The notes beneath the pieces are model-generated. The model made no database searches. It saw only the letters and a list, made by a program, of their open reading frames with translations, and was not told the origin of the DNA. Shown in pieces: positions 1 to 64,000 of a stretch of 64,000 nucleotides of DNA. How positions within the stretch are numbered: the first letter of the stretch is position 1; the number at the start of each line of letters is the position of its first letter. The position numbers and the translations under genes are program-made. The stretch comes from Pseudomonadota bacterium (GTDB lineage: Bacteria; Pseudomonadota; Alphaproteobacteria; Rhizobiales; Hyphomicrobiaceae): the NCBI GenBank assembly GCA_018242295.1, contig JAFECE010000003.1, positions 248,001 through 312,000 on the forward strand, in the 5' to 3' direction.

Positions 1-300
1 ATACAACACCAGAGAACCCGCTCCGCGTTGCAGCAATTTCTTGGACAGGCTTAAAAATTTCGAGCTGCTGCGGGGCGGAACACGGTCGTGCCATATGTCC
101 GCTTGCGGAGTATTTTACGGCACGTAAGTCAATACGGCGGGCGGTGCCGCCGGTGGCGGCACTCTAAGAGGTCTATGAAGTTAAGGCAGCACCTAAGCGG
201 CTAGTCAGCGCGGCGCCCAAAGGGCCGGACCGATTATTGCGTTCCGAGCCATTGCAACATGATCTTTTTCAGCTGGGCATTGCGGGCGATACCGCTACGG
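1..300. other. window edge, no gene seen
   Basis: No convincing coding region or RNA gene is visible here. A short open stretch on the + strand runs from about 173 into the palindromes at 303, but it follows a stop codon and has no start codon or recognisable family. It may be the eroded 3' end of something, or noise. Confidence 0.5.
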
Positions 301-302
301 TG

Positions 303-368
303 TTAGATACAAAAAATTCCTATTGTATCTAATATCTGTTAGATACAAAAAATCTAGAATGTATCTAA
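303..368 (+). promoter_or_regulatory. twin palindromes (candidate operators) before the nucleotidyltransferase gene
   Basis: Two near-identical dyads lie 36 bp apart. The first has perfect 10-base arms, TTAGATACAA at 303-312 and TTGTATCTAA at 323-332. The second has 9-base arms at 339-347 and 360-368. The second ends two bases before the ATG at 371. Repeated operators of this size and regular spacing usually bind a dimeric repressor cooperatively. No such regulator gene is visible nearby, so the binding protein, possibly the gene's own product, is inferred. Confidence 0.6.
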
Positions 369-370
369 TC

Positions 371-1369
371 ATGCGAGCCATACCCCTAAACATACAAACA
401 ATGTATGCGGATCTTTTGCAGAGCAAAAGCCTCGGCGATATTGACCACGGATCCGTTTCTATCAGGACGATAAAAGGCAAAGATTACCTATACGTCACGA
501 CGAAAGACGGGGGTACAAGACGCCAAAGATCTCTTGGCCGCGCCAACGATCCGGCCGCAATGGCGAAGGCAGAGGCAATTCGGGAAGCAGCCAATAGAGC
601 GCGCGGGTTGCGTACGACAGTTGCCGCGCTGAAGAAGGCTCACATACCGGGACCTTCGCTTCCTCTTGGCAGAGTTCTCGAAGCGATAGCCAATGCCGGT
701 CTTTTCGAAAACGGCGTGATACTCGTGGGTACCGCCGCATATCAGACTTATCCTTGTTTGGTGGGAGCCCACTTACCTTCCAGCGCCTTGATGACCAATG
801 ACGCCGATCTTCTTGTAACTTCGTTCGTGTCCAAAGACGATCCGAAAGACTTAGAAGAGATCCTTCAGCGGGCCAACCCAACGTTCAAAGCCGTCATGAG
901 TCGCGATGACCGTATGCCAAAGGTTTTTCGATCGTCAGACAACTTCCAAGTGGACGTTCTGACCACGTTCGGACGCGGCCGAAAATCCCCAGTGATCATC
1001 GATGATCTTCAGTGCTCCGCAGAGGCCCTGAAATTTATGGAGTACCTCGCGGACGAGAGCATAGAAGCGGTAACGCTTTATGGGACGGGAGTATTAGTGA
1101 GCGTTCCACCACCCATGAGATACGCCGTACATAAATTGCTGATCGCACAGGAGCGCAAAACAAATGCGCCCAAGAGGAATAAAGATTTGAAGCAGGCGAA
1201 AGATTTGATTGATGTCTTTTTAGAAACTGACAGCGATGGCTTCGAGGATGTTTTACAAGAGGCAAGAGGCCGCGGGCCAAGTTGGAAAAAGAACATCGAT
1301 GCGTCGTTAGGTGAAATCAAGAAACAGGCACGCCAAGGAAGTCTCTCGCTGTCATCGCGTAAAAAGTGA
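371..1369 (+). CDS. GSU2403-family nucleotidyltransferase-fold protein
   Basis: This 332-residue protein resembles the NTP_transf_8 / GSU2403 group of minimal nucleotidyltransferases, related in fold to AbiEii/MenT-type enzymes. What is visible is a Gly-Thr at residues 120-121, an Asp-Ala-Asp at 144-146 and a third Asp at 195, the pattern expected for the metal-binding site of this fold. A basic helical segment (HKLLIAQERK) follows near residue 260. The start is uncertain: ATG 371 is taken, but TTG 323 and ATG 359 lie in frame inside the palindromes and ATG 401 is further in; none has a good ribosome site. Base composition is visibly less GC-rich than the core genes, and it lies just beyond the 3' end of tRNA-Gln, so acquisition by transfer is likely. 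Substrate and role are unknown; a toxin-like or defence role is possible but unproven. Confidence 0.75.
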   Translation: MRAIPLNIQTMYADLLQSKSLGDIDHGSVSIRTIKGKDYLYVTTKDGGTRRQRSLGRANDPAAMAKAEAIREAANRARGLRTTVAALKKAHIPGPSLPLGRVLEAIANAGLFENGVILVGTAAYQTYPCLVGAHLPSSALMTNDADLLVTSFVSKDDPKDLEEILQRANPTFKAVMSRDDRMPKVFRSSDNFQVDVLTTFGRGRKSPVIIDDLQCSAEALKFMEYLADESIEAVTLYGTGVLVSVPPPMRYAVHKLLIAQERKTNAPKRNKDLKQAKDLIDVFLETDSDGFEDVLQEARGRGPSWKKNIDASLGEIKKQARQGSLSLSSRKK

Positions 1370-1564
1370 CAATCGTACCCAGCTCAAATTGACTGTTGAC
1401 GTGGCGTGCTCAAGCCAGCGGCCAGCATCATTGTGCGGGGCCGCTGCATTTTGCAGTTTTGAGGAGCTTGTCTCTCCGCGAACAAAAAGGGCAGAAAGTC
1501 TGAATGCGCACAAAAGCAAAAGTCTGAATGCCGCGGATTATGACATTATAAGTCATTGAAACAT

Positions 1565-1639
1565 TGGCTGGGATGCCAGGATTCGAACCTGGGAATGGCG
1601 GAATCAAAATCCGCTGCCTTACCACTTGGCTACATCCCA
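1565..1639 (-). tRNA. tRNA-Gln (anticodon TTG)
   Basis: The minus strand folds as a full cloverleaf. The acceptor stem TGGGATG pairs with CATCCCA, the anticodon stem GCGGA/TCCGC encloses the loop TTTTGAT with anticodon TTG, and the T arm carries TTCGAAT. The CCA end is encoded (1565-1567 on the + strand). Confidence 0.97.
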
Positions 1640-1682
1640 CCAGCGCGTGAGGAGAATCGCCGCCCGAGGGACGGTCGGCGGC

Positions 1683-1711
1683 ACCATAGTCAGTCGTTCG
1701 CGGCCGGGCAA
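1683..1711 (-). promoter_or_regulatory. sigma-70-type promoter of tRNA-Gln
   Basis: On the minus strand TTGCCC (1706-1711) and TATGGT (1683-1688) are separated by exactly 17 bases. They lie about 45 bases upstream of the mature tRNA-Gln 5' end. Confidence 0.55.
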
Positions 1712-1840
1712 TGGCACGCGGCAATGCGCTCACCCCTTCTTCCCAATTGTCTGCCGGCGCGCAAGCCTGCTGGGGTCCGTCGATTTCAAGCCGCGGGTAT
1801 TGTTGCATAAAGAACCCCTAAATTCGCCGGATCGAAGCGC

Positions 1841-1869
1841 TTGCGGTACGTGAACGAGGTCGCTATAAC
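1841..1869 (+). promoter_or_regulatory. sigma-70-type promoter of tRNA-Pro
   Basis: TTGCGG (1841-1846) and TATAAC (1864-1869) are separated by exactly 17 bases. Transcription would start near 1876, giving a leader of about 55 bases before tRNA-Pro. Confidence 0.55.
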
Positions 1870-1931
1870 CCCCCTCTCCTCGGTGCCTACCCGGCGCCGG
1901 GAAAAGCCTATATTCAGGCTGGACGGTCGGG

Positions 1932-2008
1932 CGGAGCGTAGCGCAGCCTGGTAGCGCACTTGCTTCGGGAGCAAGGGGTCGGAGGTTCGAATCCTCTCGC
2001 TCCGACCA
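1932..2008 (+). tRNA. tRNA-Pro (anticodon CGG)
   Basis: A cloverleaf is clear: acceptor CGGAGCG/CGCTCCG, anticodon stem CTTGC/GCAAG around TTCGGGA with anticodon CGG, T arm with TTCGAAT, discriminator A and encoded CCA at 2006-2008. Confidence 0.97.
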
Positions 2009-2791
2009 GTCTTTTCAACGACTTAAGATTTTCCACATATCGGTACGCCGGGAGACGCGCGTCTTTTTACAGGTGCAGCATGGCAAAGCTGCCGGCTGGG
2101 TGACGAGCGAGGCTTGGGCGCTCTCTGCGATCCCCGGGGAGCTTCGAGACGTCACCATCATCCGCTCGCTTGGCGGAAGCGGCCAGCGCAGAGCCGGGGC
2201 CAAGGGCTGCATCCGATATACCGTGACGACGATGGATCCTGGGTCTCGTGGAAAGGCTCGGCCGCGATGACAATATCGCGTCCCGAGCACGCACGGCAGA
2301 ACCCACCATTCCGTCAGCCCGGCGCAGGCCGGGCTCCAGGCAATGCGCAGCACATTCATACGTGCTGTCCGCGCGAAACGAACCGCAACTGCCGTAGTGT
2401 TGAAGCTTGTCTGGATGCCGGCCTCCGCCGGCATGACGGTGATGGGCAGCACGCATGTTCGCGGCATCGGCCACGATCGCGGCCCAGATCGATGGCCTTC
2501 CGGCGTCCGTTTTGAACTGGACGATGCGCGAGAGTTTAGGGCTCGCGCTGATGTCGTCACGGCGAGCTTTGCGCTCTTCAATGCTGCGAGAAATTCCTCC
2601 GCTATTTGCGTCCTTCCCACTCGCCTCAAATTTCCAATTTCTATCGAACCGATTGCCTATGCCGAAGGGACGAGGTTCCCGGCCGCACCTATTCCTCTAG
2701 ACGAGGTCTAACGCTGGCGCCCGCAGTGGACACGGCGCGCCCGCAGTTCTACCGTACATTGATCGACTTGCTCCGGGGCCGGGGAGAGCAC
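2009..2791. other. intergenic region, mostly repeat
   Basis: No gene is supported between tRNA-Pro and the glycosyltransferase. About 250 bases are the composite A-B repeat at 2191-2439. Open frames on both strands here encode only the Arg/Pro-rich products typical of such repeats. The rest shows no recognisable feature. Confidence 0.6.
2191..2439 (-). repeat. composite dispersed repeat A-B, copy 1
   Basis: Read on the minus strand, a hairpin of the form GTCATGCCGG...CCGGCAT at about 2438 is followed by a conserved spacer (AAGCTTCAAC, GGCAGTTGCGGTTCG, TTGCCTGGA). A second hairpin with CCCGGCCTGCGCCGGG follows, and then block B (2274-2191) with GAGACCC, CCATCGT and GCCCTTGG. The same order recurs on the + strand at 7710-7947. 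Confidence 0.8.
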
Positions 2792-3745
2792 ATGAGACGG
2801 GCGATTTCCCGGGTGATCGACCGATGGCGTGTCCGGCGCGATCCGAGCACTACGGTTTGCCTGATCATCAAAGACGAAGGCCGGTATCTCGCCGAGTGGC
2901 TCGCGCACTACCTCACGCTCGGGTTCGATCGCATCGTCATTTATGACAACGATTCCGGTCCAGAGACGCTTGCCATCGAGCGCAGGTGCGCCGAGGCGGA
3001 CCCGCGGATAACCGTCATCCCCTGGCCGGACGCTCCTGGCAAGTTCGCACAGCTTACGGCTTACGAAGACGCGCTCAAACGCTGCTCGACCGATTGGATC
3101 GCCTTCTTCGACACGGACGAGTTTCTCGTCCTCAAGACCGACGCCTCCATTCAAAGCTATCTCAAACGGGCGCCCGCGAATGCCGGAGCGGTCTGCATCA
3201 ATTGGGTGGTTTTTGGATCGAGCGGCGAAGCTCACTACCGGCCCGAACCGGTCACGCGGCGGTTCCGACGCTGCTCGCTGACCAGCCCGGTCAACGAGCA
3301 TGTCAAATGCATCGTGCGGAAGGCGGGAGCAAAGCGCATGAATCACCCGCACTCGCCCCGGCTCAGAAAGCGCTTCAGCTACGTGGACGGCGACCTCACC
3401 CCATTCGAACTCGACCGGCGTGCCTTCAATCCCAACTACTCTTATGAGACCGCGCAGCTCAATCATTACGTGTTGCGATCGCGCGAAGAGTACCAGGAGA
3501 AACTGCGGCGCGGCATGCCGGAGCCCAAAGAGGGCGGATGGAAGTACGCAAAATTCGCCGATCCCGACGCATTCTGGTCGGGGCACGATTTGGGCGAGAC
3601 CGAAGATCGATCCATCGATTCCTGGACCGACAAGGCGAGCGTTCTCAGATCGGAATTTTGGGGATCGCTCGAAGAGCGGCGCAATGATACCGCGAACACT
3701 GCGCACTCGGTTTCCGCTATGACTGAGGGTAACGCGCCTGCCTGA
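2792..3745 (+). CDS. glycosyltransferase, family 2-like (Glyco_tranf_2_4 / GT92 type)
   Basis: This 317-residue cytoplasmic protein has the opening typical of a glycosyltransferase group that ends up annotated as family 2 or family 92: CLIIKDEGRYLAEWLAHY at residues 23-40, YDNDS at 51-55, and the DTDEF metal-binding motif at 107-111. Such enzymes transfer sugars from nucleotide-sugars to surface polysaccharides. ATG 2792 is preferred because GGGGAGAG ends four bases before it and the family opening follows soon after; an in-frame upstream extension looks non-coding. It stands beside a truncated gene and a UDP-sugar epimerase, which suggests a small, partly decayed surface-polysaccharide locus. 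The acceptor is not predictable. Confidence 0.85.
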   Translation: MRRAISRVIDRWRVRRDPSTTVCLIIKDEGRYLAEWLAHYLTLGFDRIVIYDNDSGPETLAIERRCAEADPRITVIPWPDAPGKFAQLTAYEDALKRCSTDWIAFFDTDEFLVLKTDASIQSYLKRAPANAGAVCINWVVFGSSGEAHYRPEPVTRRFRRCSLTSPVNEHVKCIVRKAGAKRMNHPHSPRLRKRFSYVDGDLTPFELDRRAFNPNYSYETAQLNHYVLRSREEYQEKLRRGMPEPKEGGWKYAKFADPDAFWSGHDLGETEDRSIDSWTDKASVLRSEFWGSLEERRNDTANTAHSVSAMTEGNAPA

Positions 3746-4249
3746 CGCGCGGCATCCGATTATACACAGCGACGGGACCACATCGAATCCGATCAGGCTT
3801 GGATCGCGAAGCTTCGTGAAACCGCACCTGTGGCCGCCGCGGAACGAGAAGGGCGTCTCAAAATCATCCATGCCGATATCGGGCCGACGCGTGAATTCGC
3901 CGCTCCGAGGGACGAAACCCGCAAAAAGCATTGGCCCAACTATGCGGCGGCGCCATGGAAGCGACGACGCTGGCCGCTTTCGGCTTTCATCAAGGCATCT
4001 CGCCCAGAGCTCCTATTCGTCGACGGCAGGTTTCGGGTCGCCTGCATCCTGCCCGCCGTACTGAATTCGCGGCCGGACGCGATCGTCATGGTTCACGATT
4101 TTTGGAATCGTCCCCACTATCATGCGCCGCTACCATTTCTTGAAGAAATCGAAAAAGTGGAAACGATGGCGGTTTTTCGAATCCGCCCTGGCTTCAAGAG
4201 GTCACGGGCCAAGGCGCTGCTTTCGAAAGCGCGATATGATTTCCGATAG
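3746..4249 (+). pseudogene. 5'-truncated remnant of a SAM-methyltransferase-annotated family
   Basis: Directly after the glycosyltransferase stop, and in the same frame, a coding stretch resumes with IESDQAWIAKLRE and runs to a stop at 4247-4249. Characteristic segments are HADIGPTREF, LLFVDGRFRVACIL and MVHDFWNRPHYH. From memory these match the C-terminal two-thirds of a family annotated as class I methyltransferase or hypothetical, whose missing N-terminus carries the glycine-rich fold start. No start codon or ribosome site precedes it; an internal GTG at 3830 would give only 139 residues. A deletion fusing it to the preceding gene's end is the simplest reading. It may be silent or translated by reinitiation. 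Confidence 0.6.
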
Positions 4250-4380
4250 ATAAAGACCCCTCCAAGCCATTCTATTTCAGGCATTTGGACCGAACGACAG
4301 TCACTGTTGCCGGGACTTGGCACTTACAATCACGCTGGCTGCCGTCGTCCATTTGCTTGTCGTGCGTTCAATCGGATACG

Positions 4381-4701
4381 CTACGCCGCCATGTTCGGCA
4401 GAAAGAAACCGATCATGCCCGCCGCCTCTGCGAGTTCGTCTGCCGTCACGCGGCTGCCGACAAGGCCCGCATCGATCTTCGCGAGAGCGTCTCGGACCTC
4501 GGATAGCGTAAAACTTCTCGATGGTGCCCTGGACGACAGGCCGCACCGAGCGAGCACGTCGTAAAGCTCGACCTCGTTCGCGATGTGAGTAACGCGCTCT
4601 TCGTCGTATGACGTGACATAGGCTGCGGCCGCGCTCGACCATGCTTTAGAGGCGTCTCCGCCGACAATCCAGAACCAATCAGAAGGATTAAAGCTGCTCA
4701 A
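4381..4701 (-). CDS. small phage-tail-associated hypothetical protein
   Basis: A 106-residue soluble protein without signal peptide begins SFNPSDWFWIVGGD, followed by AWSSAAAAYV. Proteins with this opening are, from memory, found next to tail-fibre genes in prophages and phage-like elements. Its ATG overlaps the stop of the tail-fibre gene by four bases (ATGA), so the two are translationally coupled and probably act together, as fibre chaperone or tail component. No enzyme motif is visible. No other head, tail, portal, terminase or integrase gene is nearby. Confidence 0.65.
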   Translation of the reverse strand: MSSFNPSDWFWIVGGDASKAWSSAAAAYVTSYDEERVTHIANEVELYDVLARCGLSSRAPSRSFTLSEVRDALAKIDAGLVGSRVTADELAEAAGMIGFFLPNMAA

Positions 4702-6347
4702 AGGTAGAGCCCTCCGTTCGAGATCGTACCCGAGCCCGAGCCCGGCAAATAGGACGCGCCGCCGCCGTTCGTATTGATGAGACCGTTTTGAGTTACCGAG
4801 TAACGGTTACCGGTTGCGGATCCGATAAATGTATTGCTGGCCACGTCGATTTGGCTCAAGCGGTCGGTGTAAGCGAACAGCAGCGCGGGGGTTCCCGTAA
4901 TCGTGACGGTCATGTTTCCGATATAGATGGCGCCGCCGCGTGTGCACGATAGGTGGCGGGTTGCGCCGCCCGAAATCGTATACGTCTGCCCGCTCGCCCC
5001 TTGGATCAAGCCGATGCCTGAAACCATAACGTGGTGCCCGGTCGTGGCGCCAAAATCCACGCGGTCAAAGAACATAGCCCCTGAGGCATTTGAATACAGC
5101 GCGTACCGACCCGCCGCAGCAACTAGCCCAAATCCCTGAACAGTGAGCGTCGCATTATTCGTGACTTGGAAGCAATCTGTTACGCCATTGACCATGACAT
5201 TCGTCGGCGTCGCGGTATTCCCGAGAATCCGTAGGGTGCCGTTCAGCATCGGCGAGCCCATAACAACAGTCTCGTTATAGGTACCGTCCGCGACCTGAAT
5301 GACTACGGCATAGGTTGCACAGTCCAGAGCGAGCGCGACGTTTACGGCCTTCTGGATGGTCTTGAAAGCGCCACCCGTCGTATTCGCTAAGCCGGTGTTG
5401 GAATCCGATCCATCGGTGCGGACGTAGTAGGTGCGGTTCGCGGCCAGGACTTCGCGTGCGCCGCCCGATGGAAACGACACTCGGCCGTTCGACCGGGCTA
5501 TCCGGATGCCTTCGTACCAGTTCGAGCCGTCGGGGCTCACCTTGAAGTGAAAGTCGTCGTCACCCGTCGTGCCGATCTCGGCGCGGCCGGAATAATTGGT
5601 CTGGTAGAGCACCGACGCGGTGTCGCTCGCGGCGGCCTTGTTGATCTTCTGCTGGTGGCCGTTGCCGGTGTTGTCGAAGAGGCTCGCCGGACTCTGGATC
5701 GCAAGCTTGTTCGTCGCGTCGGCGGTCGCGTTGACGCCGACAAGCGGGACGTTGGCAAGGTCGGCCCAGGTCGCATCCTCGCGCAGAAACCTCGTCGTTC
5801 CTGCGGTTGATCCGGGCGTCGGCACAAGGCCCTTCTTGTGGCTGGCGCCGGAGGCGACAAACGTATCAAGGAGCGCGGTCGCCTGCGCTCCGGTCAGATC
5901 CTCCGGGGCGCCGCTGCCGTCGCTCGTGCGGCCTTTGATCGTACTTGTCGCCATGTTGGCGAGGCTGGAATTGGCGACGGGTGCAGACAGGCCGCCACCG
6001 CCGCCCGAGCCCGCGAACAGCGTCCAAGCCCCCGCGGCGTAGATGACGAGTGCGCTTTCATCGGCGATCCAGGCGGTCCAGCCTTCCTTCGGCGCGTAGA
6101 AAATCCATGCGCCGTCCTGGAAGGCCGCGATCTTCCCGGCGTTGCCCGTCCATGCGCCCGATGGAGCCGCCGCGACGATATACCTTGCGCCCTCCGCCGG
6201 AGACGAAGGCGGCGCCGTCAGCGCCCTGCTTTCAACGGCAAGCTGCACGAGGCAATCGAGTGCGCGGATCGCTTCATTATGCGTGACATGCTTCTGCGCC
6301 TGAGCGGCCAAGATGTAAGGCAGTGCAAGGTTCGGCGTATCGTTCAT
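4698..6347 (-). CDS. DUF2793-containing tail-fibre / tail-spike-like protein
   Basis: The 549-residue product opens with a DUF2793 domain (about residues 1-105: NDTPNLALPYILAAQAQKHV, then repeated W-containing segments such as GAWIFYAPKEGWTAWIAD). A glycine-rich linker follows, and from about residue 305 there is a Thr/Asn/Gly-rich region (YYVRTDGSDSNTG, FKTIQKAVN) that resembles a right-handed beta-helix of pectin-lyase type. This architecture is known from phage tail fibres and tail spikes that bind or cut surface polysaccharide. ATG 6347 is chosen because DUF2793 starts there; the frame is open further upstream without homology. It is coupled to the 106-residue gene downstream and divergent from a UDP-sugar epimerase. 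It could be a prophage remnant or a separately located accessory fibre gene of a gene transfer agent. Confidence 0.8.
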   Translation of the reverse strand: MNDTPNLALPYILAAQAQKHVTHNEAIRALDCLVQLAVESRALTAPPSSPAEGARYIVAAAPSGAWTGNAGKIAAFQDGAWIFYAPKEGWTAWIADESALVIYAAGAWTLFAGSGGGGGLSAPVANSSLANMATSTIKGRTSDGSGAPEDLTGAQATALLDTFVASGASHKKGLVPTPGSTAGTTRFLREDATWADLANVPLVGVNATADATNKLAIQSPASLFDNTGNGHQQKINKAAASDTASVLYQTNYSGRAEIGTTGDDDFHFKVSPDGSNWYEGIRIARSNGRVSFPSGGAREVLAANRTYYVRTDGSDSNTGLANTTGGAFKTIQKAVNVALALDCATYAVVIQVADGTYNETVVMGSPMLNGTLRILGNTATPTNVMVNGVTDCFQVTNNATLTVQGFGLVAAAGRYALYSNASGAMFFDRVDFGATTGHHVMVSGIGLIQGASGQTYTISGGATRHLSCTRGGAIYIGNMTVTITGTPALLFAYTDRLSQIDVASNTFIGSATGNRYSVTQNGLINTNGGGASYLPGSGSGTISNGGLYL

Positions 6348-6588
6348 GTTCACGCTAATGTCTGCAACGAGGCTCCCACGCAGGAAGATAAGGGCCGGCG
6401 ACAGGGCGGGGATAAGTTTTTTTCCGTCTTTGTTTGGCGGCGGCTCTCCCCTGCGAGGAGGCGGTCGCGGCCGTGTGGCCCCGCGAGCCATGATCCAAAC
6501 AGACCGGATTGACAGTATCGCCGAACCCACTACACCGAGCCCTCGCCCATCAACCTCCGCCAAAGCTCCGGACGGGAACTGCGAGCCA

Positions 6589-7596
6589 ATGAAATTTCTG
6601 GTAACCGGCGCAGCCGGCTTCATCGGCTACTACACGGCGGCGCGCCTGCTCGATCGCGGCGACGAGGTCGTCGGCGTCGATAACGTCAACGGCTATTACG
6701 ATCCGGCGCTCAAGAAAGCGCGGCTGGCGCAGCTCGGCGGGCGAAAAGGGTTTTCGTTCCTGCATCTCGATATCGCCGATCGCGCACCGATGAACGAGCT
6801 GTTCCGCGTGCAACGTTTCGACAAGGTCATTCACCTCGCGGCGCAGGCGGGCGTCCGTTATGGCAGCGAGAACCCCGGCGCCTACATCGATTCCAATATC
6901 GTCGGCATGCAGAACGTTCTCGAAGGGTGCCGCCATAACGGCGTCAAGCATCTCGTCTTCGCGTCATCGAGCTCGGTCTACGGCGCCAACACGAAGATGC
7001 CCTTCAGCGTCCACGACAATGTGGACCATCCGGTCAGCCTTTATGCGGCGACGAAGAAGGCCAACGAGCTTGCGGCGCACGCGTATGCCCATCTCTACCG
7101 GCTTCCGGTGACGGGGCTTCGCTTCTTCACGGTCTATGGGCCGTTCGGGCGGCCGGACATGGCGTATTTCAGCTTCACGCGGAAAATTCTCGCAGGCGAG
7201 CCGATCGAGGTTTTCAGCAACGGCCATCATGCGCGTGACTTCACGTACATCGACGACATCGTCGAAGGGGTCGTCCGCACCGCCGACCGGATCGCGGAAC
7301 CCGATCCGAATTGGTCGAGCGATGCGCCGGACGCCGCGACCTCGAACGCGCCGTACCGGCTCTACAATATCGGCAACAACAATTCGGTCGAGCTGATGGA
7401 TTTCATCGCGACGATTGAAAAGGCGACGGGCCGCGAGGCGAAGAAAATCTTCCTGCCCCCGCAGCCCGGCGATGTTGCCAAGACCTACGCGAATATCGAC
7501 GACCTTGCACGCGACGTCGGCTTCCGGCCTTCGACACCGCTCAGCGAGGGCATTCCCCGCTTCGTCGATTGGTATCGATCGTACTACGGCGTGTGA
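6589..7596 (+). CDS. NAD-dependent epimerase, probable UDP-glucuronate 4-epimerase
   Basis: A 335-residue extended short-chain dehydrogenase. The NAD-binding TGAAGFIG lies at residues 6-13, FASSSSVYG near 125-132, and the catalytic Tyr152-xxx-Lys156 sits in LYAATKKA. The pattern GVRYGSENPGAYIDSN and the phrase RFFTVYGPFGRPDMAYFSF are those of the UDP-glucuronate/UDP-galacturonate 4-epimerase branch (LpsL/CapI type). It would supply UDP-GalA for lipopolysaccharide or capsule. ATG 6589 puts the nucleotide-binding motif at the usual place; the frame upstream overlaps the divergent tail-fibre gene's 5' region and shows no homology. It is followed at once by repeats. Confidence 0.85.
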   Translation: MKFLVTGAAGFIGYYTAARLLDRGDEVVGVDNVNGYYDPALKKARLAQLGGRKGFSFLHLDIADRAPMNELFRVQRFDKVIHLAAQAGVRYGSENPGAYIDSNIVGMQNVLEGCRHNGVKHLVFASSSSVYGANTKMPFSVHDNVDHPVSLYAATKKANELAAHAYAHLYRLPVTGLRFFTVYGPFGRPDMAYFSFTRKILAGEPIEVFSNGHHARDFTYIDDIVEGVVRTADRIAEPDPNWSSDAPDAATSNAPYRLYNIGNNNSVELMDFIATIEKATGREAKKIFLPPQPGDVAKTYANIDDLARDVGFRPSTPLSEGIPRFVDWYRSYYGV

Positions 7597-7600
7597 ACAA

Positions 7601-7671
7601 CGCGTCTTCGACGAGTCTGACGCTGGATCCCCGACCGTCATTCGCTTCGCTCATTCGGTCGAGGATGACGG
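7601..7671 (+). repeat. dispersed repeat C, half copy
   Basis: GCGTCTTCGACGAGTCT is followed by CGCTGGATCC and a hairpin ending CGAGGATGACGG. The same order recurs on the opposite strand within 8186-8262. Confidence 0.75.
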
Positions 7672-7709
7672 CTTCAACGTGGGCGATGCCCGGCGTCCGC
7701 TACACACTC

Positions 7710-7947
7710 GTCATGCCGACGGAGGCCGGCACCCAGCCAAGCTTCAACACAAAGGCAGTTGCGGTTCGCTCCGCGAGGATGGCGCGCATGAATGCGCTGA
7801 CCGTTGCCTGGATCCCGGCCTTCGCCGGGATGACGGTGTTGGGATGTGCGGTGCCGCGCAATGCATTGTCATCCCGGCGAGCCTTCTTGCGAGACCCGGG
7901 ACCCATCGTGGTCGCCACGAGATGCTTGCGGCCCTTGGTTCCGGCTC
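7710..7947 (+). repeat. composite dispersed repeat A-B, copy 2
   Basis: Part A (7710-7836) has hairpin, spacer (AAGCTTCAACAC, GGCAGTTGCGGTTCG, TTGCCTGGATC) and second hairpin (CCCGGCCTTCGCCGGG). Part B (7865-7947) carries ATTGTCATCCCGG, GAGACCC, CCATCGT and GCCCTTGG. Order and spacing match the minus-strand copy at 2191-2439. Confidence 0.8.
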
Positions 7948-7965
7948 CTCATGCCTATCCAGAAC

Positions 7966-8055
7966 GTCATCCCCGCGTAGGCGGGGATCCGTCCAAACGT
8001 CCCATTCATCGCAGTATTCGGCCTGGATGGATCCCGGCCTTCGCCGGGATGACGG
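7966..8055 (+). repeat. dispersed repeat A', copy 1
   Basis: Two hairpins, CCCCGCGTAGGCGGGG and CCCGGCCTTCGCCGGG, flank a spacer of about 50 bases containing GATCCGTCC and CTGGATGGATC. A second copy lies in inverse orientation at 14850-14941. Confidence 0.75.
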
Positions 8056-8065
8056 CGGGGGGCAT

Positions 8066-8177
8066 CCCCTCTCCCCATTCCTTCAATGGGGAGAGGGCTA
8101 GGGTGAGGGGCGGCTTCCCGACGAACGAATTTGCGGCCCCTCACCCCGACCCTCTCCCCGCACGCGGGGAGAGGGAG
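8066..8177. repeat. dispersed repeat D (CCCTCTCCCC type)
   Basis: Two strong hairpins, CTCTCCCC-N9-GGGGAGAG and CTCTCCCC-N5-GGGGAGAG, enclose complementary GGTGAGGGG and CCCCTCACC blocks, so the whole 110 bases can fold back on itself. Elements of this look are widespread in proteobacterial intergenic DNA. Confidence 0.75.
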
Positions 8178-8185
8178 ATTTCTTC

Positions 8186-8330
8186 GTCATCCTCGGACGA
8201 GCGCAGCGAAGCTGCGTCGATGGCCGGGGATCCAGCGTTAGACTCGTCGAAGACGCAATATCGTGCCTTCGGCAATTCTCGCGCTGGATCCTCGAACGGC
8301 CTCGCGGGCTCGTCCATTCGAGGATGACGG
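8186..8330. repeat. dispersed repeat C, full two-hairpin copy
   Basis: GTCATCCTCGGACGAGCGC and a GC-rich hairpin lead to GGATCCAGCG. A spacer follows, then the mirror image CGCTGGATCC and a hairpin ending TCGAGGATGACGG. The left half is the inverse of the half copy at 7601-7671. Confidence 0.7.
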
Positions 8331-8338
8331 ATTGTGCG

Positions 8339-9118
8339 TCAGAGGTTCACGCCACCGGACACTTCGAGGCGCTGCGCCGTCATCCAGCGATTTTCGTCAG
8401 ACAGCAGCATTGCTATCATCGGCCCGATATCGTCGGGAACGCCCACGCGTCCCATCGCCGTCACCGACGCTATGTGCTTATTGATTTCGGTGTTGTCGCG
8501 AACAAGGCCGCCACCGAAATCGGTTTCGATCGCGCCCGGCGCCACGACGTTGACGGCGATGCCACGCGGTCCAAGTTCCTTCGCCATGTAACGCGTCAGC
8601 ACTTCGATCGCACCCTTCAACGCGCCGTATGCCGCGTATCCCGGCATCGTGAAGCGCGCGAGGCCGGACGAGAGATTGACGATGCGACCGCCGTCAGCGA
8701 TCAGCGGCAGCAGTTTCTGCGTCAGGAAGAACACGCCCTTCAGGTGAATGTTGTAAAGCCGATCGAAGTCAGCTTCCTTCATGTCGGCGATGGACCCGCT
8801 TATACCGACGCCGGCATTGTTCACGAGATAATCGAATGTCTCACGCCCCCATTTGTCCTTCAGGTTTTTCTTGACCTCGGCTGCGAAGGCATCGAATGAG
8901 GCGCTGTCGCCGGTGTCGAGCTGGAGCGCCACGGCTTTGCGGCCGTGGGCTTCGATCTCCGAGACTGTCTTCTCGGCTTCTTCGCGATTTGACCGATAGG
9001 TGAAGATGACATCGACACCCCGCTCCGCGAGGCTCACCGCGGTGTTCTGTCCGAGCCCACGGCTGCCACCTGTGACGATGGCGATCTTGGGACCCGATCC
9101 GCTTTTTGCCTGTGCCAT
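8339..9118 (-). CDS. SDR family oxidoreductase
   Basis: A classical short-chain dehydrogenase/reductase of 259 residues. The NAD(P)-binding TGGSRGLG lies at residues 16-23, NNAG at 100-103 and the catalytic Tyr164-xxx-Lys168 follows the Ser at 150-151. Residues after the second strand (TYRSNREEAE) include an Arg and suggest NADPH preference. The start is supported by GAGGAGC just upstream. The substrate cannot be read from sequence. It is divergent from an AraC-type regulator across 180 bases, a layout typical of a regulator controlling its divergent neighbour. Confidence 0.9.
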   Translation of the reverse strand: MAQAKSGSGPKIAIVTGGSRGLGQNTAVSLAERGVDVIFTYRSNREEAEKTVSEIEAHGRKAVALQLDTGDSASFDAFAAEVKKNLKDKWGRETFDYLVNNAGVGISGSIADMKEADFDRLYNIHLKGVFFLTQKLLPLIADGGRIVNLSSGLARFTMPGYAAYGALKGAIEVLTRYMAKELGPRGIAVNVVAPGAIETDFGGGLVRDNTEINKHIASVTAMGRVGVPDDIGPMIAMLLSDENRWMTAQRLEVSGGVNL

Positions 9119-9298
9119 TGCTTGCTCCTCAAACGATATTTGTGAGCGGAGTATCTATGCCTCGACTGTTGCCAGTTGAATGCCGGAACTCGCGAATTTC
9201 TTGCCTAATCCTCCAAACGGTCTTGGGCCGTACGGCTTCTCGCCCTATGATAATGGCCAGTTCGGGATTGAAATCGCCGCAAACAGAGAGACTTCGAT

Positions 9299-10201
9299 AT
9301 GCTCGATTTGAAGACGGCGCTTATTGGCTTTGCCGATGCCAATGGCGGCGGCGAAGGCGTTTTCGAGACACCGATCCCAGGCTTCACCTTCATGCGCACG
9401 AGCCGCGCGACGCTGCCGCGTCACATGGTTTACCGGCCGTCGCTATGCATCGTTGCGCAAGGCGAAAAGCAGGTGCTGTTCGGCGACGAGACCCTTTCCT
9501 ACGGCGAGATGCAGGCGCTGGTTTTCAGCGTCGAAATTCCGGCACTCGGGTGGGTGTCGAAGGCGAGCGAGGCGAAGCCGTTGGTTGGCCTCATCCTCGA
9601 ACTCGATCTCGGCATCATGCGCGAGGTCATGGAAGAGCTTGATACGCCACCTCTCCCGAACGACGAAAGCGGTGTCGGCGTCTTCGTCGGCAATCTCCAA
9701 GGTCCGCTTGCCGATTGCACAACGCGGCTCGCACGTTTGCTTTCGACACCGAACGCCATTCCCGTTCTCTACCCCACGATCATGCGCGAGATTTCGTTCT
9801 GGCTGCTGACGGGAGAATATGGCGGGGAGTTCTGCAAGCTTGTCTTGCCCAACAGCCGGACGCGGCGGCTTACCGAGGCGATCCAAGTTTTGCGCGAGGA
9901 TTTCGCGCGGCCCATCCGGATTGAGCAGCTTGCATCCGTCGCGCGGATGAGCCCCTCGTCGTTTCATGCGCATTTCAAAATGCTGACGTCGATGACGCCG
10001 CTGCAATATCAGAAGCAGTTGCGCCTTCTCGAAGCGCGGCGGCTGATGGCGGCTGGCGACATCAATGTGGCCGGCGCAGCGTATCAGGTCGGTTACGAGA
10101 GCGCCTCACAGTTCAGCCGCGAATATGCGCGCATGTTCGGCACGCCGCCAAAGCGCGACGTCGTCGATCTCAAATCGCTCGCGCTCGGGAGTCCGGTATG
10201 A
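9299..10201 (+). CDS. AraC family transcriptional regulator (AraC_N type)
   Basis: A 300-residue regulator. The N-terminal half (about 20-160; TRASLPRHM-like opening, YRPSLCIVAQGEKQVLFGDE) is the AraC_N ligand-sensing domain. The C-terminal 100 residues form the double helix-turn-helix (IEQLASVARMSPSSFHAHF, then AAYQVGYESASQFSREY). Such proteins usually activate an adjacent oxidoreductase in response to a small molecule. The ATG at 9299 is preceded by a weak GAGAG site. Its stop overlaps the start of the FAD monooxygenase (ATGA), and the SDR gene is divergent, so these three genes are the likely regulon. Confidence 0.9.
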   Translation: MLDLKTALIGFADANGGGEGVFETPIPGFTFMRTSRATLPRHMVYRPSLCIVAQGEKQVLFGDETLSYGEMQALVFSVEIPALGWVSKASEAKPLVGLILELDLGIMREVMEELDTPPLPNDESGVGVFVGNLQGPLADCTTRLARLLSTPNAIPVLYPTIMREISFWLLTGEYGGEFCKLVLPNSRTRRLTEAIQVLREDFARPIRIEQLASVARMSPSSFHAHFKMLTSMTPLQYQKQLRLLEARRLMAAGDINVAGAAYQVGYESASQFSREYARMFGTPPKRDVVDLKSLALGSPV

Positions 10202-11481
10202 TCCTCGAAACCGATGCGGCATCCATTCCGGAAACCTCGGAGCGCAACGAGGACACGGCAACGAAACGTGAGATCAGCACGACGTGCGCCATCGTTGGCG
10301 CAGGCCCCGCAGGCCTCATGCTCGGCCTCATGCTGGCGCGCGCCGGCATCGACGTAACCGTCGTCGAAAAGCACGGCGACTTCCTACGCGATTTTCGCGG
10401 CGACACGATCCATCCGTCGACGTTGCAGGTGATGCACGAGCTCGGTCTCGCGGACGAGCTGTTGAAGCTTCCGCATACACAGGCCCGCAAGCTCCATGCG
10501 GAAGTCGGCGGGAAAAACATCACCATCGCCGATTTTTCCTGGCTACCGGCGAAGAACCGTTTCATCGCGTTCATGCCGCAGTGGGAATTTCTCGATTTCC
10601 TGGCGCGCGAGGCGAAGCGCTATCCGAATTTCCGCCTGCTTATGCGAAGCGAAGTCACCGATCTCATCTTCCAGGGCGACCGTGTCACGGGGCTGCTCGC
10701 GAGCACGACGGATGGTCCTTTGAAGCTCAACACGTCCCTCATCATCGGCGCTGACGGCCGCAATTCGACGACGCGCAGGCTCGCGAACCTCGAAGTCGAA
10801 ACCTTCGGCAGCCCAAGCGAAGTGCTCTGGATGAAGCTTTCGCATGCGGCGGACGATCCCGAGCAAACGATGGGTCACGCGGGGCCGCGACAAGGCTTCG
10901 TGATGATCGATCGCGGCGACTATTGGCAATGCGGGTATATCGTTCGCAAAGGCACCTATGCCGATATCAAAGCTGGCGGGATCGAAGCGTTTCGCGAGAT
11001 GGTCGCCGCCGTGTCGCCGCTGCCGCGCGAGCGGTTGCTGGAAATTCGGTCGTTCGACGATATCCATCTTTTGAGCGTCCGGATCGATCGGCTGAAGCAG
11101 TGGTGGCGCGCGGGGCTTCTCTGCATTGGCGATGCCGCGCATGCGATGTCACCGATCGGCGGCGTCGGCGTTAATCTCGCGATCCAGGATGCGGTTGCCG
11201 CAGCGAACATTTTGACGATGCCGCTGAAAGAGAACCGTCTCTCCAACGCGCATCTGGCGGCGGTCGAATTGCGCCGCACGTTTCCGACGAAGGCCACGCA
11301 GAAACTTCAATTGATGATGCGCAGCGACCGGCAAAAGCGCGAAGCCAACGAGAAGACGCGATCGGGTCCGCCGGGATTTGTCCTCAGCATCGCCAGATGG
11401 CCTGTTCTTGCACATCTTTCGGGCCGTCTCATCGGCCTTGGGTTCCGTCCGGAACATGTGCGCAATCGCACACGTCGTTAA
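10198..11481 (+). CDS. FAD-dependent monooxygenase/oxidoreductase (UbiH/MhpA-like)
   Basis: A 427-residue flavoprotein with the dinucleotide-binding GAGPAGLMLG near residue 35, a DG motif (IIGADGRNS) near 182, and the second FAD contact GDAAHAMSPIGGVGVN near 310-325. These are the three hallmarks of group A flavin monooxygenases such as aromatic-ring hydroxylases. The first 28 residues are a poorly conserved polar leader, so a later start cannot be excluded. It is coupled to the AraC gene by a four-base overlap. The substrate is unknown; a hydrophobic aromatic compound would be typical of the family. Confidence 0.88.
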   Translation: MILETDAASIPETSERNEDTATKREISTTCAIVGAGPAGLMLGLMLARAGIDVTVVEKHGDFLRDFRGDTIHPSTLQVMHELGLADELLKLPHTQARKLHAEVGGKNITIADFSWLPAKNRFIAFMPQWEFLDFLAREAKRYPNFRLLMRSEVTDLIFQGDRVTGLLASTTDGPLKLNTSLIIGADGRNSTTRRLANLEVETFGSPSEVLWMKLSHAADDPEQTMGHAGPRQGFVMIDRGDYWQCGYIVRKGTYADIKAGGIEAFREMVAAVSPLPRERLLEIRSFDDIHLLSVRIDRLKQWWRAGLLCIGDAAHAMSPIGGVGVNLAIQDAVAAANILTMPLKENRLSNAHLAAVELRRTFPTKATQKLQLMMRSDRQKREANEKTRSGPPGFVLSIARWPVLAHLSGRLIGLGFRPEHVRNRTRR

Positions 11482-11561
11482 CCTGCGTCGAATTTCAGGG
11501 TATTCGTGACGCGTCCGAGTTTCCTATAAGCGCTTCACGTTTCAACGAGGGTACGCGGGGT

Positions 11562-12470
11562 TTGGATTCACTCGACTTCAAAACTGAGATGGCATTCACG
11601 TACGGCGTGGCGTCTCCCATGGGACCGGGCGTCATTCGGCTCGTCGCGGATAATCCGAGCGCGTTCACGTTCAAGGGCACGAATACTTATCTCGTCGGCT
11701 CCACGTCCTTGGCCGTCATCGACGCGGGGCCGGACAGCGCGGACCATCGCGCCGCCATTCTGAAAGCTGCGGCCGGCCGCCCGATCACGCACATTTTCAC
11801 GACGCACGCGCATCGCGACCACGTCGATGGCATCGCCGCGCTCAAAGCAGAAACCGGCGCCGTAACGGCTGCCTACGCGCGCGATCCGGCTGCCGGAAAG
11901 ATTGCGCTCGAGAACAGCCCATCGGGCAGCTACTTCGTGGACTATGATTTCATGCCCGACATTGCGCTCAAGGGCGGCGACACGATCACGGGCGAGGATT
12001 GGGCGCTGACGGCGATCCACACGCCGGGCCACGCGCCGGATCATCTCTGCTTCGCGCTTGAGGGGCGCAGGGTCGTCTTTTCCGGCGATCACGTGATGGC
12101 GTGGAACACGACAGTTATCGCGCCACCGGAAGGGCGCATGTCCGATTACGTCGCGTCGCTCGAAATTTTATTGGATCGCAACGACGATGTTTTCCTGCCC
12201 GGACACGGCGACCGGCTCAATGATCCCCAGCGCACGGTCAAAGCCTATCTTCTGCACCGGACGTGGCGCGAGAAATCGGTGCTCGACGCGCTCACCGCCG
12301 GCGCGACGACTATTCGTCAAATTGTCCCCGAGGTTTACCGCGGCCTTGCACCCCAGCTGATCCCGGCTGCGACGCTTTCTGTCCAGGCGCACGTCGAATA
12401 TCTGATCGAGAAAGGTTTGGTCGCTTCCGATCTGCCTTTGACGCCGGACCGCGACCTTTCTCCGCTTTGA
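11562..12470 (+). CDS. MBL-fold metallo-hydrolase
   Basis: A metallo-beta-lactamase-fold hydrolase of 302 residues. The zinc-binding THAHRDH lies at 81-87, HTPGHAPDH follows further on, then FSGDHVM and a late PGHG histidine. A C-terminal winged-helix region (about 235-302) resembles that of LACTB2-like enzymes, which act on RNA or thioesters; the substrate here is not assignable. The start is ambiguous. TTG 11562 follows GCGGGG and keeps an N-terminal stretch expected from relatives, while ATG 11589 would remove nine residues. Its 3' end overlaps the convergent DUF1499 gene by 161 bases. Confidence 0.85.
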   Translation: MDSLDFKTEMAFTYGVASPMGPGVIRLVADNPSAFTFKGTNTYLVGSTSLAVIDAGPDSADHRAAILKAAAGRPITHIFTTHAHRDHVDGIAALKAETGAVTAAYARDPAAGKIALENSPSGSYFVDYDFMPDIALKGGDTITGEDWALTAIHTPGHAPDHLCFALEGRRVVFSGDHVMAWNTTVIAPPEGRMSDYVASLEILLDRNDDVFLPGHGDRLNDPQRTVKAYLLHRTWREKSVLDALTAGATTIRQIVPEVYRGLAPQLIPAATLSVQAHVEYLIEKGLVASDLPLTPDRDLSPL

Positions 12471-13362
12471 GCTTGTTGCGCTTGTCGATGACGGCGCGCT
12501 GATCCTTGTCGACATCGGGCACGGAGGCTTCGAAGCGGCTCGCGACTTCCTTCAGGATCGTGCGCACATGCGTGGCGTTGCGGCCAAAGTCGATATCGCC
12601 GAAGCGCGACTGCGACCGGACATCGATGCGGGATGACCCGTCCTCGCCCAGCACGCGAATGATGATGTCGTCGACGAGCCCTAAAATCTGCGACTGGTCG
12701 GAGAGCTCGATGAAGCCAGGCGCGTCCTGCTCGTCTTCCGGGGGCACTTCAAGCGTCGTCTTCAGCTTGAGCTTGGCGAGCGCCTGCAGCACCAGCTCGT
12801 AGCTTTCCTCGGTCGGCCGCGGCAGAATCAGGCTTTTGAGATCCGGATAATGCGCGCGCTGAATGGCGGCGAACTCATCGCCTTCGTATTCGGTCGCATT
12901 AGCGCCCGGAGGCCGCTCGTCCTTCGCCTCTGTGAATTCGGGCGGTTCGGCGAGATCGGTCGAGACGTCGTTGATGCGCGGCCACTTGAGACTCATGGCC
13001 CAGACGCCTGCGGGAATTGCGAGCAGCCCCAGCGCGACGACCGCGCCGCAGAACACGCGCGCCGCTCCCTGCCGTCCCGTTACCCAGATATCGAGCCCGG
13101 CGACGAAGGCCATCAGCAGCGAGAGACCGGCGCACAGAATGACGATATAGGCGATCGTCATCGCGACCGGCGTCGGCAGCAGATGCAGGCGATGGAGCGC
13201 CGCCGCCACCAATGCGGCGACGGCCGAGAACAGTGCGAGACGGCTCGTCCACTTCGCGAGGAAGGACGGCGGCCGGCCGGCCGCGTAGTAGATCCGCGTC
13301 GACTGATAACGGTCGCGGACCCGCCGTCTCGGGCGACGCTCGTCGATGCGATCCGTTACCAT
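12310..13362 (-). CDS. DUF1499 membrane protein
   Basis: A 350-residue protein with three predicted membrane segments (about 41-57, 66-93, 101-123) followed by a soluble DUF1499 domain (about 150-295; HYPDLKSLILPRP and SRFGDIDFGRNATHVR are typical). The function of DUF1499 is unknown. The last 50-60 residues are Lys/Arg/Pro/Gly-rich and unlike the family; this tail is encoded opposite the end of the convergent MBL gene. It probably arose by loss of an original stop codon. The N-terminus is arginine-rich and no clear ribosome site decides between nearby starts. Confidence 0.85.
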   Translation of the reverse strand: MVTDRIDERRPRRRVRDRYQSTRIYYAAGRPPSFLAKWTSRLALFSAVAALVAAALHRLHLLPTPVAMTIAYIVILCAGLSLLMAFVAGLDIWVTGRQGAARVFCGAVVALGLLAIPAGVWAMSLKWPRINDVSTDLAEPPEFTEAKDERPPGANATEYEGDEFAAIQRAHYPDLKSLILPRPTEESYELVLQALAKLKLKTTLEVPPEDEQDAPGFIELSDQSQILGLVDDIIIRVLGEDGSSRIDVRSQSRFGDIDFGRNATHVRTILKEVASRFEASVPDVDKDQRAVIDKRNKLKAEKGRGPASKADRKRPNLSRSDIRRAPGQKASQPGSAGVQGRGKPRGQFDE

Positions 13363-13429
13363 TCGAGCCTCAAGCGATCCTCACGTCTTCGGGCTGCAAT
13401 ATGCCACGAACGGCACGTCTCGTCGTCCT

Positions 13430-14086
13430 TCAAGGGTAGAGGCGCGTTTTGTGCCAGGAGTCGCGCGGCGCGTCGCGGCGGAAGACGATGCGGTCGTGCA
13501 GCCGGTATTCGCGGCTCATCCAGAATTCGATTTCAACGGGAAGAACGCGGAAGCCCGACCAGTAGGCCGGGCGCGGGATCGCTTCTTCCGGGTACTTCGC
13601 TTCGTAGTGATGGACCTTGGCTTCGAGAACGTCGCGCGACGCCAGCGGCCGCGACTGATGCGAGGCCCAGGCACCGATGCGGCTCAGCCTCGGCCGCGTG
13701 GCGTAATAGGCGTCGGCCTCGTCGTGCGAGACCAGCGACACGGGGCCCCGAATGCGGATTTGCCGTTCGAGGCTCTTCCAGTGAAACAGCAGCGCGGCCT
13801 TCGGATTGGCAAGCAGCTCGCGCCCCTTCACGCTTTCGAAGTTCGTATAGAAGACGAAGCCGCGGTCGGAGCTCTCGGGCCCGTCGAGGCCCTTCAGCAG
13901 CACCGTCCTGACGTTCGGCACGCCGCCCGCATCGACGGTCGCGAGCGCCATCGCGTTCGGATCGTTCGGCTCGTGCTTCTCTGCCTCCTGCATCCAGGTC
14001 TCGAACAGCAGAAACGGATCTTCGGCCATCGAGAAATCCGGCGCCGTTTCGGGTGCCGCTGCCGCGGTGGTTTCGGTGTCACTCAT
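13430..14086 (-). CDS. pdxH: pyridoxamine 5'-phosphate oxidase
   Basis: PdxH oxidises pyridoxine or pyridoxamine phosphate to pyridoxal phosphate using FMN. The 218-residue length is usual. Recognisable blocks are [29 protein letters not shown] (FMN phosphate binding), [15 protein letters not shown], and the C-terminal [14 protein letters not shown] ending in RLYP, the conserved terminus of the family. The first 18 residues are an acidic, Ala-rich leader. The gene lies alone between a convergent small secreted-protein gene's promoter region and the DUF1499 gene. Confidence 0.96.
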
Positions 14087-14283
14087 GTTGCATGCCCAAT
14101 GCTTGTTTCTTCAGTCTCGATTGCTGATCGCGCTTTCGAATAACTTTGCCAAGGTGCCGGCGTGCCCCGTTACAGCACACGCGACCATATCTGTTCAGCT
14201 CCTTTTAACCATACTGAGGCAGACTTAGCCTATCGTCCTTGTTGGGCGAGCGTCGCGTTCCGCCCGAGTAGAAAGTAAGCGTT

Positions 14284-14724
14284 ATGTCCTCAAATGCGTC
14301 TCTATTCTCGACTGCCGCGGCCGGCGCAACGGCATTCGCGCTGGTTGCGGCGATTTTTATACCTTACGGGTTTGCTTTGGGGGCGGAAAAGTCCCTCGCA
14401 ACAGCCGCCTGCCCAAAACCCAGCGCCCTCAGCGAAACCACAAAATTCACGACCGTCAAAACCGCCCTCGACCGGGATGACGAATATGCGGCGCTCGAAA
14501 GCGTGCAATTCGCCCTGACCGAGGTTGCGGACGGTTCGAGCTATGTCTGGCACCGGGCGCATGGACGGCTGTCCGGCGTCGTCAAACCGGTCTCGTCGTT
14601 CAAGGACACGCACGGCAGCGTCTGCCGCCATGCCGTCGTCTCGCTGATGGGCGTCGACGTGACGAAGGAGACCGAAATCGTCGCCTGCCGCTTGCCGACG
14701 GGCATCTGGCAGCTTGAATCCTGA
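14284..14724 (+). CDS. secreted surface-antigen-like protein (RT0821/Lpp0805 type)
   Basis: A 146-residue protein with an N-terminal hydrophobic segment (about 11-33, ending FALGAEK) that reads as a signal peptide. The C-terminal part (GRLSGVVKPVSSFKDTHG, CRHAVVSL, CRLPTGIWQL) resembles the surface-antigen domain of RT0821/Lpp0805-like outer-membrane proteins; two cysteines may pair in the periplasm. Function is unknown. A rho-independent terminator follows 40 bases after the stop, so it is likely a single-gene transcript. Confidence 0.8.
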   Translation: MSSNASLFSTAAAGATAFALVAAIFIPYGFALGAEKSLATAACPKPSALSETTKFTTVKTALDRDDEYAALESVQFALTEVADGSSYVWHRAHGRLSGVVKPVSSFKDTHGSVCRHAVVSLMGVDVTKETEIVACRLPTGIWQLES

Positions 14725-14761
14725 CTTTCTCCAGACTTACCGATCCTCCCAAACGAGACTG

Positions 14762-14788
14762 AAAAAGGCGGCGCAAGCTGCCTTTTTT
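14762..14788 (+). terminator. rho-independent terminator after the surface-antigen gene
   Basis: AAAAAGGCGGC and GCTGCCTTTTTT form a stem with a GCAA-containing loop and one mismatch, ending in a T run. Confidence 0.85.
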
Positions 14789-14849
14789 GTTGGGGGGGTG
14801 GGCTACCGGGGGCTGCGCTCCGATTTTGGGGCGACGCGCTCTCTCCGTC

Positions 14850-14941
14850 GTCATCCCGGCGAAGGCCGGGATCCATCCAAGCGGAGGGAAGCTTGAAAAT
14901 ATTGAGGTCCGGACGGATGCCCGCCTGCGCGGGCATGACGG
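14850..14941 (-). repeat. dispersed repeat A', copy 2
   Basis: In minus orientation it reads hairpin CCCGCGCAGGCGGG, GCATCCGTCC, spacer, CTTGGATGGATC, hairpin CCCGGCCTTCGCCGGG. This is the same plan as the copy at 7966-8055. Confidence 0.75.
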
Positions 14942-15182
14942 AATGGATGGGACCTGCCGTTGCATGCTGACCCATGCTGGCCGACGAGAGCCGCCGGTTT
15001 TTTCAAACGACCATCACGTTCAGAGCGGCGATCGCAATGCGGAGAGATGGGAAAGTCATATAATTGAACCTCCGAACCAATACGCCACTTAGGCGTTATG
15101 ATGTGGATATGTTGCGTAAGAGGCGTGTCCAAAGGCAATGGCAAATGCCAGCGATAAATTCTCTTTGGGGGAATGATTCGCG

Positions 15183-15443
15183 ATGATCGCTTTCTCTGCG
15201 GTTTTGCTAACGGCTCTTGCCGCCTTCGCAGGTGCCCCGATATGGGCTGCACTGATCGGCGCCGCCGTACTCTTCTCGATTTCGCTCCGTGAGCAGCGGA
15301 AATTCGCAGCACGATTTTCCAACATCGGCGCATCTCACGTTTTGACGATGGCGCACTGGCAAAGCGCGGGACATGCGGCCTTGGCGAGCGGCGCGGCGTT
15401 TGGCCTTGGCGTCTTGGTTCGCTTTGCCTTTCCTATGGGCTGA
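15183..15443 (+). CDS. small hypothetical membrane protein
   Basis: An 86-residue protein, largely hydrophobic, with two or three membrane segments (about 3-36 as a hairpin and 62-85). A basic stretch between them (REQRKFAARF) would face the cytoplasm. No family is recognised. The ATG at 15183 lies 8-13 bases after GGGGGAA, a good ribosome site. Its 3' end overlaps the convergent TPR gene by 11 bases. Confidence 0.65.
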   Translation: MIAFSAVLLTALAAFAGAPIWAALIGAAVLFSISLREQRKFAARFSNIGASHVLTMAHWQSAGHAALASGAAFGLGVLVRFAFPMG

Positions 15444-16596
15444 TGGGACCAGGCGAACTCTGAGCGGCCCCCGACAGCTTTTGATCGGCCACGCTTAGCC
15501 CTTTTTTCGCTTCATCAGAATCGACACGCTTGTAGATGGCTCGTGCGATCTCCCATTGCGAACGGGCCTGCCGGTTCGCGCTGAGCTTTTGCTGAGCATC
15601 CCCTAGGAACATATGCAAATCCGCTTCCTCAACCTGATCGGGACCATCCAGATCGGGCAGCGTTCGTATTGCATCGTCGATCCAATTTTTTGCTCTCAAT
15701 GGCCTACTGGGAGCGCCGTAAAGAGCGATCCAAGCCTTTGATCTGAGCGCGCGCGATCGCTGGAGCGATTTTAGATCTTTCGCTGTCAGTCGTAACAAAC
15801 GCTCGATGTATTTGTCCGCTTCATCGAATTGACCGAGCTGAACATGAATGTAGCTTGCGTATTCAAGCGCATCCAAATCTTTTGAGTTTGCAACGATGGC
15901 TCCTTCGAAGTGGTGAAGCGCTTCGATGAGCTTTGCGCGATCCGCAGAAGGCTGTTTCTGAGCGCTCCCGTTCCTCGATATCAGCATGGCGCCTTTAAGC
16001 AGGTGAGCCATTGCGAGCTGTTCATTGAGCTTTCTATGGTGCTGTTTCGACAAGTCTACTTGTTTCTCTAATTTTTCGAGCGCCCCATCCAATTGCACCT
16101 CGACGTATCCAAGTTGGGGTGGCAAAAAATAACTACCCCAACCAAGTTCTCGCATTGCGGATCGCAGTTTGCCTGTAGCGAAAAAAGGCATTTCAAATGG
16201 CCGCGCCGGACCGGGCCTTTCTATGGTCCGACGAAGCTGCTCCCGCGCCCCAGACAAGCGCTTTTCCTCTTTCTCAAGGAAATCTCGAACTCGATTGAGC
16301 AACTGGCTTTCGGCAAGTCTCAGCGCTGTGACGATCGCAAAAGTTCCACTGAATATCGTCACCAAAGGCGCTACTAGCTTTGCGGATTGTTCCAGTTTGA
16401 CTTGATACCAATTCGCGAATGCACCAAAAAGAAATTTTAGCTCCTGCCCAAGCGATGAGATAACTTCAATTCCTGGACCCCAATTGATCCACGCGGCTCC
16501 CAGCGCGAAATACAAAAGAAAAAATATCGATAGCTCTCGATACAAACTCCGCTCAGTGCCCATGCCCCACGTCCCCCACGCAACAAACGCAACCAC
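15433..16596 (-). CDS. membrane-anchored TPR-like protein, unknown function
   Basis: A 387-residue protein. Two hydrophobic segments near residues 22-42 and 73-95 would anchor it in the inner membrane. A charged helical region (about 100-130) follows, then an alpha-helical repeat region (about 190-360) whose alternating helices (FEGAIVANSKDLDALEYASY, YIERLLRLTAKD, MFLGDAQQKLSA) resemble tetratricopeptide repeats. That implies protein-protein binding, not catalysis. GTG 16596 is the longest start; ATG 16563, preceded by a purine-rich GGGGGACGTGGGG, would drop 11 residues. It stands alone next to a long structured intergenic region. Base composition is less GC-rich than the flanking core genes. 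Confidence 0.7.
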   Translation of the reverse strand: MVAFVAWGTWGMGTERSLYRELSIFFLLYFALGAAWINWGPGIEVISSLGQELKFLFGAFANWYQVKLEQSAKLVAPLVTIFSGTFAIVTALRLAESQLLNRVRDFLEKEEKRLSGAREQLRRTIERPGPARPFEMPFFATGKLRSAMRELGWGSYFLPPQLGYVEVQLDGALEKLEKQVDLSKQHHRKLNEQLAMAHLLKGAMLISRNGSAQKQPSADRAKLIEALHHFEGAIVANSKDLDALEYASYIHVQLGQFDEADKYIERLLRLTAKDLKSLQRSRALRSKAWIALYGAPSRPLRAKNWIDDAIRTLPDLDGPDQVEEADLHMFLGDAQQKLSANRQARSQWEIARAIYKRVDSDEAKKGLSVADQKLSGAAQSSPGPISP

Positions 16597-16933
16597 CCCA
16601 ATTGCATTAACATCGCGCAGAGCAGATTATCTGTATAGCCCGTTTCGCGCAGATTTTGTCTTGCAGCGCAGCGCGCAATTCCCCGCCAATTCCCCCTCGT
16701 TCAAAAAAACTTATCCCCGCTCTCGCCTCCTCTCGCATAATCGCCTCGCCCATCCGGTGAAGGGTTCGTGCGCGAGGCGTTGCGCCGGGCTCGGGTGGGG
16801 CAGCCCGACCCGGGGCGTCACGCGCGCTTCCGGACAAGGCGATCGGCTCGGTCCGCACAGGGTGAGAAGCCTGTGTGCGGAGCATCCCGCTGACGTAAAG
16901 TGACCGTGCCCGGGACCCTGTTTCTCGGTCTGT

Positions 16934-17007
16934 CACGGAGCGGATCGGTTCCGAGACTTCATTGCTGCACGACCCAGCCGCGGAACCCGTCCGCTCCGTG
17001 CTTTTTT
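16934..17007 (+). terminator. long hairpin followed by T run
   Basis: CACGGAGCGGA (16934-16944) pairs perfectly with TCCGCTCCGTG (16990-17000), and GGTTCCG pairs with CGGAACC inside. TTTTTT follows at 17002-17007. A strong + strand terminator with no + strand gene upstream suggests the end of an untranslated RNA. Confidence 0.6.
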
Positions 17008-17009
17008 GT

Positions 17010-17180
17010 TGGTGCTGGCGACTCCCCTCCGGGGAGCCGGCCGCCAGCACATGCCTGTTGCATCGTTCTTCGTCGCGTTCCGCGAGCCGGCCGGTTGCGC
17101 ACACCTGTTGCGTCGTCCTTCGGGCCCCTCCGGGGAGCCGGCGGCCGTGCGCGTTCGATGTTGCGTCGTTCTTTATCGTG
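17010..17180. repeat. imperfect tandem repeats, period about 50-60 bases
   Basis: The block TGTTGCRTCGTYCTT occurs three times (about 17056, 17106, 17159). The first two copies are followed at 15-25 bases by a C-rich CCGCGAGCCGG or CCGGGGAGCCGG block. A related CCGGGGAGCCGGCCGCC block precedes the first. The repeats are diverged and have no known family. Confidence 0.5.
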
Positions 17181-17254
17181 GGTGCCAACGAGCCGCTTAC
17201 GCGGTGCTGGCCCGGTGGGGATGTGTGGCGCTCGACAGGAGCAAGGCTCGGCGT

Positions 17255-17389
17255 TCAATGGCGAGACGAAGCGTAGAAGCTCGGAACGAAATGATGGCTG
17301 GCGCGGCCGCCCGTAACGGCGTTCGCGATGACCGTGCCCAAAACGGTGACGATGACGCCAATGACGATCTGCGAGAACCAACCCTGCAT
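17255..17389 (-). CDS. candidate 44-residue single-span membrane protein
   Basis: On the minus strand an ATG at 17389 opens a 44-codon frame. Its product starts MQGWFSQIVIGVIVTVLG, continues TVIANAVTGG and ends in a polar His/Arg-containing tail. One membrane helix (about residues 7-27) is obvious, and codon third positions are mostly G or C as in neighbouring genes. The ribosome site is weak. The frame is too short to be certain and no family is recognised. Its position between repeats and opposite no known gene is compatible with a small membrane protein or a toxin-like peptide. Confidence 0.45.
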   Translation of the reverse strand: MQGWFSQIVIGVIVTVLGTVIANAVTGGRASHHFVPSFYASSRH

Positions 17390-17546
17390 GGCCCGACAAT
17401 GCCCCGCTCAAACGGCCGTCCAAATTGCTGCTCCGGTGTTGAACCGGCGGCGGCGAGCTTTCCGTCGCACAGCGTCGGCGCATTTGCGCGGCTCCGGCGC
17501 GGCGGAAGTTGGGCATGGGGCAACTCTCGTCATCCTCCCCTCCGCT

Positions 17547-17672
17547 GTCATGCCGGCGAAGGCCGGCACCCAGACAGGCCTCAACCAAACGAGGGGCGCG
17601 GGCCGTTCCGTGGGCGCAGTACATTCGAGTGCTCTGCGCGTTGCCTGGATCCCGGCCTGCGCCGGGATGACG
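17547..17672 (+). repeat. dispersed repeat A, copy 3 (without part B)
   Basis: GTCATGCCGGCGAAGGCCGG, then a diverged spacer ending TTGCCTGGATC, then CCCGGCCTGCGCCGGG. The outer hairpins match the A parts at 2311-2439 and 7710-7836; the spacer is more diverged and no B block follows. Confidence 0.75.
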
Positions 17673-17797
17673 AGAGTTGTTGCGGCCCGAACTTGTCGTT
17701 CCAATACGCTCCGCGCGCAGCGACGACAGAGACATTCGTGCCACTTCAGTGCAGACATTCGAGCGGTTCGAGGTGCATATCGCAGCGTGCGCTTGCA

Positions 17798-17812
17798 GAA
17801 CGAGACGAGAAC
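17798..17812 (+). promoter_or_regulatory. LexA box (GAAC-N7-GAAC)
   Basis: GAAC at 17798-17801 and GAAC at 17809-17812 are separated by seven bases. This direct repeat is the LexA operator known in alphaproteobacteria. It lies 110 bases before the lexA ATG, which suggests autorepression and SOS control of lexA. Confidence 0.8.
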
Positions 17813-17922
17813 GTGTAGCGTACATACATGATTTGTACCGTCATCCTGCGGGTGACCGACCGGTGGTCAGCGTTTCGGCCGTCGGCGCTCGCACAGCCAG
17901 AAAAGGCTTGAGACGAAACGCG

Positions 17923-18678
17923 ATGCTCACCGAGAAACAGAAAGACCTGCTGCTGTTCATCCATGCGCGCATGCAGGAACGCGGCGTTCCCCCCTCCTTC
18001 GATGAAATGAAGGATGCGCTGGACCTGAGGTCAAAGTCCGGCATTCACCGGCTCATTACAGCCCTCGTGGAACGCGGGTTCATCCGTCGTCTGCCACACC
18101 GGGCGCGGGCCATCGAAGTGATCAAGCTTCCGGACAATCAGAACGCCGTCCAGAACATGGGCCAGGGCGCGAGCGCAGGAGCGTCCGTCGCTTCGATCGC
18201 ACCGCAGCGCGGCGGTTTCCAGCCGAGCGTAATCGAGGGCTCCGGGCCGCGGGCGAGCGTTGCGCCGCCGCCGCCGTCGCACGTCATCGACGCGCGGACG
18301 GTTTCGATCCCGGTCATGGGCCGGATCGCGGCCGGTACGCCGATCAGCGCCATTCAGAACCACACCCACGACATCGCCGTGCCTCCAGATATTCTGACGA
18401 ATGGCGAGCATTTCGCGCTGGAAGTGAAGGGCGATTCGATGATCGAGGCGGGGATCCATGATGGCGATACGGTCATCATTCGCCGCTGCAACAACGCCGA
18501 GAACGGGGACATCATCGTCGCGCTCGTCGAGGGCGAGGAAGCGACGCTGAAGCGGCTGCGCAAGAAGGGCTCGACGATCGCGCTCGAGGCGGCCAATCCC
18601 GAGTTCAAGACGCGCATTTTCGGGCCGGACCAGATCGACATTCAGGGGCGGCTCGTCGGGCTTCTCAGGCGCTACTGA
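17923..18678 (+). CDS. lexA: LexA repressor (SOS response)
   Basis: A 251-residue repressor that cuts itself when RecA is activated. The winged helix-turn-helix occupies residues 1-65 ([19 protein letters not shown]). The peptidase part holds the Ala137-Gly138 cleavage site in RIAAGTP, the nucleophile Ser172 in GDSM and the general base Lys210 in ATLKRL. The linker (about 72-125) is long and rich in Ala, Gly and Pro, as in other Rhizobiales. ATG 17923 gives the standard MLTEKQ start. A LexA box upstream indicates autoregulation. It ends inside the last codons of the convergent comEC (7-base overlap). Confidence 0.97.
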
Positions 18679-21065
18679 GCGTCGCTGGCGGGTGGTGTTT
18701 CGGCGGCCGCGTCTTCTTCAGGCCAGTCGCTCGCAAGGTCGGCCCCCTCACCCGGATCGTCTTCGGCACGGGTTCGCGGCCCGGCTTCTGCCTGTTCGGT
18801 CGCGGGCGCCGGTGTGGCTGGCGGGGCCCCCGCCCCTGGGGTCTCCGCGATGCGCGGCTTCGGCAGTCCGGACGTTTTCCGCTCCGGCATCACGCTCCAC
18901 GGCCGCTCGCCGCGATGGGCCGCGACCGTTTCGAGGCGCACGCGCGGTTCCGGGCTGTCGTCGCTCCTGTCGAGGTAGAGCGCATAGGCGCCGTTTCGCC
19001 AGCGGTCGAAGACATCGATAATGGTTCGCGGAACGGCGCAGTCGTCCGGCTTCGGGTCGTTGATGACCAGCACGTCGGCGTTCAAGCAATCGTCGGCGAT
19101 GGCCGCGGGATGACTGGCAACGGCGACCGTTGCGCCTTTGACATGAGCGATGCATCCGGCCGCGTCGCATGTGAAGGCGTCGCCGCGTTGGGCGTCGCGC
19201 GCGGTGCGGCCATCGCCGTCGTATTCGAGCCAACGGTCGAGATCGTATTTCGAGCCTTTCGACGGCAGTGCAGAAAGTTTTCCGGAGGCGTCGCGCACGG
19301 CGATCAAGCCCTTTTGGCCGATCAGAATATCGGGCCGCGGCATCCAAGGCGCGAGGAGCAGACCGAGAAACACGAGTGCGACGCCCAGAAGACGGATGCG
19401 GGTCTGCCAGAGCGAAAGCCATATTCCGCCCGCGAGCATGAGCACGAACGCCAGCGCCGGAATTTCGGGAATGTGACCGACGGCGCCGGGCAACGCGCCG
19501 ACCTTGTTCGCGCACCACGCCATGCCTTCGATGCCCCAGCCCATCGGCTTCAGACCGATCCATTCCAGTCCGAACGGCATCAGCACCATCGCGAGCAGCG
19601 CCGACGGCATGACGATGATGTTGCAGATCGGAATGGCGATCATATTGCCGAGCACGGCGTATTGCTGGCTCTGATGGAAATTGTAGGCTGCCAACGGCGC
19701 GACGGCGGCGCTCGCGATGAGCGTCGAGGCGATGATTTCGCCGAAGAACTTCACGATCTTCAGCAACGGATGCGGCCGCGACTCGCATCCTAGGAAGTTG
19801 CTCAAAGTCTCGTGCGACGCGATCAGCGCGGTGACGGCGGCAAACGACATCTGGAAGCCGGCATCGAGCAGGCTTTCGGGATAAACGAGGAGGATCAGGA
19901 ACGCGGCGAGCGCCACGTTTCGCAACGCCAGCGCCGGACGATCAAGAAGCACGGCTCCGAATATGATCAGGATCATCAGCGCCGAGCGGACGGTCGCAAA
20001 CTGTCCGCCGGAAATCGCCAGATAGGCGATAGCGCTCAGAATTCCCAATGCGGCGGCGATTTTCTTGATCGGCAGGGTCAGCGCGATCAGCGGAACGGCG
20101 GCGAGCATCAGGCGGACCGAATAGAACACGGCGCCGGCTGCGATCACCATATGCAGGCCGGAGATCGACAGGATGTGAAAGAGGCCGGAATTCTTGAAGG
20201 CGTTGTTCGTCTCGGCTGTGATGCCGCCGCGTTCGCCCGTTATGAGCGCGAGCGCGATTTCGCCGGTTTCTCCCGGCAAGGCCTGACGAATGCGAACGGC
20301 AATTCCCTGGCGAACGGTTTCGATCGTCTGGCGATACCACTGCGTAAGCGTGCCGGATTCCTCGTGCCCTTCGATGACGGGAGCCGCGAAGGCATATCCG
20401 ACGGCGCCGACGGAATCGAACCATGCGGTGCGCGCGTAGTCGAAGCCGCCGGGCAGCTGCGGTTTTGCAGGCGGCGACAGGTTCGCCTTGACGCGAATGC
20501 GGTCTCCTGGTGCTGCGAGCACTCGCGCGGACATCGTGCGGATGCGAATGACCGCCGGGGTTTGACTGGCGCTCAGGCCTGCAATCTCGGGCTTGCGTAT
20601 CGTGAGCCGCTGGCCTCTCGGGATCTTCGCTTCGACCATCGTTACGGTGCCCGTGATCTGGACACCATGGAGAGCCTTGGTCAAAACCGGCGCGCGCACG
20701 GCTTCGACACGCAGCTTTGCAAGCGCAAAACCGGTTCCGACCAAGACAAGGGCCATCATCATGGTTGCGGACAAGGTTCCGGAGCGGACGGTCGAGCGCA
20801 AGATGAGCGCCAGCACGACAGGCGCGAACGCCATCAGCACCGGCGGTTCGACGGAGAGTGCGAAGTAAGCGGCGATGCCGGCGCCGAGACAGACGGGCGC
20901 CCAGAGAAAAAAGCTTTCCCGTTCGGCGTCGAACAGAAGCGCGGCACGGCTAAGGCCACGCTCCGGTTGCGCCGGAAATCCGATCTCTGGCCCAGCCGCT
21001 TCGACCGACATGCCCCGCCCAATTGCAAGCCAGGCCGGTTTTTGCGGCCTCTTAACTTGTTCCAC
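18672..21065 (-). CDS. comEC: ComEC/Rec2 family DNA-uptake channel protein
   Basis: A 797-residue polytopic inner-membrane protein. After an N-terminal membrane pair (about 50-110) comes the DUF4131/OB-like periplasmic segment ([18 protein letters not shown] onward), then the Competence domain core with [19 protein letters not shown] and [17 protein letters not shown] (about 270-300) and about seven further membrane spans. The usual C-terminal metallo-beta-lactamase-like part is reduced to a remnant without its HxHxD site (about 600-720), as in many alphaproteobacteria. A Pro/Ala-rich tail ends the protein. The start used is GTG 21065; ATG 21011 is an alternative. It may import single-stranded DNA, though no other competence genes are in view. 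Confidence 0.9.
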
Positions 21066-21122
21066 CTCACATGCTACGAGCGGAGCCTCATTCCCTCAAT
21101 GGCAGGCGAGCAAAAAGGTCCA

Positions 21123-22664
21123 ATGTCCGAGACCGTTACACCGAGTGCGCCCATCGTGCGATTTGCACCCTCTCCGACGGGTTATCTGCACATCGGAGGC
21201 GCGCGCACGGCGCTCTTCAACTGGCTCTATGCGCGTGGCCGCGGCGGACGGTTTCTCCTGCGCATCGAGGATACGGATCGCGAGCGCAACAACGAGGCGG
21301 CGGTTGCCGCCATCCTCGACGGCGTGAAATGGCTCGGGCTCGAATGGGACGGCCAAGTCGTCTCGCAGTTTTCGCGCGCGGACCGGCATCGGGAAGTTGC
21401 GAACGAGCTTCTGGCCCGCGGCGCCGCCTATTACTGCTATTCGTCACCTGCCGAAATCGAAGCCGCTCGCGAGAAGGCAAAGGCCGAGGGACGGCCGCAG
21501 ATTTTCCTTTCACCCTGGCGCGACCGCGATCCGAAGGATGCGCCGAAAGACGTGAAGCCGGCGGTTCGCCTCAAGGCGCCCCGCGAGGGCGAGACGATCG
21601 TCAACGATCACGTGCAGGGCCGCGTGGCGTTCCCGAACAAGGACCTCGACGATCTGATCATCCTCAGGTCCGACGGCAATCCAACGTACAATCTCGCCGT
21701 CGTCGTCGACGATCATGATATGGAAATCACGCACGTCATCCGCGGTGCCGACCATCTGACCAACGCGGCGCGGCAGACGCAGATTTATCAGGGCATGGGC
21801 TGGCACGTTCCGGAATTCGCACACGTTCCGCTCATCCACGGGGCGGACGGCGCGAAGCTCTCGAAACGTCACGGCGCGCAGGGCGTCGAAGAATATCGCG
21901 ACATGGGCTACCTGCCGGTCGCGCTCCGCAATTATCTCGTACGCCTAGGCTGGAGCCATGGCGACGACGAGATCATTTCTACCGATGATCTCATTCGCTG
22001 GTTCGACATCGACGGCATCAACAAGAGCCCAGCGCGGCTCGACTTCAAGAAGCTCGACGACTTGAACGGCCACTACATTCGTGCCGCGCATGACGAGGAA
22101 CTCGAAGAGCACGTTCGCGGAATGCTGCCTCATCTGAACTTTCAGGCGCTGGCCGAACTGCCGTCCGATCCCAAGGCACCGGCGCGTCCGGACGTTGCTT
22201 TAGCGCGCGAAGTGCTGCGGCAGCTTCCCGCGGTCTTGTCGGGCAAGCTGCTTGCGGATCTCTTCGCGGCCAAGGGCTGGGCAAAATTCACGCAGGCCAT
22301 TCCGTCGCTCAAGGAACGTTCGAAGACGCTCACGGAACTCGTTGGCGGCGCGTTGTTCATCGTTGCCGAGCGGCCGCTGAAGCTCGAGGACAAGGCGGCG
22401 AAGCTGCTCGGGCCGGAAGGCCGCGCCTCGAACGCCGACGTGCTCAAACTCTTGTCAGAGGTTGGTGAGGCGGAATGGTCCGCAGCCCTCTTGGAAGCCA
22501 AGGTCAAGGCCTACGCGGAGGAGAAGGGCTTGAAGCTCGGCAATGTCGCGCAGCCGCTTCGCGCGGCGCTCACGGGGCGTTCGGTTTCGCCACCCGTGTT
22601 CAACGTGCTTGAGGTGCTTGGGCGCGAGGAGAGCCTCGGCCGGATTGCGGATGCCGCCGGTTAA
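21123..22664 (+). CDS. gltX: glutamate--tRNA ligase
   Basis: A discriminating class I aminoacyl-tRNA synthetase of 513 residues that charges tRNA-Glu. The HIGG signature is at residues 23-26 ([16 protein letters not shown]), and the KMSKS equivalent is KLSKRHG at 245-251. The anticodon-binding helical part follows to the end. The zinc-site cysteines of the E. coli enzyme are not evident. ATG 21123 is chosen; an in-frame ATG at 21099 would add eight residues. It is divergent from comEC across a short gap and upstream of gltA on the same strand. Confidence 0.97.
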
Positions 22665-22849
22665 CCCAGCATTGCGGCACCTTAACGATCTCTTGCCGCA
22701 CCGCAAAAAATCCGTTAAATCCTTCATTAGCCGATTGCTTTTTTGAAGGCCGCCAAACGTACACCGGGCCGCCGACATCAGCCCCGTGCACGGGAAATGC
22801 GATAGTTACTTCAGGCATCGGTCGTGTCTTCCGGGGCGAGGTTGCGAGC

Positions 22850-24160
22850 ATGAACATCCACGACAAAGCTGCTAAGGGTGGAACGAAGCCCAGCGCAACA
22901 TTGACGGTCGACAACAAGCAGGTTCAGCTTTCGGTGCGTTCCGGCTCCATTGGCCCCGACGTCATTGACGTTACGAGCCTCTATAAGGATACCGGCTGCT
23001 TCACCTACGATCCGGGCTTCACCTCGACCGCCAACTGCAAGAGCTCGATCACCTATATCGACGGCGACAAGGGTGAGCTGCTCTATCGCGGCTATCCGAT
23101 CGATCAGCTTGCTGAAAATACGAACTTCCTAGCAGTCTGTTATCTGCTGCTTTACGGCGAGCTGCCGACGAACAGCGAGTTCATCGGCTTCCGTAAAACG
23201 ATCACGAACCACACGATGGTTCATGAGCAGATGACGCGATTCTTCACGGGCTACCGGCGTGATGCGCATCCGATGGCTGTCATGGTCGGAACGGTCGGCG
23301 CACTGTCATCGTTCTATCACGACTCAACCGACATCAACGATCCGGCGCAGCGCGAGGTCGCGAGCCAACGCATGATCGCGAAGATGCCGACGATGGCGGC
23401 AATGGCCTACAAATATTCCATGGGCCAGCCCTTCATCTATCCGCGCAACGATCTCGACTACACGTCCAACTTCCTGCAGATGTGCTTCGCTGTTCCGTGC
23501 GAGCCCTACATCGTCAATCCGATCATTTCTCGGGCGCTGGATCGCATCTTCATCCTGCATGCCGATCACGAGCAGAACGCCTCCACCTCGACGGTGCGTC
23601 TGGCGGGCTCGTCGGGAGCCAATCCCTTCGCGTGCATCTCAGCCGGCATTGCCTGCCTTTGGGGACCGGCGCACGGCGGCGCCAACGAAGCTGCGCTGAA
23701 CATGCTGAAGGAAATCGGCACCGTCGATCGCGTTCCTGAATTCGTGAAGCGCGCCAAGGACAAGTCGTCCGGCTTCCGGCTGATGGGGTTCGGCCATCGC
23801 GTCTACAAGAACTATGACCCGCGCGCCAAGGTGATGCAGAAGACCTGCCACGAAGTGCTCGATGCCCTCGGCCACGGCGACGATCCGCTGCTCAAGGTCG
23901 CGATGGAGCTGGAGCGCATCGCGCTTCAGGACGAGTACTTCATCGAGAAGAAGCTCTATCCGAACATCGACTTCTATTCCGGCATCACCCTTCGGGCGAT
24001 GGGCTTCCCAGTCGACATGTTCACCGTGCTGTTCGCCGTCGCGCGGACAGTCGGCTGGATCGCGCAGTGGAAAGAAATGATCGAAGATCCGGAGCAGCGC
24101 ATCGGCCGTCCGCGGCAGCTCTACATCGGACCGCCGCGCCGCGATTTCCCCTCGGCCTGA
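22850..24160 (+). CDS. gltA: citrate synthase
   Basis: GltA condenses acetyl-CoA with oxaloacetate, the entry step of the TCA cycle. The 436-residue length is that of the hexameric, NADH-sensitive type II enzyme. Catalytic residues are visible: His275 in WGPAHGG, His316 in [16 protein letters not shown] and Asp374 in [21 protein letters not shown] is the family signature. The 185-base gap after gltX probably holds its own promoter, though none is obvious. Its last 40 bases overlap the convergent lpxI-lpxB gene. Confidence 0.97.
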
Positions 24161-26574
24161 GCCGCGACAACCGACAACACGACGGCTGCTGCCGCCTCGC
24201 TTGGACTCGAGGCGGCGAGGCGAAGCTTTTCCGGCGCGAGGCTTAGTCCTTCAAGCTGCGCGGAGCGAGCATCCGTATCACTCAGAAGCGGCTCGATGGC
24301 GTTTGCCAGGTTTTCGGCCGTGCACGCCTCCTGCAGATATTCGGGATAGACGTTTCGACCGATCACGAGGTTAGCCAGCACGACGCTCGGCACCTTCAGC
24401 AGGAAGCGCAGGTTCGACATGATCTTATCGACCTTGTAGGCGACGACCGACGGCGTTCCGGCGAGTGCGAGTTCAAGCGTGACGGTGCCGGATGCCGCGA
24501 GCGCAGCCCGCGCCAGACGCATGGCGGCGTATTTGTCGTCAGGGTCGATGATGTGCGGCTTCGGTGCCCATGCCGCGGTTTTCGCGACGATGCGATCTCG
24601 CACGTGCCGGACGGCGGGTATGACGATCTCGATCGGCCCCTTCGACGCGACGCGCGCCACGGCCTCGCCGAACACGTCGATCAGGCGTTCGACTTCCGAA
24701 GTGCGGCTGCCGGGTAGAACGAGCAGGACGGCGCGGTCACGCGCGAGACCGAGGCGAGATGCGAGGCCGTCCGCATCGGCCTTTTGAATGTCATCGAGCT
24801 TTTCGATCAGCGGATGACCGACGTAAGTGCAGCGCGGCCCACCAAGGCGCGCATGCGCTTCCGGCTCGAACGGCAGAAGCGCCAGGATTTGATCGACGTA
24901 GGGCCGCATTTTCTTCGCGCGTCCCGGTCGCCAGGCCCAAACGCTCGGACTGACATAATCGACGATCGGGATGTCCGGTGCGCGCTTCCTGATGCGCTTG
25001 GCGATCGGGTGCGTGAACTCGGGGCTGTCGATGATGACGACCACGTCGGGCGCGAACGCGATCGCGGCGTCGACGGTCTGATAGACGCGGCGGACGATGC
25101 GCGGCAGATTCGGCAGGATGGACATCGGGCCCATGACGGCGACGTCCTCGAGGGGGAAAAGGGAGCGGAATCCCAGCGCCGCCATTTCTTCGCCGCCGAC
25201 GCCTGAGAACGTGATCGGCCCGGCATGTTGCGCCTTTAGCGCGCCGATCAGCTTCGCGCCGAGCGCGTCGCCCGAATGCTCGCCCGCGACGAGAAAAATT
25301 TTCAACGGCTCCGGTCCTGATTCCGACTGTGAAGAGGCGACGAACATTGCGGAACTGTTTGCCAAGCGAATGACACTCGAAGACGTCGCGAGAGCGGCGG
25401 CATTGCCGGTGGTCGCGATGCCTGTGACGTGCGCGTCCCGAGCGGCAGCCACCAGTGGTTCGTCGAGCCGATATTTTTCGCCGATAACGAGGATGCCGCG
25501 GCGGCGCGTATTCTTTCCGCGCAGCTTTCTTACGCGTTCTGCGACCGCTGCGGGCTCTTCCGATGTGCCGACGGCGAGGATGCGTCCGCCGTCGATGACG
25601 ACCGCCGAGCCGCCGCCAAAAGGCGACAACGCGGATAGAACGCCAACGGCGCGGGCGACATCGGTTTCAGCCGAAGAGTTGACGGCAAGATCGCCCAGCG
25701 TCTCCGTCCGGACATTGGGAATGCTCGCCGTCTCGCGCGTCCCCTCACCGGCTTTTATGCCGGCGATGAAAAGGCCTCGCACGACGGCATTCGCGATCAT
25801 CGCCGAGCGGTTGGCGGCGAGCACGTGATCGGCCATGACGGCAATGCCAGCCAGACCTGCGGCGTCGGCGCCCAAGACTGTGTTCGGGCCGATGGCCGGC
25901 AGATCGACGCGAAGGTCCTGTCCAGGCTTCGGACGCTTAACGAGCACACCGTAACGTTCGCTGTCGCCTCGGGCCCGGCGCGCGTCGGCGACGCGCTTCA
26001 GCATGCGGTCCGTGCCATCCGCTCCTTCGATCGCTTCGATGTGGCCGCGGCTGACGACGGCGGCCTGGCCGATGTCGAAGCGTCCGAGCGCGGCGACGAG
26101 ATCGAAACCGCGCGCGATGTCTTCGGCATTTTCGGGCGACGGCTCGGTTGTCGTCAGGTTGCCTTCGCCGACGAGCAGTTCAGGCGCCACTTCACCGACG
26201 CCGACGATGTGCAGGCCGAGCGTTTCGAATTGCGCAAGCACGCCGCGCAGCACGGCGTCGTCGCCGCCTGCCTTCAGCAGTTTCACGACAGCCGGAGCGA
26301 GCCGCAGGAATGCAAGGTCGGGACGCGCCGTCAGAAACGATGGGCGCCGATAACCGCCGAGCAGCAGCGCGTGGCTAATGCCTGCACTCCGGAACGCGGC
26401 CATCGCGCGTCCGGGTTGGGCCCAATTGACGATGGTGTGCGGGAACGCCGCGAGCGCCGGATCGGCGGCATTCTCGACCATGACGACATGGACCTCGCCG
26501 CCGCGGCGCGTGACGCTATGGGCGACTTCAAGAGGAAGCGAACCGGCTCCAGCGATGATCCCGATGCGCTTCAT
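24121..26574 (-). CDS. lpxB: LpxI-LpxB fusion: UDP-2,3-diacylglucosamine hydrolase and lipid-A-disaccharide synthase
   Basis: One uninterrupted frame encodes two consecutive lipid A enzymes (817 residues). Residues 1-273 are a complete LpxI ([55 protein letters not shown]), which cuts UDP-2,3-diacylglucosamine to lipid X. Residues about 300-400 resemble a second, degenerate copy of the LpxI C-terminal half ([33 protein letters not shown]) lacking the RVDLP-type motif. From about residue 422 to the end is LpxB ([69 protein letters not shown]), which joins lipid X to UDP-diacylglucosamine. ATG 26574 gives the family start; ATG 26586 is possible. It follows lpxA closely. lpxI and lpxB are normally separate genes. 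Confidence 0.9.
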
Positions 26575-26594
26575 CGGACCGTCCATTGGCGGTT

Positions 26595-27401
26595 TCAGCT
26601 CTCTTCGCCATTCTTCGGCGTGCACAGCGATCGCTTGCCGCCCTGGCGGATGAACGCGAGGATTTCCTGTACCGAGGCGTGACCGGCGAATTCTTCGGCG
26701 ACGTCTTCCATGCGCTCGATGAGAGTGCCTTCGGCAGCGAAGAGCAGCCGGTAGGCGCGGCGAAGATCGTGAATGTCGTTCCGCGAAAAGCCGCGCCGTT
26801 GCAGGCCGACGATGTTCAGCCCTGAGAGATGAGCGCGATTGCCGAGCGCCATCCCGTAGGGGATGAGATCGTTTTCGAGGCCCGACATGCCGCCGACGAA
26901 AGCGTGATGGCCGACACGGGCATACTGAATGATGGCGGCGCCGCCGCCGATGATCGCAAAATCACCGACGTTGCAATGCCCGGCCAGCATGACGTTGTTC
27001 GAGAAGATGACGCCGTTGCCGACGTGGCAATCGTGGCCAACGTGGCTGTTCGCAAGGAAGGCGCAGCCGTTGCCGACCACCGTCACGGAACCGCCGCCTG
27101 CAGTGCCGGGGTTCATCGTCACGCCTTCGCGGATGATGCACTCGGAACCGATCGAAAGCGAGCAAGGCTCGCCTTTGTATTTCAGATCCTGCGGCTGATG
27201 ACCGATCGATGCGAACGGAAAGATGCGGGTGCCGGCGCCGATATCGGTCCTTCCGGCAACGACAACGTGGCTCACGAGTTCGACGCGCTCGGCCAGCGTC
27301 ACTTCGCGGCCGACCATGCAGAAGGGCCCGACCTTAACGCCGGTTGCCAGCTTTGCCCCGTCTTCGACGACGGCCGTTGGATGGACGTCCACTTCAGCCA
27401 T
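26595..27401 (-). CDS. lpxA: acyl-ACP--UDP-N-acetylglucosamine O-acyltransferase
   Basis: LpxA transfers the 3-hydroxyacyl chain from ACP to UDP-GlcNAc, the first step of lipid A synthesis. The 268-residue protein is a left-handed beta-helix of hexapeptide repeats (about 3-190: [29 protein letters not shown], ...) with the catalytic His123 in SHVGHDC. A helical C-terminal part binds ACP. ATG 27401 overlaps the end of fabZ by eight bases and matches the family start. The lpxI-lpxB fusion follows directly. Confidence 0.96.
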
Positions 27402-27897
27402 TTTGGCTCGCAAACGCGCGCGCATCGGCAGTGTCCGCCAGCATGGCGCTGATTTCGGCCTCGGCCACGGTCTTGCCGTTCACCTTCGCTTCGCACTTGA
27501 AGCGCCAGACGCGGCCGCGATTGCGGATCTTGCGCACGTGGTAATGGAGCTGGTCGCCGGGCAGAACGGGCTTGCGGAACTTGGCGTTGTCGATGCCCAT
27601 GAAATAGACGAGCTCGGCCTTGTAGTCGTGACCGACGTTCGAGACGCAGAGCGCACCCGCCGTCTGTGCGAGGCCTTCGATGATGAGCACGCCCGGCATG
27701 ACGGGGAACTGCGGGAAGTGTCCCTGAAAGAACGGCTCGTTGATAGTGACGTTCTTGACGCCGACGCAGCTCTCGTCCGCGTCCATGTCGTACATCCGGT
27801 CGACCAGAAGGAACGGATAGCGATGCGGCAGCAGTTTCATCACCCGGTTGATATCCGCGGTGCCGAGGGTTTTAACCGCCGTTGCCTTGCCTTCCAT
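27394..27897 (-). CDS. fabZ: 3-hydroxyacyl-ACP dehydratase
   Basis: FabZ removes water from 3-hydroxyacyl-ACP in fatty-acid elongation and competes with LpxA/LpxD for the same substrate. The hot-dog fold is shown by [12 protein letters not shown] and by the active-site block with His60 ([14 protein letters not shown]) and Glu74 ([11 protein letters not shown]). At 167 residues it has a usual length. ATG 27897 is preferred over the in-frame TTG at 27912 because GGAG lies at ideal distance upstream of it. It sits between lpxD and lpxA, the classic arrangement. Confidence 0.96.
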
Positions 27898-27942
27898 AGT
27901 CGTGTGCTCCAAAAAATTGCGCCCGAACGAACCTGCCGTCTG

Positions 27943-29004
27943 TCAGCCTTCTTTAGGCTCCGGCGCCTCGTCCTCATAGCTGTCTTTATCGCGCGCGACG
28001 AGCCGCTTGATCAGGGCCTGCTCGCGCGCGGATTCGCGCAGGGGCTTCGCTGGGGTGCCGAAATAGCGGGCGCCCGGCGGCACGTCGTGCGTCGGGTGCG
28101 ACGCCCCGCCCACCTGCGCGCCGCTGCCGATTTTGATGTGACCGACAGTTCCGGATTGACCGCCCATGACGACGAAGTCGCCAAGCTCGGTCGAGCCTGA
28201 GATGCCGCACATCGAAACGATCACGCAATGGCGACCGATGATGACGTTGTGCCCGATCTGGACGAGATTATCAATTTTCGTGCCCTCACCAATGATCGTA
28301 TCCTTAAGGGCGCCGCGGTCTATGGTTGTATTTGCTCCAATTTCCACGTCGTCCTGGACGATCACACGGCCGATTTGGGGTACTTTGAGATGCCCGGTGC
28401 GGCCCATGGCGAAGCCGAAGCCATCCTGGCCGATGCGGACGCCGGAATGGATGATAACCCGGTCGCCGACGAGGGCGTGGGTTACGGTGGCGAGCGGGCC
28501 AATGAAGCTGTCTCGTCCTATCGTCACGCGCGCTCCTATGACGGCGCCTGCGGCGATTCGGGACCCTGCACCGATTTGCGCTTCACGGCCGATGATCGCG
28601 CCGGGCTCGACGATGACTCCCGGCTCGAGCTTCGCCGTCGGATCGATCGGCGGGGCTCCTGCGGTGGCCACCAGAGGCTGCATGGCGTCGGGATAGAACA
28701 GCGCCAGGGCGCGGGCGAACCCATGATAGGGCTGCTTGGTGATGAGCCGCGTCGTGCCGGCGGGAACGCGGTCGGCGAGCGCCGGGACAACGAGGCAGGC
28801 GCCGGCTTTGGTCGCGTCAAGCTGCGAAAGATATTTCCTATTGTCGATGAATGAGACGTGTGAGGGACCCGCCTCATGTAGCGGGCGCACGTCATCGATT
28901 TTGACGGTGGAGTCCGCGCCGCTCGGAATTTCCGCGCCGGCAGCCACCGCGACTTCGGAGAGTGAAAACGGTCCGGCGCGTTCAAAGAATCCGGGATGCT
29001 CCAT
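27943..29004 (-). CDS. lpxD: UDP-3-O-acylglucosamine N-acyltransferase
   Basis: LpxD adds the second acyl chain in lipid A assembly. The 353-residue protein has an N-terminal uridine-binding domain (about 15-110; [13 protein letters not shown]) and a left-handed beta-helix (about 118-310) with catalytic His252 in [11 protein letters not shown], then an acidic C-terminal helix for ACP binding. The segment [13 protein letters not shown] replaces the more usual end of the helix and looks like a normal variant. It is separated from bamA by 188 bases that contain a terminator, then runs closely into fabZ and lpxA. Confidence 0.95.
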
Positions 29005-29126
29005 AACGCCGCCTCCGGTCGCCGTGGTTACAGTTCTGTCAGTGTTGGAGGGGTTGAATGAACGACCGGAAGGATGTTGGCAAGTCCCTGACGGAAATAG
29101 CCCATTCCAGCGTGCTTAAACCCATA

Positions 29127-29155
29127 GGAAAAGAGCGGCGCTGATGGCGCCGCTC
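29127..29155 (-). terminator. terminator between bamA and lpxD
   Basis: On the minus strand GAGCGGCGC (29155-29147) pairs perfectly with GCGCCGCTC (29141-29133) and is followed by TTTT. It would separate rseP-bamA transcripts from lpxD and the downstream lipid A genes, fully or partly. Confidence 0.8.
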
Positions 29156-29192
29156 TCGAATTGAGCAAATCTTCAGGCCGTTCGGCTCAGAC

Positions 29193-31589
29193 TTAGAACT
29201 TCGTTTGTGCGCCGAAGCGGAAGAACTGCGTTTGATCGTAGCTCTGTTTCGTTAGGACCTCGGCGAAGTCCATGCGTAGCGGACCGACCGGCGAGTTCCA
29301 TATCAAGCTGCCGCCGACGGACGACCGGACAGAGCTGCTGTCTCCCAAAGTGTCCTGACCAACGGACGCGATTGCGCGCTTTGCACCTGCCGTCGCGTCC
29401 CACAGCGAGCCGGCGTCGGCGAAGACCGCCGCGGTGAGGCCGAGATCATCCGGAATGTAAGGGAGCGGGAAGCGGACTTCGGCAGTCGCAGCCCAGTACT
29501 TCTGGCCGCCGAGCGCATCTGAGTTCGGCGAATTTGGACCGATGTCGCGCGGGCCATAGCCCGACCGATCGAAGCCGCGGACCGTTTCGCCGCCTTTGAA
29601 GAAGGCATCAAGTAGTCGAACGTCCTGGCCACCCCAGCCCTCGATCATGCCGCCGACGGCGCGGCCGACGAAGGTGATCTTGTCGGTGATTGGGTAGTAG
29701 AAGCGACCCTCGGCATTGACCCGCCAGTACTGAGCGTCGCCGCCGAGACCCGCGAAGTCGTTGGCAACTTCGATGTAGTAACCCTTGTTCGGATTCTGCG
29801 CATTGTTGCGCTTGTCGTAGCTGATCGTGGTGCCGATGAGCGACGTCCAATAGGAGCTGTTATTACAGTTGGGAGTAGCACCAAGTGTGAAATTGGTGGC
29901 GCCGCAAGCCTCCTTGATCGCAGCCGAAGCGTCGTTCGAGACGTTGAAGATCTCGTCACGTGAGATCGAGTACGCCGTCTGCATCCAGAGGTTTTCGGCG
30001 AGCGGGAAGCCGAGACGGACCTGGCCACCCAACTTCTTCTGTTCGAAGCCGGACTGCTGCGTGTAGTCAAGCTGCTTGTAGAAGAGGTCGAAGCCGGCAG
30101 CCAAGTTGCGGTCGAGGAAGCGCGGTTCGGTGAACGAGAAGTCCACCTGCATGCGTTCGAAGGAGCCAGCGAGTTTCAGGCGAACGAACTGGCCGTTGCC
30201 GAACAGGTTGCGCTCGGTGATCGACACGTCGCCAATCACACCTTCACTCGTCGAGTAGCCGGCGCCAAACGAGAGTTCGCCGGTCGACTGCTCTTCAACG
30301 ACCACGTCAAGAACGACGCGATCAGGTGCCGATCCGGGACGCCGCTTGATGTCGACGTTCTTGAATAGTCCAAGACCCTGCAGGCGCTTCTTCGCGCGAT
30401 CGACCATCAGCGAGTTGAAGGCGTCGCCTTCAGCCAAGCGGAATTCGCGACGGATTACGAAGTCCTTCGTACGCGTGTTGCCGATGATGTTGATGCGCTC
30501 AATGTAAATGCGCGGGCCTTCGTCCACGACATACGTGATGCCGATCGTGCGGCTTGCCGCATCGGGAATTGGACGCGGGCGAACGCGGGCGAACGCATAA
30601 CCTTGGTCCGCGATGCTGAGCGTCAGCCGTTCCGACGTCTTGTCGATTTGCGAAGCGTCGTATGTAGCGCCAGCCTGCGTCAGCAGATCGCCGGTGAAGG
30701 TGCTGCCATCGATGCCCGGCAGCGAGCTTTCGACGTTGATCGCGCCGAAGGTATACGGCTGGCCTTCGTCGATCGCGAACGTGATGAGGAAGCCCGAACC
30801 ATCAGGATCGATCTCGGCGTTCGCAGCCGTGACCGAAGCGTCCGGATAGCCGTTCTTGAGATAGTACTGGCGGATGAGCTCGCGATCGAGATTCATACGG
30901 TCGGGGTCGTAGACCGACGTGCCCTTGAGGAAGTCGAACCAGCCGGCCTGCGTCGTCGAAATGATGTCGCGCAGCTGGCTATCGGAGAAGGCGTGGTTGC
31001 CGACGAAGTTGATACCCTTGACCTTCGTCGCCGCGCCTTCGTCGATTTCGAAGACGAGGTTGACGCGGTCTTGCTCGAGCTGGATGATTTTCGGCTCGAC
31101 GGCGGCGGCGAAGCGGCCCTGCCTGCGATAAACGTCGAGAATGCGCTGGACGTCCGACTGAGCCTTGGCGCGCGTGAAAACCGAGCGCGGCTTCAACTGG
31201 ACTTCGCCGGTCAGGGTCGCCGTGTCGACCTCGCTGTTGCCCTCGAAGGCAACCTGATTGATGACCGGATTTTCTTTTACCGTGATGACGACGGTCTGGC
31301 CCTTGTAGTCCATGGAAACGTCGGCGAAGAGGCCGGTTCCGAACAGGGCTTTGATCGACGCGTCGATCTTGGAGGCGTTGTAGGCATCGCCCGCCCCGAA
31401 CTGCAGGTACGAGCGTACCGTTTCAGGTTCGACGCGCCGGTTGCCGACGACTTCGATGTTTTTGATCACACCCTGAGCCGACGCGGGACCCGATATCCAG
31501 GCAGCATCACTCATGGCGACCATCGGCGAGAGAACTGCGAGCGCCACAATAAGGCGCAGTCCCGCCAGGATGATCCTAAATTTCTGCAT
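29193..31589 (-). CDS. bamA: outer-membrane protein assembly factor BamA
   Basis: BamA inserts beta-barrel proteins into the outer membrane. A signal peptide (about 1-40: MQKFRIILAGLRLIVALAVL, cleavage after SAQ) precedes five POTRA domains (about 41-400; VIKNIEVVGNRRVEPETV, INQVAFEGNSEVD, VKGINFVGNHAFSD and so on) and a C-terminal 16-strand barrel with the GETVRGFDRSGYGPRDIG loop motif. The chain ends in Phe, the usual outer-membrane sorting signal. At 798 residues it has a normal size. ATG 31589 fits the signal peptide; an in-frame ATG at 31664 would add 25 residues. It lies downstream of rseP, as in most proteobacteria. Confidence 0.96.
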   Translation of the reverse strand: MQKFRIILAGLRLIVALAVLSPMVAMSDAAWISGPASAQGVIKNIEVVGNRRVEPETVRSYLQFGAGDAYNASKIDASIKALFGTGLFADVSMDYKGQTVVITVKENPVINQVAFEGNSEVDTATLTGEVQLKPRSVFTRAKAQSDVQRILDVYRRQGRFAAAVEPKIIQLEQDRVNLVFEIDEGAATKVKGINFVGNHAFSDSQLRDIISTTQAGWFDFLKGTSVYDPDRMNLDRELIRQYYLKNGYPDASVTAANAEIDPDGSGFLITFAIDEGQPYTFGAINVESSLPGIDGSTFTGDLLTQAGATYDASQIDKTSERLTLSIADQGYAFARVRPRPIPDAASRTIGITYVVDEGPRIYIERINIIGNTRTKDFVIRREFRLAEGDAFNSLMVDRAKKRLQGLGLFKNVDIKRRPGSAPDRVVLDVVVEEQSTGELSFGAGYSTSEGVIGDVSITERNLFGNGQFVRLKLAGSFERMQVDFSFTEPRFLDRNLAAGFDLFYKQLDYTQQSGFEQKKLGGQVRLGFPLAENLWMQTAYSISRDEIFNVSNDASAAIKEACGATNFTLGATPNCNNSSYWTSLIGTTISYDKRNNAQNPNKGYYIEVANDFAGLGGDAQYWRVNAEGRFYYPITDKITFVGRAVGGMIEGWGGQDVRLLDAFFKGGETVRGFDRSGYGPRDIGPNSPNSDALGGQKYWAATAEVRFPLPYIPDDLGLTAAVFADAGSLWDATAGAKRAIASVGQDTLGDSSSVRSSVGGSLIWNSPVGPLRMDFAEVLTKQSYDQTQFFRFGAQTKF

Positions 31590-31883
31590 ACGCGGAATTG
31601 CCCCCGGTGTGCCGCCGACCCCCAAATTCACATGCGAGCTGTCGGCGGGCAGCGTCACACTCATGCGTATTGTCGTCCGTCGTTTTTTATAGGTCTTATA
31701 GGTCTTTTTTGACGTTTCTTATGGTCGTTAAGGCTCTTAGATCCCCTGCGCTCCAACTCACGACTTCAATTCGGCCCCCCGATTCGAAGTCCTAACCTGC
31801 TGCGCACCATAACGCTTTTAACGATTCAGAAAGCCTCCGCAAAGTGGTAAGTTTACGCCACTCACTCAGGATTCCGCATGTAC

Positions 31884-33026
31884 TCAGCCGGTGCCCGTCA
31901 AACGCCGCCAAACGTTCAAAATGTCGTTGAAATTCACGAAAACCATCAACATCATCAGCAGCGCCAAACCGACCTGAAAGCCCATTTGCTGAAGGCGTTC
32001 GCTCGCCGGTTTCCGGCGTATCGCTTCGACGGCGTAGAACATAAGGTGTCCGCCATCGAGAACCGGTATCGGCAGCAAATTCAAGAAGCCAATGTTTGCC
32101 GAAATGAAGGCGATCCAGCGCAACATCGGCTCGACGCCGAGCTCCGCAACTTTGGCCGTCACCTCGGCCATCATGATCGGGCCGCCCATTTGCTCGGCCG
32201 ATTGACGGTGGGTGATGATGTCCCGAAGCCCGGCCAGCGTCTGCGTTAAATTGCCGTAAGTCTCGGACACGCCGAGCATTACGGCTTCCGGCAGACCGAC
32301 CTGAACCGTTTTCACTTTATCTGGGGAAATCGCGCGCTGAATGCCAATCAGGCCGCGCCGGAACGTCCGGCCCATCGCGTCCTTCTGCTCGTCAACACTT
32401 GGAGTTGCATTGAGCACAAGTGTATCGTCGCCACGTTGTACGGTAAATTTCAACTCTTCGCCGGCGCTCGAGCCAACGATTCGCTGCAGGTCATCGAACT
32501 TGGCGATCTTGGTGTCGTCGATGGCGAGAATCATGTCCCCGGGCTTGAAACCGGCCTTCTCAGCCGGCGAATTGGCGACGACCGCATCGACCAGCGGCGG
32601 CAAAATGTGCAGGCCGACGGTGGCGTTGAGGGCCGAATAGAGCAGAATCGCGAGGAGGAAGTTGGCGAGCGGTCCGGCCGCCACGACGGCCGCGCGCGCA
32701 CCGACGGATTTCGAATGGAACGCCCCCGCCTTCTCAGCCGGCGACAACTTCTTCTCGCCGCCGAACGAGGATGCGTTGTCGTCGTCGATGAACTTGACGT
32801 AACCGCCGAGCGGGATCCAGGCGAAGCGCCAGCGCGTGCCGTGCTTATCGTAAAACCCATATATTTCAGGGCCAAAGCCGATCGAGAAGGCCTTAACCGT
32901 GACGCCGCACCAGCGCGCCACAAGGAAATGGCCGAGCTCGTGGATGAACACGACCAGCGTCAGTACGAGCAGGAACATGATCCCGTATTGCCAGATCCCA
33001 CTTGCGACCGACGTCAAAAATTCCAT
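31884..33026 (-). CDS. rseP: RIP metalloprotease RseP (site-2 protease)
   Basis: A 380-residue intramembrane zinc protease. The HELGH motif is at residues 29-33 in the first membrane span, a PDZ domain occupies about 125-205 (PAEKAGFKPGDMILAIDDTKI), and LLPIPVLDGGHL near residue 325 carries the third zinc ligand. Homologues cut anti-sigma factors and leftover signal peptides. It lies between dxr and bamA, the usual envelope-gene order. Only one PDZ domain is evident, where E. coli RseP has two; this is common in alphaproteobacteria. Confidence 0.95.
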   Translation of the reverse strand: MEFLTSVASGIWQYGIMFLLVLTLVVFIHELGHFLVARWCGVTVKAFSIGFGPEIYGFYDKHGTRWRFAWIPLGGYVKFIDDDNASSFGGEKKLSPAEKAGAFHSKSVGARAAVVAAGPLANFLLAILLYSALNATVGLHILPPLVDAVVANSPAEKAGFKPGDMILAIDDTKIAKFDDLQRIVGSSAGEELKFTVQRGDDTLVLNATPSVDEQKDAMGRTFRRGLIGIQRAISPDKVKTVQVGLPEAVMLGVSETYGNLTQTLAGLRDIITHRQSAEQMGGPIMMAEVTAKVAELGVEPMLRWIAFISANIGFLNLLPIPVLDGGHLMFYAVEAIRRKPASERLQQMGFQVGLALLMMLMVFVNFNDILNVWRRLTGTG

Positions 33027-33086
33027 TTGAAAATCCTTTAAGTGCTGCTTCGAACAGCGGGCTCCCCAGAGCTTTGCCCCGGAACC

Positions 33087-34331
33087 CTAATAGCTACTGA
33101 GTTTGTCTTCCGACAGATAGCGAGCCAACTTGTCTACGGCCAGTATATCGTCCAGGGTTTCGGCGGGGCAAATCGCGCCCTGCCGTTCCGCCGCGTCAAG
33201 TGTTTCCTCGACGAGGGCGGCAATGTCCAGGAACTTGATCCGGCGTTCAAGGAAGGCCTTAACCGCGATTTCGTTGGCGGCGTTCAAAACGGCCGGGGCT
33301 GTGTCGCCTCGCCGCATCGCCGCTTTGGCAACCCGTAGCGCCGGAAAACGGGTTTCATCGGGCGGCTCGAACGTCAAGGTCGCGAGGCGGGCGAGATCGA
33401 GCTTTTCGGTCGGTGCGACCATGCGGTCGGGCCAGGCGAGCGCGACGGCGATGGGTGTGCGCATGTCGGGCGCCGCCATCTGGGCCAGTACCGAGCCGTC
33501 GACGTAGCTCACCAGGCAATGGACGATCGATTGGGGGTGGACGATGCAGTCAAGCGCGTCGACCGTAATGGGAAAAAGGTGAAACGCCTCGATCAGTTCG
33601 AGGCCCTTGTTCATCAGGCTGGCGCTGTCGATCGTGATTTTCGCGCCCATCGACCAGTTCGGGTGTTTCAGCGCCTGTTCGGGCGTCGCCGACTGGATCT
33701 GCTCGTACGTCCAGGTGCGGAACGGCCCGCCTGACGCTGTCAGCACGATCTTCTCGATGGCGCTCGGATCGGCGCCGACCAACGCCTGGAAAGCCGCAGA
33801 ATGCTCGCTGTCCACCGGCAACAATTCGGCGCCGGAGCGCGCGACCGCGGCCGTGAAGACATGTCCGGCAGAGACGAGACATTCCTTGTTCGCGAGTGCG
33901 ACACGGGCTCCCTGTGATGCCGCTGCGAACGTCGGCCGCAATCCGGCCGCGCCGACGATGGCCGCCATGACGCAATCGGCGGGCTCGAGCGCCGCTTCAA
34001 CAAGCGCCTCGGCGCCGCCCGCGGTTCTGATGCCGGTTCCGGCCAACGCGTCCTTCAATTCGCCCAAGCGGCTTTCGTCGCCAATCACCGCAAGCTTCGC
34101 CTTGTGCTTCCTCGCGATGGAAGCCAGCTCGGCGGCATTCGATTGAGCGGTCACCGCGACAATCTCAAACCGGCCCGGGTTTCGTGCCACGAGATCGAGC
34201 GTGCTCGTGCCGACCGAGCCGGTCGCTCCGAGAACGGAGAGGCGCATCGGCCGGGATACGTCTGCGGGTCCGGGACGCGCAGCCGACGCCAGCCCAGTCA
34301 ATCGAGAAGGAACGCTAGCTGTCACTGCCAT
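33087..34331 (-). CDS. dxr: 1-deoxy-D-xylulose 5-phosphate reductoisomerase
   Basis: Dxr makes 2-C-methylerythritol 4-phosphate, the committed step of the non-mevalonate isoprenoid pathway that also feeds UppS. The NADPH-binding GATGSVGTSTL follows soon after the start, and LPVDSEHSAAFQ and WSMGAKITIDSASLMNKGLELIE-type catalytic segments are clear. ATG 34331 lies four bases beyond the cdsA stop and gives 414 residues with a 29-residue leader. The core begins at an internal ATG (34247), which could be the true start. Downstream is rseP. Confidence 0.95.
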   Translation of the reverse strand: MAVTASVPSRLTGLASAARPGPADVSRPMRLSVLGATGSVGTSTLDLVARNPGRFEIVAVTAQSNAAELASIARKHKAKLAVIGDESRLGELKDALAGTGIRTAGGAEALVEAALEPADCVMAAIVGAAGLRPTFAAASQGARVALANKECLVSAGHVFTAAVARSGAELLPVDSEHSAAFQALVGADPSAIEKIVLTASGGPFRTWTYEQIQSATPEQALKHPNWSMGAKITIDSASLMNKGLELIEAFHLFPITVDALDCIVHPQSIVHCLVSYVDGSVLAQMAAPDMRTPIAVALAWPDRMVAPTEKLDLARLATLTFEPPDETRFPALRVAKAAMRRGDTAPAVLNAANEIAVKAFLERRIKFLDIAALVEETLDAAERQGAICPAETLDDILAVDKLARYLSEDKLSSY

Positions 34332-34335
34332 TCGT

Positions 34336-35208
34336 CTATGACCCGTAGAGGAGTGCGCGTGCGGGAGCAAAAGCATCGATGCCGAAGCCGATCAAAGCCG
34401 CCAGGATGCTCGCGGTGACGATGCCGTCCATGCGATCCATGAACCCACCGTGCCCCGGTATCAAGTCACCTGCGTCCTTCAATCCGAAATGCCGCTTCAA
34501 TGCCGATTCTGCCAGATCGCCCCATTGGGCTACCAATCCTATGGCAAGACCGAGGCTCGCAAGCCATCCGGGACTGCCAGTCCCGGTGAAAAATGCAAAT
34601 AGAAAACCGGCGACAGCTGCCGTGATAATGCCGCCCAAGAGACCCGACCACGTCTTGTTCGGGGAAACCTCGGGCCAGAGCTTCGGTCCGCCGATGGTAC
34701 GTCCGGAGACGTAGGCGGCGATGTCCGTTACCGCGACGGACAGCACCACGAAAAGCGTTGCCAGGAATCCGAGCGGCTCGTCCGATCGGAGCCATCCGAG
34801 CGCCACGACCGGCAAAGCCGTGTAGAACACGCCAGCGCCCGAAAGCCGCGCGCGGCCGGAGCCTATGGCAAGGGCCGCAACCACGGCCGCACCAACAAGT
34901 GCCGCTGCGATGCCCCAACCGGCCATATCGTTGAGCACATAGATTGCGGCGACGAAGACCGCAGCGATGTGAGCGATAAGGGCGCGGTCCGGCATGTCAC
35001 CCCTGACAATGCGGCCCCACTCCCAGCTCATCGCCGCGGCGACTAGGAACGTCAGCACTATAAAAGCTTCCGGGCTCCAGTAGAGCATGGCGAAGGCAAT
35101 AACGGCGATGGCGACGCCCGACACGATGCGCAGCTTCAGCTCTTGCGGGATGAAGTCGAGCGCGCCCCAAGGAAACTGTCGTTGATTTTCGGGACCCTCG
35201 GCCGGCAT
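34336..35208 (-). CDS. cdsA: phosphatidate cytidylyltransferase
   Basis: CdsA makes CDP-diacylglycerol, the precursor of all bacterial phospholipids. The 290-residue protein has eight or so membrane spans and the signature near the C-terminus in GDLAESALKRHFGLKDAG followed by PGHGGFMDRMDG. ATG 35208 is preferred because GAGGG lies at the proper distance; a TTG at 35223 overlaps the uppS stop. It is packed between uppS and dxr. Confidence 0.95.
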   Translation of the reverse strand: MPAEGPENQRQFPWGALDFIPQELKLRIVSGVAIAVIAFAMLYWSPEAFIVLTFLVAAAMSWEWGRIVRGDMPDRALIAHIAAVFVAAIYVLNDMAGWGIAAALVGAAVVAALAIGSGRARLSGAGVFYTALPVVALGWLRSDEPLGFLATLFVVLSVAVTDIAAYVSGRTIGGPKLWPEVSPNKTWSGLLGGIITAAVAGFLFAFFTGTGSPGWLASLGLAIGLVAQWGDLAESALKRHFGLKDAGDLIPGHGGFMDRMDGIVTASILAALIGFGIDAFAPARALLYGS

Positions 35209-35219
35209 CGTCCTGGCCC

Positions 35220-35978
35220 TCAAGCGGTCGAACGTTTGGAGAGGCCGCCGAAGCGGCGTTCACGCGAGCGAAATTCTTCGATAGCGATTTCGAAGGCCGC
35301 CTTGTCGAAGTCCGGCCAGTAGCAGTCCAGAAAGACGAATTCCGAATAGGCCGTCTGCCAGAGCAAAAAGTTCGATAGCCGCATCTCGCCCGATGTCCGG
35401 ATCAAGAGATCGGGATCGGGAATGCCGGAAGTGTCGAGCGCATTGGCGATGCGTTCGACGGTAATGTCGGAGGGATGCAGCTTGCCCTCCGCCACTTGCT
35501 CGGCGAGCTTGCGTGCGGCGCCTGCGATCTCGGTGCGGGAGCCATAGTTGAAGGCGATGACGAGCGTCAAAACATCGTTGCCACGGGTCAGCTCGACCGC
35601 TTCGTCGATCAGTGTCGTCAGCTCGTTGTCGACGTGCTGACGCTGTCCGATCACCCGGATGCAAACCCCGGCTTTATGCAGCTCGGCCAGATCACGCCTG
35701 ATGAAACGCTTCATCAGGCCCATGAGATCGTCGACCTCTTCGATCGGGCGCTTCCAGTTCTCGGACGAAAAGCTGAAGATCGTCAGATACGTGATCTTCA
35801 GCTCGATCGCGGCGCGGACAGCGCGGCGGACGGCTTCAACACCTTGGCGATGACCCAGCGCTCGCGGCAATCCGCGATCGCGCGCCCACCGCCCGTTCCC
35901 GTCCATGATGATAGCGACGTGACGCGGCGGGACGAGAATTCCGGACCCATCGTCGGTAGGCTTCGCTGCTGCCGCCAC
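35220..35978 (-). CDS. uppS: polyprenyl diphosphate synthase (undecaprenyl-PP synthase)
   Basis: UppS extends farnesyl diphosphate with cis-isoprene units to the undecaprenyl carrier for peptidoglycan and polysaccharide. The catalytic Asp26 lies in [25 protein letters not shown] and the C-terminal [20 protein letters not shown] and ERRFGG are family signatures. The 252-residue length is typical. It lies downstream of frr and overlaps the possible start of cdsA. Confidence 0.96.
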
Positions 35979-36049
35979 TGTCGAATGGCCCCTGGGATCA
36001 AGATCTCAATATCACTGGCATGCCTTCCTGCTCCCAAAAGAGCAGGAGA

Positions 36050-36613
36050 TCAAACCTTCTGGATTTCAGCTTCCTTTGTGACGAGCGTGCCGTCGATCTC
36101 CTTGATGAGACGATCCGTCAGCTCCTGAACCTTCTCGGAATTGCCCCGATGGTCGTCCTGGCTCATTTTGCCGTCTTTCTCAAGCTTCTTCAGAACGTCC
36201 ATGGCTTCACGCCGGACGTTGCGGATCGAAACCTTGGCCTGCTCGGCATATTTATGGGCAAGTTTGACCAGTTCCTGCCTGCGGTCGGCTGTCAGCGCCG
36301 GGATCGGCAGGCGGAGAACCTGACCGTCCGTGATGGGGTTGAGGCCAAGGTTGGCTTCGCGGATCGCCTTATCGACGGCGATGACGTTGCTGCGGTCCCA
36401 GACTTGAACGGTGATCATGCGCGGCTCGGGCACGGAAACCGTCGCGACCTGGTTCAAGGGCATGCGCGAGCCGTAGACCATCACCTGGACAGGGTCGAGC
36501 AGGTTGACGCTGGCGCGGCCGGTGCGAAGGCCCGTGAATTCGCGCTTCAGAGCGTCGATCGAGGCGCGCATGCGCTTTTCAATTTCTTTGATGTCGTGAT
36601 CTGCGAGTGCCAT
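36050..36613 (-). CDS. frr: ribosome recycling factor
   Basis: Frr, with EF-G, splits the ribosome after termination. The 187-residue length and the pattern ELTGLRTGRASVNLLDPV, MPLNQVATVSVPEPRMI, GLNPITDGQVLRLPIPALT and RRELVKLA-like helices are those of the family. It lies between pyrH and uppS with short gaps, as in many bacteria, and is probably co-transcribed with them. Confidence 0.97.
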   Translation of the reverse strand: MALADHDIKEIEKRMRASIDALKREFTGLRTGRASVNLLDPVQVMVYGSRMPLNQVATVSVPEPRMITVQVWDRSNVIAVDKAIREANLGLNPITDGQVLRLPIPALTADRRQELVKLAHKYAEQAKVSIRNVRREAMDVLKKLEKDGKMSQDDHRGNSEKVQELTDRLIKEIDGTLVTKEAEIQKV

Positions 36614-36696
36614 TTTCCTATTCCTCCAAGCGCTCGAAAGCTCAAAACCATTGCCGCCGCAGAAGGGCGGCGCGAGGACGGGGCTTTCAGCGGCTT

Positions 36697-37428
36697 TCAG
36701 CCGGTTCCCTCGATAAGGGTCTGGCGCGCTTCCCCGCGCAGAGCTTTCAAGAGATTTCCGGGTTCTTCGATCGAGACCACAATTAGCGGAAGTCCGTTAT
36801 CGCGGGCAAGGGCAATGGCCGCGCCGTCCATCACTTTGAGATCCTTGGCCAAAACTTCGGAATAGGTCAGCTTGTCGTAGCGAACCGCGTCCTTATGCTT
36901 CTTCGGGTCGGCGGAATAGACGCCGTCGACCTGGGTCGCCTTGAGGACGGCGTCGCAGTTCATCTCGATGCCACGAAGGACGGCCGCCGTGTCGGTCGTG
37001 AAAAAGGGGTTTCCCGTCCCCGCCGCAAATATGACGACGTTGCTCCGGGTGAGGTAGGCCAAGGCCTTCGGGCGGATATAGCTCTCGCACACCGTCGGCA
37101 TCGGAATGGCCGAGAGGACGCGCGCCTGAACACCGCGATGATCGAGCGCATTCTGCAAGGCCAGCGCGTTCATCACGGTGGCCAGCATGCCCATGTAATC
37201 GGCCGTGGCGCGATCCATGCCCTTAGCCGCGCCGGTCAGCCCGCGGAAAATATTGCCGCCGCCCACGACAATGGCGATTTCGGCCCCTTCCGCGACCGCG
37301 GCGGCGACATCGTTCGACAAACGGTCGGCGACGGCCATGTCGATGCCGTAAGGTTGGGCCCCCATCAGAGCTTCGCCGGAAAGCTTCACCAGCAGCCGCT
37401 TGTATTTGAGACCCTGCGCTCCAGGCAT
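36697..37428 (-). CDS. pyrH: UMP kinase
   Basis: PyrH phosphorylates UMP to UDP, feeding UTP/CTP and UDP-sugar pools including UDP-GlcNAc for lipid A. The 243-residue protein shows [14 protein letters not shown] near the start, [10 protein letters not shown], and [21 protein letters not shown], the amino-acid-kinase-fold signatures. ATG 37428 is preferred because GGGAG lies eight or nine bases before it; upstream in-frame ATGs at 37443 and 37449 exist. It follows tsf across a strong terminator hairpin. Confidence 0.95.
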
Positions 37429-37467
37429 CCGCTTCACTCCCATCGGCATGACAATTGACTAGCCATG

Positions 37468-37497
37468 AAAAACCGGCCGGTCGCAGGGACCGGCCGG
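37468..37497 (-). terminator. rho-independent terminator after tsf
   Basis: On the minus strand CCGGCCGGTC (37497-37488) pairs perfectly with GACCGGCCGG (37482-37473) around a five-base loop and is followed by TTTTT. It would end most rpsB-tsf transcription before pyrH. Confidence 0.9.
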
Positions 37498-37560
37498 CTG
37501 ATACCTAACGCGCTCGGACGATTCCGGCCAGCCTACCCGGCCATTGGACCGGGCAAAAGC

Positions 37561-38484
37561 TCAACCGCCGCTCGCGAGCTTTCGGACTTCCTCGCCGAAG
37601 TCCTCTTCCTTCTTGTCGATGCCTTCGCCCAACGCGAAACGAATGAAGCCTGCGACCTTGACCGGCGCCCCGGCCTTGCCTTCGGCTTCCTTGACGGCCT
37701 GCGCGACCGTCTTGGTGGTGTCGTGGATGTACTGCTGCTCGAGCAGGCAGTTCTCCTTGGCGAAGGCTTTGATGCCGCCCGAGATGATCTTCTCGAGAAC
37801 GTCCGGCTTCTTGCCCTGGTTCTTGTCGGCGAGAATGGCCTTCTCGCGCTCGATCACTTCGGCGGGCACCTCGGCGATGTCGAGGGCGACGGGGCTCGTC
37901 GCGGCGACGTGCATCGCGATCATGCGCGCGAGTTCGAACAGCGACGGCTCATCGCCTGCGCTTTCGAGCGCGACGAGCACGCCGATCTTGCCGAGGCCGT
38001 CAGCCACCCGGTTGTGGACGTAGTCAGCGACGACGCCTTCCTTGACGCTGACCGCCGCGGTCCGGCGAACGGTCATGTTCTCGCCGATCGTTGCAACTGC
38101 TTCCTGGATCGTCGTCTCTACGGTGTTCTTGCTGCCGGGATAGGTTGCAGCCAGAAGCGCCTTCAGATCGCCCTTCGCGGCCGGGGCCAGCGCGGTGATC
38201 TCGCGGACAAGCGTCTGGAACTGCTCATTACGGGCAACGAAGTCCGTCTCGGAGTTCACCTCGACGACGGCGCCTTCGCGGCCCTTCGCGACGATGCCAA
38301 TGAGGCCATCGGCGGCGACGCGGCCGGACTTCTTCGCAGCTTTCGACAGGCCCTTCTTGCGGAGCCAATCGACAGCGGCTTCGATATCGCCGTTCGTCTC
38401 GGTCAACGCCGTTTTGCAATCCATCATGCCGGCGCCGGTCATATCGCGCAGCTTTTTCACATCTGCGGCGGTGATCGTCGTCAT
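37561..38484 (-). CDS. tsf: elongation factor Ts
   Basis: EF-Ts recharges EF-Tu with GTP. At 307 residues it is the common length. The N-terminal UBA-like region ([19 protein letters not shown]), the core [13 protein letters not shown] and the C-terminal coiled region with [18 protein letters not shown] are all present. It is downstream of rpsB, with an 8-bp hairpin in the gap, and is followed by a strong terminator. Confidence 0.97.
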
Positions 38485-38503
38485 TCTGTCACCTATGAGG
38501 TTC

Positions 38504-38525
38504 GAGGCGCCACGACGGGCGCCTC
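38504..38525 (-). other. hairpin in the rpsB-tsf gap
   Basis: GAGGCGCC and GGCGCCTC form a perfect 8-bp stem with a 6-base loop and no T run. It may be a partial attenuator or an RNA-processing hairpin. Confidence 0.5.
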
Positions 38526-38589
38526 ATATCAGTTCATTCACATTCGTGCTTCAGAAGCACGTCAGTTCGATGTCAGCTGCCAACGCCAA

Positions 38590-39579
38590 TCAGACGGTGG
38601 CTGCCTCGACGAGCTTCTTGGCCTGGCCGACCCAGTCTTCCTTGGCGATCTGACCCCTGAGCTTCAGCTGACGGTCGAGCGATTCTGCGTAGTCCGGGGC
38701 GAGATCGGCGATCTGCCAGAAATGGTAGACGCCGGTATCGTTGAGGCGCTGCTCGATCTTCGGCGTGATGCCGGTGATGCGCTTCAGGTCATCAGCTTCG
38801 CCGCGCGGCGCTTCGATGCCCTTGAAGACGACCTTCGGCAGGTCTTCAGCAGGCGGGGTTTCGGATGCACCGACGTCAACGCCAGCAGCGCCCTGCGAGC
38901 GCTCGAGGCCATCGAGAGCGGCGCGTGCCATCAGATCGCAATACAGCGTGATGGCGCGACCCGCGTCGTCGTTGCCCGGTACCGGATAATCGACGCCGTC
39001 CGGATCGCAGTTGGTATCGACGATCGCGACGATCGGGATGCCGAGCTTGCGCGCTTCCTGGATGGCGATCGCTTCCTTGTTCGTGTCGATGACGACGAGG
39101 AGATCGGGCGTGCCGCCCATGTCCTTGATGCCACCGAGCGACTGGTTGAGCTTGTCGCGTTCGCGCGTGAGGTTCAGGATTTCCTTCTTCGTGCGGCCCT
39201 GCGGATCTGCAAGGATCTCGTCAAGCTGGCGAAGACGGCGGATCGACTGCGAAACGGTCTTCCAGTTGGTCAGCGTGCCGCCGAGCCAACGGTGATTGAT
39301 GAAGTACTGGGCGCTGCGCTTCGCGGCTTCGGCAATGCCGTCGGAAGCCTGGCGCTTCGTCGCGACGAACAGCACGCGACCGCCGCCGGCAACGGTGTCG
39401 GAGACCTTGAGCAGCGCCTGATGCAACAGCGGCACCGTCTGCGTCAGATCGAGAATGTGGATTTTGTTGCGCGACCCATAGATGAACGGTGCCATCTTGG
39501 GGTTCCAGCGGTGGGCCTGGTGGCCGAAGTGAACGCCAGCTTCCAATAGCTGACGCATGTTGAAGGCAGGAAGTGCCAT
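38590..39579 (-). CDS. rpsB: 30S ribosomal protein S2 with C-terminal extension
   Basis: Residues 1-225 are a standard S2 ([49 protein letters not shown]). The 329-residue chain is about 90 longer than the E. coli protein. An Ala/Pro-rich linker (about 226-260) leads to a helical module (262-322) beginning [20 protein letters not shown] and containing YHFWQIA and DWVGQAKKL, of helix-hairpin-helix appearance. The same module ends NuoE in this window. Long S2 proteins are known in this bacterial group; the role of the extension is not established. Confidence 0.96.
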
Positions 39580-39947
39580 CGTAACGTTTCCTTTTCCGGT
39601 TAGACCTCCGCGAGACTTGAGAAGAGATCTGCTAGCCTTTTCATAGGCTTAGCTCGTCTCCACCGGAGCACGATGCGGGGCTTTTCATCCGCATTGCGCG
39701 AGCGTCTCGCGTGTGAGATGGCGGCTATATACGGGGGATCGTCCGATTGCGCAACCCACGGGTGACGTTTGATCGCCGGGCCCTGACTCGCGAGGGCCGG
39801 AGGCTCGCCGCCCCCTCACCCGTCCAATGAAGAAAAGACGCACCGCGACCGGCGGTTATTGCCGCGGCTCGCAGTGCGCCTTTGATTTTTCAGGCTATTT
39901 TTATCGGCGTTTAGGCGGGTGCGGTCGCGCCGGCGGACGTCATCGAC
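39580..39947. other. rpsB leader and upstream gap
   Basis: The gap holds the rpsB promoter at 39726-39754 and a leader of about 140 bases that may carry S2 autoregulation, though no known motif was recognised. Between 39755 and 39947 nothing convincing was seen. Confidence 0.5.
39726..39754 (-). promoter_or_regulatory. sigma-70-type promoter of rpsB-tsf
   Basis: On the minus strand TTGCGC (39754-39749) and TATATA (39731-39726) are separated by exactly 17 bases, a near-consensus housekeeping promoter about 150 bases upstream of the rpsB start. Confidence 0.7.
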
Positions 39948-40295
39948 TTACTTACTGCACTTACCGTCGAGGGTCGACACGGCCTGGTCCATCGCGGTTG
40001 CTTCCGCCGATCCGTCGGCGGCGTCCTGGCCTGCGTCCCATGCATTCTCGAAATCATCGCCGAGCGTCTTGAAGTAGCCGTCGATTTCATCGCCAGCAGC
40101 TTGAGCTTTCTTCTCGTCGTCGCCGATCTCGTCCATTTTCTTCGACATTGCGCAATAGGCCTTGACCTTTGCCGGGTCGGATGCGGCCGCCTCGAGATTT
40201 TTCTTGATATCGGCAGCGCCCAATTTTTGGTCGGCAGCGTGAACGCCCGGAGCGAGCAGCAAACCAGCGACCAGGGCGGCGTAGAACTTCGACAT
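39948..40295 (-). CDS. small secreted hypothetical protein
   Basis: A 115-residue protein with a clear signal peptide (about 1-20: MSKFYAALVAGLLLAPGVHA, cleavage before ADQK). The mature part is helical and acidic with two cysteines (near residues 48 and 113) that may form a disulphide in the periplasm. No family is recognised. It lies between the rpsB promoter region and another small secreted protein, from which a terminator separates it. Confidence 0.75.
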   Translation of the reverse strand: MSKFYAALVAGLLLAPGVHAADQKLGAADIKKNLEAAASDPAKVKAYCAMSKKMDEIGDDEKKAQAAGDEIDGYFKTLGDDFENAWDAGQDAADGSAEATAMDQAVSTLDGKCSK

Positions 40296-40349
40296 GTTTT
40301 GCCTCTTATTTGGCTAGCTCAATGGAGCGGAGCTATGTACGCAAACTGT

Positions 40350-40382
40350 GTCAGAAGAAGGCAGCGCCAATGCGCTGCCTTC
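40350..40382 (-). terminator. hairpin terminator after the small basic protein gene
   Basis: An 11-bp perfect stem GAAGGCAGCGC/GCGCTGCCTTC with a 4-base loop lies just after the stop at 40400, followed on the minus strand by TTCTTCT. The T run is imperfect. Confidence 0.6.
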
Positions 40383-40399
40383 GCTTACGTCATGGGCGC

Positions 40400-40636
40400 T
40401 TAGCGCCAGAAGCAGTGGCGGTGGCCGTGACGATAGCGGCAGATCCACTTTTTCCCGTGATGGTAGTGGTGGCGCTTGTAGTAGCGCTTTTTGTAATAAA
40501 CGTGTTCGGCAACGGATTTTTCGGCGTGGGTGCTGATGCCGTTCAGACCGGCACCGGCCACTCCGGCGTTGGCAGCGCCAGCGGCGCCGAGGGTGATGGC
40601 TGCGAGCGTCGCTGCAGCGATCAAGCTCTTTTTCAT
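40400..40636 (-). CDS. small secreted His/Tyr/Lys-rich basic protein
   Basis: A 78-residue protein with a strong signal peptide (MKKSLIAAATLAAITLGAAG, cleavage after ANA). The mature tail is dominated by Tyr, Lys, Arg and His (EHVYYKKRYYKRHHYHHGKK, then RYRHGHRHCFW). ATG 40636 has GGAG at good distance; an upstream in-frame extension lacks any signal. Similar short exported proteins with basic aromatic tails are common in Rhizobiales and uncharacterised. Metal binding through the histidines, or binding to anionic surface polymers, is possible but inferred. A terminator follows. Confidence 0.7.
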   Translation of the reverse strand: MKKSLIAAATLAAITLGAAGAANAGVAGAGLNGISTHAEKSVAEHVYYKKRYYKRHHYHHGKKWICRYRHGHRHCFWR

Positions 40637-40773
40637 TGGATAGGCTCCTGTCGACAAATTAGACGCGTCTCTCACGTCTGGCTCCTTAACGTCCATTCGA
40701 GAAAAAAGCCGTCGATGATGCCGAGAAATATTTTTTGACAGTCGCAAAATATTTTGATTCGCAACCGCCGGTT

Positions 40774-43700
40774 TCAGATCTCGATGATTTCCGAAACGAT
40801 TGGTAGCGCTTCAATGCGAAGGGCTTCGCGCGGAGAAACGTCATATCGGCCAGGCAATAGGAATTCCATTTCGCGGTTGCGATCATCGAGCGCAAGCACA
40901 ATGCGAATTTCTCCGCCGCGCGCATTCGGCTTCAGAAATTTGCCGACGTCGGAAACAGGTGCCGCCTTCGCGAGCACGGACTTGCGATCGAGCACAAGCT
41001 TCAGATTGCGCGGCACGGCAGCGGCGGCCTTATCCAGCTCTTCTATTGATTGCACACGCAATTTCATCGTTTCGCCGTCGCGCTCGGCTTCGACCGAGAC
41101 GATCACCGGCGTTCCCGGCTCGAGCAGATGCCGGCTCGCGGCCAACGTGTCCGAAAAAATGATCGCTTCGAACTGTCCGGTCGCGTCCGAGAAGGTAGCG
41201 AACGCGAACTTGTTGCCCTTCTGAGACCGCCGTTCGCGGGCGGCAATGACGATGCCCCCGAGACGTCCCGCAGTTGCGCCCCGCATCACCAACGTCTCGA
41301 ACTCGCTCACCCGCTTCACGCCGAGCTTGCCGAGCACGCGATCGTACTGGTCGAGTGGGTGACCGGAAAGATAAAAGCCGATGGCCTCGAATTCGGCCGA
41401 GAGCTTCTCCATGCCCGTCCACGCCGGCGTCGCGCGCAGCACCAGATCGGCGGGCTTCCCGCCCGAGCCGAAAAGATCCGCGATGCCTTGCGCCGCGTCG
41501 GCCGTCCGCCGCTGAGCCGACGCGAGGATTGTATCGGCGTTAGCGGCAACGAGAGCGCGATTGGAATTCAGACTGTCGAAAGCTCCGGCCTTGGCCATCG
41601 TTTCGACGGCGCGCTTATTCATCGCCTTCGCATCGACACGACCCGCAAAATCGCCGAGCGACGTATATGGCCCGCCGGTATTGCGCTCACTGACAATTGC
41701 CTCGACCGCACCCGCACCAATGTTCTTTAATGCCGCAAGCGAATAGCGGATAGCGCCTAATTTGGACTCGCCCGACGGCGGCTCGACGCCGAAATCGACG
41801 CCCGATTGATTGACGCACGGCGGCAGCATTTTAATGCCGGACTTTCGCGCTTCGGAGGCAAACATCGCGAGCTTGTCGGTGTTGCCCATATCGAGCGTCA
41901 TCGATGCCGCGAAGAATTCCTCGCGGAAATTCGCCTTCAAATAGGCGGTGTGATAGCTGACGAGCGCATAAGCGGCCGCGTGCGATTTGTTGAAGCCGTA
42001 GCCGGCGAACTTATCGACCAGCTCGAAGATGTAGATCGCGTCTTCCTTTTTGACGCCGTTGGCGAGAGCACCTTCGACGAAGCGCGCTTGCTGCTTCGCC
42101 ATCTCGGCCTTGTCTTTCTTACCCATCGCGCGCCGCAACAGGTCGGCTTGCCCGAGCGTATAGCCGCCCATCACCTGAGCGATCTGAATGACCTGCTCCT
42201 GGTAGATGATGACGCCGTAGGTCTCCTTCAGGATGCCTTCGAGCATCGGATGCAGGCAGTCGACCGGCTCTTCGCCGTGCTTGCGGTTGATGTAGGTCGG
42301 GATGTTATCCATCGGGCCGGGGCGATAGAGCGCCACCATGGCGATGATGTCCTCGAAGCGGTCGGGCTTCAGGCGCTTCAAGCTTTCGCGCATGCCCGTA
42401 CTTTCGAGCTGGAACACGCCGGCCGTATCGGCCTTGGCGAGCATCTCGTAAGCGGGCACATCGTCGAGCGGCAAACTCGGCAGGTCGACGGTAATGCCAC
42501 GCACGCGCTTGATGAGCTGCACGGCCTTTTCAAGAACGGTCAGCGTCTTGAGGCCCAAGAAGTCGAACTTCACGAGGCCCGCCGCCTCAACCATTTTCCA
42601 GTTGTATTGCGTAATCGGGAAGTTCGATTTGGGATCGCGATAGAGCGGCACGAGCTCTTCGAGCGGCCTGTCGCCGATCACCATGCCGGCGGCGTGAGTG
42701 GAAGCGTGGCGATAGAGGCCTTCAAGCTTTTCGGCAATTTCGAGCAGGCGCGCAACGATCGGTTCGCTGTCGCGCTCTTCCTGGAGCTTGGGCTCGCCGT
42801 CGATCGCCTCGCGCAGCGTTACCGGATTTGCCGGATTGTTCGGTACGAGCTTGCAGAGCCGGTCGACCTGCCCGTAGGGCATCTGCAGCACGCGGCCGAC
42901 GTCGCGCAAAACTGCGCGCGCCTGCAGCTTTCCGTGTGTGATGATTTGCGCGACGCGATCGTCGCCGTATTTCTTCTGCACGTAGTCGATGACGCGATCG
43001 CGCTTTTCCTGGCAGAAGTCGATGTCGAAGTCCGGCATCGAGACGCGCTCGGGATTGAGAAAGCGTTCGAAGAGCAAGCCGAAACGCAGCGGATCGAGAT
43101 CGGTGATCGTCAATGCATAGGCGACGAGCGAGCCAGCGCCCGAGCCACGGCCCGGACCGACAGGCACGCCGTTCGCTTTCGACCACTTGATGAAGTCGGC
43201 AACGATCAGGAAGTAACCGGGGAACTTCATCTGCGTGATGACGTCCACCTCGTAGGCGAGGCGCTTTTCGTAATCCTCGACGGTAAAGCCCTGAGCGGGG
43301 CCATGCGCTTCAAGGCGGACTTTAAGTCCTGCGATCGCCTGACTCTTCAGTTCTGCGGCTTCGAGGCGGAAATTCTCGATCTCGCTCAGGCTGTCGTCGG
43401 CGGCGACAAAGCGCGGTAGGATGGGTTTTTTTCCCTCGGGCCGGAACGCGCAGCGAATGGCGATTTCGACCGTGTTCTGCAGCGCCTCGGGCAGATCTGC
43501 GAACAGCGCCGCCATCTCGTCTTCGGTTTTGAGATAGTGCTCGGGGCTGGCACGGCGGCGATTATCTTCGACGACGTAGCGGCCGTCAGCGATGCATAGA
43601 AGCGCGTCGTGCGCTTCGTAGTCTCCGCGCGCGGCGAAATAGCATTCATTCGTGGCGACGATCGGCAGACCGCGCGTGTAGGCGAGTTCGAGGAGCTGCG

Positions 43701-44319
43701 GTTCGACCTCGGCTTCTTCGGGAAGACCGTGCCGTTGCAGCTCGACATAGAGCCGGTTGCCGAAAATCTTCTCGAGCGTCTTCAGCCGCTCGACCGCCTG
43801 CTCATGCTGGCCATCGCGAAGGGCGGCATCTATCGGGCCTTGCGGGCCGCCTGTCAGCGCGATGAGCCCCGCCGACATTTCTTCCAGGCGCGCGACTTTG
43901 ACGTGTGCGGGCTCGTCGGGCGATGGTTCGAAATTCAGGGCTTTGGAAAGCCGCATGAGGTTGGCAAATCCCTCAGCGTCCATGGCGAGCAGCGCGAGCT
44001 TGCCGGCGGGCTTGACGCGCGGCTCATTGCTCATCGCCTTGAGAACGGCCGTGCCGCTGTCGCGATTGTCGCCGAAGTCGAGATCGACCGTCGTGCCGGA
44101 AATCGGCTGCACGCCCGCGCCCCAGAGCTTCTCGGAAAATTCGAGCGCGCCGAAGAGATTGTTCGTATCGGTCAGGCCGAGCGCGGGAAGGTTCATCGCC
44201 GTCGCGAGCTTGGCGAGCTTCGTTATCGGAAGCGCGCCTTCGAGCAGCGAGTAGGCCGAATGCACCTTGAGGTGGATGAACTTCGGGTTTCGTGCGGTCG
44301 GGCGAATCGCGTGTTCCAT
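40774..44319 (-). CDS. dnaE: DNA polymerase III subunit alpha
   Basis: The 1181-residue replicative polymerase subunit. The N-terminal PHP domain begins FIHLKVHSAYSLLEGALPI. The palm carries the catalytic aspartates in MPDFDIDFCQEKR near residue 430. The fingers/tau region is followed by a helix-hairpin-helix and an OB fold near 1030-1110 (AGRLGGIVIAARERRSQKGN). The length and the PHP start identify it as the replicative DnaE1 rather than the damage-inducible DnaE2, and no LexA box is evident upstream. It lies downstream of lolD, as in relatives. Confidence 0.97.
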   Translation of the reverse strand: MEHAIRPTARNPKFIHLKVHSAYSLLEGALPITKLAKLATAMNLPALGLTDTNNLFGALEFSEKLWGAGVQPISGTTVDLDFGDNRDSGTAVLKAMSNEPRVKPAGKLALLAMDAEGFANLMRLSKALNFEPSPDEPAHVKVARLEEMSAGLIALTGGPQGPIDAALRDGQHEQAVERLKTLEKIFGNRLYVELQRHGLPEEAEVEPQLLELAYTRGLPIVATNECYFAARGDYEAHDALLCIADGRYVVEDNRRRASPEHYLKTEDEMAALFADLPEALQNTVEIAIRCAFRPEGKKPILPRFVAADDSLSEIENFRLEAAELKSQAIAGLKVRLEAHGPAQGFTVEDYEKRLAYEVDVITQMKFPGYFLIVADFIKWSKANGVPVGPGRGSGAGSLVAYALTITDLDPLRFGLLFERFLNPERVSMPDFDIDFCQEKRDRVIDYVQKKYGDDRVAQIITHGKLQARAVLRDVGRVLQMPYGQVDRLCKLVPNNPANPVTLREAIDGEPKLQEERDSEPIVARLLEIAEKLEGLYRHASTHAAGMVIGDRPLEELVPLYRDPKSNFPITQYNWKMVEAAGLVKFDFLGLKTLTVLEKAVQLIKRVRGITVDLPSLPLDDVPAYEMLAKADTAGVFQLESTGMRESLKRLKPDRFEDIIAMVALYRPGPMDNIPTYINRKHGEEPVDCLHPMLEGILKETYGVIIYQEQVIQIAQVMGGYTLGQADLLRRAMGKKDKAEMAKQQARFVEGALANGVKKEDAIYIFELVDKFAGYGFNKSHAAAYALVSYHTAYLKANFREEFFAASMTLDMGNTDKLAMFASEARKSGIKMLPPCVNQSGVDFGVEPPSGESKLGAIRYSLAALKNIGAGAVEAIVSERNTGGPYTSLGDFAGRVDAKAMNKRAVETMAKAGAFDSLNSNRALVAANADTILASAQRRTADAAQGIADLFGSGGKPADLVLRATPAWTGMEKLSAEFEAIGFYLSGHPLDQYDRVLGKLGVKRVSEFETLVMRGATAGRLGGIVIAARERRSQKGNKFAFATFSDATGQFEAIIFSDTLAASRHLLEPGTPVIVSVEAERDGETMKLRVQSIEELDKAAAAVPRNLKLVLDRKSVLAKAAPVSDVGKFLKPNARGGEIRIVLALDDRNREMEFLLPGRYDVSPREALRIEALPIVSEIIEI

Positions 44320-44409
44320 GTCGCTAGGTTATGTACCCGACGGCCGGTCGCAAGCGAAAGGCGCCGATGCCGCACAGCTGCGAGCATAAGCCGTTTACAC
44401 GCTCCAAAT

Positions 44410-45120
44410 TCAGCGTGTATGGGCCAGCGAGATCTCGACGAGACGGCCCTCATGGACTTGCAAAACGCGGTCCATTCGGCTCGCAAGCTCCAGATTGTGG
44501 GTCGCGATCAGCGCGGCAACCCCCTGGCGGCGAATGACATCGATCAGCTGACGGAACACATGCTCGGACGTGTGGGGATCCAGATTGCCGGTCGGTTCGT
44601 CGGCGAGCAAAAGCCGCGGGCTGTTGGCCAGTCCGCGGCAAATGGCGGTACGCTGCTGCTCGCCGCCCGATAGCTCGGCTGGCCGATGCTCTGCTCGCCC
44701 CGCGAGGCCGACACTCGCCAGCAACTCGCGCGCGTGGGCGTCGGCAGCCTTCCGGCTGGTCCCTAGGATGAGCTGCGGAATGACGACGTTTTCAAGCGCG
44801 CTGAATTCCGGCAACAGCTGATGGAACTGATAGACGAAGCCGATCTCTCGTCTGCGGAGTTTCGTGCGCTCGGCTTCGGAAAGCGTCGCGCAATCGCGGC
44901 CATTGATGATCACGCGGCCGCTGGTCGGCGATTCCAGCAAGCCCGTGATGTGCAACAGCGTCGATTTACCGGCGCCCGAGGGTCCGACGAGCGCCACGGC
45001 CTGACCGGGCCAAAGCACGGCGTCGACACCCTGCAGAACTACGATCTCCCTCTCGCCCTGGCGGAAGGATCGCGTGACGTTTTCGAGCTGTAAAATTGGT
45101 GCAACGGATCTCGTATCCAT
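44410..45120 (-). CDS. lolD: lipoprotein-releasing ABC transporter ATP-binding protein
   Basis: LolD powers removal of outer-membrane lipoproteins from the inner membrane. The 236-residue ATPase has Walker A GPSGAGKS at 46-53, Q-loop VYQFHQLLPEFSALENV, signature LSGGEQQR and Walker B LLLADEPTGNLDP. The QFHQLLPEF(S)ALENV pattern is characteristic of LolD/MacB ATPases. ATG 45120 lies five bases after the lolC stop, so the two are coupled. Confidence 0.95.
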   Translation of the reverse strand: MDTRSVAPILQLENVTRSFRQGEREIVVLQGVDAVLWPGQAVALVGPSGAGKSTLLHITGLLESPTSGRVIINGRDCATLSEAERTKLRRREIGFVYQFHQLLPEFSALENVVIPQLILGTSRKAADAHARELLASVGLAGRAEHRPAELSGGEQQRTAICRGLANSPRLLLADEPTGNLDPHTSEHVFRQLIDVIRRQGVAALIATHNLELASRMDRVLQVHEGRLVEISLAHTR

Positions 45121-45125
45121 GTGTC

Positions 45126-46442
45126 TCACTCGTACCGCAACGCTTCGACCGGATCGAGCTTCGACGCCTTCCACGACGGGTAGATCGTCGCGATGACCGA
45201 CAGCAGAAGCGCCATCAGGACGATGCCCCCCGTTTCGTGGATATCGATCTCTGCGGGCAATTTCGTCAGATAGTAGACGCTCGGATCGAAGACCGTCGTG
45301 CCGGAGACCCACGACACGAAGTTCTTTATGCTCTCGATGTTCCAGCAGAAGACGACGCCGAGAACCAGACCCGCGAGCGTGCCGACGACGCCGATGGACG
45401 CGCCGGTAATCAGGAATATGCGCATCACGGCGCCTTTGGTCGCGCCCATCGTTCTCAGGATCGCGATATCGCGGCCTTTGTCCTTCACGAGCATCATCAG
45501 GCCCGAGATGATATTCAGCGCGGCGACGAGCACGATGAGCGAGAGGATAATGAACATCACGTTTCGCTCGACGGCCAAGACGTTGAAGAATGTCTCGTTG
45601 CGCTGGCGCCAATCGTTGACGGTGATCGATGGGCCGCCCGCGTCCCTGATCAGTGCGTTGTAGCGATCGACATCATCGGGGCGATCGACGACGACTTCGA
45701 CGACGTCGACCTCGCCGTTCTTCGAGAAATATTTCTGAGCTTCGGGCAGCGGCATGAAGATCATCATGCGGTCGTATTCGGACATGCCCAACTCGAAGAT
45801 CGACGTGATCTGATAGGCCTTCGAACGGGGCGCGGTTCCGAACGGGGTTGCGGCTCCGCGCGGCGAGACGAGCGTCACCGTATCGCCGAGGCCGACGCGC
45901 AGCTGGTTCGCCAAGCGCACGCCCATCGCGATGCCGCTCTGCTTGTCGAAGCCGTCGAGCGTGCCGGCGCGGACGTTGTCTGCAACGAGCTTCAGCGATT
46001 TCAAATCGGCTTCGCGTACGCCTCTCACGAGGCCGCCGAGCGCCTGCGTGCTCGAGGAGACCATCACCTGGCCTTCGATCACGGGCATGGCGATGACGAC
46101 GCCGGGCACTTTCGAAATGGCGCTTGCGACTTCGGAATAGTCGGTGAATGGGTCGCCGATCTTCTGGGCGATGACGTGACCGTTGAGGCCCATGATCTTG
46201 CCGAACAGATCGTGCCGGAAGCCGTTCATCACGGCCATGACGATGATGAGCGTCGCAACGCCGAGCATGATGCCAAGAAACGAAAAGCCGGCAATCACCG
46301 AGATGAAGCCTTCCTTGCGCCGTGCGCGGAGATAGCGTCCCGCGATCATCCACTCGAAGGCCGAAAATGGCGCCGTGCTGCCGGATACCGCCCGTTCCCC
46401 TGCCAATCCAGCCGAGGCTTCGCTGTGCCCTGAAACAGTCAT
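45126..46442 (-). CDS. lolC: lipoprotein-releasing system permease LolC/LolE
   Basis: A 438-residue inner-membrane protein with one N-terminal span (about 48-75; FISVIAGFSFLGIMLGVATL), a large periplasmic MacB-like domain (about 80-290), and three C-terminal spans of the FtsX type. The ending DPVEALRYE is the conserved FtsX/LolC terminus. Alphaproteobacteria usually have a single permease forming a homodimer with LolD, so LolC versus LolE cannot be decided. It is encoded between proS and lolD. Confidence 0.93.
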   Translation of the reverse strand: MTVSGHSEASAGLAGERAVSGSTAPFSAFEWMIAGRYLRARRKEGFISVIAGFSFLGIMLGVATLIIVMAVMNGFRHDLFGKIMGLNGHVIAQKIGDPFTDYSEVASAISKVPGVVIAMPVIEGQVMVSSSTQALGGLVRGVREADLKSLKLVADNVRAGTLDGFDKQSGIAMGVRLANQLRVGLGDTVTLVSPRGAATPFGTAPRSKAYQITSIFELGMSEYDRMMIFMPLPEAQKYFSKNGEVDVVEVVVDRPDDVDRYNALIRDAGGPSITVNDWRQRNETFFNVLAVERNVMFIILSLIVLVAALNIISGLMMLVKDKGRDIAILRTMGATKGAVMRIFLITGASIGVVGTLAGLVLGVVFCWNIESIKNFVSWVSGTTVFDPSVYYLTKLPAEIDIHETGGIVLMALLLSVIATIYPSWKASKLDPVEALRYE

Positions 46443-46530
46443 CGTGGTCCCACCGCCGTTACCTCAATCGCGCGCCGCATCGCAGCTCCCTGTGTCGCAG
46501 TTAAGGCCGTATGACCGAATTCCAGCCGTT

Positions 46531-48063
46531 TTAGTATGCGCGTGCTATCAGCACGTACTCCTTCGCCGGCTCGCCGGTGAAGAAGCATGCCCCCGTGACT
46601 TTCCCCTGCTCCAGCGGCGCGTTGCGGATCGTCAGCTTCAAGGCTTTCAACCGATCCGCGATGCTTTCGAGTGCCGCGCCTTCGGGGCGCGACCAAGGCA
46701 CGCGCACCCAGCCTTTGAAGGCGCCTGCCTCGTCGTCGCCTTCGCCCGGCCCGAAGTAGGCTTCAAGCTCTTCGAACGACTTGATATTCGACAGAATGTT
46801 GCCATCGAGGCGCGCCTTTGCCTCGTTGAAGAGGTTTGCCTGAATCTCCTTCAGGAGCGCGGGCGCACCGGCAACGAAATCAGCGCGCGGCAGCGTGTGC
46901 GAGATGACCTTATCGCCGTCGCGCAAACGGTCGCGGCGCATGAACGTGACGTTGCCGCCGCTCGCATCGCGACCGCCGATCTCGACGATGACGGGTGCGC
47001 CGCGGCGCACCCAGTTCCAGCGCTTCTCGGCAGACTTGATCGGCTTTACGTCGACGAGCGTGCGAATGCCGGGGGCCTTCAGGTCTTTCTCGAGAGCGGT
47101 GCAATAGGCGATGAGTTCAGCGTCCTCGGGCTTTTCACGGAGCATCGGGACAAGGACGATCTGGCGCGGAGCAATCATCGGCGGCAGGCGCAGACCGTCG
47201 TCGTCGCCGTGGGTCATGATCACGCCGCCGATCAGACGCGTCGAGACGCCCCAGCTCGTCGTGTGGCAATAGGTGAGCTCACCTTTCGCATTCTGAAACT
47301 GGATGTTCTGCGCCTCGGCAAAGTGCGTGCCGAGATAATGCGACGTGCCGGCCTGAAGGGCCTTGCCGTCCTGCATCATTGCTTCGATCGAATACGTATT
47401 GTCGGCACCGGGGAAACGCTCGTTCGCCGGCTTTTCGCCTGCGATGACCGGCATCGCCAGAACGTCCTCCGCAAACGTGCGATAGACTTCGAGCATCTTC
47501 AGCGTCTCGGCGACTGCGTCCTCGCGGTCGGCGTGAGCGGTGTGCCCTTCCTGCCAGAGAAACTCTGCCGTGCGCAGGAAAAGGCGCGTGCGCATCTCCC
47601 AGCGGACGACGTTCGCCCACTGGTTTATGAGCAGCGGCAGATCGCGATAGCTTTTGATCCAGCGCTGAAAGGCATCGCCGATGATGGTCTCGGACGTCGG
47701 GCGGACGATCAGCGGCTCTTCGAGCTTGGCGTCGGGATCGACCACCAGCTTGCCGCCCTCGTTTTTCAGGCGGTGGTGCGTGACGACCGCCATTTCCTTG
47801 GCGAAACCTTCGACGTGCTCCGCCTCCTTGGCGAGGAAGCTCATTGGGATGAAAAGCGGGAAGTAGCAGTTGTCGTGGCCCGTGTCCTTGATGCGGGCGT
47901 CAAGCTCGGCCTGGATGCGTTCCCAGACGCCCCAGCCCCACGGCTTGATAATCATGCAGCCGCGGACAGGGCTCGTCTCGGCCATGTCGCCGTCGCGGAC
48001 GATCGCCTGATACCAATCCGGAAAATTCTGCTCGCGGGTGACGGAAAGGGCTCGCTTGCTCAT
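46531..48063 (-). CDS. proS: proline--tRNA ligase, archaeal/eukaryotic type
   Basis: This class II synthetase of 510 residues belongs to the archaeal/eukaryotic-like branch. It starts NFPDWYQAIVRDGDMAETSP, with VRGCMIIKPWGWGVWE and NCYFPLFIPMSFL, has motif 2 (RPTSETII, WRWEMRTR-like, RTAEFLWQEGHTAH) and TSWGVSTRLIG. It ends with the C-terminal zinc-type domain and a terminal Tyr (IARAY). The bacterial-type enzyme, with its editing insertion or the short alphaproteobacterial 440-residue form, looks quite different. Yet it occupies the same place upstream of lolC-lolD-dnaE, which suggests replacement by a transferred gene. Confidence 0.95.
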   Translation of the reverse strand: MSKRALSVTREQNFPDWYQAIVRDGDMAETSPVRGCMIIKPWGWGVWERIQAELDARIKDTGHDNCYFPLFIPMSFLAKEAEHVEGFAKEMAVVTHHRLKNEGGKLVVDPDAKLEEPLIVRPTSETIIGDAFQRWIKSYRDLPLLINQWANVVRWEMRTRLFLRTAEFLWQEGHTAHADREDAVAETLKMLEVYRTFAEDVLAMPVIAGEKPANERFPGADNTYSIEAMMQDGKALQAGTSHYLGTHFAEAQNIQFQNAKGELTYCHTTSWGVSTRLIGGVIMTHGDDDGLRLPPMIAPRQIVLVPMLREKPEDAELIAYCTALEKDLKAPGIRTLVDVKPIKSAEKRWNWVRRGAPVIVEIGGRDASGGNVTFMRRDRLRDGDKVISHTLPRADFVAGAPALLKEIQANLFNEAKARLDGNILSNIKSFEELEAYFGPGEGDDEAGAFKGWVRVPWSRPEGAALESIADRLKALKLTIRNAPLEQGKVTGACFFTGEPAKEYVLIARAY

Positions 48064-48407
48064 CGCGCGGCCTCCGGCGCGGCAGCGCGCGAACGAGACG
48101 GACAGCAGGATAAGGCCTTGGACATGCGCATTGCGGGCTCGCTCGTTAAATCCGCGCGGGCGAGCCGCGCCTTATTCTCTCGAAAGTCAGGAATTTAGCC
48201 TCAGCCGAATAGCCTTTTCATGCTGGCGTTGCAACGATGCAAAGCGGCCGGGCCACAGGTTCAATTTGGGGGATTTGCGCGTCCGCCCCGATGGATAGAC
48301 GTGGCGCAGTAGCGGGTGCCGCGGGCCAGATGAGCGCTGGCGGGCGGAAATTCCGGGCGCCGGGCGATTCGGTTGGCGCTTCAATCGGGCCTTGGGAGGA
48401 GCGGGTC
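48064..48407. other. intergenic region upstream of proS
   Basis: About 340 bases between proS and the DUF1467 gene. The proS promoter should lie here, but no strong -35/-10 pair was found by eye. No gene, repeat or RNA motif was recognised. Confidence 0.5.
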
Positions 48408-48632
48408 TCAGATATTCGCGATCACCGCATAGACGCCGGCGAAGGTGATGGCGGCAACGATCGTATTGACCCAGAAGAGCCTGAAGACGTTCATTTTGTG
48501 AGGCGCGCTTTCGGGGGTGCCTGGAACGACCTCACCCGCTTCGTCCTGTGTCTTTGCAAAGAAGGGCAGCACGGCGAACAGCGTGATGAACCACAGGCAA
48601 AAGAATGTCGCGACCGCTACGGACGTACGCAT
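48408..48632 (-). CDS. DUF1467 family small membrane protein
   Basis: A 74-residue protein with two membrane spans (about 5-25 and 51-72) and a short loop bearing PHKMNVFRLFWVNT. This is the DUF1467 pattern found in the same place between mce and proS in many Rhizobiales. ATG 48632 is chosen; AGGGG lies at suitable distance and a GTG directly upstream is an alternative. Function is unknown; co-conservation with mce and proS is the only clue. Confidence 0.85.
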   Translation of the reverse strand: MRTSVAVATFFCLWFITLFAVLPFFAKTQDEAGEVVPGTPESAPHKMNVFRLFWVNTIVAAITFAGVYAVIANI

Positions 48633-48671
48633 CACACTAACCCCTATTTTCCAAACCGCACCGGAGCTGCT

Positions 48672-49076
48672 TCAGACCTGCTCCAACTCGACGAGGGTGC
48701 CGCAGAAGTCCTTAGGATGCAGGAACAGCACGGGCTTGCCGTGTGCGCCGATCTTCGGTGTCCCATCGCCCAGCACGCGAGCCCCCTGAGCCTTCAACTG
48801 ATCGCGCGCGGCGATGATATCATCCACCTCGTAGCATACATGGTGAATTCCGCCGTCGGGAGATTTTTCGAGAAATTTCGCGATTGGCGAGCCTTCACCA
48901 AGCGGCTCGAGCAACTCGATTTTGGTGTTCGGAAGCTCGATGAAAACGACGGTGACGCCGTGCTCGGGTTGCGCCAGCGCCGGACCGACGTTCGCGCCGA
49001 GTGCGTTTTTATAAACGCCTGAAGCCTTTGCGAGGTCTTTGACAGCTATGGCGACGTGGTTAAGGCGTCCAATCAT
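48672..49076 (-). CDS. mce: methylmalonyl-CoA epimerase
   Basis: A 134-residue vicinal-oxygen-chelate protein that interconverts D- and L-methylmalonyl-CoA. It has the starting MIGRLNHVAIAVKDL, the central TKIELLEPLGEGSPIAKFL, and GGIHHVCYEVDD followed by KDFCGTLVELEQ at the end. Metal ligands (His in LNHVAIAV, His in GGIHHVCYE, Glu in LVELEQ) are in place. ATG 49076 gives the family start. It links propionyl-CoA or ethylmalonyl-CoA metabolism to succinyl-CoA. Confidence 0.93.
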   Translation of the reverse strand: MIGRLNHVAIAVKDLAKASGVYKNALGANVGPALAQPEHGVTVVFIELPNTKIELLEPLGEGSPIAKFLEKSPDGGIHHVCYEVDDIIAARDQLKAQGARVLGDGTPKIGAHGKPVLFLHPKDFCGTLVELEQV

Positions 49077-49123
49077 GCATGGGTCTCCGGCACGGCAAAG
49101 GGCGAGCGAAATGTTACGGCGAT

Positions 49124-50836
49124 TTAGTTTCTGCCATCCACCACGGAGACCAGCACTTTGACAACCGGCTTCTTGCCCCATGCCTCGTTAATTGCGGAAC
49201 GCACGGCTCGCTGCACTGCGTCCTGAACCATGGCGTGGTCTCCGCGCCGCTTTGGTGGAATCGAGCGGAGCGTGCCGTCGATGGCGTCGAGCACGATTTC
49301 ACGCATCGATTCCCCGTCTTGGTCGGCGGCCGGTATGCCCTCGAGCACGACGCCCGGCTCCGTGATGATTTCGCCGCGCCGAGATAGCGTCATCGAGACG
49401 ACCGCTATGCCAACGAACGACAGCTTTCGCCGGCTCTTCACCGGTCCTTCGATGTCCGGAACGATCAGATTGCCATCGCGAAATAGGCGTCCGACCGGCA
49501 GTTCATCGACGACGGCCGCTGGCGCGGGCCAAAGCTTCAGCAGATCACCATCGACGATCGAAAATGTTTCGCTCACTCCGCATTCGCGCGCGAGCCGGGC
49601 GTGCGCCTTCAGGTGCCGCGCTTCGCCATGCATCGGAACGGCGATCTTCGGGCGGATCCAGGCGTACATGTCCTTGAGTTCGTCGCGACGCGGATGACCC
49701 GTTACGTGCACGAGCGCTTCGGCGTCGGTGACGACGTCGACACCGAGGCGGGCTAAACCATTCTGGATGCGCGAGACGGCTCTCTCGTTTCCGGGAATGG
49801 TGCGCGAGGAAAAAATAACGAGATCGCCCTTGTCGAGTGAGATATCGGGATGCTCGTTTTCAGCGACGCGCGCCATCGCCGCGCGCGGTTCGCCCTGACT
49901 GCCGGTGCAGAGCACGACGACCTTGTCTCGCGGCAGATCGGAAAAGCGCTGCTGATCGAGATAGGTGAACCCTTGCGGGAGATAGCCCGTCTCGATCGCG
50001 ACTTCGATGATGCGATGAAGCGCGCGTCCGGCAACGACAAGTGTACGGCCAGCAGCATGGCAAGCGGCAACGATCGAGGCGACACGGGCGACGTTCGACG
50101 CAAAAAGCGTTACGGCGACACAGCGGGGCGCATCGGCAATGAGCTTTTGCAGAGTCTTGGCGACGTCGGTTTCCGACGCCGAGCGACCTTCGCGCATAGC
50201 GTTCGTCGAATCGCCAATCAACGCGAGCGCGCCTTCGTTGCCGAGTTGCTCCAGCCGTGCGGCATCGTGCGGCCTGCCGACGACGGGCGTCGGATCGAGC
50301 TTCCAATCGCCGGTGTGGAAGACGAGGCCGGCAGGCGTGCGGATCGCCAAACCGTTCGGCTCGGGGATCGAATGCGTGAGGCTCACGAATTCAACGTCGA
50401 AAGGACCGGCGCTGAAGCGACCGCCGAGCGGCACTTCCTTGATCGGAAGGGTTTGCGAGCCGCCGAATTCGCCAAGCTTCGTTTTCAGCATTCCGGCCGT
50501 GAACGGCGTCGCAAAGATCGGACATTCGAGTGATGGCCAGAGGTCGATGACGGCGCCGACGTGATCCTCGTGCGCGTGGGTCAATACGAGCCCGGCGAGA
50601 TTTTTTCGTTCGGCAACGATGAAACGAAGGTCGGGCAGCACAACATCAGCGCCCGGCTCGCTCTCATGAGGAAAGGTGACGCCCAGATCGACCATCAGCC
50701 AGGTGCGCGCTCTCGGCGGCCCGAAGCCGTAGAGATAGACGTTCATGCCAATTTCGCCGAGGCCGCCGAGAGCCGCGAATACGAGTTCGTCGGGTCTCAG
50801 ACTTCCCGATCGCGAAGGCGAGGCGCGATCACTCAT
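49124..50836 (-). CDS. rnj: ribonuclease J
   Basis: A 570-residue metallo-beta-lactamase/beta-CASP ribonuclease with 5'-exonuclease and endonuclease activity on RNA. The zinc motif THAHEDH lies near residue 85, VFHTGDWKLDPTP near 180, and the beta-CASP motifs GSQGEPRAAMARVA and TGHPRRDELKD follow. A C-terminal dimerisation part ends the chain. The start overlaps the birA stop (ATGA). RNase J beside birA and nuoN is the order known in Rhizobiales. Confidence 0.95.
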   Translation of the reverse strand: MSDRASPSRSGSLRPDELVFAALGGLGEIGMNVYLYGFGPPRARTWLMVDLGVTFPHESEPGADVVLPDLRFIVAERKNLAGLVLTHAHEDHVGAVIDLWPSLECPIFATPFTAGMLKTKLGEFGGSQTLPIKEVPLGGRFSAGPFDVEFVSLTHSIPEPNGLAIRTPAGLVFHTGDWKLDPTPVVGRPHDAARLEQLGNEGALALIGDSTNAMREGRSASETDVAKTLQKLIADAPRCVAVTLFASNVARVASIVAACHAAGRTLVVAGRALHRIIEVAIETGYLPQGFTYLDQQRFSDLPRDKVVVLCTGSQGEPRAAMARVAENEHPDISLDKGDLVIFSSRTIPGNERAVSRIQNGLARLGVDVVTDAEALVHVTGHPRRDELKDMYAWIRPKIAVPMHGEARHLKAHARLARECGVSETFSIVDGDLLKLWPAPAAVVDELPVGRLFRDGNLIVPDIEGPVKSRRKLSFVGIAVVSMTLSRRGEIITEPGVVLEGIPAADQDGESMREIVLDAIDGTLRSIPPKRRGDHAMVQDAVQRAVRSAINEAWGKKPVVKVLVSVVDGRN

Positions 50837-51606
50837 GGAGTCCCATCGCCCGCGACCTGCCCGACGAGCATGACGTCGCCGTAGCTGATTTCCTTGATCT
50901 CGCCGTCGATGTCCGCGCGCAGGGCGCCCGTTTCCGAAAGCCCCTGATAGGTTGCAGATAAGGGTCCGGAGGCCGTGTTGATTATAATGGGTTCACCCAT
51001 CGCGCCTGCGCGTCCGATCCAGGCCTCGCGGATAGCAGGGAAGCCCAGCCCCTCCTGCCAATGGTCTAGCCAGAGGAAGATCTTTTCTGACAGCGTCTCG
51101 GTGAATGCAAGCGGCTTGGGAATACTCCCATATTGGCTCAAAGCCGTGACTGCACGGCCAAGCGTGTCGGGTGAGGTGATCAAATTCAATCCAAAACCTA
51201 AAATCGCTAAAAAGCCGGGACCTACGCGAGCGGACGTGCTCTCGACCAGGATTCCTCCGGCCTTGGCACTTCCTATTAAAATATCGTTCGGCCATTTGAG
51301 GCGAAGATCGGTTCCCGGCGCAAGATCCATTGTTGCTCGAACGGCGTCTATCACCGCAATTCCAGCGAGTAGTGACAATTGGCCCGCCTTCTCAACGGGT
51401 GCGCTGCACCGAAAGGCGACGCTGGCTTGAAGGTTACCCGGACGTGAAATCCAGGTGCGGCCGGATCGGCCCCGGCCACCGGTCTGGCTGTCGGCGACAA
51501 CCCACAACGGGAGTTCTTCGCCGCCGAGGGCAAGACGCATGGCATCGGCGTTCGTTGATCCGGTCTCAGCGAGATGGATGATGCGAGGCACGGAATGGCC
51601 GTTCAT
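50833..51606 (-). CDS. birA: biotin--[acetyl-CoA-carboxylase] ligase
   Basis: A 257-residue biotin protein ligase without the N-terminal DNA-binding domain of E. coli BirA, so it is an enzyme only and not a repressor. The biotinyl-AMP loop GGRGRSGRTWIS, LRLKWPNDILIG and KAGGILVES are clear, and a small C-terminal domain (IDGEIKEISYGDVMLV) ends it. It lies six bases downstream of nuoN and overlaps the start of rnj, so it may be read from the complex I operon. Confidence 0.94.
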   Translation of the reverse strand: MNGHSVPRIIHLAETGSTNADAMRLALGGEELPLWVVADSQTGGRGRSGRTWISRPGNLQASVAFRCSAPVEKAGQLSLLAGIAVIDAVRATMDLAPGTDLRLKWPNDILIGSAKAGGILVESTSARVGPGFLAILGFGLNLITSPDTLGRAVTALSQYGSIPKPLAFTETLSEKIFLWLDHWQEGLGFPAIREAWIGRAGAMGEPIIINTASGPLSATYQGLSETGALRADIDGEIKEISYGDVMLVGQVAGDGTP

Positions 51607-51612
51607 TAATGG

Positions 51613-53067
51613 CTAGTGGGCCGGCACCAGCACCGAAGCTGCCGCCGTCGCCGCATCTACCACGGTTCCGCCGACAAAGGGCAGAACAAACGCCACGACG
51701 AAAGCCGCCGACAGCGCCATCACCGCGAAGGTCCGGCCTTCGGTTGGCGAGAAGCCCTCCGCCGGCTCGTCGAAGAACATGATCTTCACGACCCGCAAAT
51801 AGTAGTAGGCGCCGACGACGCTCGTGACGACGCCAATGACCGAAAGCGGATAAAGGCCCGCCTTGATCGCCGGCAGGAAAACGTACCATTTCGCCCAGAA
51901 ACCAGCGAGCGGTGGAATGCCGGCAAGCGAAAACATCAGCACAGCGAGTATTGTCGCGAACGTCAGGTTGGTTTTCGCGAGGCCCGAAAGGTCCGAGATG
52001 CTTTCGACGAAGCGGCCGTTACGCTGCATCGCAAGAACACAGGCGAAGGCGCCGAGCGTCATCGCGACGTAGATCACGAGATAAATGAGAACGCCGGCCG
52101 TGCCTTCGGTGTTATTCGCGGCGAGGCCAATCAATGCGAAGCCGACGTTGCCGATCGAGGAGTATGCGAGCAGCCGCTTGATGTTGGTCTGGCCGATGGC
52201 CGCAAATGAGCCGAGCGCCATCGAGGCGATCGAGACGAAGATGATGATCTGTTCCCATTGCGACGAGACGCCTGGGAGCGCAGCCTGGGTGAAGCGCAAC
52301 AGCAGCGCCATGGCGGCGATCTTCGGCGCACCGGCGAAGAAGGCGGTAACGGGCGTTGGCGCGCCCTGATAGACGTCCGGCGTCCACATGTGGAACGGCA
52401 CGGCGGCAACCTTGAACGCCAATCCGACGAGGACGAACACGAGGCCGAAAGTCAGGCCGATGTTCGTCGCCATTTCCGGCATTTTCGCCGCGGCGGCGAT
52501 GGTCGCGTAGCTCGTCGACCCAGTCACGCCGTAGAGCATCGAGGCGCCGTAGAGCAGCATGCCCGACGACAACGCGCCGAGGACGAAATACTTGAGGCCG
52601 GCTTCGCTGGATTGCACGTCGTCGCGCTTGAACGCGGCGACGACATAGAGCGCCAAGGACTGAAGCTCGAGACCGAGATAAAGCGCGATCAGGTCATTCG
52701 CCGAGACCATCATCAGCATGCCGAGGGTCGCGAGAAGCACGAGCACCGGATATTCGAACAGCAGGAGCTTGGCGCGGCTGAAGCTGTCGAACGTCATCAG
52801 CAGCGTCAACGCGGCGCCGACGAGAATGACGATCTTCAAGAAGCGCGTGAAGCTGTCGGAAACGAACGCGCCGCCAAAAATGGCGGATGATCCGCTGCCC
52901 TCGAATACGGCCACGGCGGCCGCGACGAGCACGGCAATCGCAAGCCATGTGACGTTGCGGCCTGACGTTTCGCCATTCGGTGAGAAGACGCCAATCATCA
53001 AAAGCGCGATGGCGCCGAGCGCGAGTATCAGCTCCGGCAGAATGACATATAGGACCGAGCTATCCAT
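51613..53067 (-). CDS. nuoN: NADH-quinone oxidoreductase subunit N
   Basis: A 484-residue antiporter-like membrane subunit of complex I with about 14 spans. It carries the Mrp-type core with ELQSLALYVVAAF, KYFVLGALSSGMLLYGAS, PFHMWTPDVYQGAPTPVTAFF and LLAYSSIGNVGFALIGL, including the buried lysines and glutamate of the proton path. It is the last nuo gene; its start follows the nuoM stop without a gap. Confidence 0.97.
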   Translation of the reverse strand: MDSSVLYVILPELILALGAIALLMIGVFSPNGETSGRNVTWLAIAVLVAAAVAVFEGSGSSAIFGGAFVSDSFTRFLKIVILVGAALTLLMTFDSFSRAKLLLFEYPVLVLLATLGMLMMVSANDLIALYLGLELQSLALYVVAAFKRDDVQSSEAGLKYFVLGALSSGMLLYGASMLYGVTGSTSYATIAAAAKMPEMATNIGLTFGLVFVLVGLAFKVAAVPFHMWTPDVYQGAPTPVTAFFAGAPKIAAMALLLRFTQAALPGVSSQWEQIIIFVSIASMALGSFAAIGQTNIKRLLAYSSIGNVGFALIGLAANNTEGTAGVLIYLVIYVAMTLGAFACVLAMQRNGRFVESISDLSGLAKTNLTFATILAVLMFSLAGIPPLAGFWAKWYVFLPAIKAGLYPLSVIGVVTSVVGAYYYLRVVKIMFFDEPAEGFSPTEGRTFAVMALSAAFVVAFVLPFVGGTVVDAATAAASVLVPAH

Positions 53068-54567
53068 TTAATGGGTTCCTTGAGGCGCCGCCGATGCGGC
53101 CGCCGTCCCCTGAGCGGATTGATAGTTTTGCACGAGGTTCTTCACCGACGTCGCCGTCACGTCGAGAACGGGAGCGGGATAGAGGCCGTAGAAGATCGTC
53201 AGCAGTACAAGCGGCGCGAGGATTGCAATCTCGCGCGGGGAGAGATCGAGAAGCTTCTTCAGGCTGGCCTTTTCGAGCACACCGAAAATAACGCGACGAT
53301 AAAGGTAGAGCGCATAGGCTGCCGACAGAATAACGCCGGTCGTCGCCAGGATTGCGACCCACGTGTTGGCCTTGAAGGCCGACAGCAGCGTCAGGAATTC
53401 GCCGACGAAGCCGCTGGTTCCGGGCAGGCCGACGTTCGCCATCGTGAACACCATGAAGGCGAAGGCGTATTTCGGCATCCGTTCGACAAGGCCGCCGTAG
53501 GCTGCAATCTCGCGCGTATGCGTTCGATCATAGATGACGCCGACACAAAGGAAGAGAGCAGATGAAACGATGCCGTGCGAGAGCATCTGGAAGATCGCGC
53601 CGTCGATGCCCTGCTGGGACGCCGTGAATATGCCCATCGTCACGTAGCCCATGTGCGCGACGGACGAATAGGCGATAAGCTTCTTGATATCCTCCTGCAC
53701 CAGCGCGACGAGAGAGGTGTAGATGATTGCGACGATCGAAAGCGTGAAGACGAAGGACGCGAGTTCAGCCGAGGCGTTCGGGAACATCGGCAGCGAGAAG
53801 CGCAGGAAACCGTAGCCGCCCATCTTCAGCAGAATGCCGGCAAGGATGACCGATCCAGCCGTGGGTGCTTCGACGTGCGCGTCGGGAAGCCAAGTGTGAA
53901 CGGGCCACATCGGCATTTTCACTGCGAAGGACGCAAAGAACGCGATCCAGAGCCACCACTGCATGTCCGGCGGGAACTTGGTTTGCAGCAAGGTCGGGAT
54001 GTCGGTCGTACCCGCGTGCCAGTACATCGCCATCATGGCGAGCAGCATCAGCACCGAGCCGAGCAACGTGTAGAGGAAGAACTTGAAGCTCGCGTAGACG
54101 CGCCGCTTGCCGCCCCATACGCCGATGATGATGAACATCGGGATCAGGCCGCCCTCGAAGAAGAGGTAGAAAAGAACCATATCGAGCGCGCAGAACACGC
54201 CGAGCATCAGCGTTTCCAGCACAAGGAACGCGATCATGTATTCCTTGACGCGATCCTGAATCGATACCCAGCTCGCGAGAATGCAAAGCGGCATCAAGAA
54301 CGTGGTCAGGATAACGAAGAGCATCGAAATGCCGTCGACGCCCATCTTGTACTTCAGCGGTCCGAGCCAGGCGTGCTCCTCGACGAACTGGAAGCCCGCG
54401 GTATTCGTATCGAAGTTGATCCAGATGAGCAGCGACACGGCGAAAGTGACGAGCGTCGTCCACAGCGCGATCCAGCGCGCGTTGCCTTTCGCTTCGGCGT
54501 TGAGTGTTGCGATCAGCAGCGCACCGACGAGCGGCAGGAAGGTGACGACTGAAAGAATGTTGCTCAT
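53068..54567 (-). CDS. nuoM: NADH-quinone oxidoreductase subunit M
   Basis: A 499-residue proton-pumping subunit of complex I. Recognisable parts are [40 protein letters not shown] and [21 protein letters not shown] 54567 overlaps the nuoL stop (ATGA). It lies between nuoL and nuoN in the usual operon order. Confidence 0.97.
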
Positions 54568-56522
54568 TTGAGCACCCCGCCAAAGAGCCCGTTGTAGGTG
54601 AGCCAAGTCAGGATGGCCGCGACGCCGATCAGCATCGCGAAAGCGTAATGGTACATGTAGCCCGTCTGCAGCTTGACGACGCGATCTGTGATCCGGACGA
54701 CGCCGGTGGCCGTGCCGTTGATTGCGCCGTCGATGACGGCGCCGTCACCGTCCTTCCAAAGGAAGCGGCCGATGCCAAACGCGGGGCGCACGAAGATCAG
54801 ATCGTAGAGTTCGTCGAAGTACCATTTGTTCAGCAGGAACAGGTAGAGCGGGCGGAAGGCTCGAGCCGTTGCCGCCGGCAGCCAGGGCGCTCCGATGTAA
54901 TAGACCCAGGCAATCGCGAAGCCCGCGACCATCGCGATCGACGACGAATAGGGCACCCATCCCGGCACTTCGTGCATCTCGTGCAGGATGTGATTGTGCT
55001 CGCCGCGGAAGAGCGCGGCGCCCCAGAACGCACTTTCGTCATGACCGATGAAATACGGGGCGAAGAGGATACCAGCCAGCACCGCGCCGAGCGACAGAAC
55101 CAGGAGCGGCACCATCATCGTCGGCGGGCTCTCGTGCGCATGATCGTAAGTGTGATGATCAGCGCGCGTTTCGCCATAGAAGGTCATGAAGACGAGACGC
55201 CATGAGTAGAACGACGTCATCAGCGCGGCGACGACGAGGAGCCAGAACGCAAAGTTGTTGGGCGTATTGGCCGCGTACGAAGCTTCGATGATTGCGTCCT
55301 TCGAATAGAAGCCTGCAAAGCCCGCGAGATGCGGAATGCCGACGCCGGTCAAGGCGAGCGTGCCGATCAGCATCGCAGCGAACGTCCAGGGGATTTTCTT
55401 TCGCAGCCCACCCATCGCGCGCATGTCCTGCTCGTGATGCATGGCGTGAATGACCGAACCCGCGCCGAGGAACAGCAACGCCTTGAAGAAGGCGTGCGTG
55501 AAGAGATGGAAAATGCCGGCGCCGTACGCGCCGATCCCGCACGCAACGAACATGTAGCCGAGCTGCGAGCAGGTCGAATAGGCGATGACGCGCTTGATGT
55601 CGTTCTGCACGAGGCCGACCGTTGCCGCAAAGAAGGCCGTGATTGCCCCGATGTAGGTCACGAACATGAGCGCATTGGGCGCCAGTTCGAAGATCGGCGA
55701 CAAGCGCGCAACCATGAACACACCGGCCGTCACCATCGTTGCGGCATGAATGAGCGCGGAAACGGGCGTCGGGCCTTCCATCGCGTCCGGCAACCAGGTG
55801 TGGAGCAGGAACTGAGCGGACTTACCCATCGCACCGACGAAAAGCAGCAGCGAGAGCGTCGTCAGGATATCGACGTCGTGCCCCGCGAAGTTGAACGTCT
55901 TGCCGACGGCGCTTGGCGCGGCCGCGAACAGCGCGTCAAGGTTGACCGTGTGGAAGACGAAGAAGAGCCCGAAGATCCCGAGCGAGAAGCCGAAATCACC
56001 CACGCGGTTGACGATAAACGCCTTTATCGCGGCCGCATTAGCGGATGGCTTCTGATACCAGAAGCCGATGAGGAGGTACGACGCGAGGCCGACGCCTTCC
56101 CAGCCGAAGAACATCTGCACGAGGTTGCCGCTCGTCACCAGCATCAGCATCGCGAATGTGAAGAGCGAGAGATAGGCAAAGAAGCGCGACCGCGACGGGT
56201 CTTCGTGCATGTAGCCGATGGAATAGAGATGCACGAGCGACGAGACGGTCGTTACGACGACAAGCATGACGGACGTCAGCGTGTCGATCTTGAGCGCCCA
56301 CGATACGTCGAGTTCGCCCGACGTGATCCAGCGCAGCAATTGGACGTCGTGCGTTTCGTGTCCGAGGGCGACCTGAAAGAACGCGACCCACGACAGTGCG
56401 GCGGCGATCAACAGGAAAGCGGTCGTGACGACTTCGCTTGCCCGATCGCCGATGGCACGGCCGAACAAACCTGCGATCAGAGCGCCCGCAAGCGGCAGAA
56501 AAACGATGGCGGCGTAGATCAT
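54564..56522 (-). CDS. nuoL: NADH-quinone oxidoreductase subunit L
   Basis: The 652-residue distal antiporter-like subunit of complex I, including the long lateral helix in its C-terminal part. Visible blocks are [40 protein letters not shown] and [19 protein letters not shown]. Its start lies seven bases after the nuoK stop and it overlaps nuoM by four bases. Confidence 0.97.
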
Positions 56523-56529
56523 GCCCGCC

Positions 56530-56838
56530 TCACCCCTTCATCATGTTGATGTCTTCGACCGCGATGGAGCCGCGGTTGCGGAAGTAGACGACCATGATCG
56601 CGAGACCGATGGCGGATTCGGCCGCGGCGACGGTCAACACGAAGAGCGCGAAGACCTGGCCGACGAGGTCGCCATTGAAATGAGAGAACGCGACGAGGTT
56701 GATGTTGACCGCCAGCAGCATCAGCTCGATCGAGAGCAGGATGACGATGACGTTCTTGCGGTTCAGGAAGATGCCGAAGATGCCGAGCGTGAACAGGCAC
56801 GCGGCAACGACGAGATAATGTCCGAGACCTATGGTCAT
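56530..56838 (-). CDS. nuoK: NADH-quinone oxidoreductase subunit K
   Basis: A 102-residue, three-span subunit of complex [21 protein letters not shown] with its conserved glutamate in the second span, and [18 protein letters not shown] in the third, are diagnostic. The start overlaps the end of nuoJ by four bases. Confidence 0.97.
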
Positions 56839-57476
56839 TCGGCAGCCTCCGGATGTTTGACGGCCGGCGGGATGACCGAACCACCGCTCGGAACCTTGAC
56901 GACTTCGAGACCCGTTGCGGGTCCGCGCGCGACCTGGGCGCTGATCGATTGACGCTTGACGCCTTGCCGGTGCTTGAGCGTCAGCACGATGGCGCCGATC
57001 ATCGCAACGAGCAGGATGAGCCCGGCTCCCTGGAAGTAGTAGACGTACTGGGTATAGAGGATCTCACCGAGCGCGCGGGTATTCGTGATGCTGGCCGGAA
57101 TAGGTGCCGACGGGTTCATCACAGGCGACACAGTGAAGCCGCGATATCCGAAGAGCGCAATCAGCTCCACCAGCACGATGCCGCCGATGAGCGCGCCGAT
57201 CTTGGCATTCTTGATGAAGCCGGCTTTCAGCTCGGCGAAGTCAACGTCGAGCATCATCACGACGAACAGGAAGAGCACGGCAACCGCGCCGACATAGACG
57301 ATGACGAGCAGCATCGCCAGGAACTCGGCCTGGAGCAAAACGAAAAGGCCTGCAGCGTTGAAGAACGCCAGGATCAGGAACAGGACTGCGTGGACGGGAT
57401 TTTTCGTCAGAATGACGGAAGCGCCCGCCACTACCGCGAGCACTGCAAAGAGATAGAAAAAGAGCGCCGATGCCAT
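56835..57476 (-). CDS. nuoJ: NADH-quinone oxidoreductase subunit J
   Basis: A 213-residue, five-span subunit of complex [21 protein letters not shown] and [20 protein letters not shown] hold the pi-bulge helix region of the family. The C-terminal 45 residues are a soluble tail not present in E. coli NuoJ but common in alphaproteobacteria. ATG 57476 is preceded by a moderate AAGG site. Confidence 0.95.
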
Positions 57477-57487
57477 CGCCTTGCCTT

Positions 57488-57976
57488 CTATCGATACTTC
57501 GCGTCGAGCGCGATGTTCTTTGCGATTTCGCGTTCCCAGCGGTCGCCGTTCGCGAGCAGCCGCTCCTTGTCGTAGAAAAGTTCTTCGCGCGTCTCGGTCG
57601 CGAATTCGAAGTTCGGGCCCTCGACGATAGCATCGACCGGGCAGGCCTCCTGGCAGAGGCCGCAATAGATGCACTTCGTCATGTCGATGTCGTAGCGCGT
57701 CGTGCGGCGCGTGCCGTCGTTGCGACGCGGGCCGGCTTCGATCGTGATCGCCTGGGCCGGGCAGATCGCCTCGCAGAGCTTGCAGGCGATGCAGCGTTCT
57801 TCGCCGTTCGGATAGCGGCGGAGCGCGTGCTCACCGCGGAAGCGCGGCGAAAGCGGGCCCTTCTCGTAAGGATAGTTCAGCGTCTTCTTCGGCGAGAAGA
57901 AGTAGCGCATCGTCAAGAAGAACGCCGAAACGAACTCCAAGAGGAAAAGCGATTTTGCTGCGCGCGCTACGCTCAT
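57488..57976 (-). CDS. nuoI: NADH-quinone oxidoreductase subunit I
   Basis: A 162-residue iron-sulphur subunit that carries clusters N6a and N6b to the quinone site. The two 4Fe-4S motifs are [12 protein letters not shown] and [12 protein letters not shown]. An N-terminal amphipathic helix contacts the membrane arm. ATG 57976 overlaps the nuoH stop (ATGA). Confidence 0.97.
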
Positions 57977-59043
57977 GAACGGAAGCCTCCGAATTGGAGC
58001 ACGGCGGCCGTGACGACGACCATGAAGAGCGACAGCGGCAGAAACACCTTCCAGCCAAGGCGCATCAATTGATCGTAGCGATACCGCGGCACCATCGCCT
58101 TCACCATCGCGAACATGAAGAAGACGAAGACGACTTTGATCAGGAACCAGAACAGCCCGGGCACGGCATTGAGCGGCCAGATGTCGAGCGGCGGCAGCCA
58201 GCCTCCGAGGAAAAGGATCGTCGTCATCGCACACATCGCAACGATCGAGACGTACTCGCCGAGCATGTAGAGCAGATACGGCGTCGAGGAGTATTCGACC
58301 ATGAAGCCGGCGACGAGTTCGGATTCGGCTTCGACAAGATCGAATGGCGGGCGGTTCGTTTCAGCCAGTGCCGAAATGAAGAAGATGACGAACATCGGGA
58401 AGAGCGGCAGCCAGTGCCAATCGAGGAGCGAACTCGTCAGTCCGAACGTGGTGCCGACGCCGGTCTTCTGGGCGTTGACGACATCCGTCACATTGAGCGA
58501 GCCGACGCAGAGCAGCACGCTGATGATGACGAAGCCGATCGAGACCTCATAGGAGACCATCTGCGCCGCTGAACGAAGTGCGCCCATGAACGGGTATTTC
58601 GAGTTCGACGCCCAGCCGCCCATGACGATGCCGTAGACGCCCAGCGAAGAGATCGCGAGCAGGTAGAGAATTCCGACGTTCATGTCGGAGATCACCCACC
58701 TGCCCCAGCCGTTTTCGTTGACTGGGATGACGGCCCACGATGCGAGCGCGCACGTTGCCGTTGCGAGCGGCGCGAGCAGGAAGACGGCCTTGTCGGAGCC
58801 CGCCGGTATGATCGGCTCTTTCAGCACGAATTTCAGCAGATCGGCAAACGACTGCAAAAGTCCGAAGGGTCCGACGACGTTCGGGCCGCGGCGCATCTGG
58901 ACGGCGGCCCACACCTTGCGGTCCATCAACAGCAGGAAGGCCACGATGATCAGGAGCGAAACCAGCAGCAGCAGCGAAAAGCCGACGAGCGCCAGTATGT
59001 TCCAGCCGTAGTCATTCATGAATGTCTGCAGCGTGTCGAGCAT
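57973..59043 (-). CDS. nuoH: NADH-quinone oxidoreductase subunit H
   Basis: A 356-residue membrane subunit that forms the quinone chamber with NuoB and Nuo[40 protein letters not shown] and [19 protein letters not shown] are the conserved loops. It lies five bases after nuoG. Confidence 0.97.
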
Positions 59044-59048
59044 GGTCC

Positions 59049-61145
59049 CTATTCCGCTGCGTTGAGTTTCTGTTCATGCGAGGCCCGAAGCGCGCTCATT
59101 CCGGCCATGACGGCAGAAGCTCGCGCGATCGGGTTGGTCATATAGAAGTCTGCGATCACCGAAGCGAAGGGTTCCGATGACGGTTGCGCGGTCAGCTTCG
59201 CGAGCGTCTCGAGCCCAGATACGGCGCGGGCTTCGATCGTGTCGAGTGCCGCGAACTGCGGGCTTGCCCGGTAGATGGCCGCGCGAAGCTCGTTTATGGT
59301 GTCGTAAGGAAGCTTGGCGCCGGCCCGCTCCGAGAGCGCGCGAACGATGGTCCAATCTTCCTTGGCGGCGCCCGGCGGGAACACGGCTTTGAGCGTCTGC
59401 TGCGCGCGGCCTTCGGTGTTCACGTAGGTTGCATTCTTCTCGGTGTAGGCGGCGCCGGGCAGGATGACGTCGGCACGTTCAGTGCCCTTATCGCCGTGAG
59501 TTCCCTGGTAGACGACGAACGCGGACGGGCTGAGCTTCGCGAAATCGGATTCGTCGGCGCCGAGGAGATACACGAACTCCATGTCGGGGCCGAGAATGCC
59601 AGCCGCATCCTTGCCGCCCTTCCCCGGTACGAACCCGAGATCCAGACCGGCAACGCGCGCGGCGGCAGTGTGAAGGACGTTGAAGCCGTTCCATGACGCG
59701 TCCTTGCCAGCCGACGCTGCAAGAACAATACGTGCGGCAAGCGAGAGCGACGCCAGGCCATCGGCGCGCGCGAACGCGCCTTGGCCGACGATGACCATCG
59801 GCTTCGCCGCTGCTTTCAACACTTCGGCGAAGACGTGCTTGCCGTTCGCGATCTCCGCGAGGGTTTCGGGTCCGGCACCCAGATATTCGTATGGATATGC
59901 GAGATCGACCTTCGCTCCGATGAGGGCGATTTTGCTCGGCGCGGTGCGCCAGCGCTTGCGGATCCGGGCGTTCAGGACTGCCGCTTCGAGGCGCGGATTG
60001 GCGCCGACGATGAGGATCGCGTCGGCCTGCTCGATGCCCTCGATGCCGGAGTTGAAGAGATAGCTGGCGCGGCCCAACTTCGGATCGAGCTTGTCTCCTG
60101 CCTGACGGCAATCGAGCGAGACTGAGCCGAGCTTGGTCAAAAGGTCCTTCAACGCGAACATTTCCTCGGCGCCTGCAAGATCGCCGGCAATGGCACCGAT
60201 CTTCTCAGCCGATGCCGCCTTCAATTTTGCGGCGACGAGGTTCAAGGCATCGTCCCAGGTGGCGGGTTCGAAGCGGCCATTCTTACGGATGTACGGCTGG
60301 TCGAGGCGCTGCGTTTTCAGGCCGTCGGCGACGTGGCGCGTCTTGTCCGAAATCCATTCCTCGTTCACGGCGTCGTTGTTGCGCGGAAGGATGCGCATTA
60401 CTGCGGCGCCGCGCACGTCGGCGCTGATCGACGAGCCGACGGCATCCATGACGTCGATGGTTTCGAAGGTTTCCATCTCCCAGGGTCGGGCGGCGAAGGC
60501 CCAGGGGCGATGTGTGAGAGCGCCGACCGGGCAGAGATCGACGGCGTTGGCGCTCATTTCAGAGAGAATGCCGCGCTCGAGGTAGGTCGTGATTTCCGCG
60601 TCTTCGCCACGGCCGATAAGGCCGAGTTCTTCGACGCCCGCGACTTCCGTCATAAAGCGGACGCAGCGCGTGCAGTGGATGCAGCGCGTCATCATCGTCT
60701 TGATGAGCGGGCCGATGTGCTTTTCTTCGACGGCTCGCTTGTTCTCGGTATAGCGCGATCCGCCCATGCCGAAGGCCATCGCCTGATCTTGCAGATCGCA
60801 TTCGCCGCCCTGATCGCAGATGGGGCAGTCGAGCGGGTGGTTGATGAGCAGGAACTCCATCACCCCTTCGCGCGCCTTCTTCACCATCGGCGAGCCAGTG
60901 GTTACGATCTTCGGCGAACCATCCTTGTTCGGCGGCAGATCGTTGACGAGCATCGCGCACGAGGCGATCGGCTTCGGCGAGCCCTGCACCTCGACGAGGC
61001 ACATGCGGCAGTTACCGGCGATCGACAGCCGCTCGTGATAGCAGAAGCGCGGAATGACCGAGCCCGCCATTTCGCAGGCGTGCATCAGCGTCGTGCCGTC
61101 CTCGACCTCAATCGGTATGCCGTCGACGATCAGTTGCTTGGACAT
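59049..61145 (-). CDS. nuoG: NADH-quinone oxidoreductase subunit G
   Basis: The 698-residue largest peripheral subunit of complex I. The N-terminal 2Fe-2S ferredoxin domain has [17 protein letters not shown]. The next clusters use the [14 protein letters not shown] block and [14 protein letters not shown], and a molybdopterin-oxidoreductase-like domain without cofactor follows (about 215-690). It lies 13 bases after nuoF. Confidence 0.97.
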
Positions 61146-61158
61146 CGTTTTCCGCAGC

Positions 61159-62445
61159 CTACTCTGCCGCCACGCGGGCGTGCTTCCTCTGGTAATCGTC
61201 GATACGCGCCTCGATCACCGGACGGAAGTTCTTGATCAAACCTTGAACAGGCCATGCTGCCGCGTCGCCGAGCGCGCAAATGGTATGGCCTTCGACCTGC
61301 TTCGTGACATCGAACAGCAGATCGATCTCGCGTTTTTCCGCTTCGCCGCGTTCCATGCGTTCGAGCACGCGCCACATCCAGCCGGTGCCTTCGCGGCATG
61401 GCGTGCACTGGCCACAGCTCTCGTGCTTGTAGAAGTAGGCGATGCGCCGGATGGCGGCGATGATGTCCGTCGATTTGTCCATCACGATCACGGCAGCGGT
61501 GCCGAGACCGGAGCCGAGCTTGCCCAGCGCGTCGAAATCCATCGTCACGGCTTCGGCCTGTTCCGCCGTGATGCAGCGGACAGAGGATCCACCCGGAATG
61601 ACGGCGAGCAGATTATCCCAGCCGCCGCGGATGCCGCCGCAATGCCTGTCGATCAGCTCTTTGAGGGGGATGCCCATTTCTTCTTCGACGACGCACGGAC
61701 GCTCGACGTGGCCCGAGATCTGGAAGAGCTTGGTGCCGGTGTTGTTCGGCTTGCCGAGGGCTGCGAACCACGCAGACCCGCGACGCAGGATTTCGCCCGC
61801 GACCGCGATGCTTTCCACGTTGTTGATCGTCGTCGGCGCGCCGTAGAGGCCAACGTTTGCCGGGAATGGCGGCTTCAGGCGCGGCTGGCCCTTTTTGCCT
61901 TCGAGGCTTTCGAGCATCGCCGTTTCTTCGCCGCAGATGTAGGCGCCGGCGCCATGGTGCACGAAAATGTCGAAGTCCCAGCCGTGGACATTGTTCTTGC
62001 CGACGAGCTTGGCCTCATAGGCTTCATTGATGGCACGCTGGAGCGCCTCGCGCTCGCGGATGTATTCGCCGCGCACATAAACGTAGCAGGTGTGGGCGCG
62101 CATCGCGAAGGACGCGAGAAGCGCGCCTTCGATCATGAGATGCGGATCGTGCCGGAGGATCTCGCGATCCTTGCAGGAGCCGGGCTCCGACTCGTCGGCA
62201 TTGATGACGAGATAGCTTGGCCGCACATCGGCCTTCGGCATGAACGACCACTTGAGGCCCGTCGGGAAGCCAGCGCCGCCCCGGCCACGGAGTCCCGACT
62301 TCTTCACCTCGTCGATGATGTAGTCGTGGCCCTTATCGATAAAGAATTTCGTGCCGTCCCACGCGCCACGGCGCATCGCGCCCTTCAGGCCTACGTCGTG
62401 GAAGCCGTAGATATTGCGGAATATGCGGTCGCGATCATGCAGCAT
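61159..62445 (-). CDS. nuoF: NADH-quinone oxidoreductase subunit F
   Basis: A 428-residue subunit that oxidises NADH through FMN. The NADH site [16 protein letters not shown], the FMN site [15 protein letters not shown] and the 4Fe-4S motif [12 protein letters not shown] are present. ATG 62445 lies five bases after the nuoE stop and matches the family start. Confidence 0.97.
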
Positions 62446-62450
62446 GGGCG

Positions 62451-63653
62451 CTACCCTTTCGGCCTTTTGCCGGCTTTGCTTTCCGGACGCCAACCGGATG
62501 CGAGCTTCTGCGCCTGCTCGATCCATTTGTCACGCGTTACGCGGCCCATAAAGCCTTCCAACTGGACTTCAAACCAGGCGACGTTCTGAGGCGTCCACTT
62601 GGCGATCTGGTCGAAATGCCAGATGCCCATTGTGTGAAGCTGATCGACGACGTCGGCTGAAACACCTGGGATCAGCGACAGGTCATCGGCGTTGCCGCCG
62701 CGCGGCTCCTTCAACAGCTCCGGCTCGACATTCCGGCTCGCAGCGGCGGCCCTGTCTCGGATCATGTCCGCCTTGATCTTATCGATTTCGCCGGCGGAAA
62801 GCGCCTTGCCGCTGCCGCGCCCTTCAAGTTCCTTGACCAGACCGGCGTTGGCCATTGCGGTCAGTGCTGCCGGATGAACTGGCGGGGCCTTGGCTTCACC
62901 CGCCGCAGGCGAAGCGGCCGCGTCGACCTGCGCCTTATGGGCCGGAGAGGCGAGAGCGGACGCCGGCGGCGATTCTTGAGTCTTTTCGGCCTGGTCGCCG
63001 GATGTTTCTTCGAAACGCTTCTTCCAGGCGCCGATGGAAGAGCCATCGTAAAGCGTGGGATCGGTCAATGTCGTCGGGCCGGTGACCGGAGAGGATGCGA
63101 CGCGGCCGATCTGCGACCCCGGCTTCGGCTGTCTACCGGCCACAAAGGCGTCAATGATCTTCGTCAGCTGCTCGGGCGTCAGGTCTTCGTAGGTATCCTT
63201 GCCGACCTGCACGACCGGCGCGTTGGCGCAGACGCCGATGCACTCGACCTCTTCCCACGACAACGTGCCGTCGGCGTTCGGCGTATGTGAATGGCCGTCG
63301 ATGCGGTTCTTGCAGACGGCAATGAGTTCACCCGAACCACGGAGCATGCAGGGCGTGGTTCCGCATACCTGTATATGGGCCTTCGACCCCACCGGTGAAA
63401 GGTGGAACATGGTGTAAAAGGTGGCGACCTCCAGGCCGCGAATATGGGCCATGCCCAACATATCGCAGACAAGCCTGATCGCGGGTTCGGGCAACCAGCC
63501 GGCCTGTTCCTGCGCACGCCAAAGCAGGGGGATGATCGCCGACGCCTGCTTGCCTGCGGGATATTTGGCGATCGTCTTGCTCGCCCACGCCAAATTCTCA
63601 GGCGTGAAAGCGAATTGCGCAGGCTGCACCGCATTCAGTCGGCGAACGGCCAT
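62451..63653 (-). CDS. nuoE: NADH-quinone oxidoreductase subunit E with C-terminal extension
   Basis: Residues 1-175 are a normal NuoE with the 2Fe-2S cysteines Cys97, Cys102, Cys138 and Cys142 ([19 protein letters not shown]). The chain is 400 residues, more than twice the E. coli length. An Ala/Pro-rich low-complexity linker (about 180-315) leads to a helical module (322-386) starting [18 protein letters not shown] and containing WHFDQIAKW and [10 protein letters not shown]. This matches the end of RpsB in this window. ATG 63653 has GAGGAG six bases upstream. Long NuoE forms occur in related bacteria; the role of the tail is unknown. Confidence 0.96.
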
Positions 63654-63882
63654 CCATGGCTCCTCGAACGTCAGTCGTGTGGCGCCGAATACCCAACGTA
63701 TCCACGTCACAAGCGTGATCTGGACCGTTACGCCCCAATGTCGACTCGCAGAGTGACATAACCCTCAGCCACCGAAGCGGTCCAGTACGAGGAATGCGGC
63801 GACAAGGCAAGCATTTGCCTATCCATTTGGGTGAGCAAGCAACGATATTCGACGAGATTCGGGTGCGACGAAAAGCTCACGG

Positions 63883-64000
63883 CTATGGAGTCGATTTCGG
63901 CGAAGGCGCCGGTGCGGTCGTCGTCTCATCCGGAGCGAGAATGCCGCGACGTTGAAGCGTCTCGCTGGGACGCTCCGTTGCCCATCGGCGTTCAGAAAAT
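63883..64000 (-). CDS. possible 3' end of a gene entering from the window edge
   Basis: On the minus strand a frame is open from the window edge to a TAG at 63885-63883, giving 38 C-terminal residues (RRWATERPSETLQRRGIL, then a Pro/Thr/Ser-rich tail). The family cannot be recognised. In the usual operon order nuoD would lie upstream of nuoE, but this terminus does not look like NuoD. It may be a small gene inserted between nuoD and nuoE. Confidence 0.35.
   Translation of the reverse strand, partial: FSERRWATERPSETLQRRGILAPDETTTAPAPSPKSTP

Follow-up and report, generated by a model that had tools for sequence, protein, structure and literature searches.

An lpxI-lpxB gene fusion enclosing an inactive-looking second LpxI C-domain in the Hyphomicrobiaceae

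In one genome of the Hyphomicrobiaceae (Alphaproteobacteria), two consecutive steps of lipid A synthesis, those of LpxI and LpxB, appear to be encoded by a single gene with an additional LpxI-like piece between the two enzymes. Is this a genuine gene, what would its product do, and where does the additional piece come from? The gene lies in a 64,000-nucleotide stretch of contig JAFECE010000003.1 (the window), at 24121..26574 on the minus strand. As the first-pass annotation had proposed without giving the strand, it is a single frame of 817 codons plus a stop, starting from an ATG at 26574; the plus strand translation of the same interval is full of stops. Alternative in-frame starts are present upstream (ATG at 26586 and GTG at 26625), and the mechanical ORF opens at the GTG. 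Immediately upstream on the same strand is lpxA (26595..27425; TIGR01852, 340.4 bits), and the minus-strand series continues with fabZ (27394..27912; TIGR01750, 204.1 bits), lpxD (27943..29004; TIGR01853, 357.9 bits) and bamA (29193..31664; TIGR03303, 749 bits). The last 40 bases of a citrate synthase gene on the plus strand (22850-24160) are shared, tail to tail, with the end of the fused gene (24121-24160).

The frame contains a complete LpxI and a complete LpxB, as first claimed, with all Pfam domains above their cut-offs. The LpxI_N domain (PF17930) spans residues 3-133 (26176..26568, minus strand) with 105.5 bits against a cut-off of 25. LpxI_C (PF06230) matches in two stretches, the best at residues 137-270 (25765..26166, minus strand), and scores 154.9 bits for the whole protein (cut-off 25); a profile search of the window's own genome gave the two matches 138.1 and 26.2 bits. 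Residues 1-275 align along the full length of the crystallised LpxI of Caulobacter crescentus (PDB 4ggm, E 1.7e-51; also 4j6e). The residues reported to hold UDP-2,3-diacylglucosamine (UDP-DAG) or to act in catalysis in LpxI include Q169, T187, D188, K214 and D225 (PMC6286764). All five are kept in the window protein, as Q170, T188, D189, K213 and D224 of the main LpxI_C domain. They are identical in 48/48 family proteins, the window protein included, and invariant in an alignment of LpxI plus the region that follows it (A4). Further substrate contacts are poorly kept, with N74 found in none and T228 in 12 of the 48 family proteins, and both differ in the window protein. The score for the NCBIfam LpxI equivalog (NF047836) is 212.2 bits, below the cut-off of 400, so the NCBI rule would not name the protein LpxI; this cut-off is a naming threshold and not a biochemical feature, and our assignment of the N-terminal half is based on domains, homology and the five active-site residues.

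The LpxB domain (PF02684) is found at residues 426-796 (24187..25299, minus strand; 287.6-290.4 bits, with 287.6 in the Pfam search against a cut-off of 22.6), and the LpxB equivalog TIGR00215 scores 231.4 bits, above its cut-off of 190.25. Residues 422-789 match E. coli LpxB (5w8n) over nearly its full length (E 4.9e-49). The active-site residues listed for LpxB in PMC5785501 (E15, S17, D98, R201, T277, E281 and N316) are identical in this alignment. Judged by their main active-site residues both enzymes look intact, and both halves are predicted to be active. The architecture, LpxI_N, LpxI_C, an inactive LpxI_C and LpxB, is real and made of known enzymes.

The genome that carries the window is given as 99.99% complete. 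A profile search identified a single LpxB match in it, no LpxI_C match outside the fused gene, and no match above the cut-off for LpxH (the best scored 45.3 bits against a cut-off of 190.35). No second source of either step is thus visible beside the fused chain. The 45.3-bit LpxH-like match (L199, G000:C2:340781-341437) may be a protein of the LpxH2 type. We conclude from these sequence comparisons that the gene probably encodes one bifunctional chain for two consecutive lipid A steps. The LpxI part would release lipid X from UDP-DAG by hydrolysis, and the LpxB part would condense lipid X with a second UDP-DAG to give the lipid A disaccharide, LpxB being the enzyme that joins lipid X to UDP-DAG (PMC5785501).

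Between the two enzymes lies a second LpxI_C domain (residues about 293-411; 25339..25698, minus strand), which we refer to as the tail and which is followed by a short linker to LpxB (residues 412-421; 25312..25341, minus strand). The first-pass annotation had read this region as a degenerate LpxI C-terminal half, and each comparison agrees. Residues 276-423 alone match LpxI_C with 26.8 bits (E 5e-6; cut-off 25). An hhalign comparison of the tail with LpxI_C gave an E-value of 2.8e-22 over 128 columns, in agreement with the earlier hand alignment of the repeat. An HMM of the catalytic C-domains matches 48/48 family tails, with 13.4-60.8 bits; the highest score among 960 shuffled tails was 7.2 bits. 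Structure prediction gives an intact LpxI_C fold (pLDDT 88), so the anticipated structural similarity to LpxI is present. The catalytic residues are not: across 50 tail rows (48 tails, two of them in two pieces), Q169 is found in two, T187 in two, and D188 and K214 in none, and the D225 column, in a poorly aligned stretch, has a gap in 32 rows and D in 15. This suggests that the tail is a pseudo-domain and not a second enzyme.

A domain that has lost its catalytic residues might be a mere spacer or a decaying relic with no role of its own. Its mean dN/dS among 10 fused genes (0.33) is about twice that of LpxI (0.17; LpxB, 0.11), by a simple counting method that in many pairs gave dS values of about 1 or more. 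In addition, none of the 21 tails of the window's genus has the RQW/SHWG-type motif that 24 of the 27 tails from other genera carry. However, a dN/dS of 0.33 indicates that the tail is retained and constrained, if more loosely than the enzymes. The tail is present in 48/48 extracted family proteins, its predicted fold is intact, and it has conserved positions of its own (D305 and A405 in 47/48 each; R347, G360 and G385 in 44/48 each; E339 in 42/48). Moreover, a stand-alone LpxI with a tail has no fused partner from which to be spaced. We therefore consider a tail without function doubtful. The LRQWG motif is not an invention of the tail, as had seemed possible: the single LpxI_C of three relatives (L074, L078 and L086) also has it, so it looks inherited. 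LRQWG is otherwise found in inactive tails of other Hyphomicrobiaceae genera, and its presence in a single LpxI_C may mark the ancestor of the duplication.

The distribution of the tail indicates where it came from. In a survey of the order, two LpxI_C matches were found in 12 of 15 family genomes and one in each match-bearing genome of other families, among the matches listed. Of the 48 extracted family proteins, all with a tail, 37 are stand-alone LpxI proteins that have it at their end. In 12 unfused Hyphomicrobium-type loci with a tail, LpxI extends 124-164 residues past the C-domain, compared with 0-18 residues in named relatives such as Bradyrhizobium, Rhizobium, Stappia and Methyloligella; two loci labelled Hyphomicrobiaceae (L074 and L126) are without a tail. 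In a quick C-domain tree (124 rows and only 141 columns, with some long branches), one branch (SH-aLRT 97) has 48/48 tails on the same side, so a single duplication of LpxI_C suffices. The tail occurs with or without fusion, which makes it older than the fusion, and the 37 unfused proteins led us to reject an origin in the fusion event. The initial reading of a genuine LpxI-LpxB fusion with a degenerate half is thus correct but incomplete, the half copy not being a product of the fusion.

Tandem LpxI_C domains outside the family were also considered. Among the matches listed in our class and phylum surveys, seven genomes of other families had two LpxI_C matches, and on recheck none of them (0/7) was a tandem. 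In four (G739, G762, G774 and G873), a frame of 300-319 codons holds a single domain that matches as two pieces; these four genomes belong to one family (f63), and their LpxI_C is split as if by an insert or a divergent stretch. In G479 the matches are two genes on two contigs of an assembly with 8% contamination, and in G733 and G596 the second match is a fragment on another contig.

The age of the fusion can be read within the window's own genus. Of 22 genomes surveyed, 11 have the fused frame (cut by a contig end in G014) and 11 have two genes, which are adjacent except in G018, where they are on two contigs. A quick LpxB tree with 108 rows places the 11 fused members of the genus in a single clade (SH-aLRT 96), nested within members that have separate genes; over the whole tree, the starred branches require a minimum of four switches between the fused and the separate state. 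Separate lpxI and lpxB genes in the closest relatives, which would have spoken for a joining error, were not seen: the 10 other clade members are fused, and separate genes occur in the neighbouring clades of the genus. The junction was read in three sister members (L014, L015 and L016), whose two genes are in different frames and either abut or overlap, so the fusion required both the loss of a stop and a change of frame. This comparison shows that the duplication came first and that neighbouring genes later fused in a single clade of the genus.

The first-pass annotation took LpxI and LpxB to be separate proteins elsewhere. That is true of most genomes seen; there are, however, fusions in a second alphaproteobacterial family as well as in two isolated drafts. 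Our fusion and LpxI_C surveys cover Pseudomonadota. In the rest of the window's family (93 genomes surveyed), one draft genome (G022) has a fused frame of 917 codons including the tail, alone among six genomes of its genus. The second family (f86, Alphaproteobacteria with genomes of about 0.6-1.6 Mb) has LpxI_C in 38 of 40 genomes. The frame is 628-720 codons long in 27 of these 38, and 471 codons, cut by a contig end, in one more (G910); these genomes represent five of the six genera, and both domains were confirmed in one frame for 12 of the 28. LpxB follows within a few residues of LpxI, so these fusions are without a tail. In the sixth genus (10 genomes with a match), the LpxI frames of 246-310 codons are too short for a fusion, and LpxB is in its own frame at six of the 10 loci. 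The other isolated draft genome (G971) encodes a tail-less LpxI-LpxB fusion of 668 amino acids, which may be an assembly error; no joint match was found in the other three genomes of its four-genome family. Those three genomes (G437, G948 and G1108) have a second LpxB-like match elsewhere in the genome.

A search of 386 genomes of the class with an f86 protein returned at least four unbroken joint matches (three from f86, plus G971), and the window's own genome makes a fifth fused frame. One or two stops interrupt at least 26 further joint matches, which are neighbouring genes in the same frame, close to fusion. Among the matches listed in the LpxI_C surveys (order, 297 genomes; class, 193; phylum, 396), frames of at least 640 codons were found only in G000, G505 and G413, all in the class and phylum surveys and none in that of the order. 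Several apparent fusions were rejected: in three genomes (G025, G027 and G067) a TGA separates genes in the same frame, in G036 stops lie between the genes, and in G060 there are two overlapping frames. Long LpxB frames without a joint match were found in G459, G509, G942, G944 and G1041; in the first two LpxI is in another, shorter frame, and they were rejected as fusions.

The taxonomic spread of these fusions bears on another possible role of the tail, namely that it docks LpxI to LpxB and that fusion later made the contact permanent. Among the matches listed, most family genomes have lpxI next to lpxB, and this tail-bearing family saw one fusion in the genus and perhaps a second, in G022. 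Against this, the fusions of f86 and G971 have no tail, and 37 of the 48 extracted tail-bearing proteins are unfused, and we think docking unlikely to be what the tail is for.

It is less probable still that a gene fused at the DNA level yields separate proteins in the cell, with LpxB made also or mainly from an internal start or the chain cut in the linker, which is short and variable. In the window, the first leucine of LpxB is encoded by TTG, as it is in six of 10 other fused frames read at this place (L049 and nine from the genus), and a relic in-frame ATG lies nine residues before LpxB in L009 and L010, so that some free LpxB may be made. However, the TTG is absent from L010, L011, L012 and L049, no start-like codon is found at one place common to all 11 frames, and the frame is open throughout the clade even though a stop would be cost-free if the products were separate. 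Finally, a frame artefact, with two genes joined by a sequencing or assembly error, is extremely improbable: neighbouring clades of the genus do have two genes, which are out of frame with each other at all three junctions read, and one named MAG (L071) looks like such a case, but 11 genomes share the fused frame in one clade, two of them (G005 and G020) as single contigs, and the dN/dS values of the two enzyme halves given above are low across 10 fused genes. In L071, a MAG named Hyphomicrobium, LpxI and LpxB are in one frame (2785-5388) by way of an out-of-frame tail region that has no tail match; a sequence error is probable, and L071 was rejected as an additional fusion.

We return, then, to a single bifunctional chain and to what it might gain. 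LpxI makes lipid X, and LpxB consumes lipid X together with the substrate of LpxI, so both enzymes compete for UDP-DAG, half of which must be hydrolysed and half kept. One chain would fix the enzymes at a 1:1 ratio, which would suit the need of LpxB for one lipid X and one UDP-DAG, and would keep lipid X near its consumer. Overexpression of LpxG, another hydrolase, is reported to lead to toxic accumulation of lipid X (PMC4807358), which provides a reason for tight coupling. Channelling of lipid X and a fixed stoichiometry, which the first-pass annotation had proposed, are possible benefits, and channelling would need active sites placed for hand-over. LpxI is a dimer whose functional relevance is described as unclear (PMC6286764). 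Given this dimer and a duplicated, inactive C-domain, the simplest reading of the tail is that of an internal partner for the dimer interface; more tentatively, it may be a structural pseudo-partner that packs like the second subunit of an LpxI homodimer. The fullest version of this reading is speculative and improbable as a whole: lipid X would pass from LpxI to LpxB within the chain, the tail would be a pseudo-subunit or a substrate sensor that balances the use of UDP-DAG, and the same coupling would have been reached independently, without a tail, in the second alphaproteobacterial family.

Natural one-chain LpxI-LpxB proteins in two well-supported lineages make both the hand-over of lipid X without release and the importance of a 1:1 enzyme ratio directly testable. 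For structural work, the fused chain would supply two linked steps of a pathway that is a target for antibiotics, and the inactive LpxI_C copy is relevant to what the LpxI dimer does. Our searches of the PMC literature showed no report of an LpxI-LpxB fusion, including in the relevant parts of PMC5007114, PMC4085339, PMC6286764, PMC3087551, PMC5785501 and PMC4807358; most subscription journals are outside this scope. The lpxC/fabZ fusion of Bacteroidetes, Chlorobi and Verrucomicrobia (PMC3087551) also joins neighbouring genes of a lipid A cluster. The enzymes joined there are different ones, whereas LpxI and LpxB catalyse consecutive steps. We know of no product handed from LpxC to FabZ. In a structure comparison, the predicted tail has the fold of the C-domain of crystallised LpxI (4ggm/4j6e), and its resemblance to AICAR transformylase (ATIC/PurH) and to cytosine and tRNA deaminases is one of fold only. 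E. coli LpxB (5w8n) is a free, C-terminally swapped dimer (PMC5785501), whereas the N-terminus of the window LpxB is fused to LpxI and the tail. Similarly, the LpxI of C. crescentus ends after one C-domain, whereas the window protein adds an inactive-looking C-domain and LpxB.
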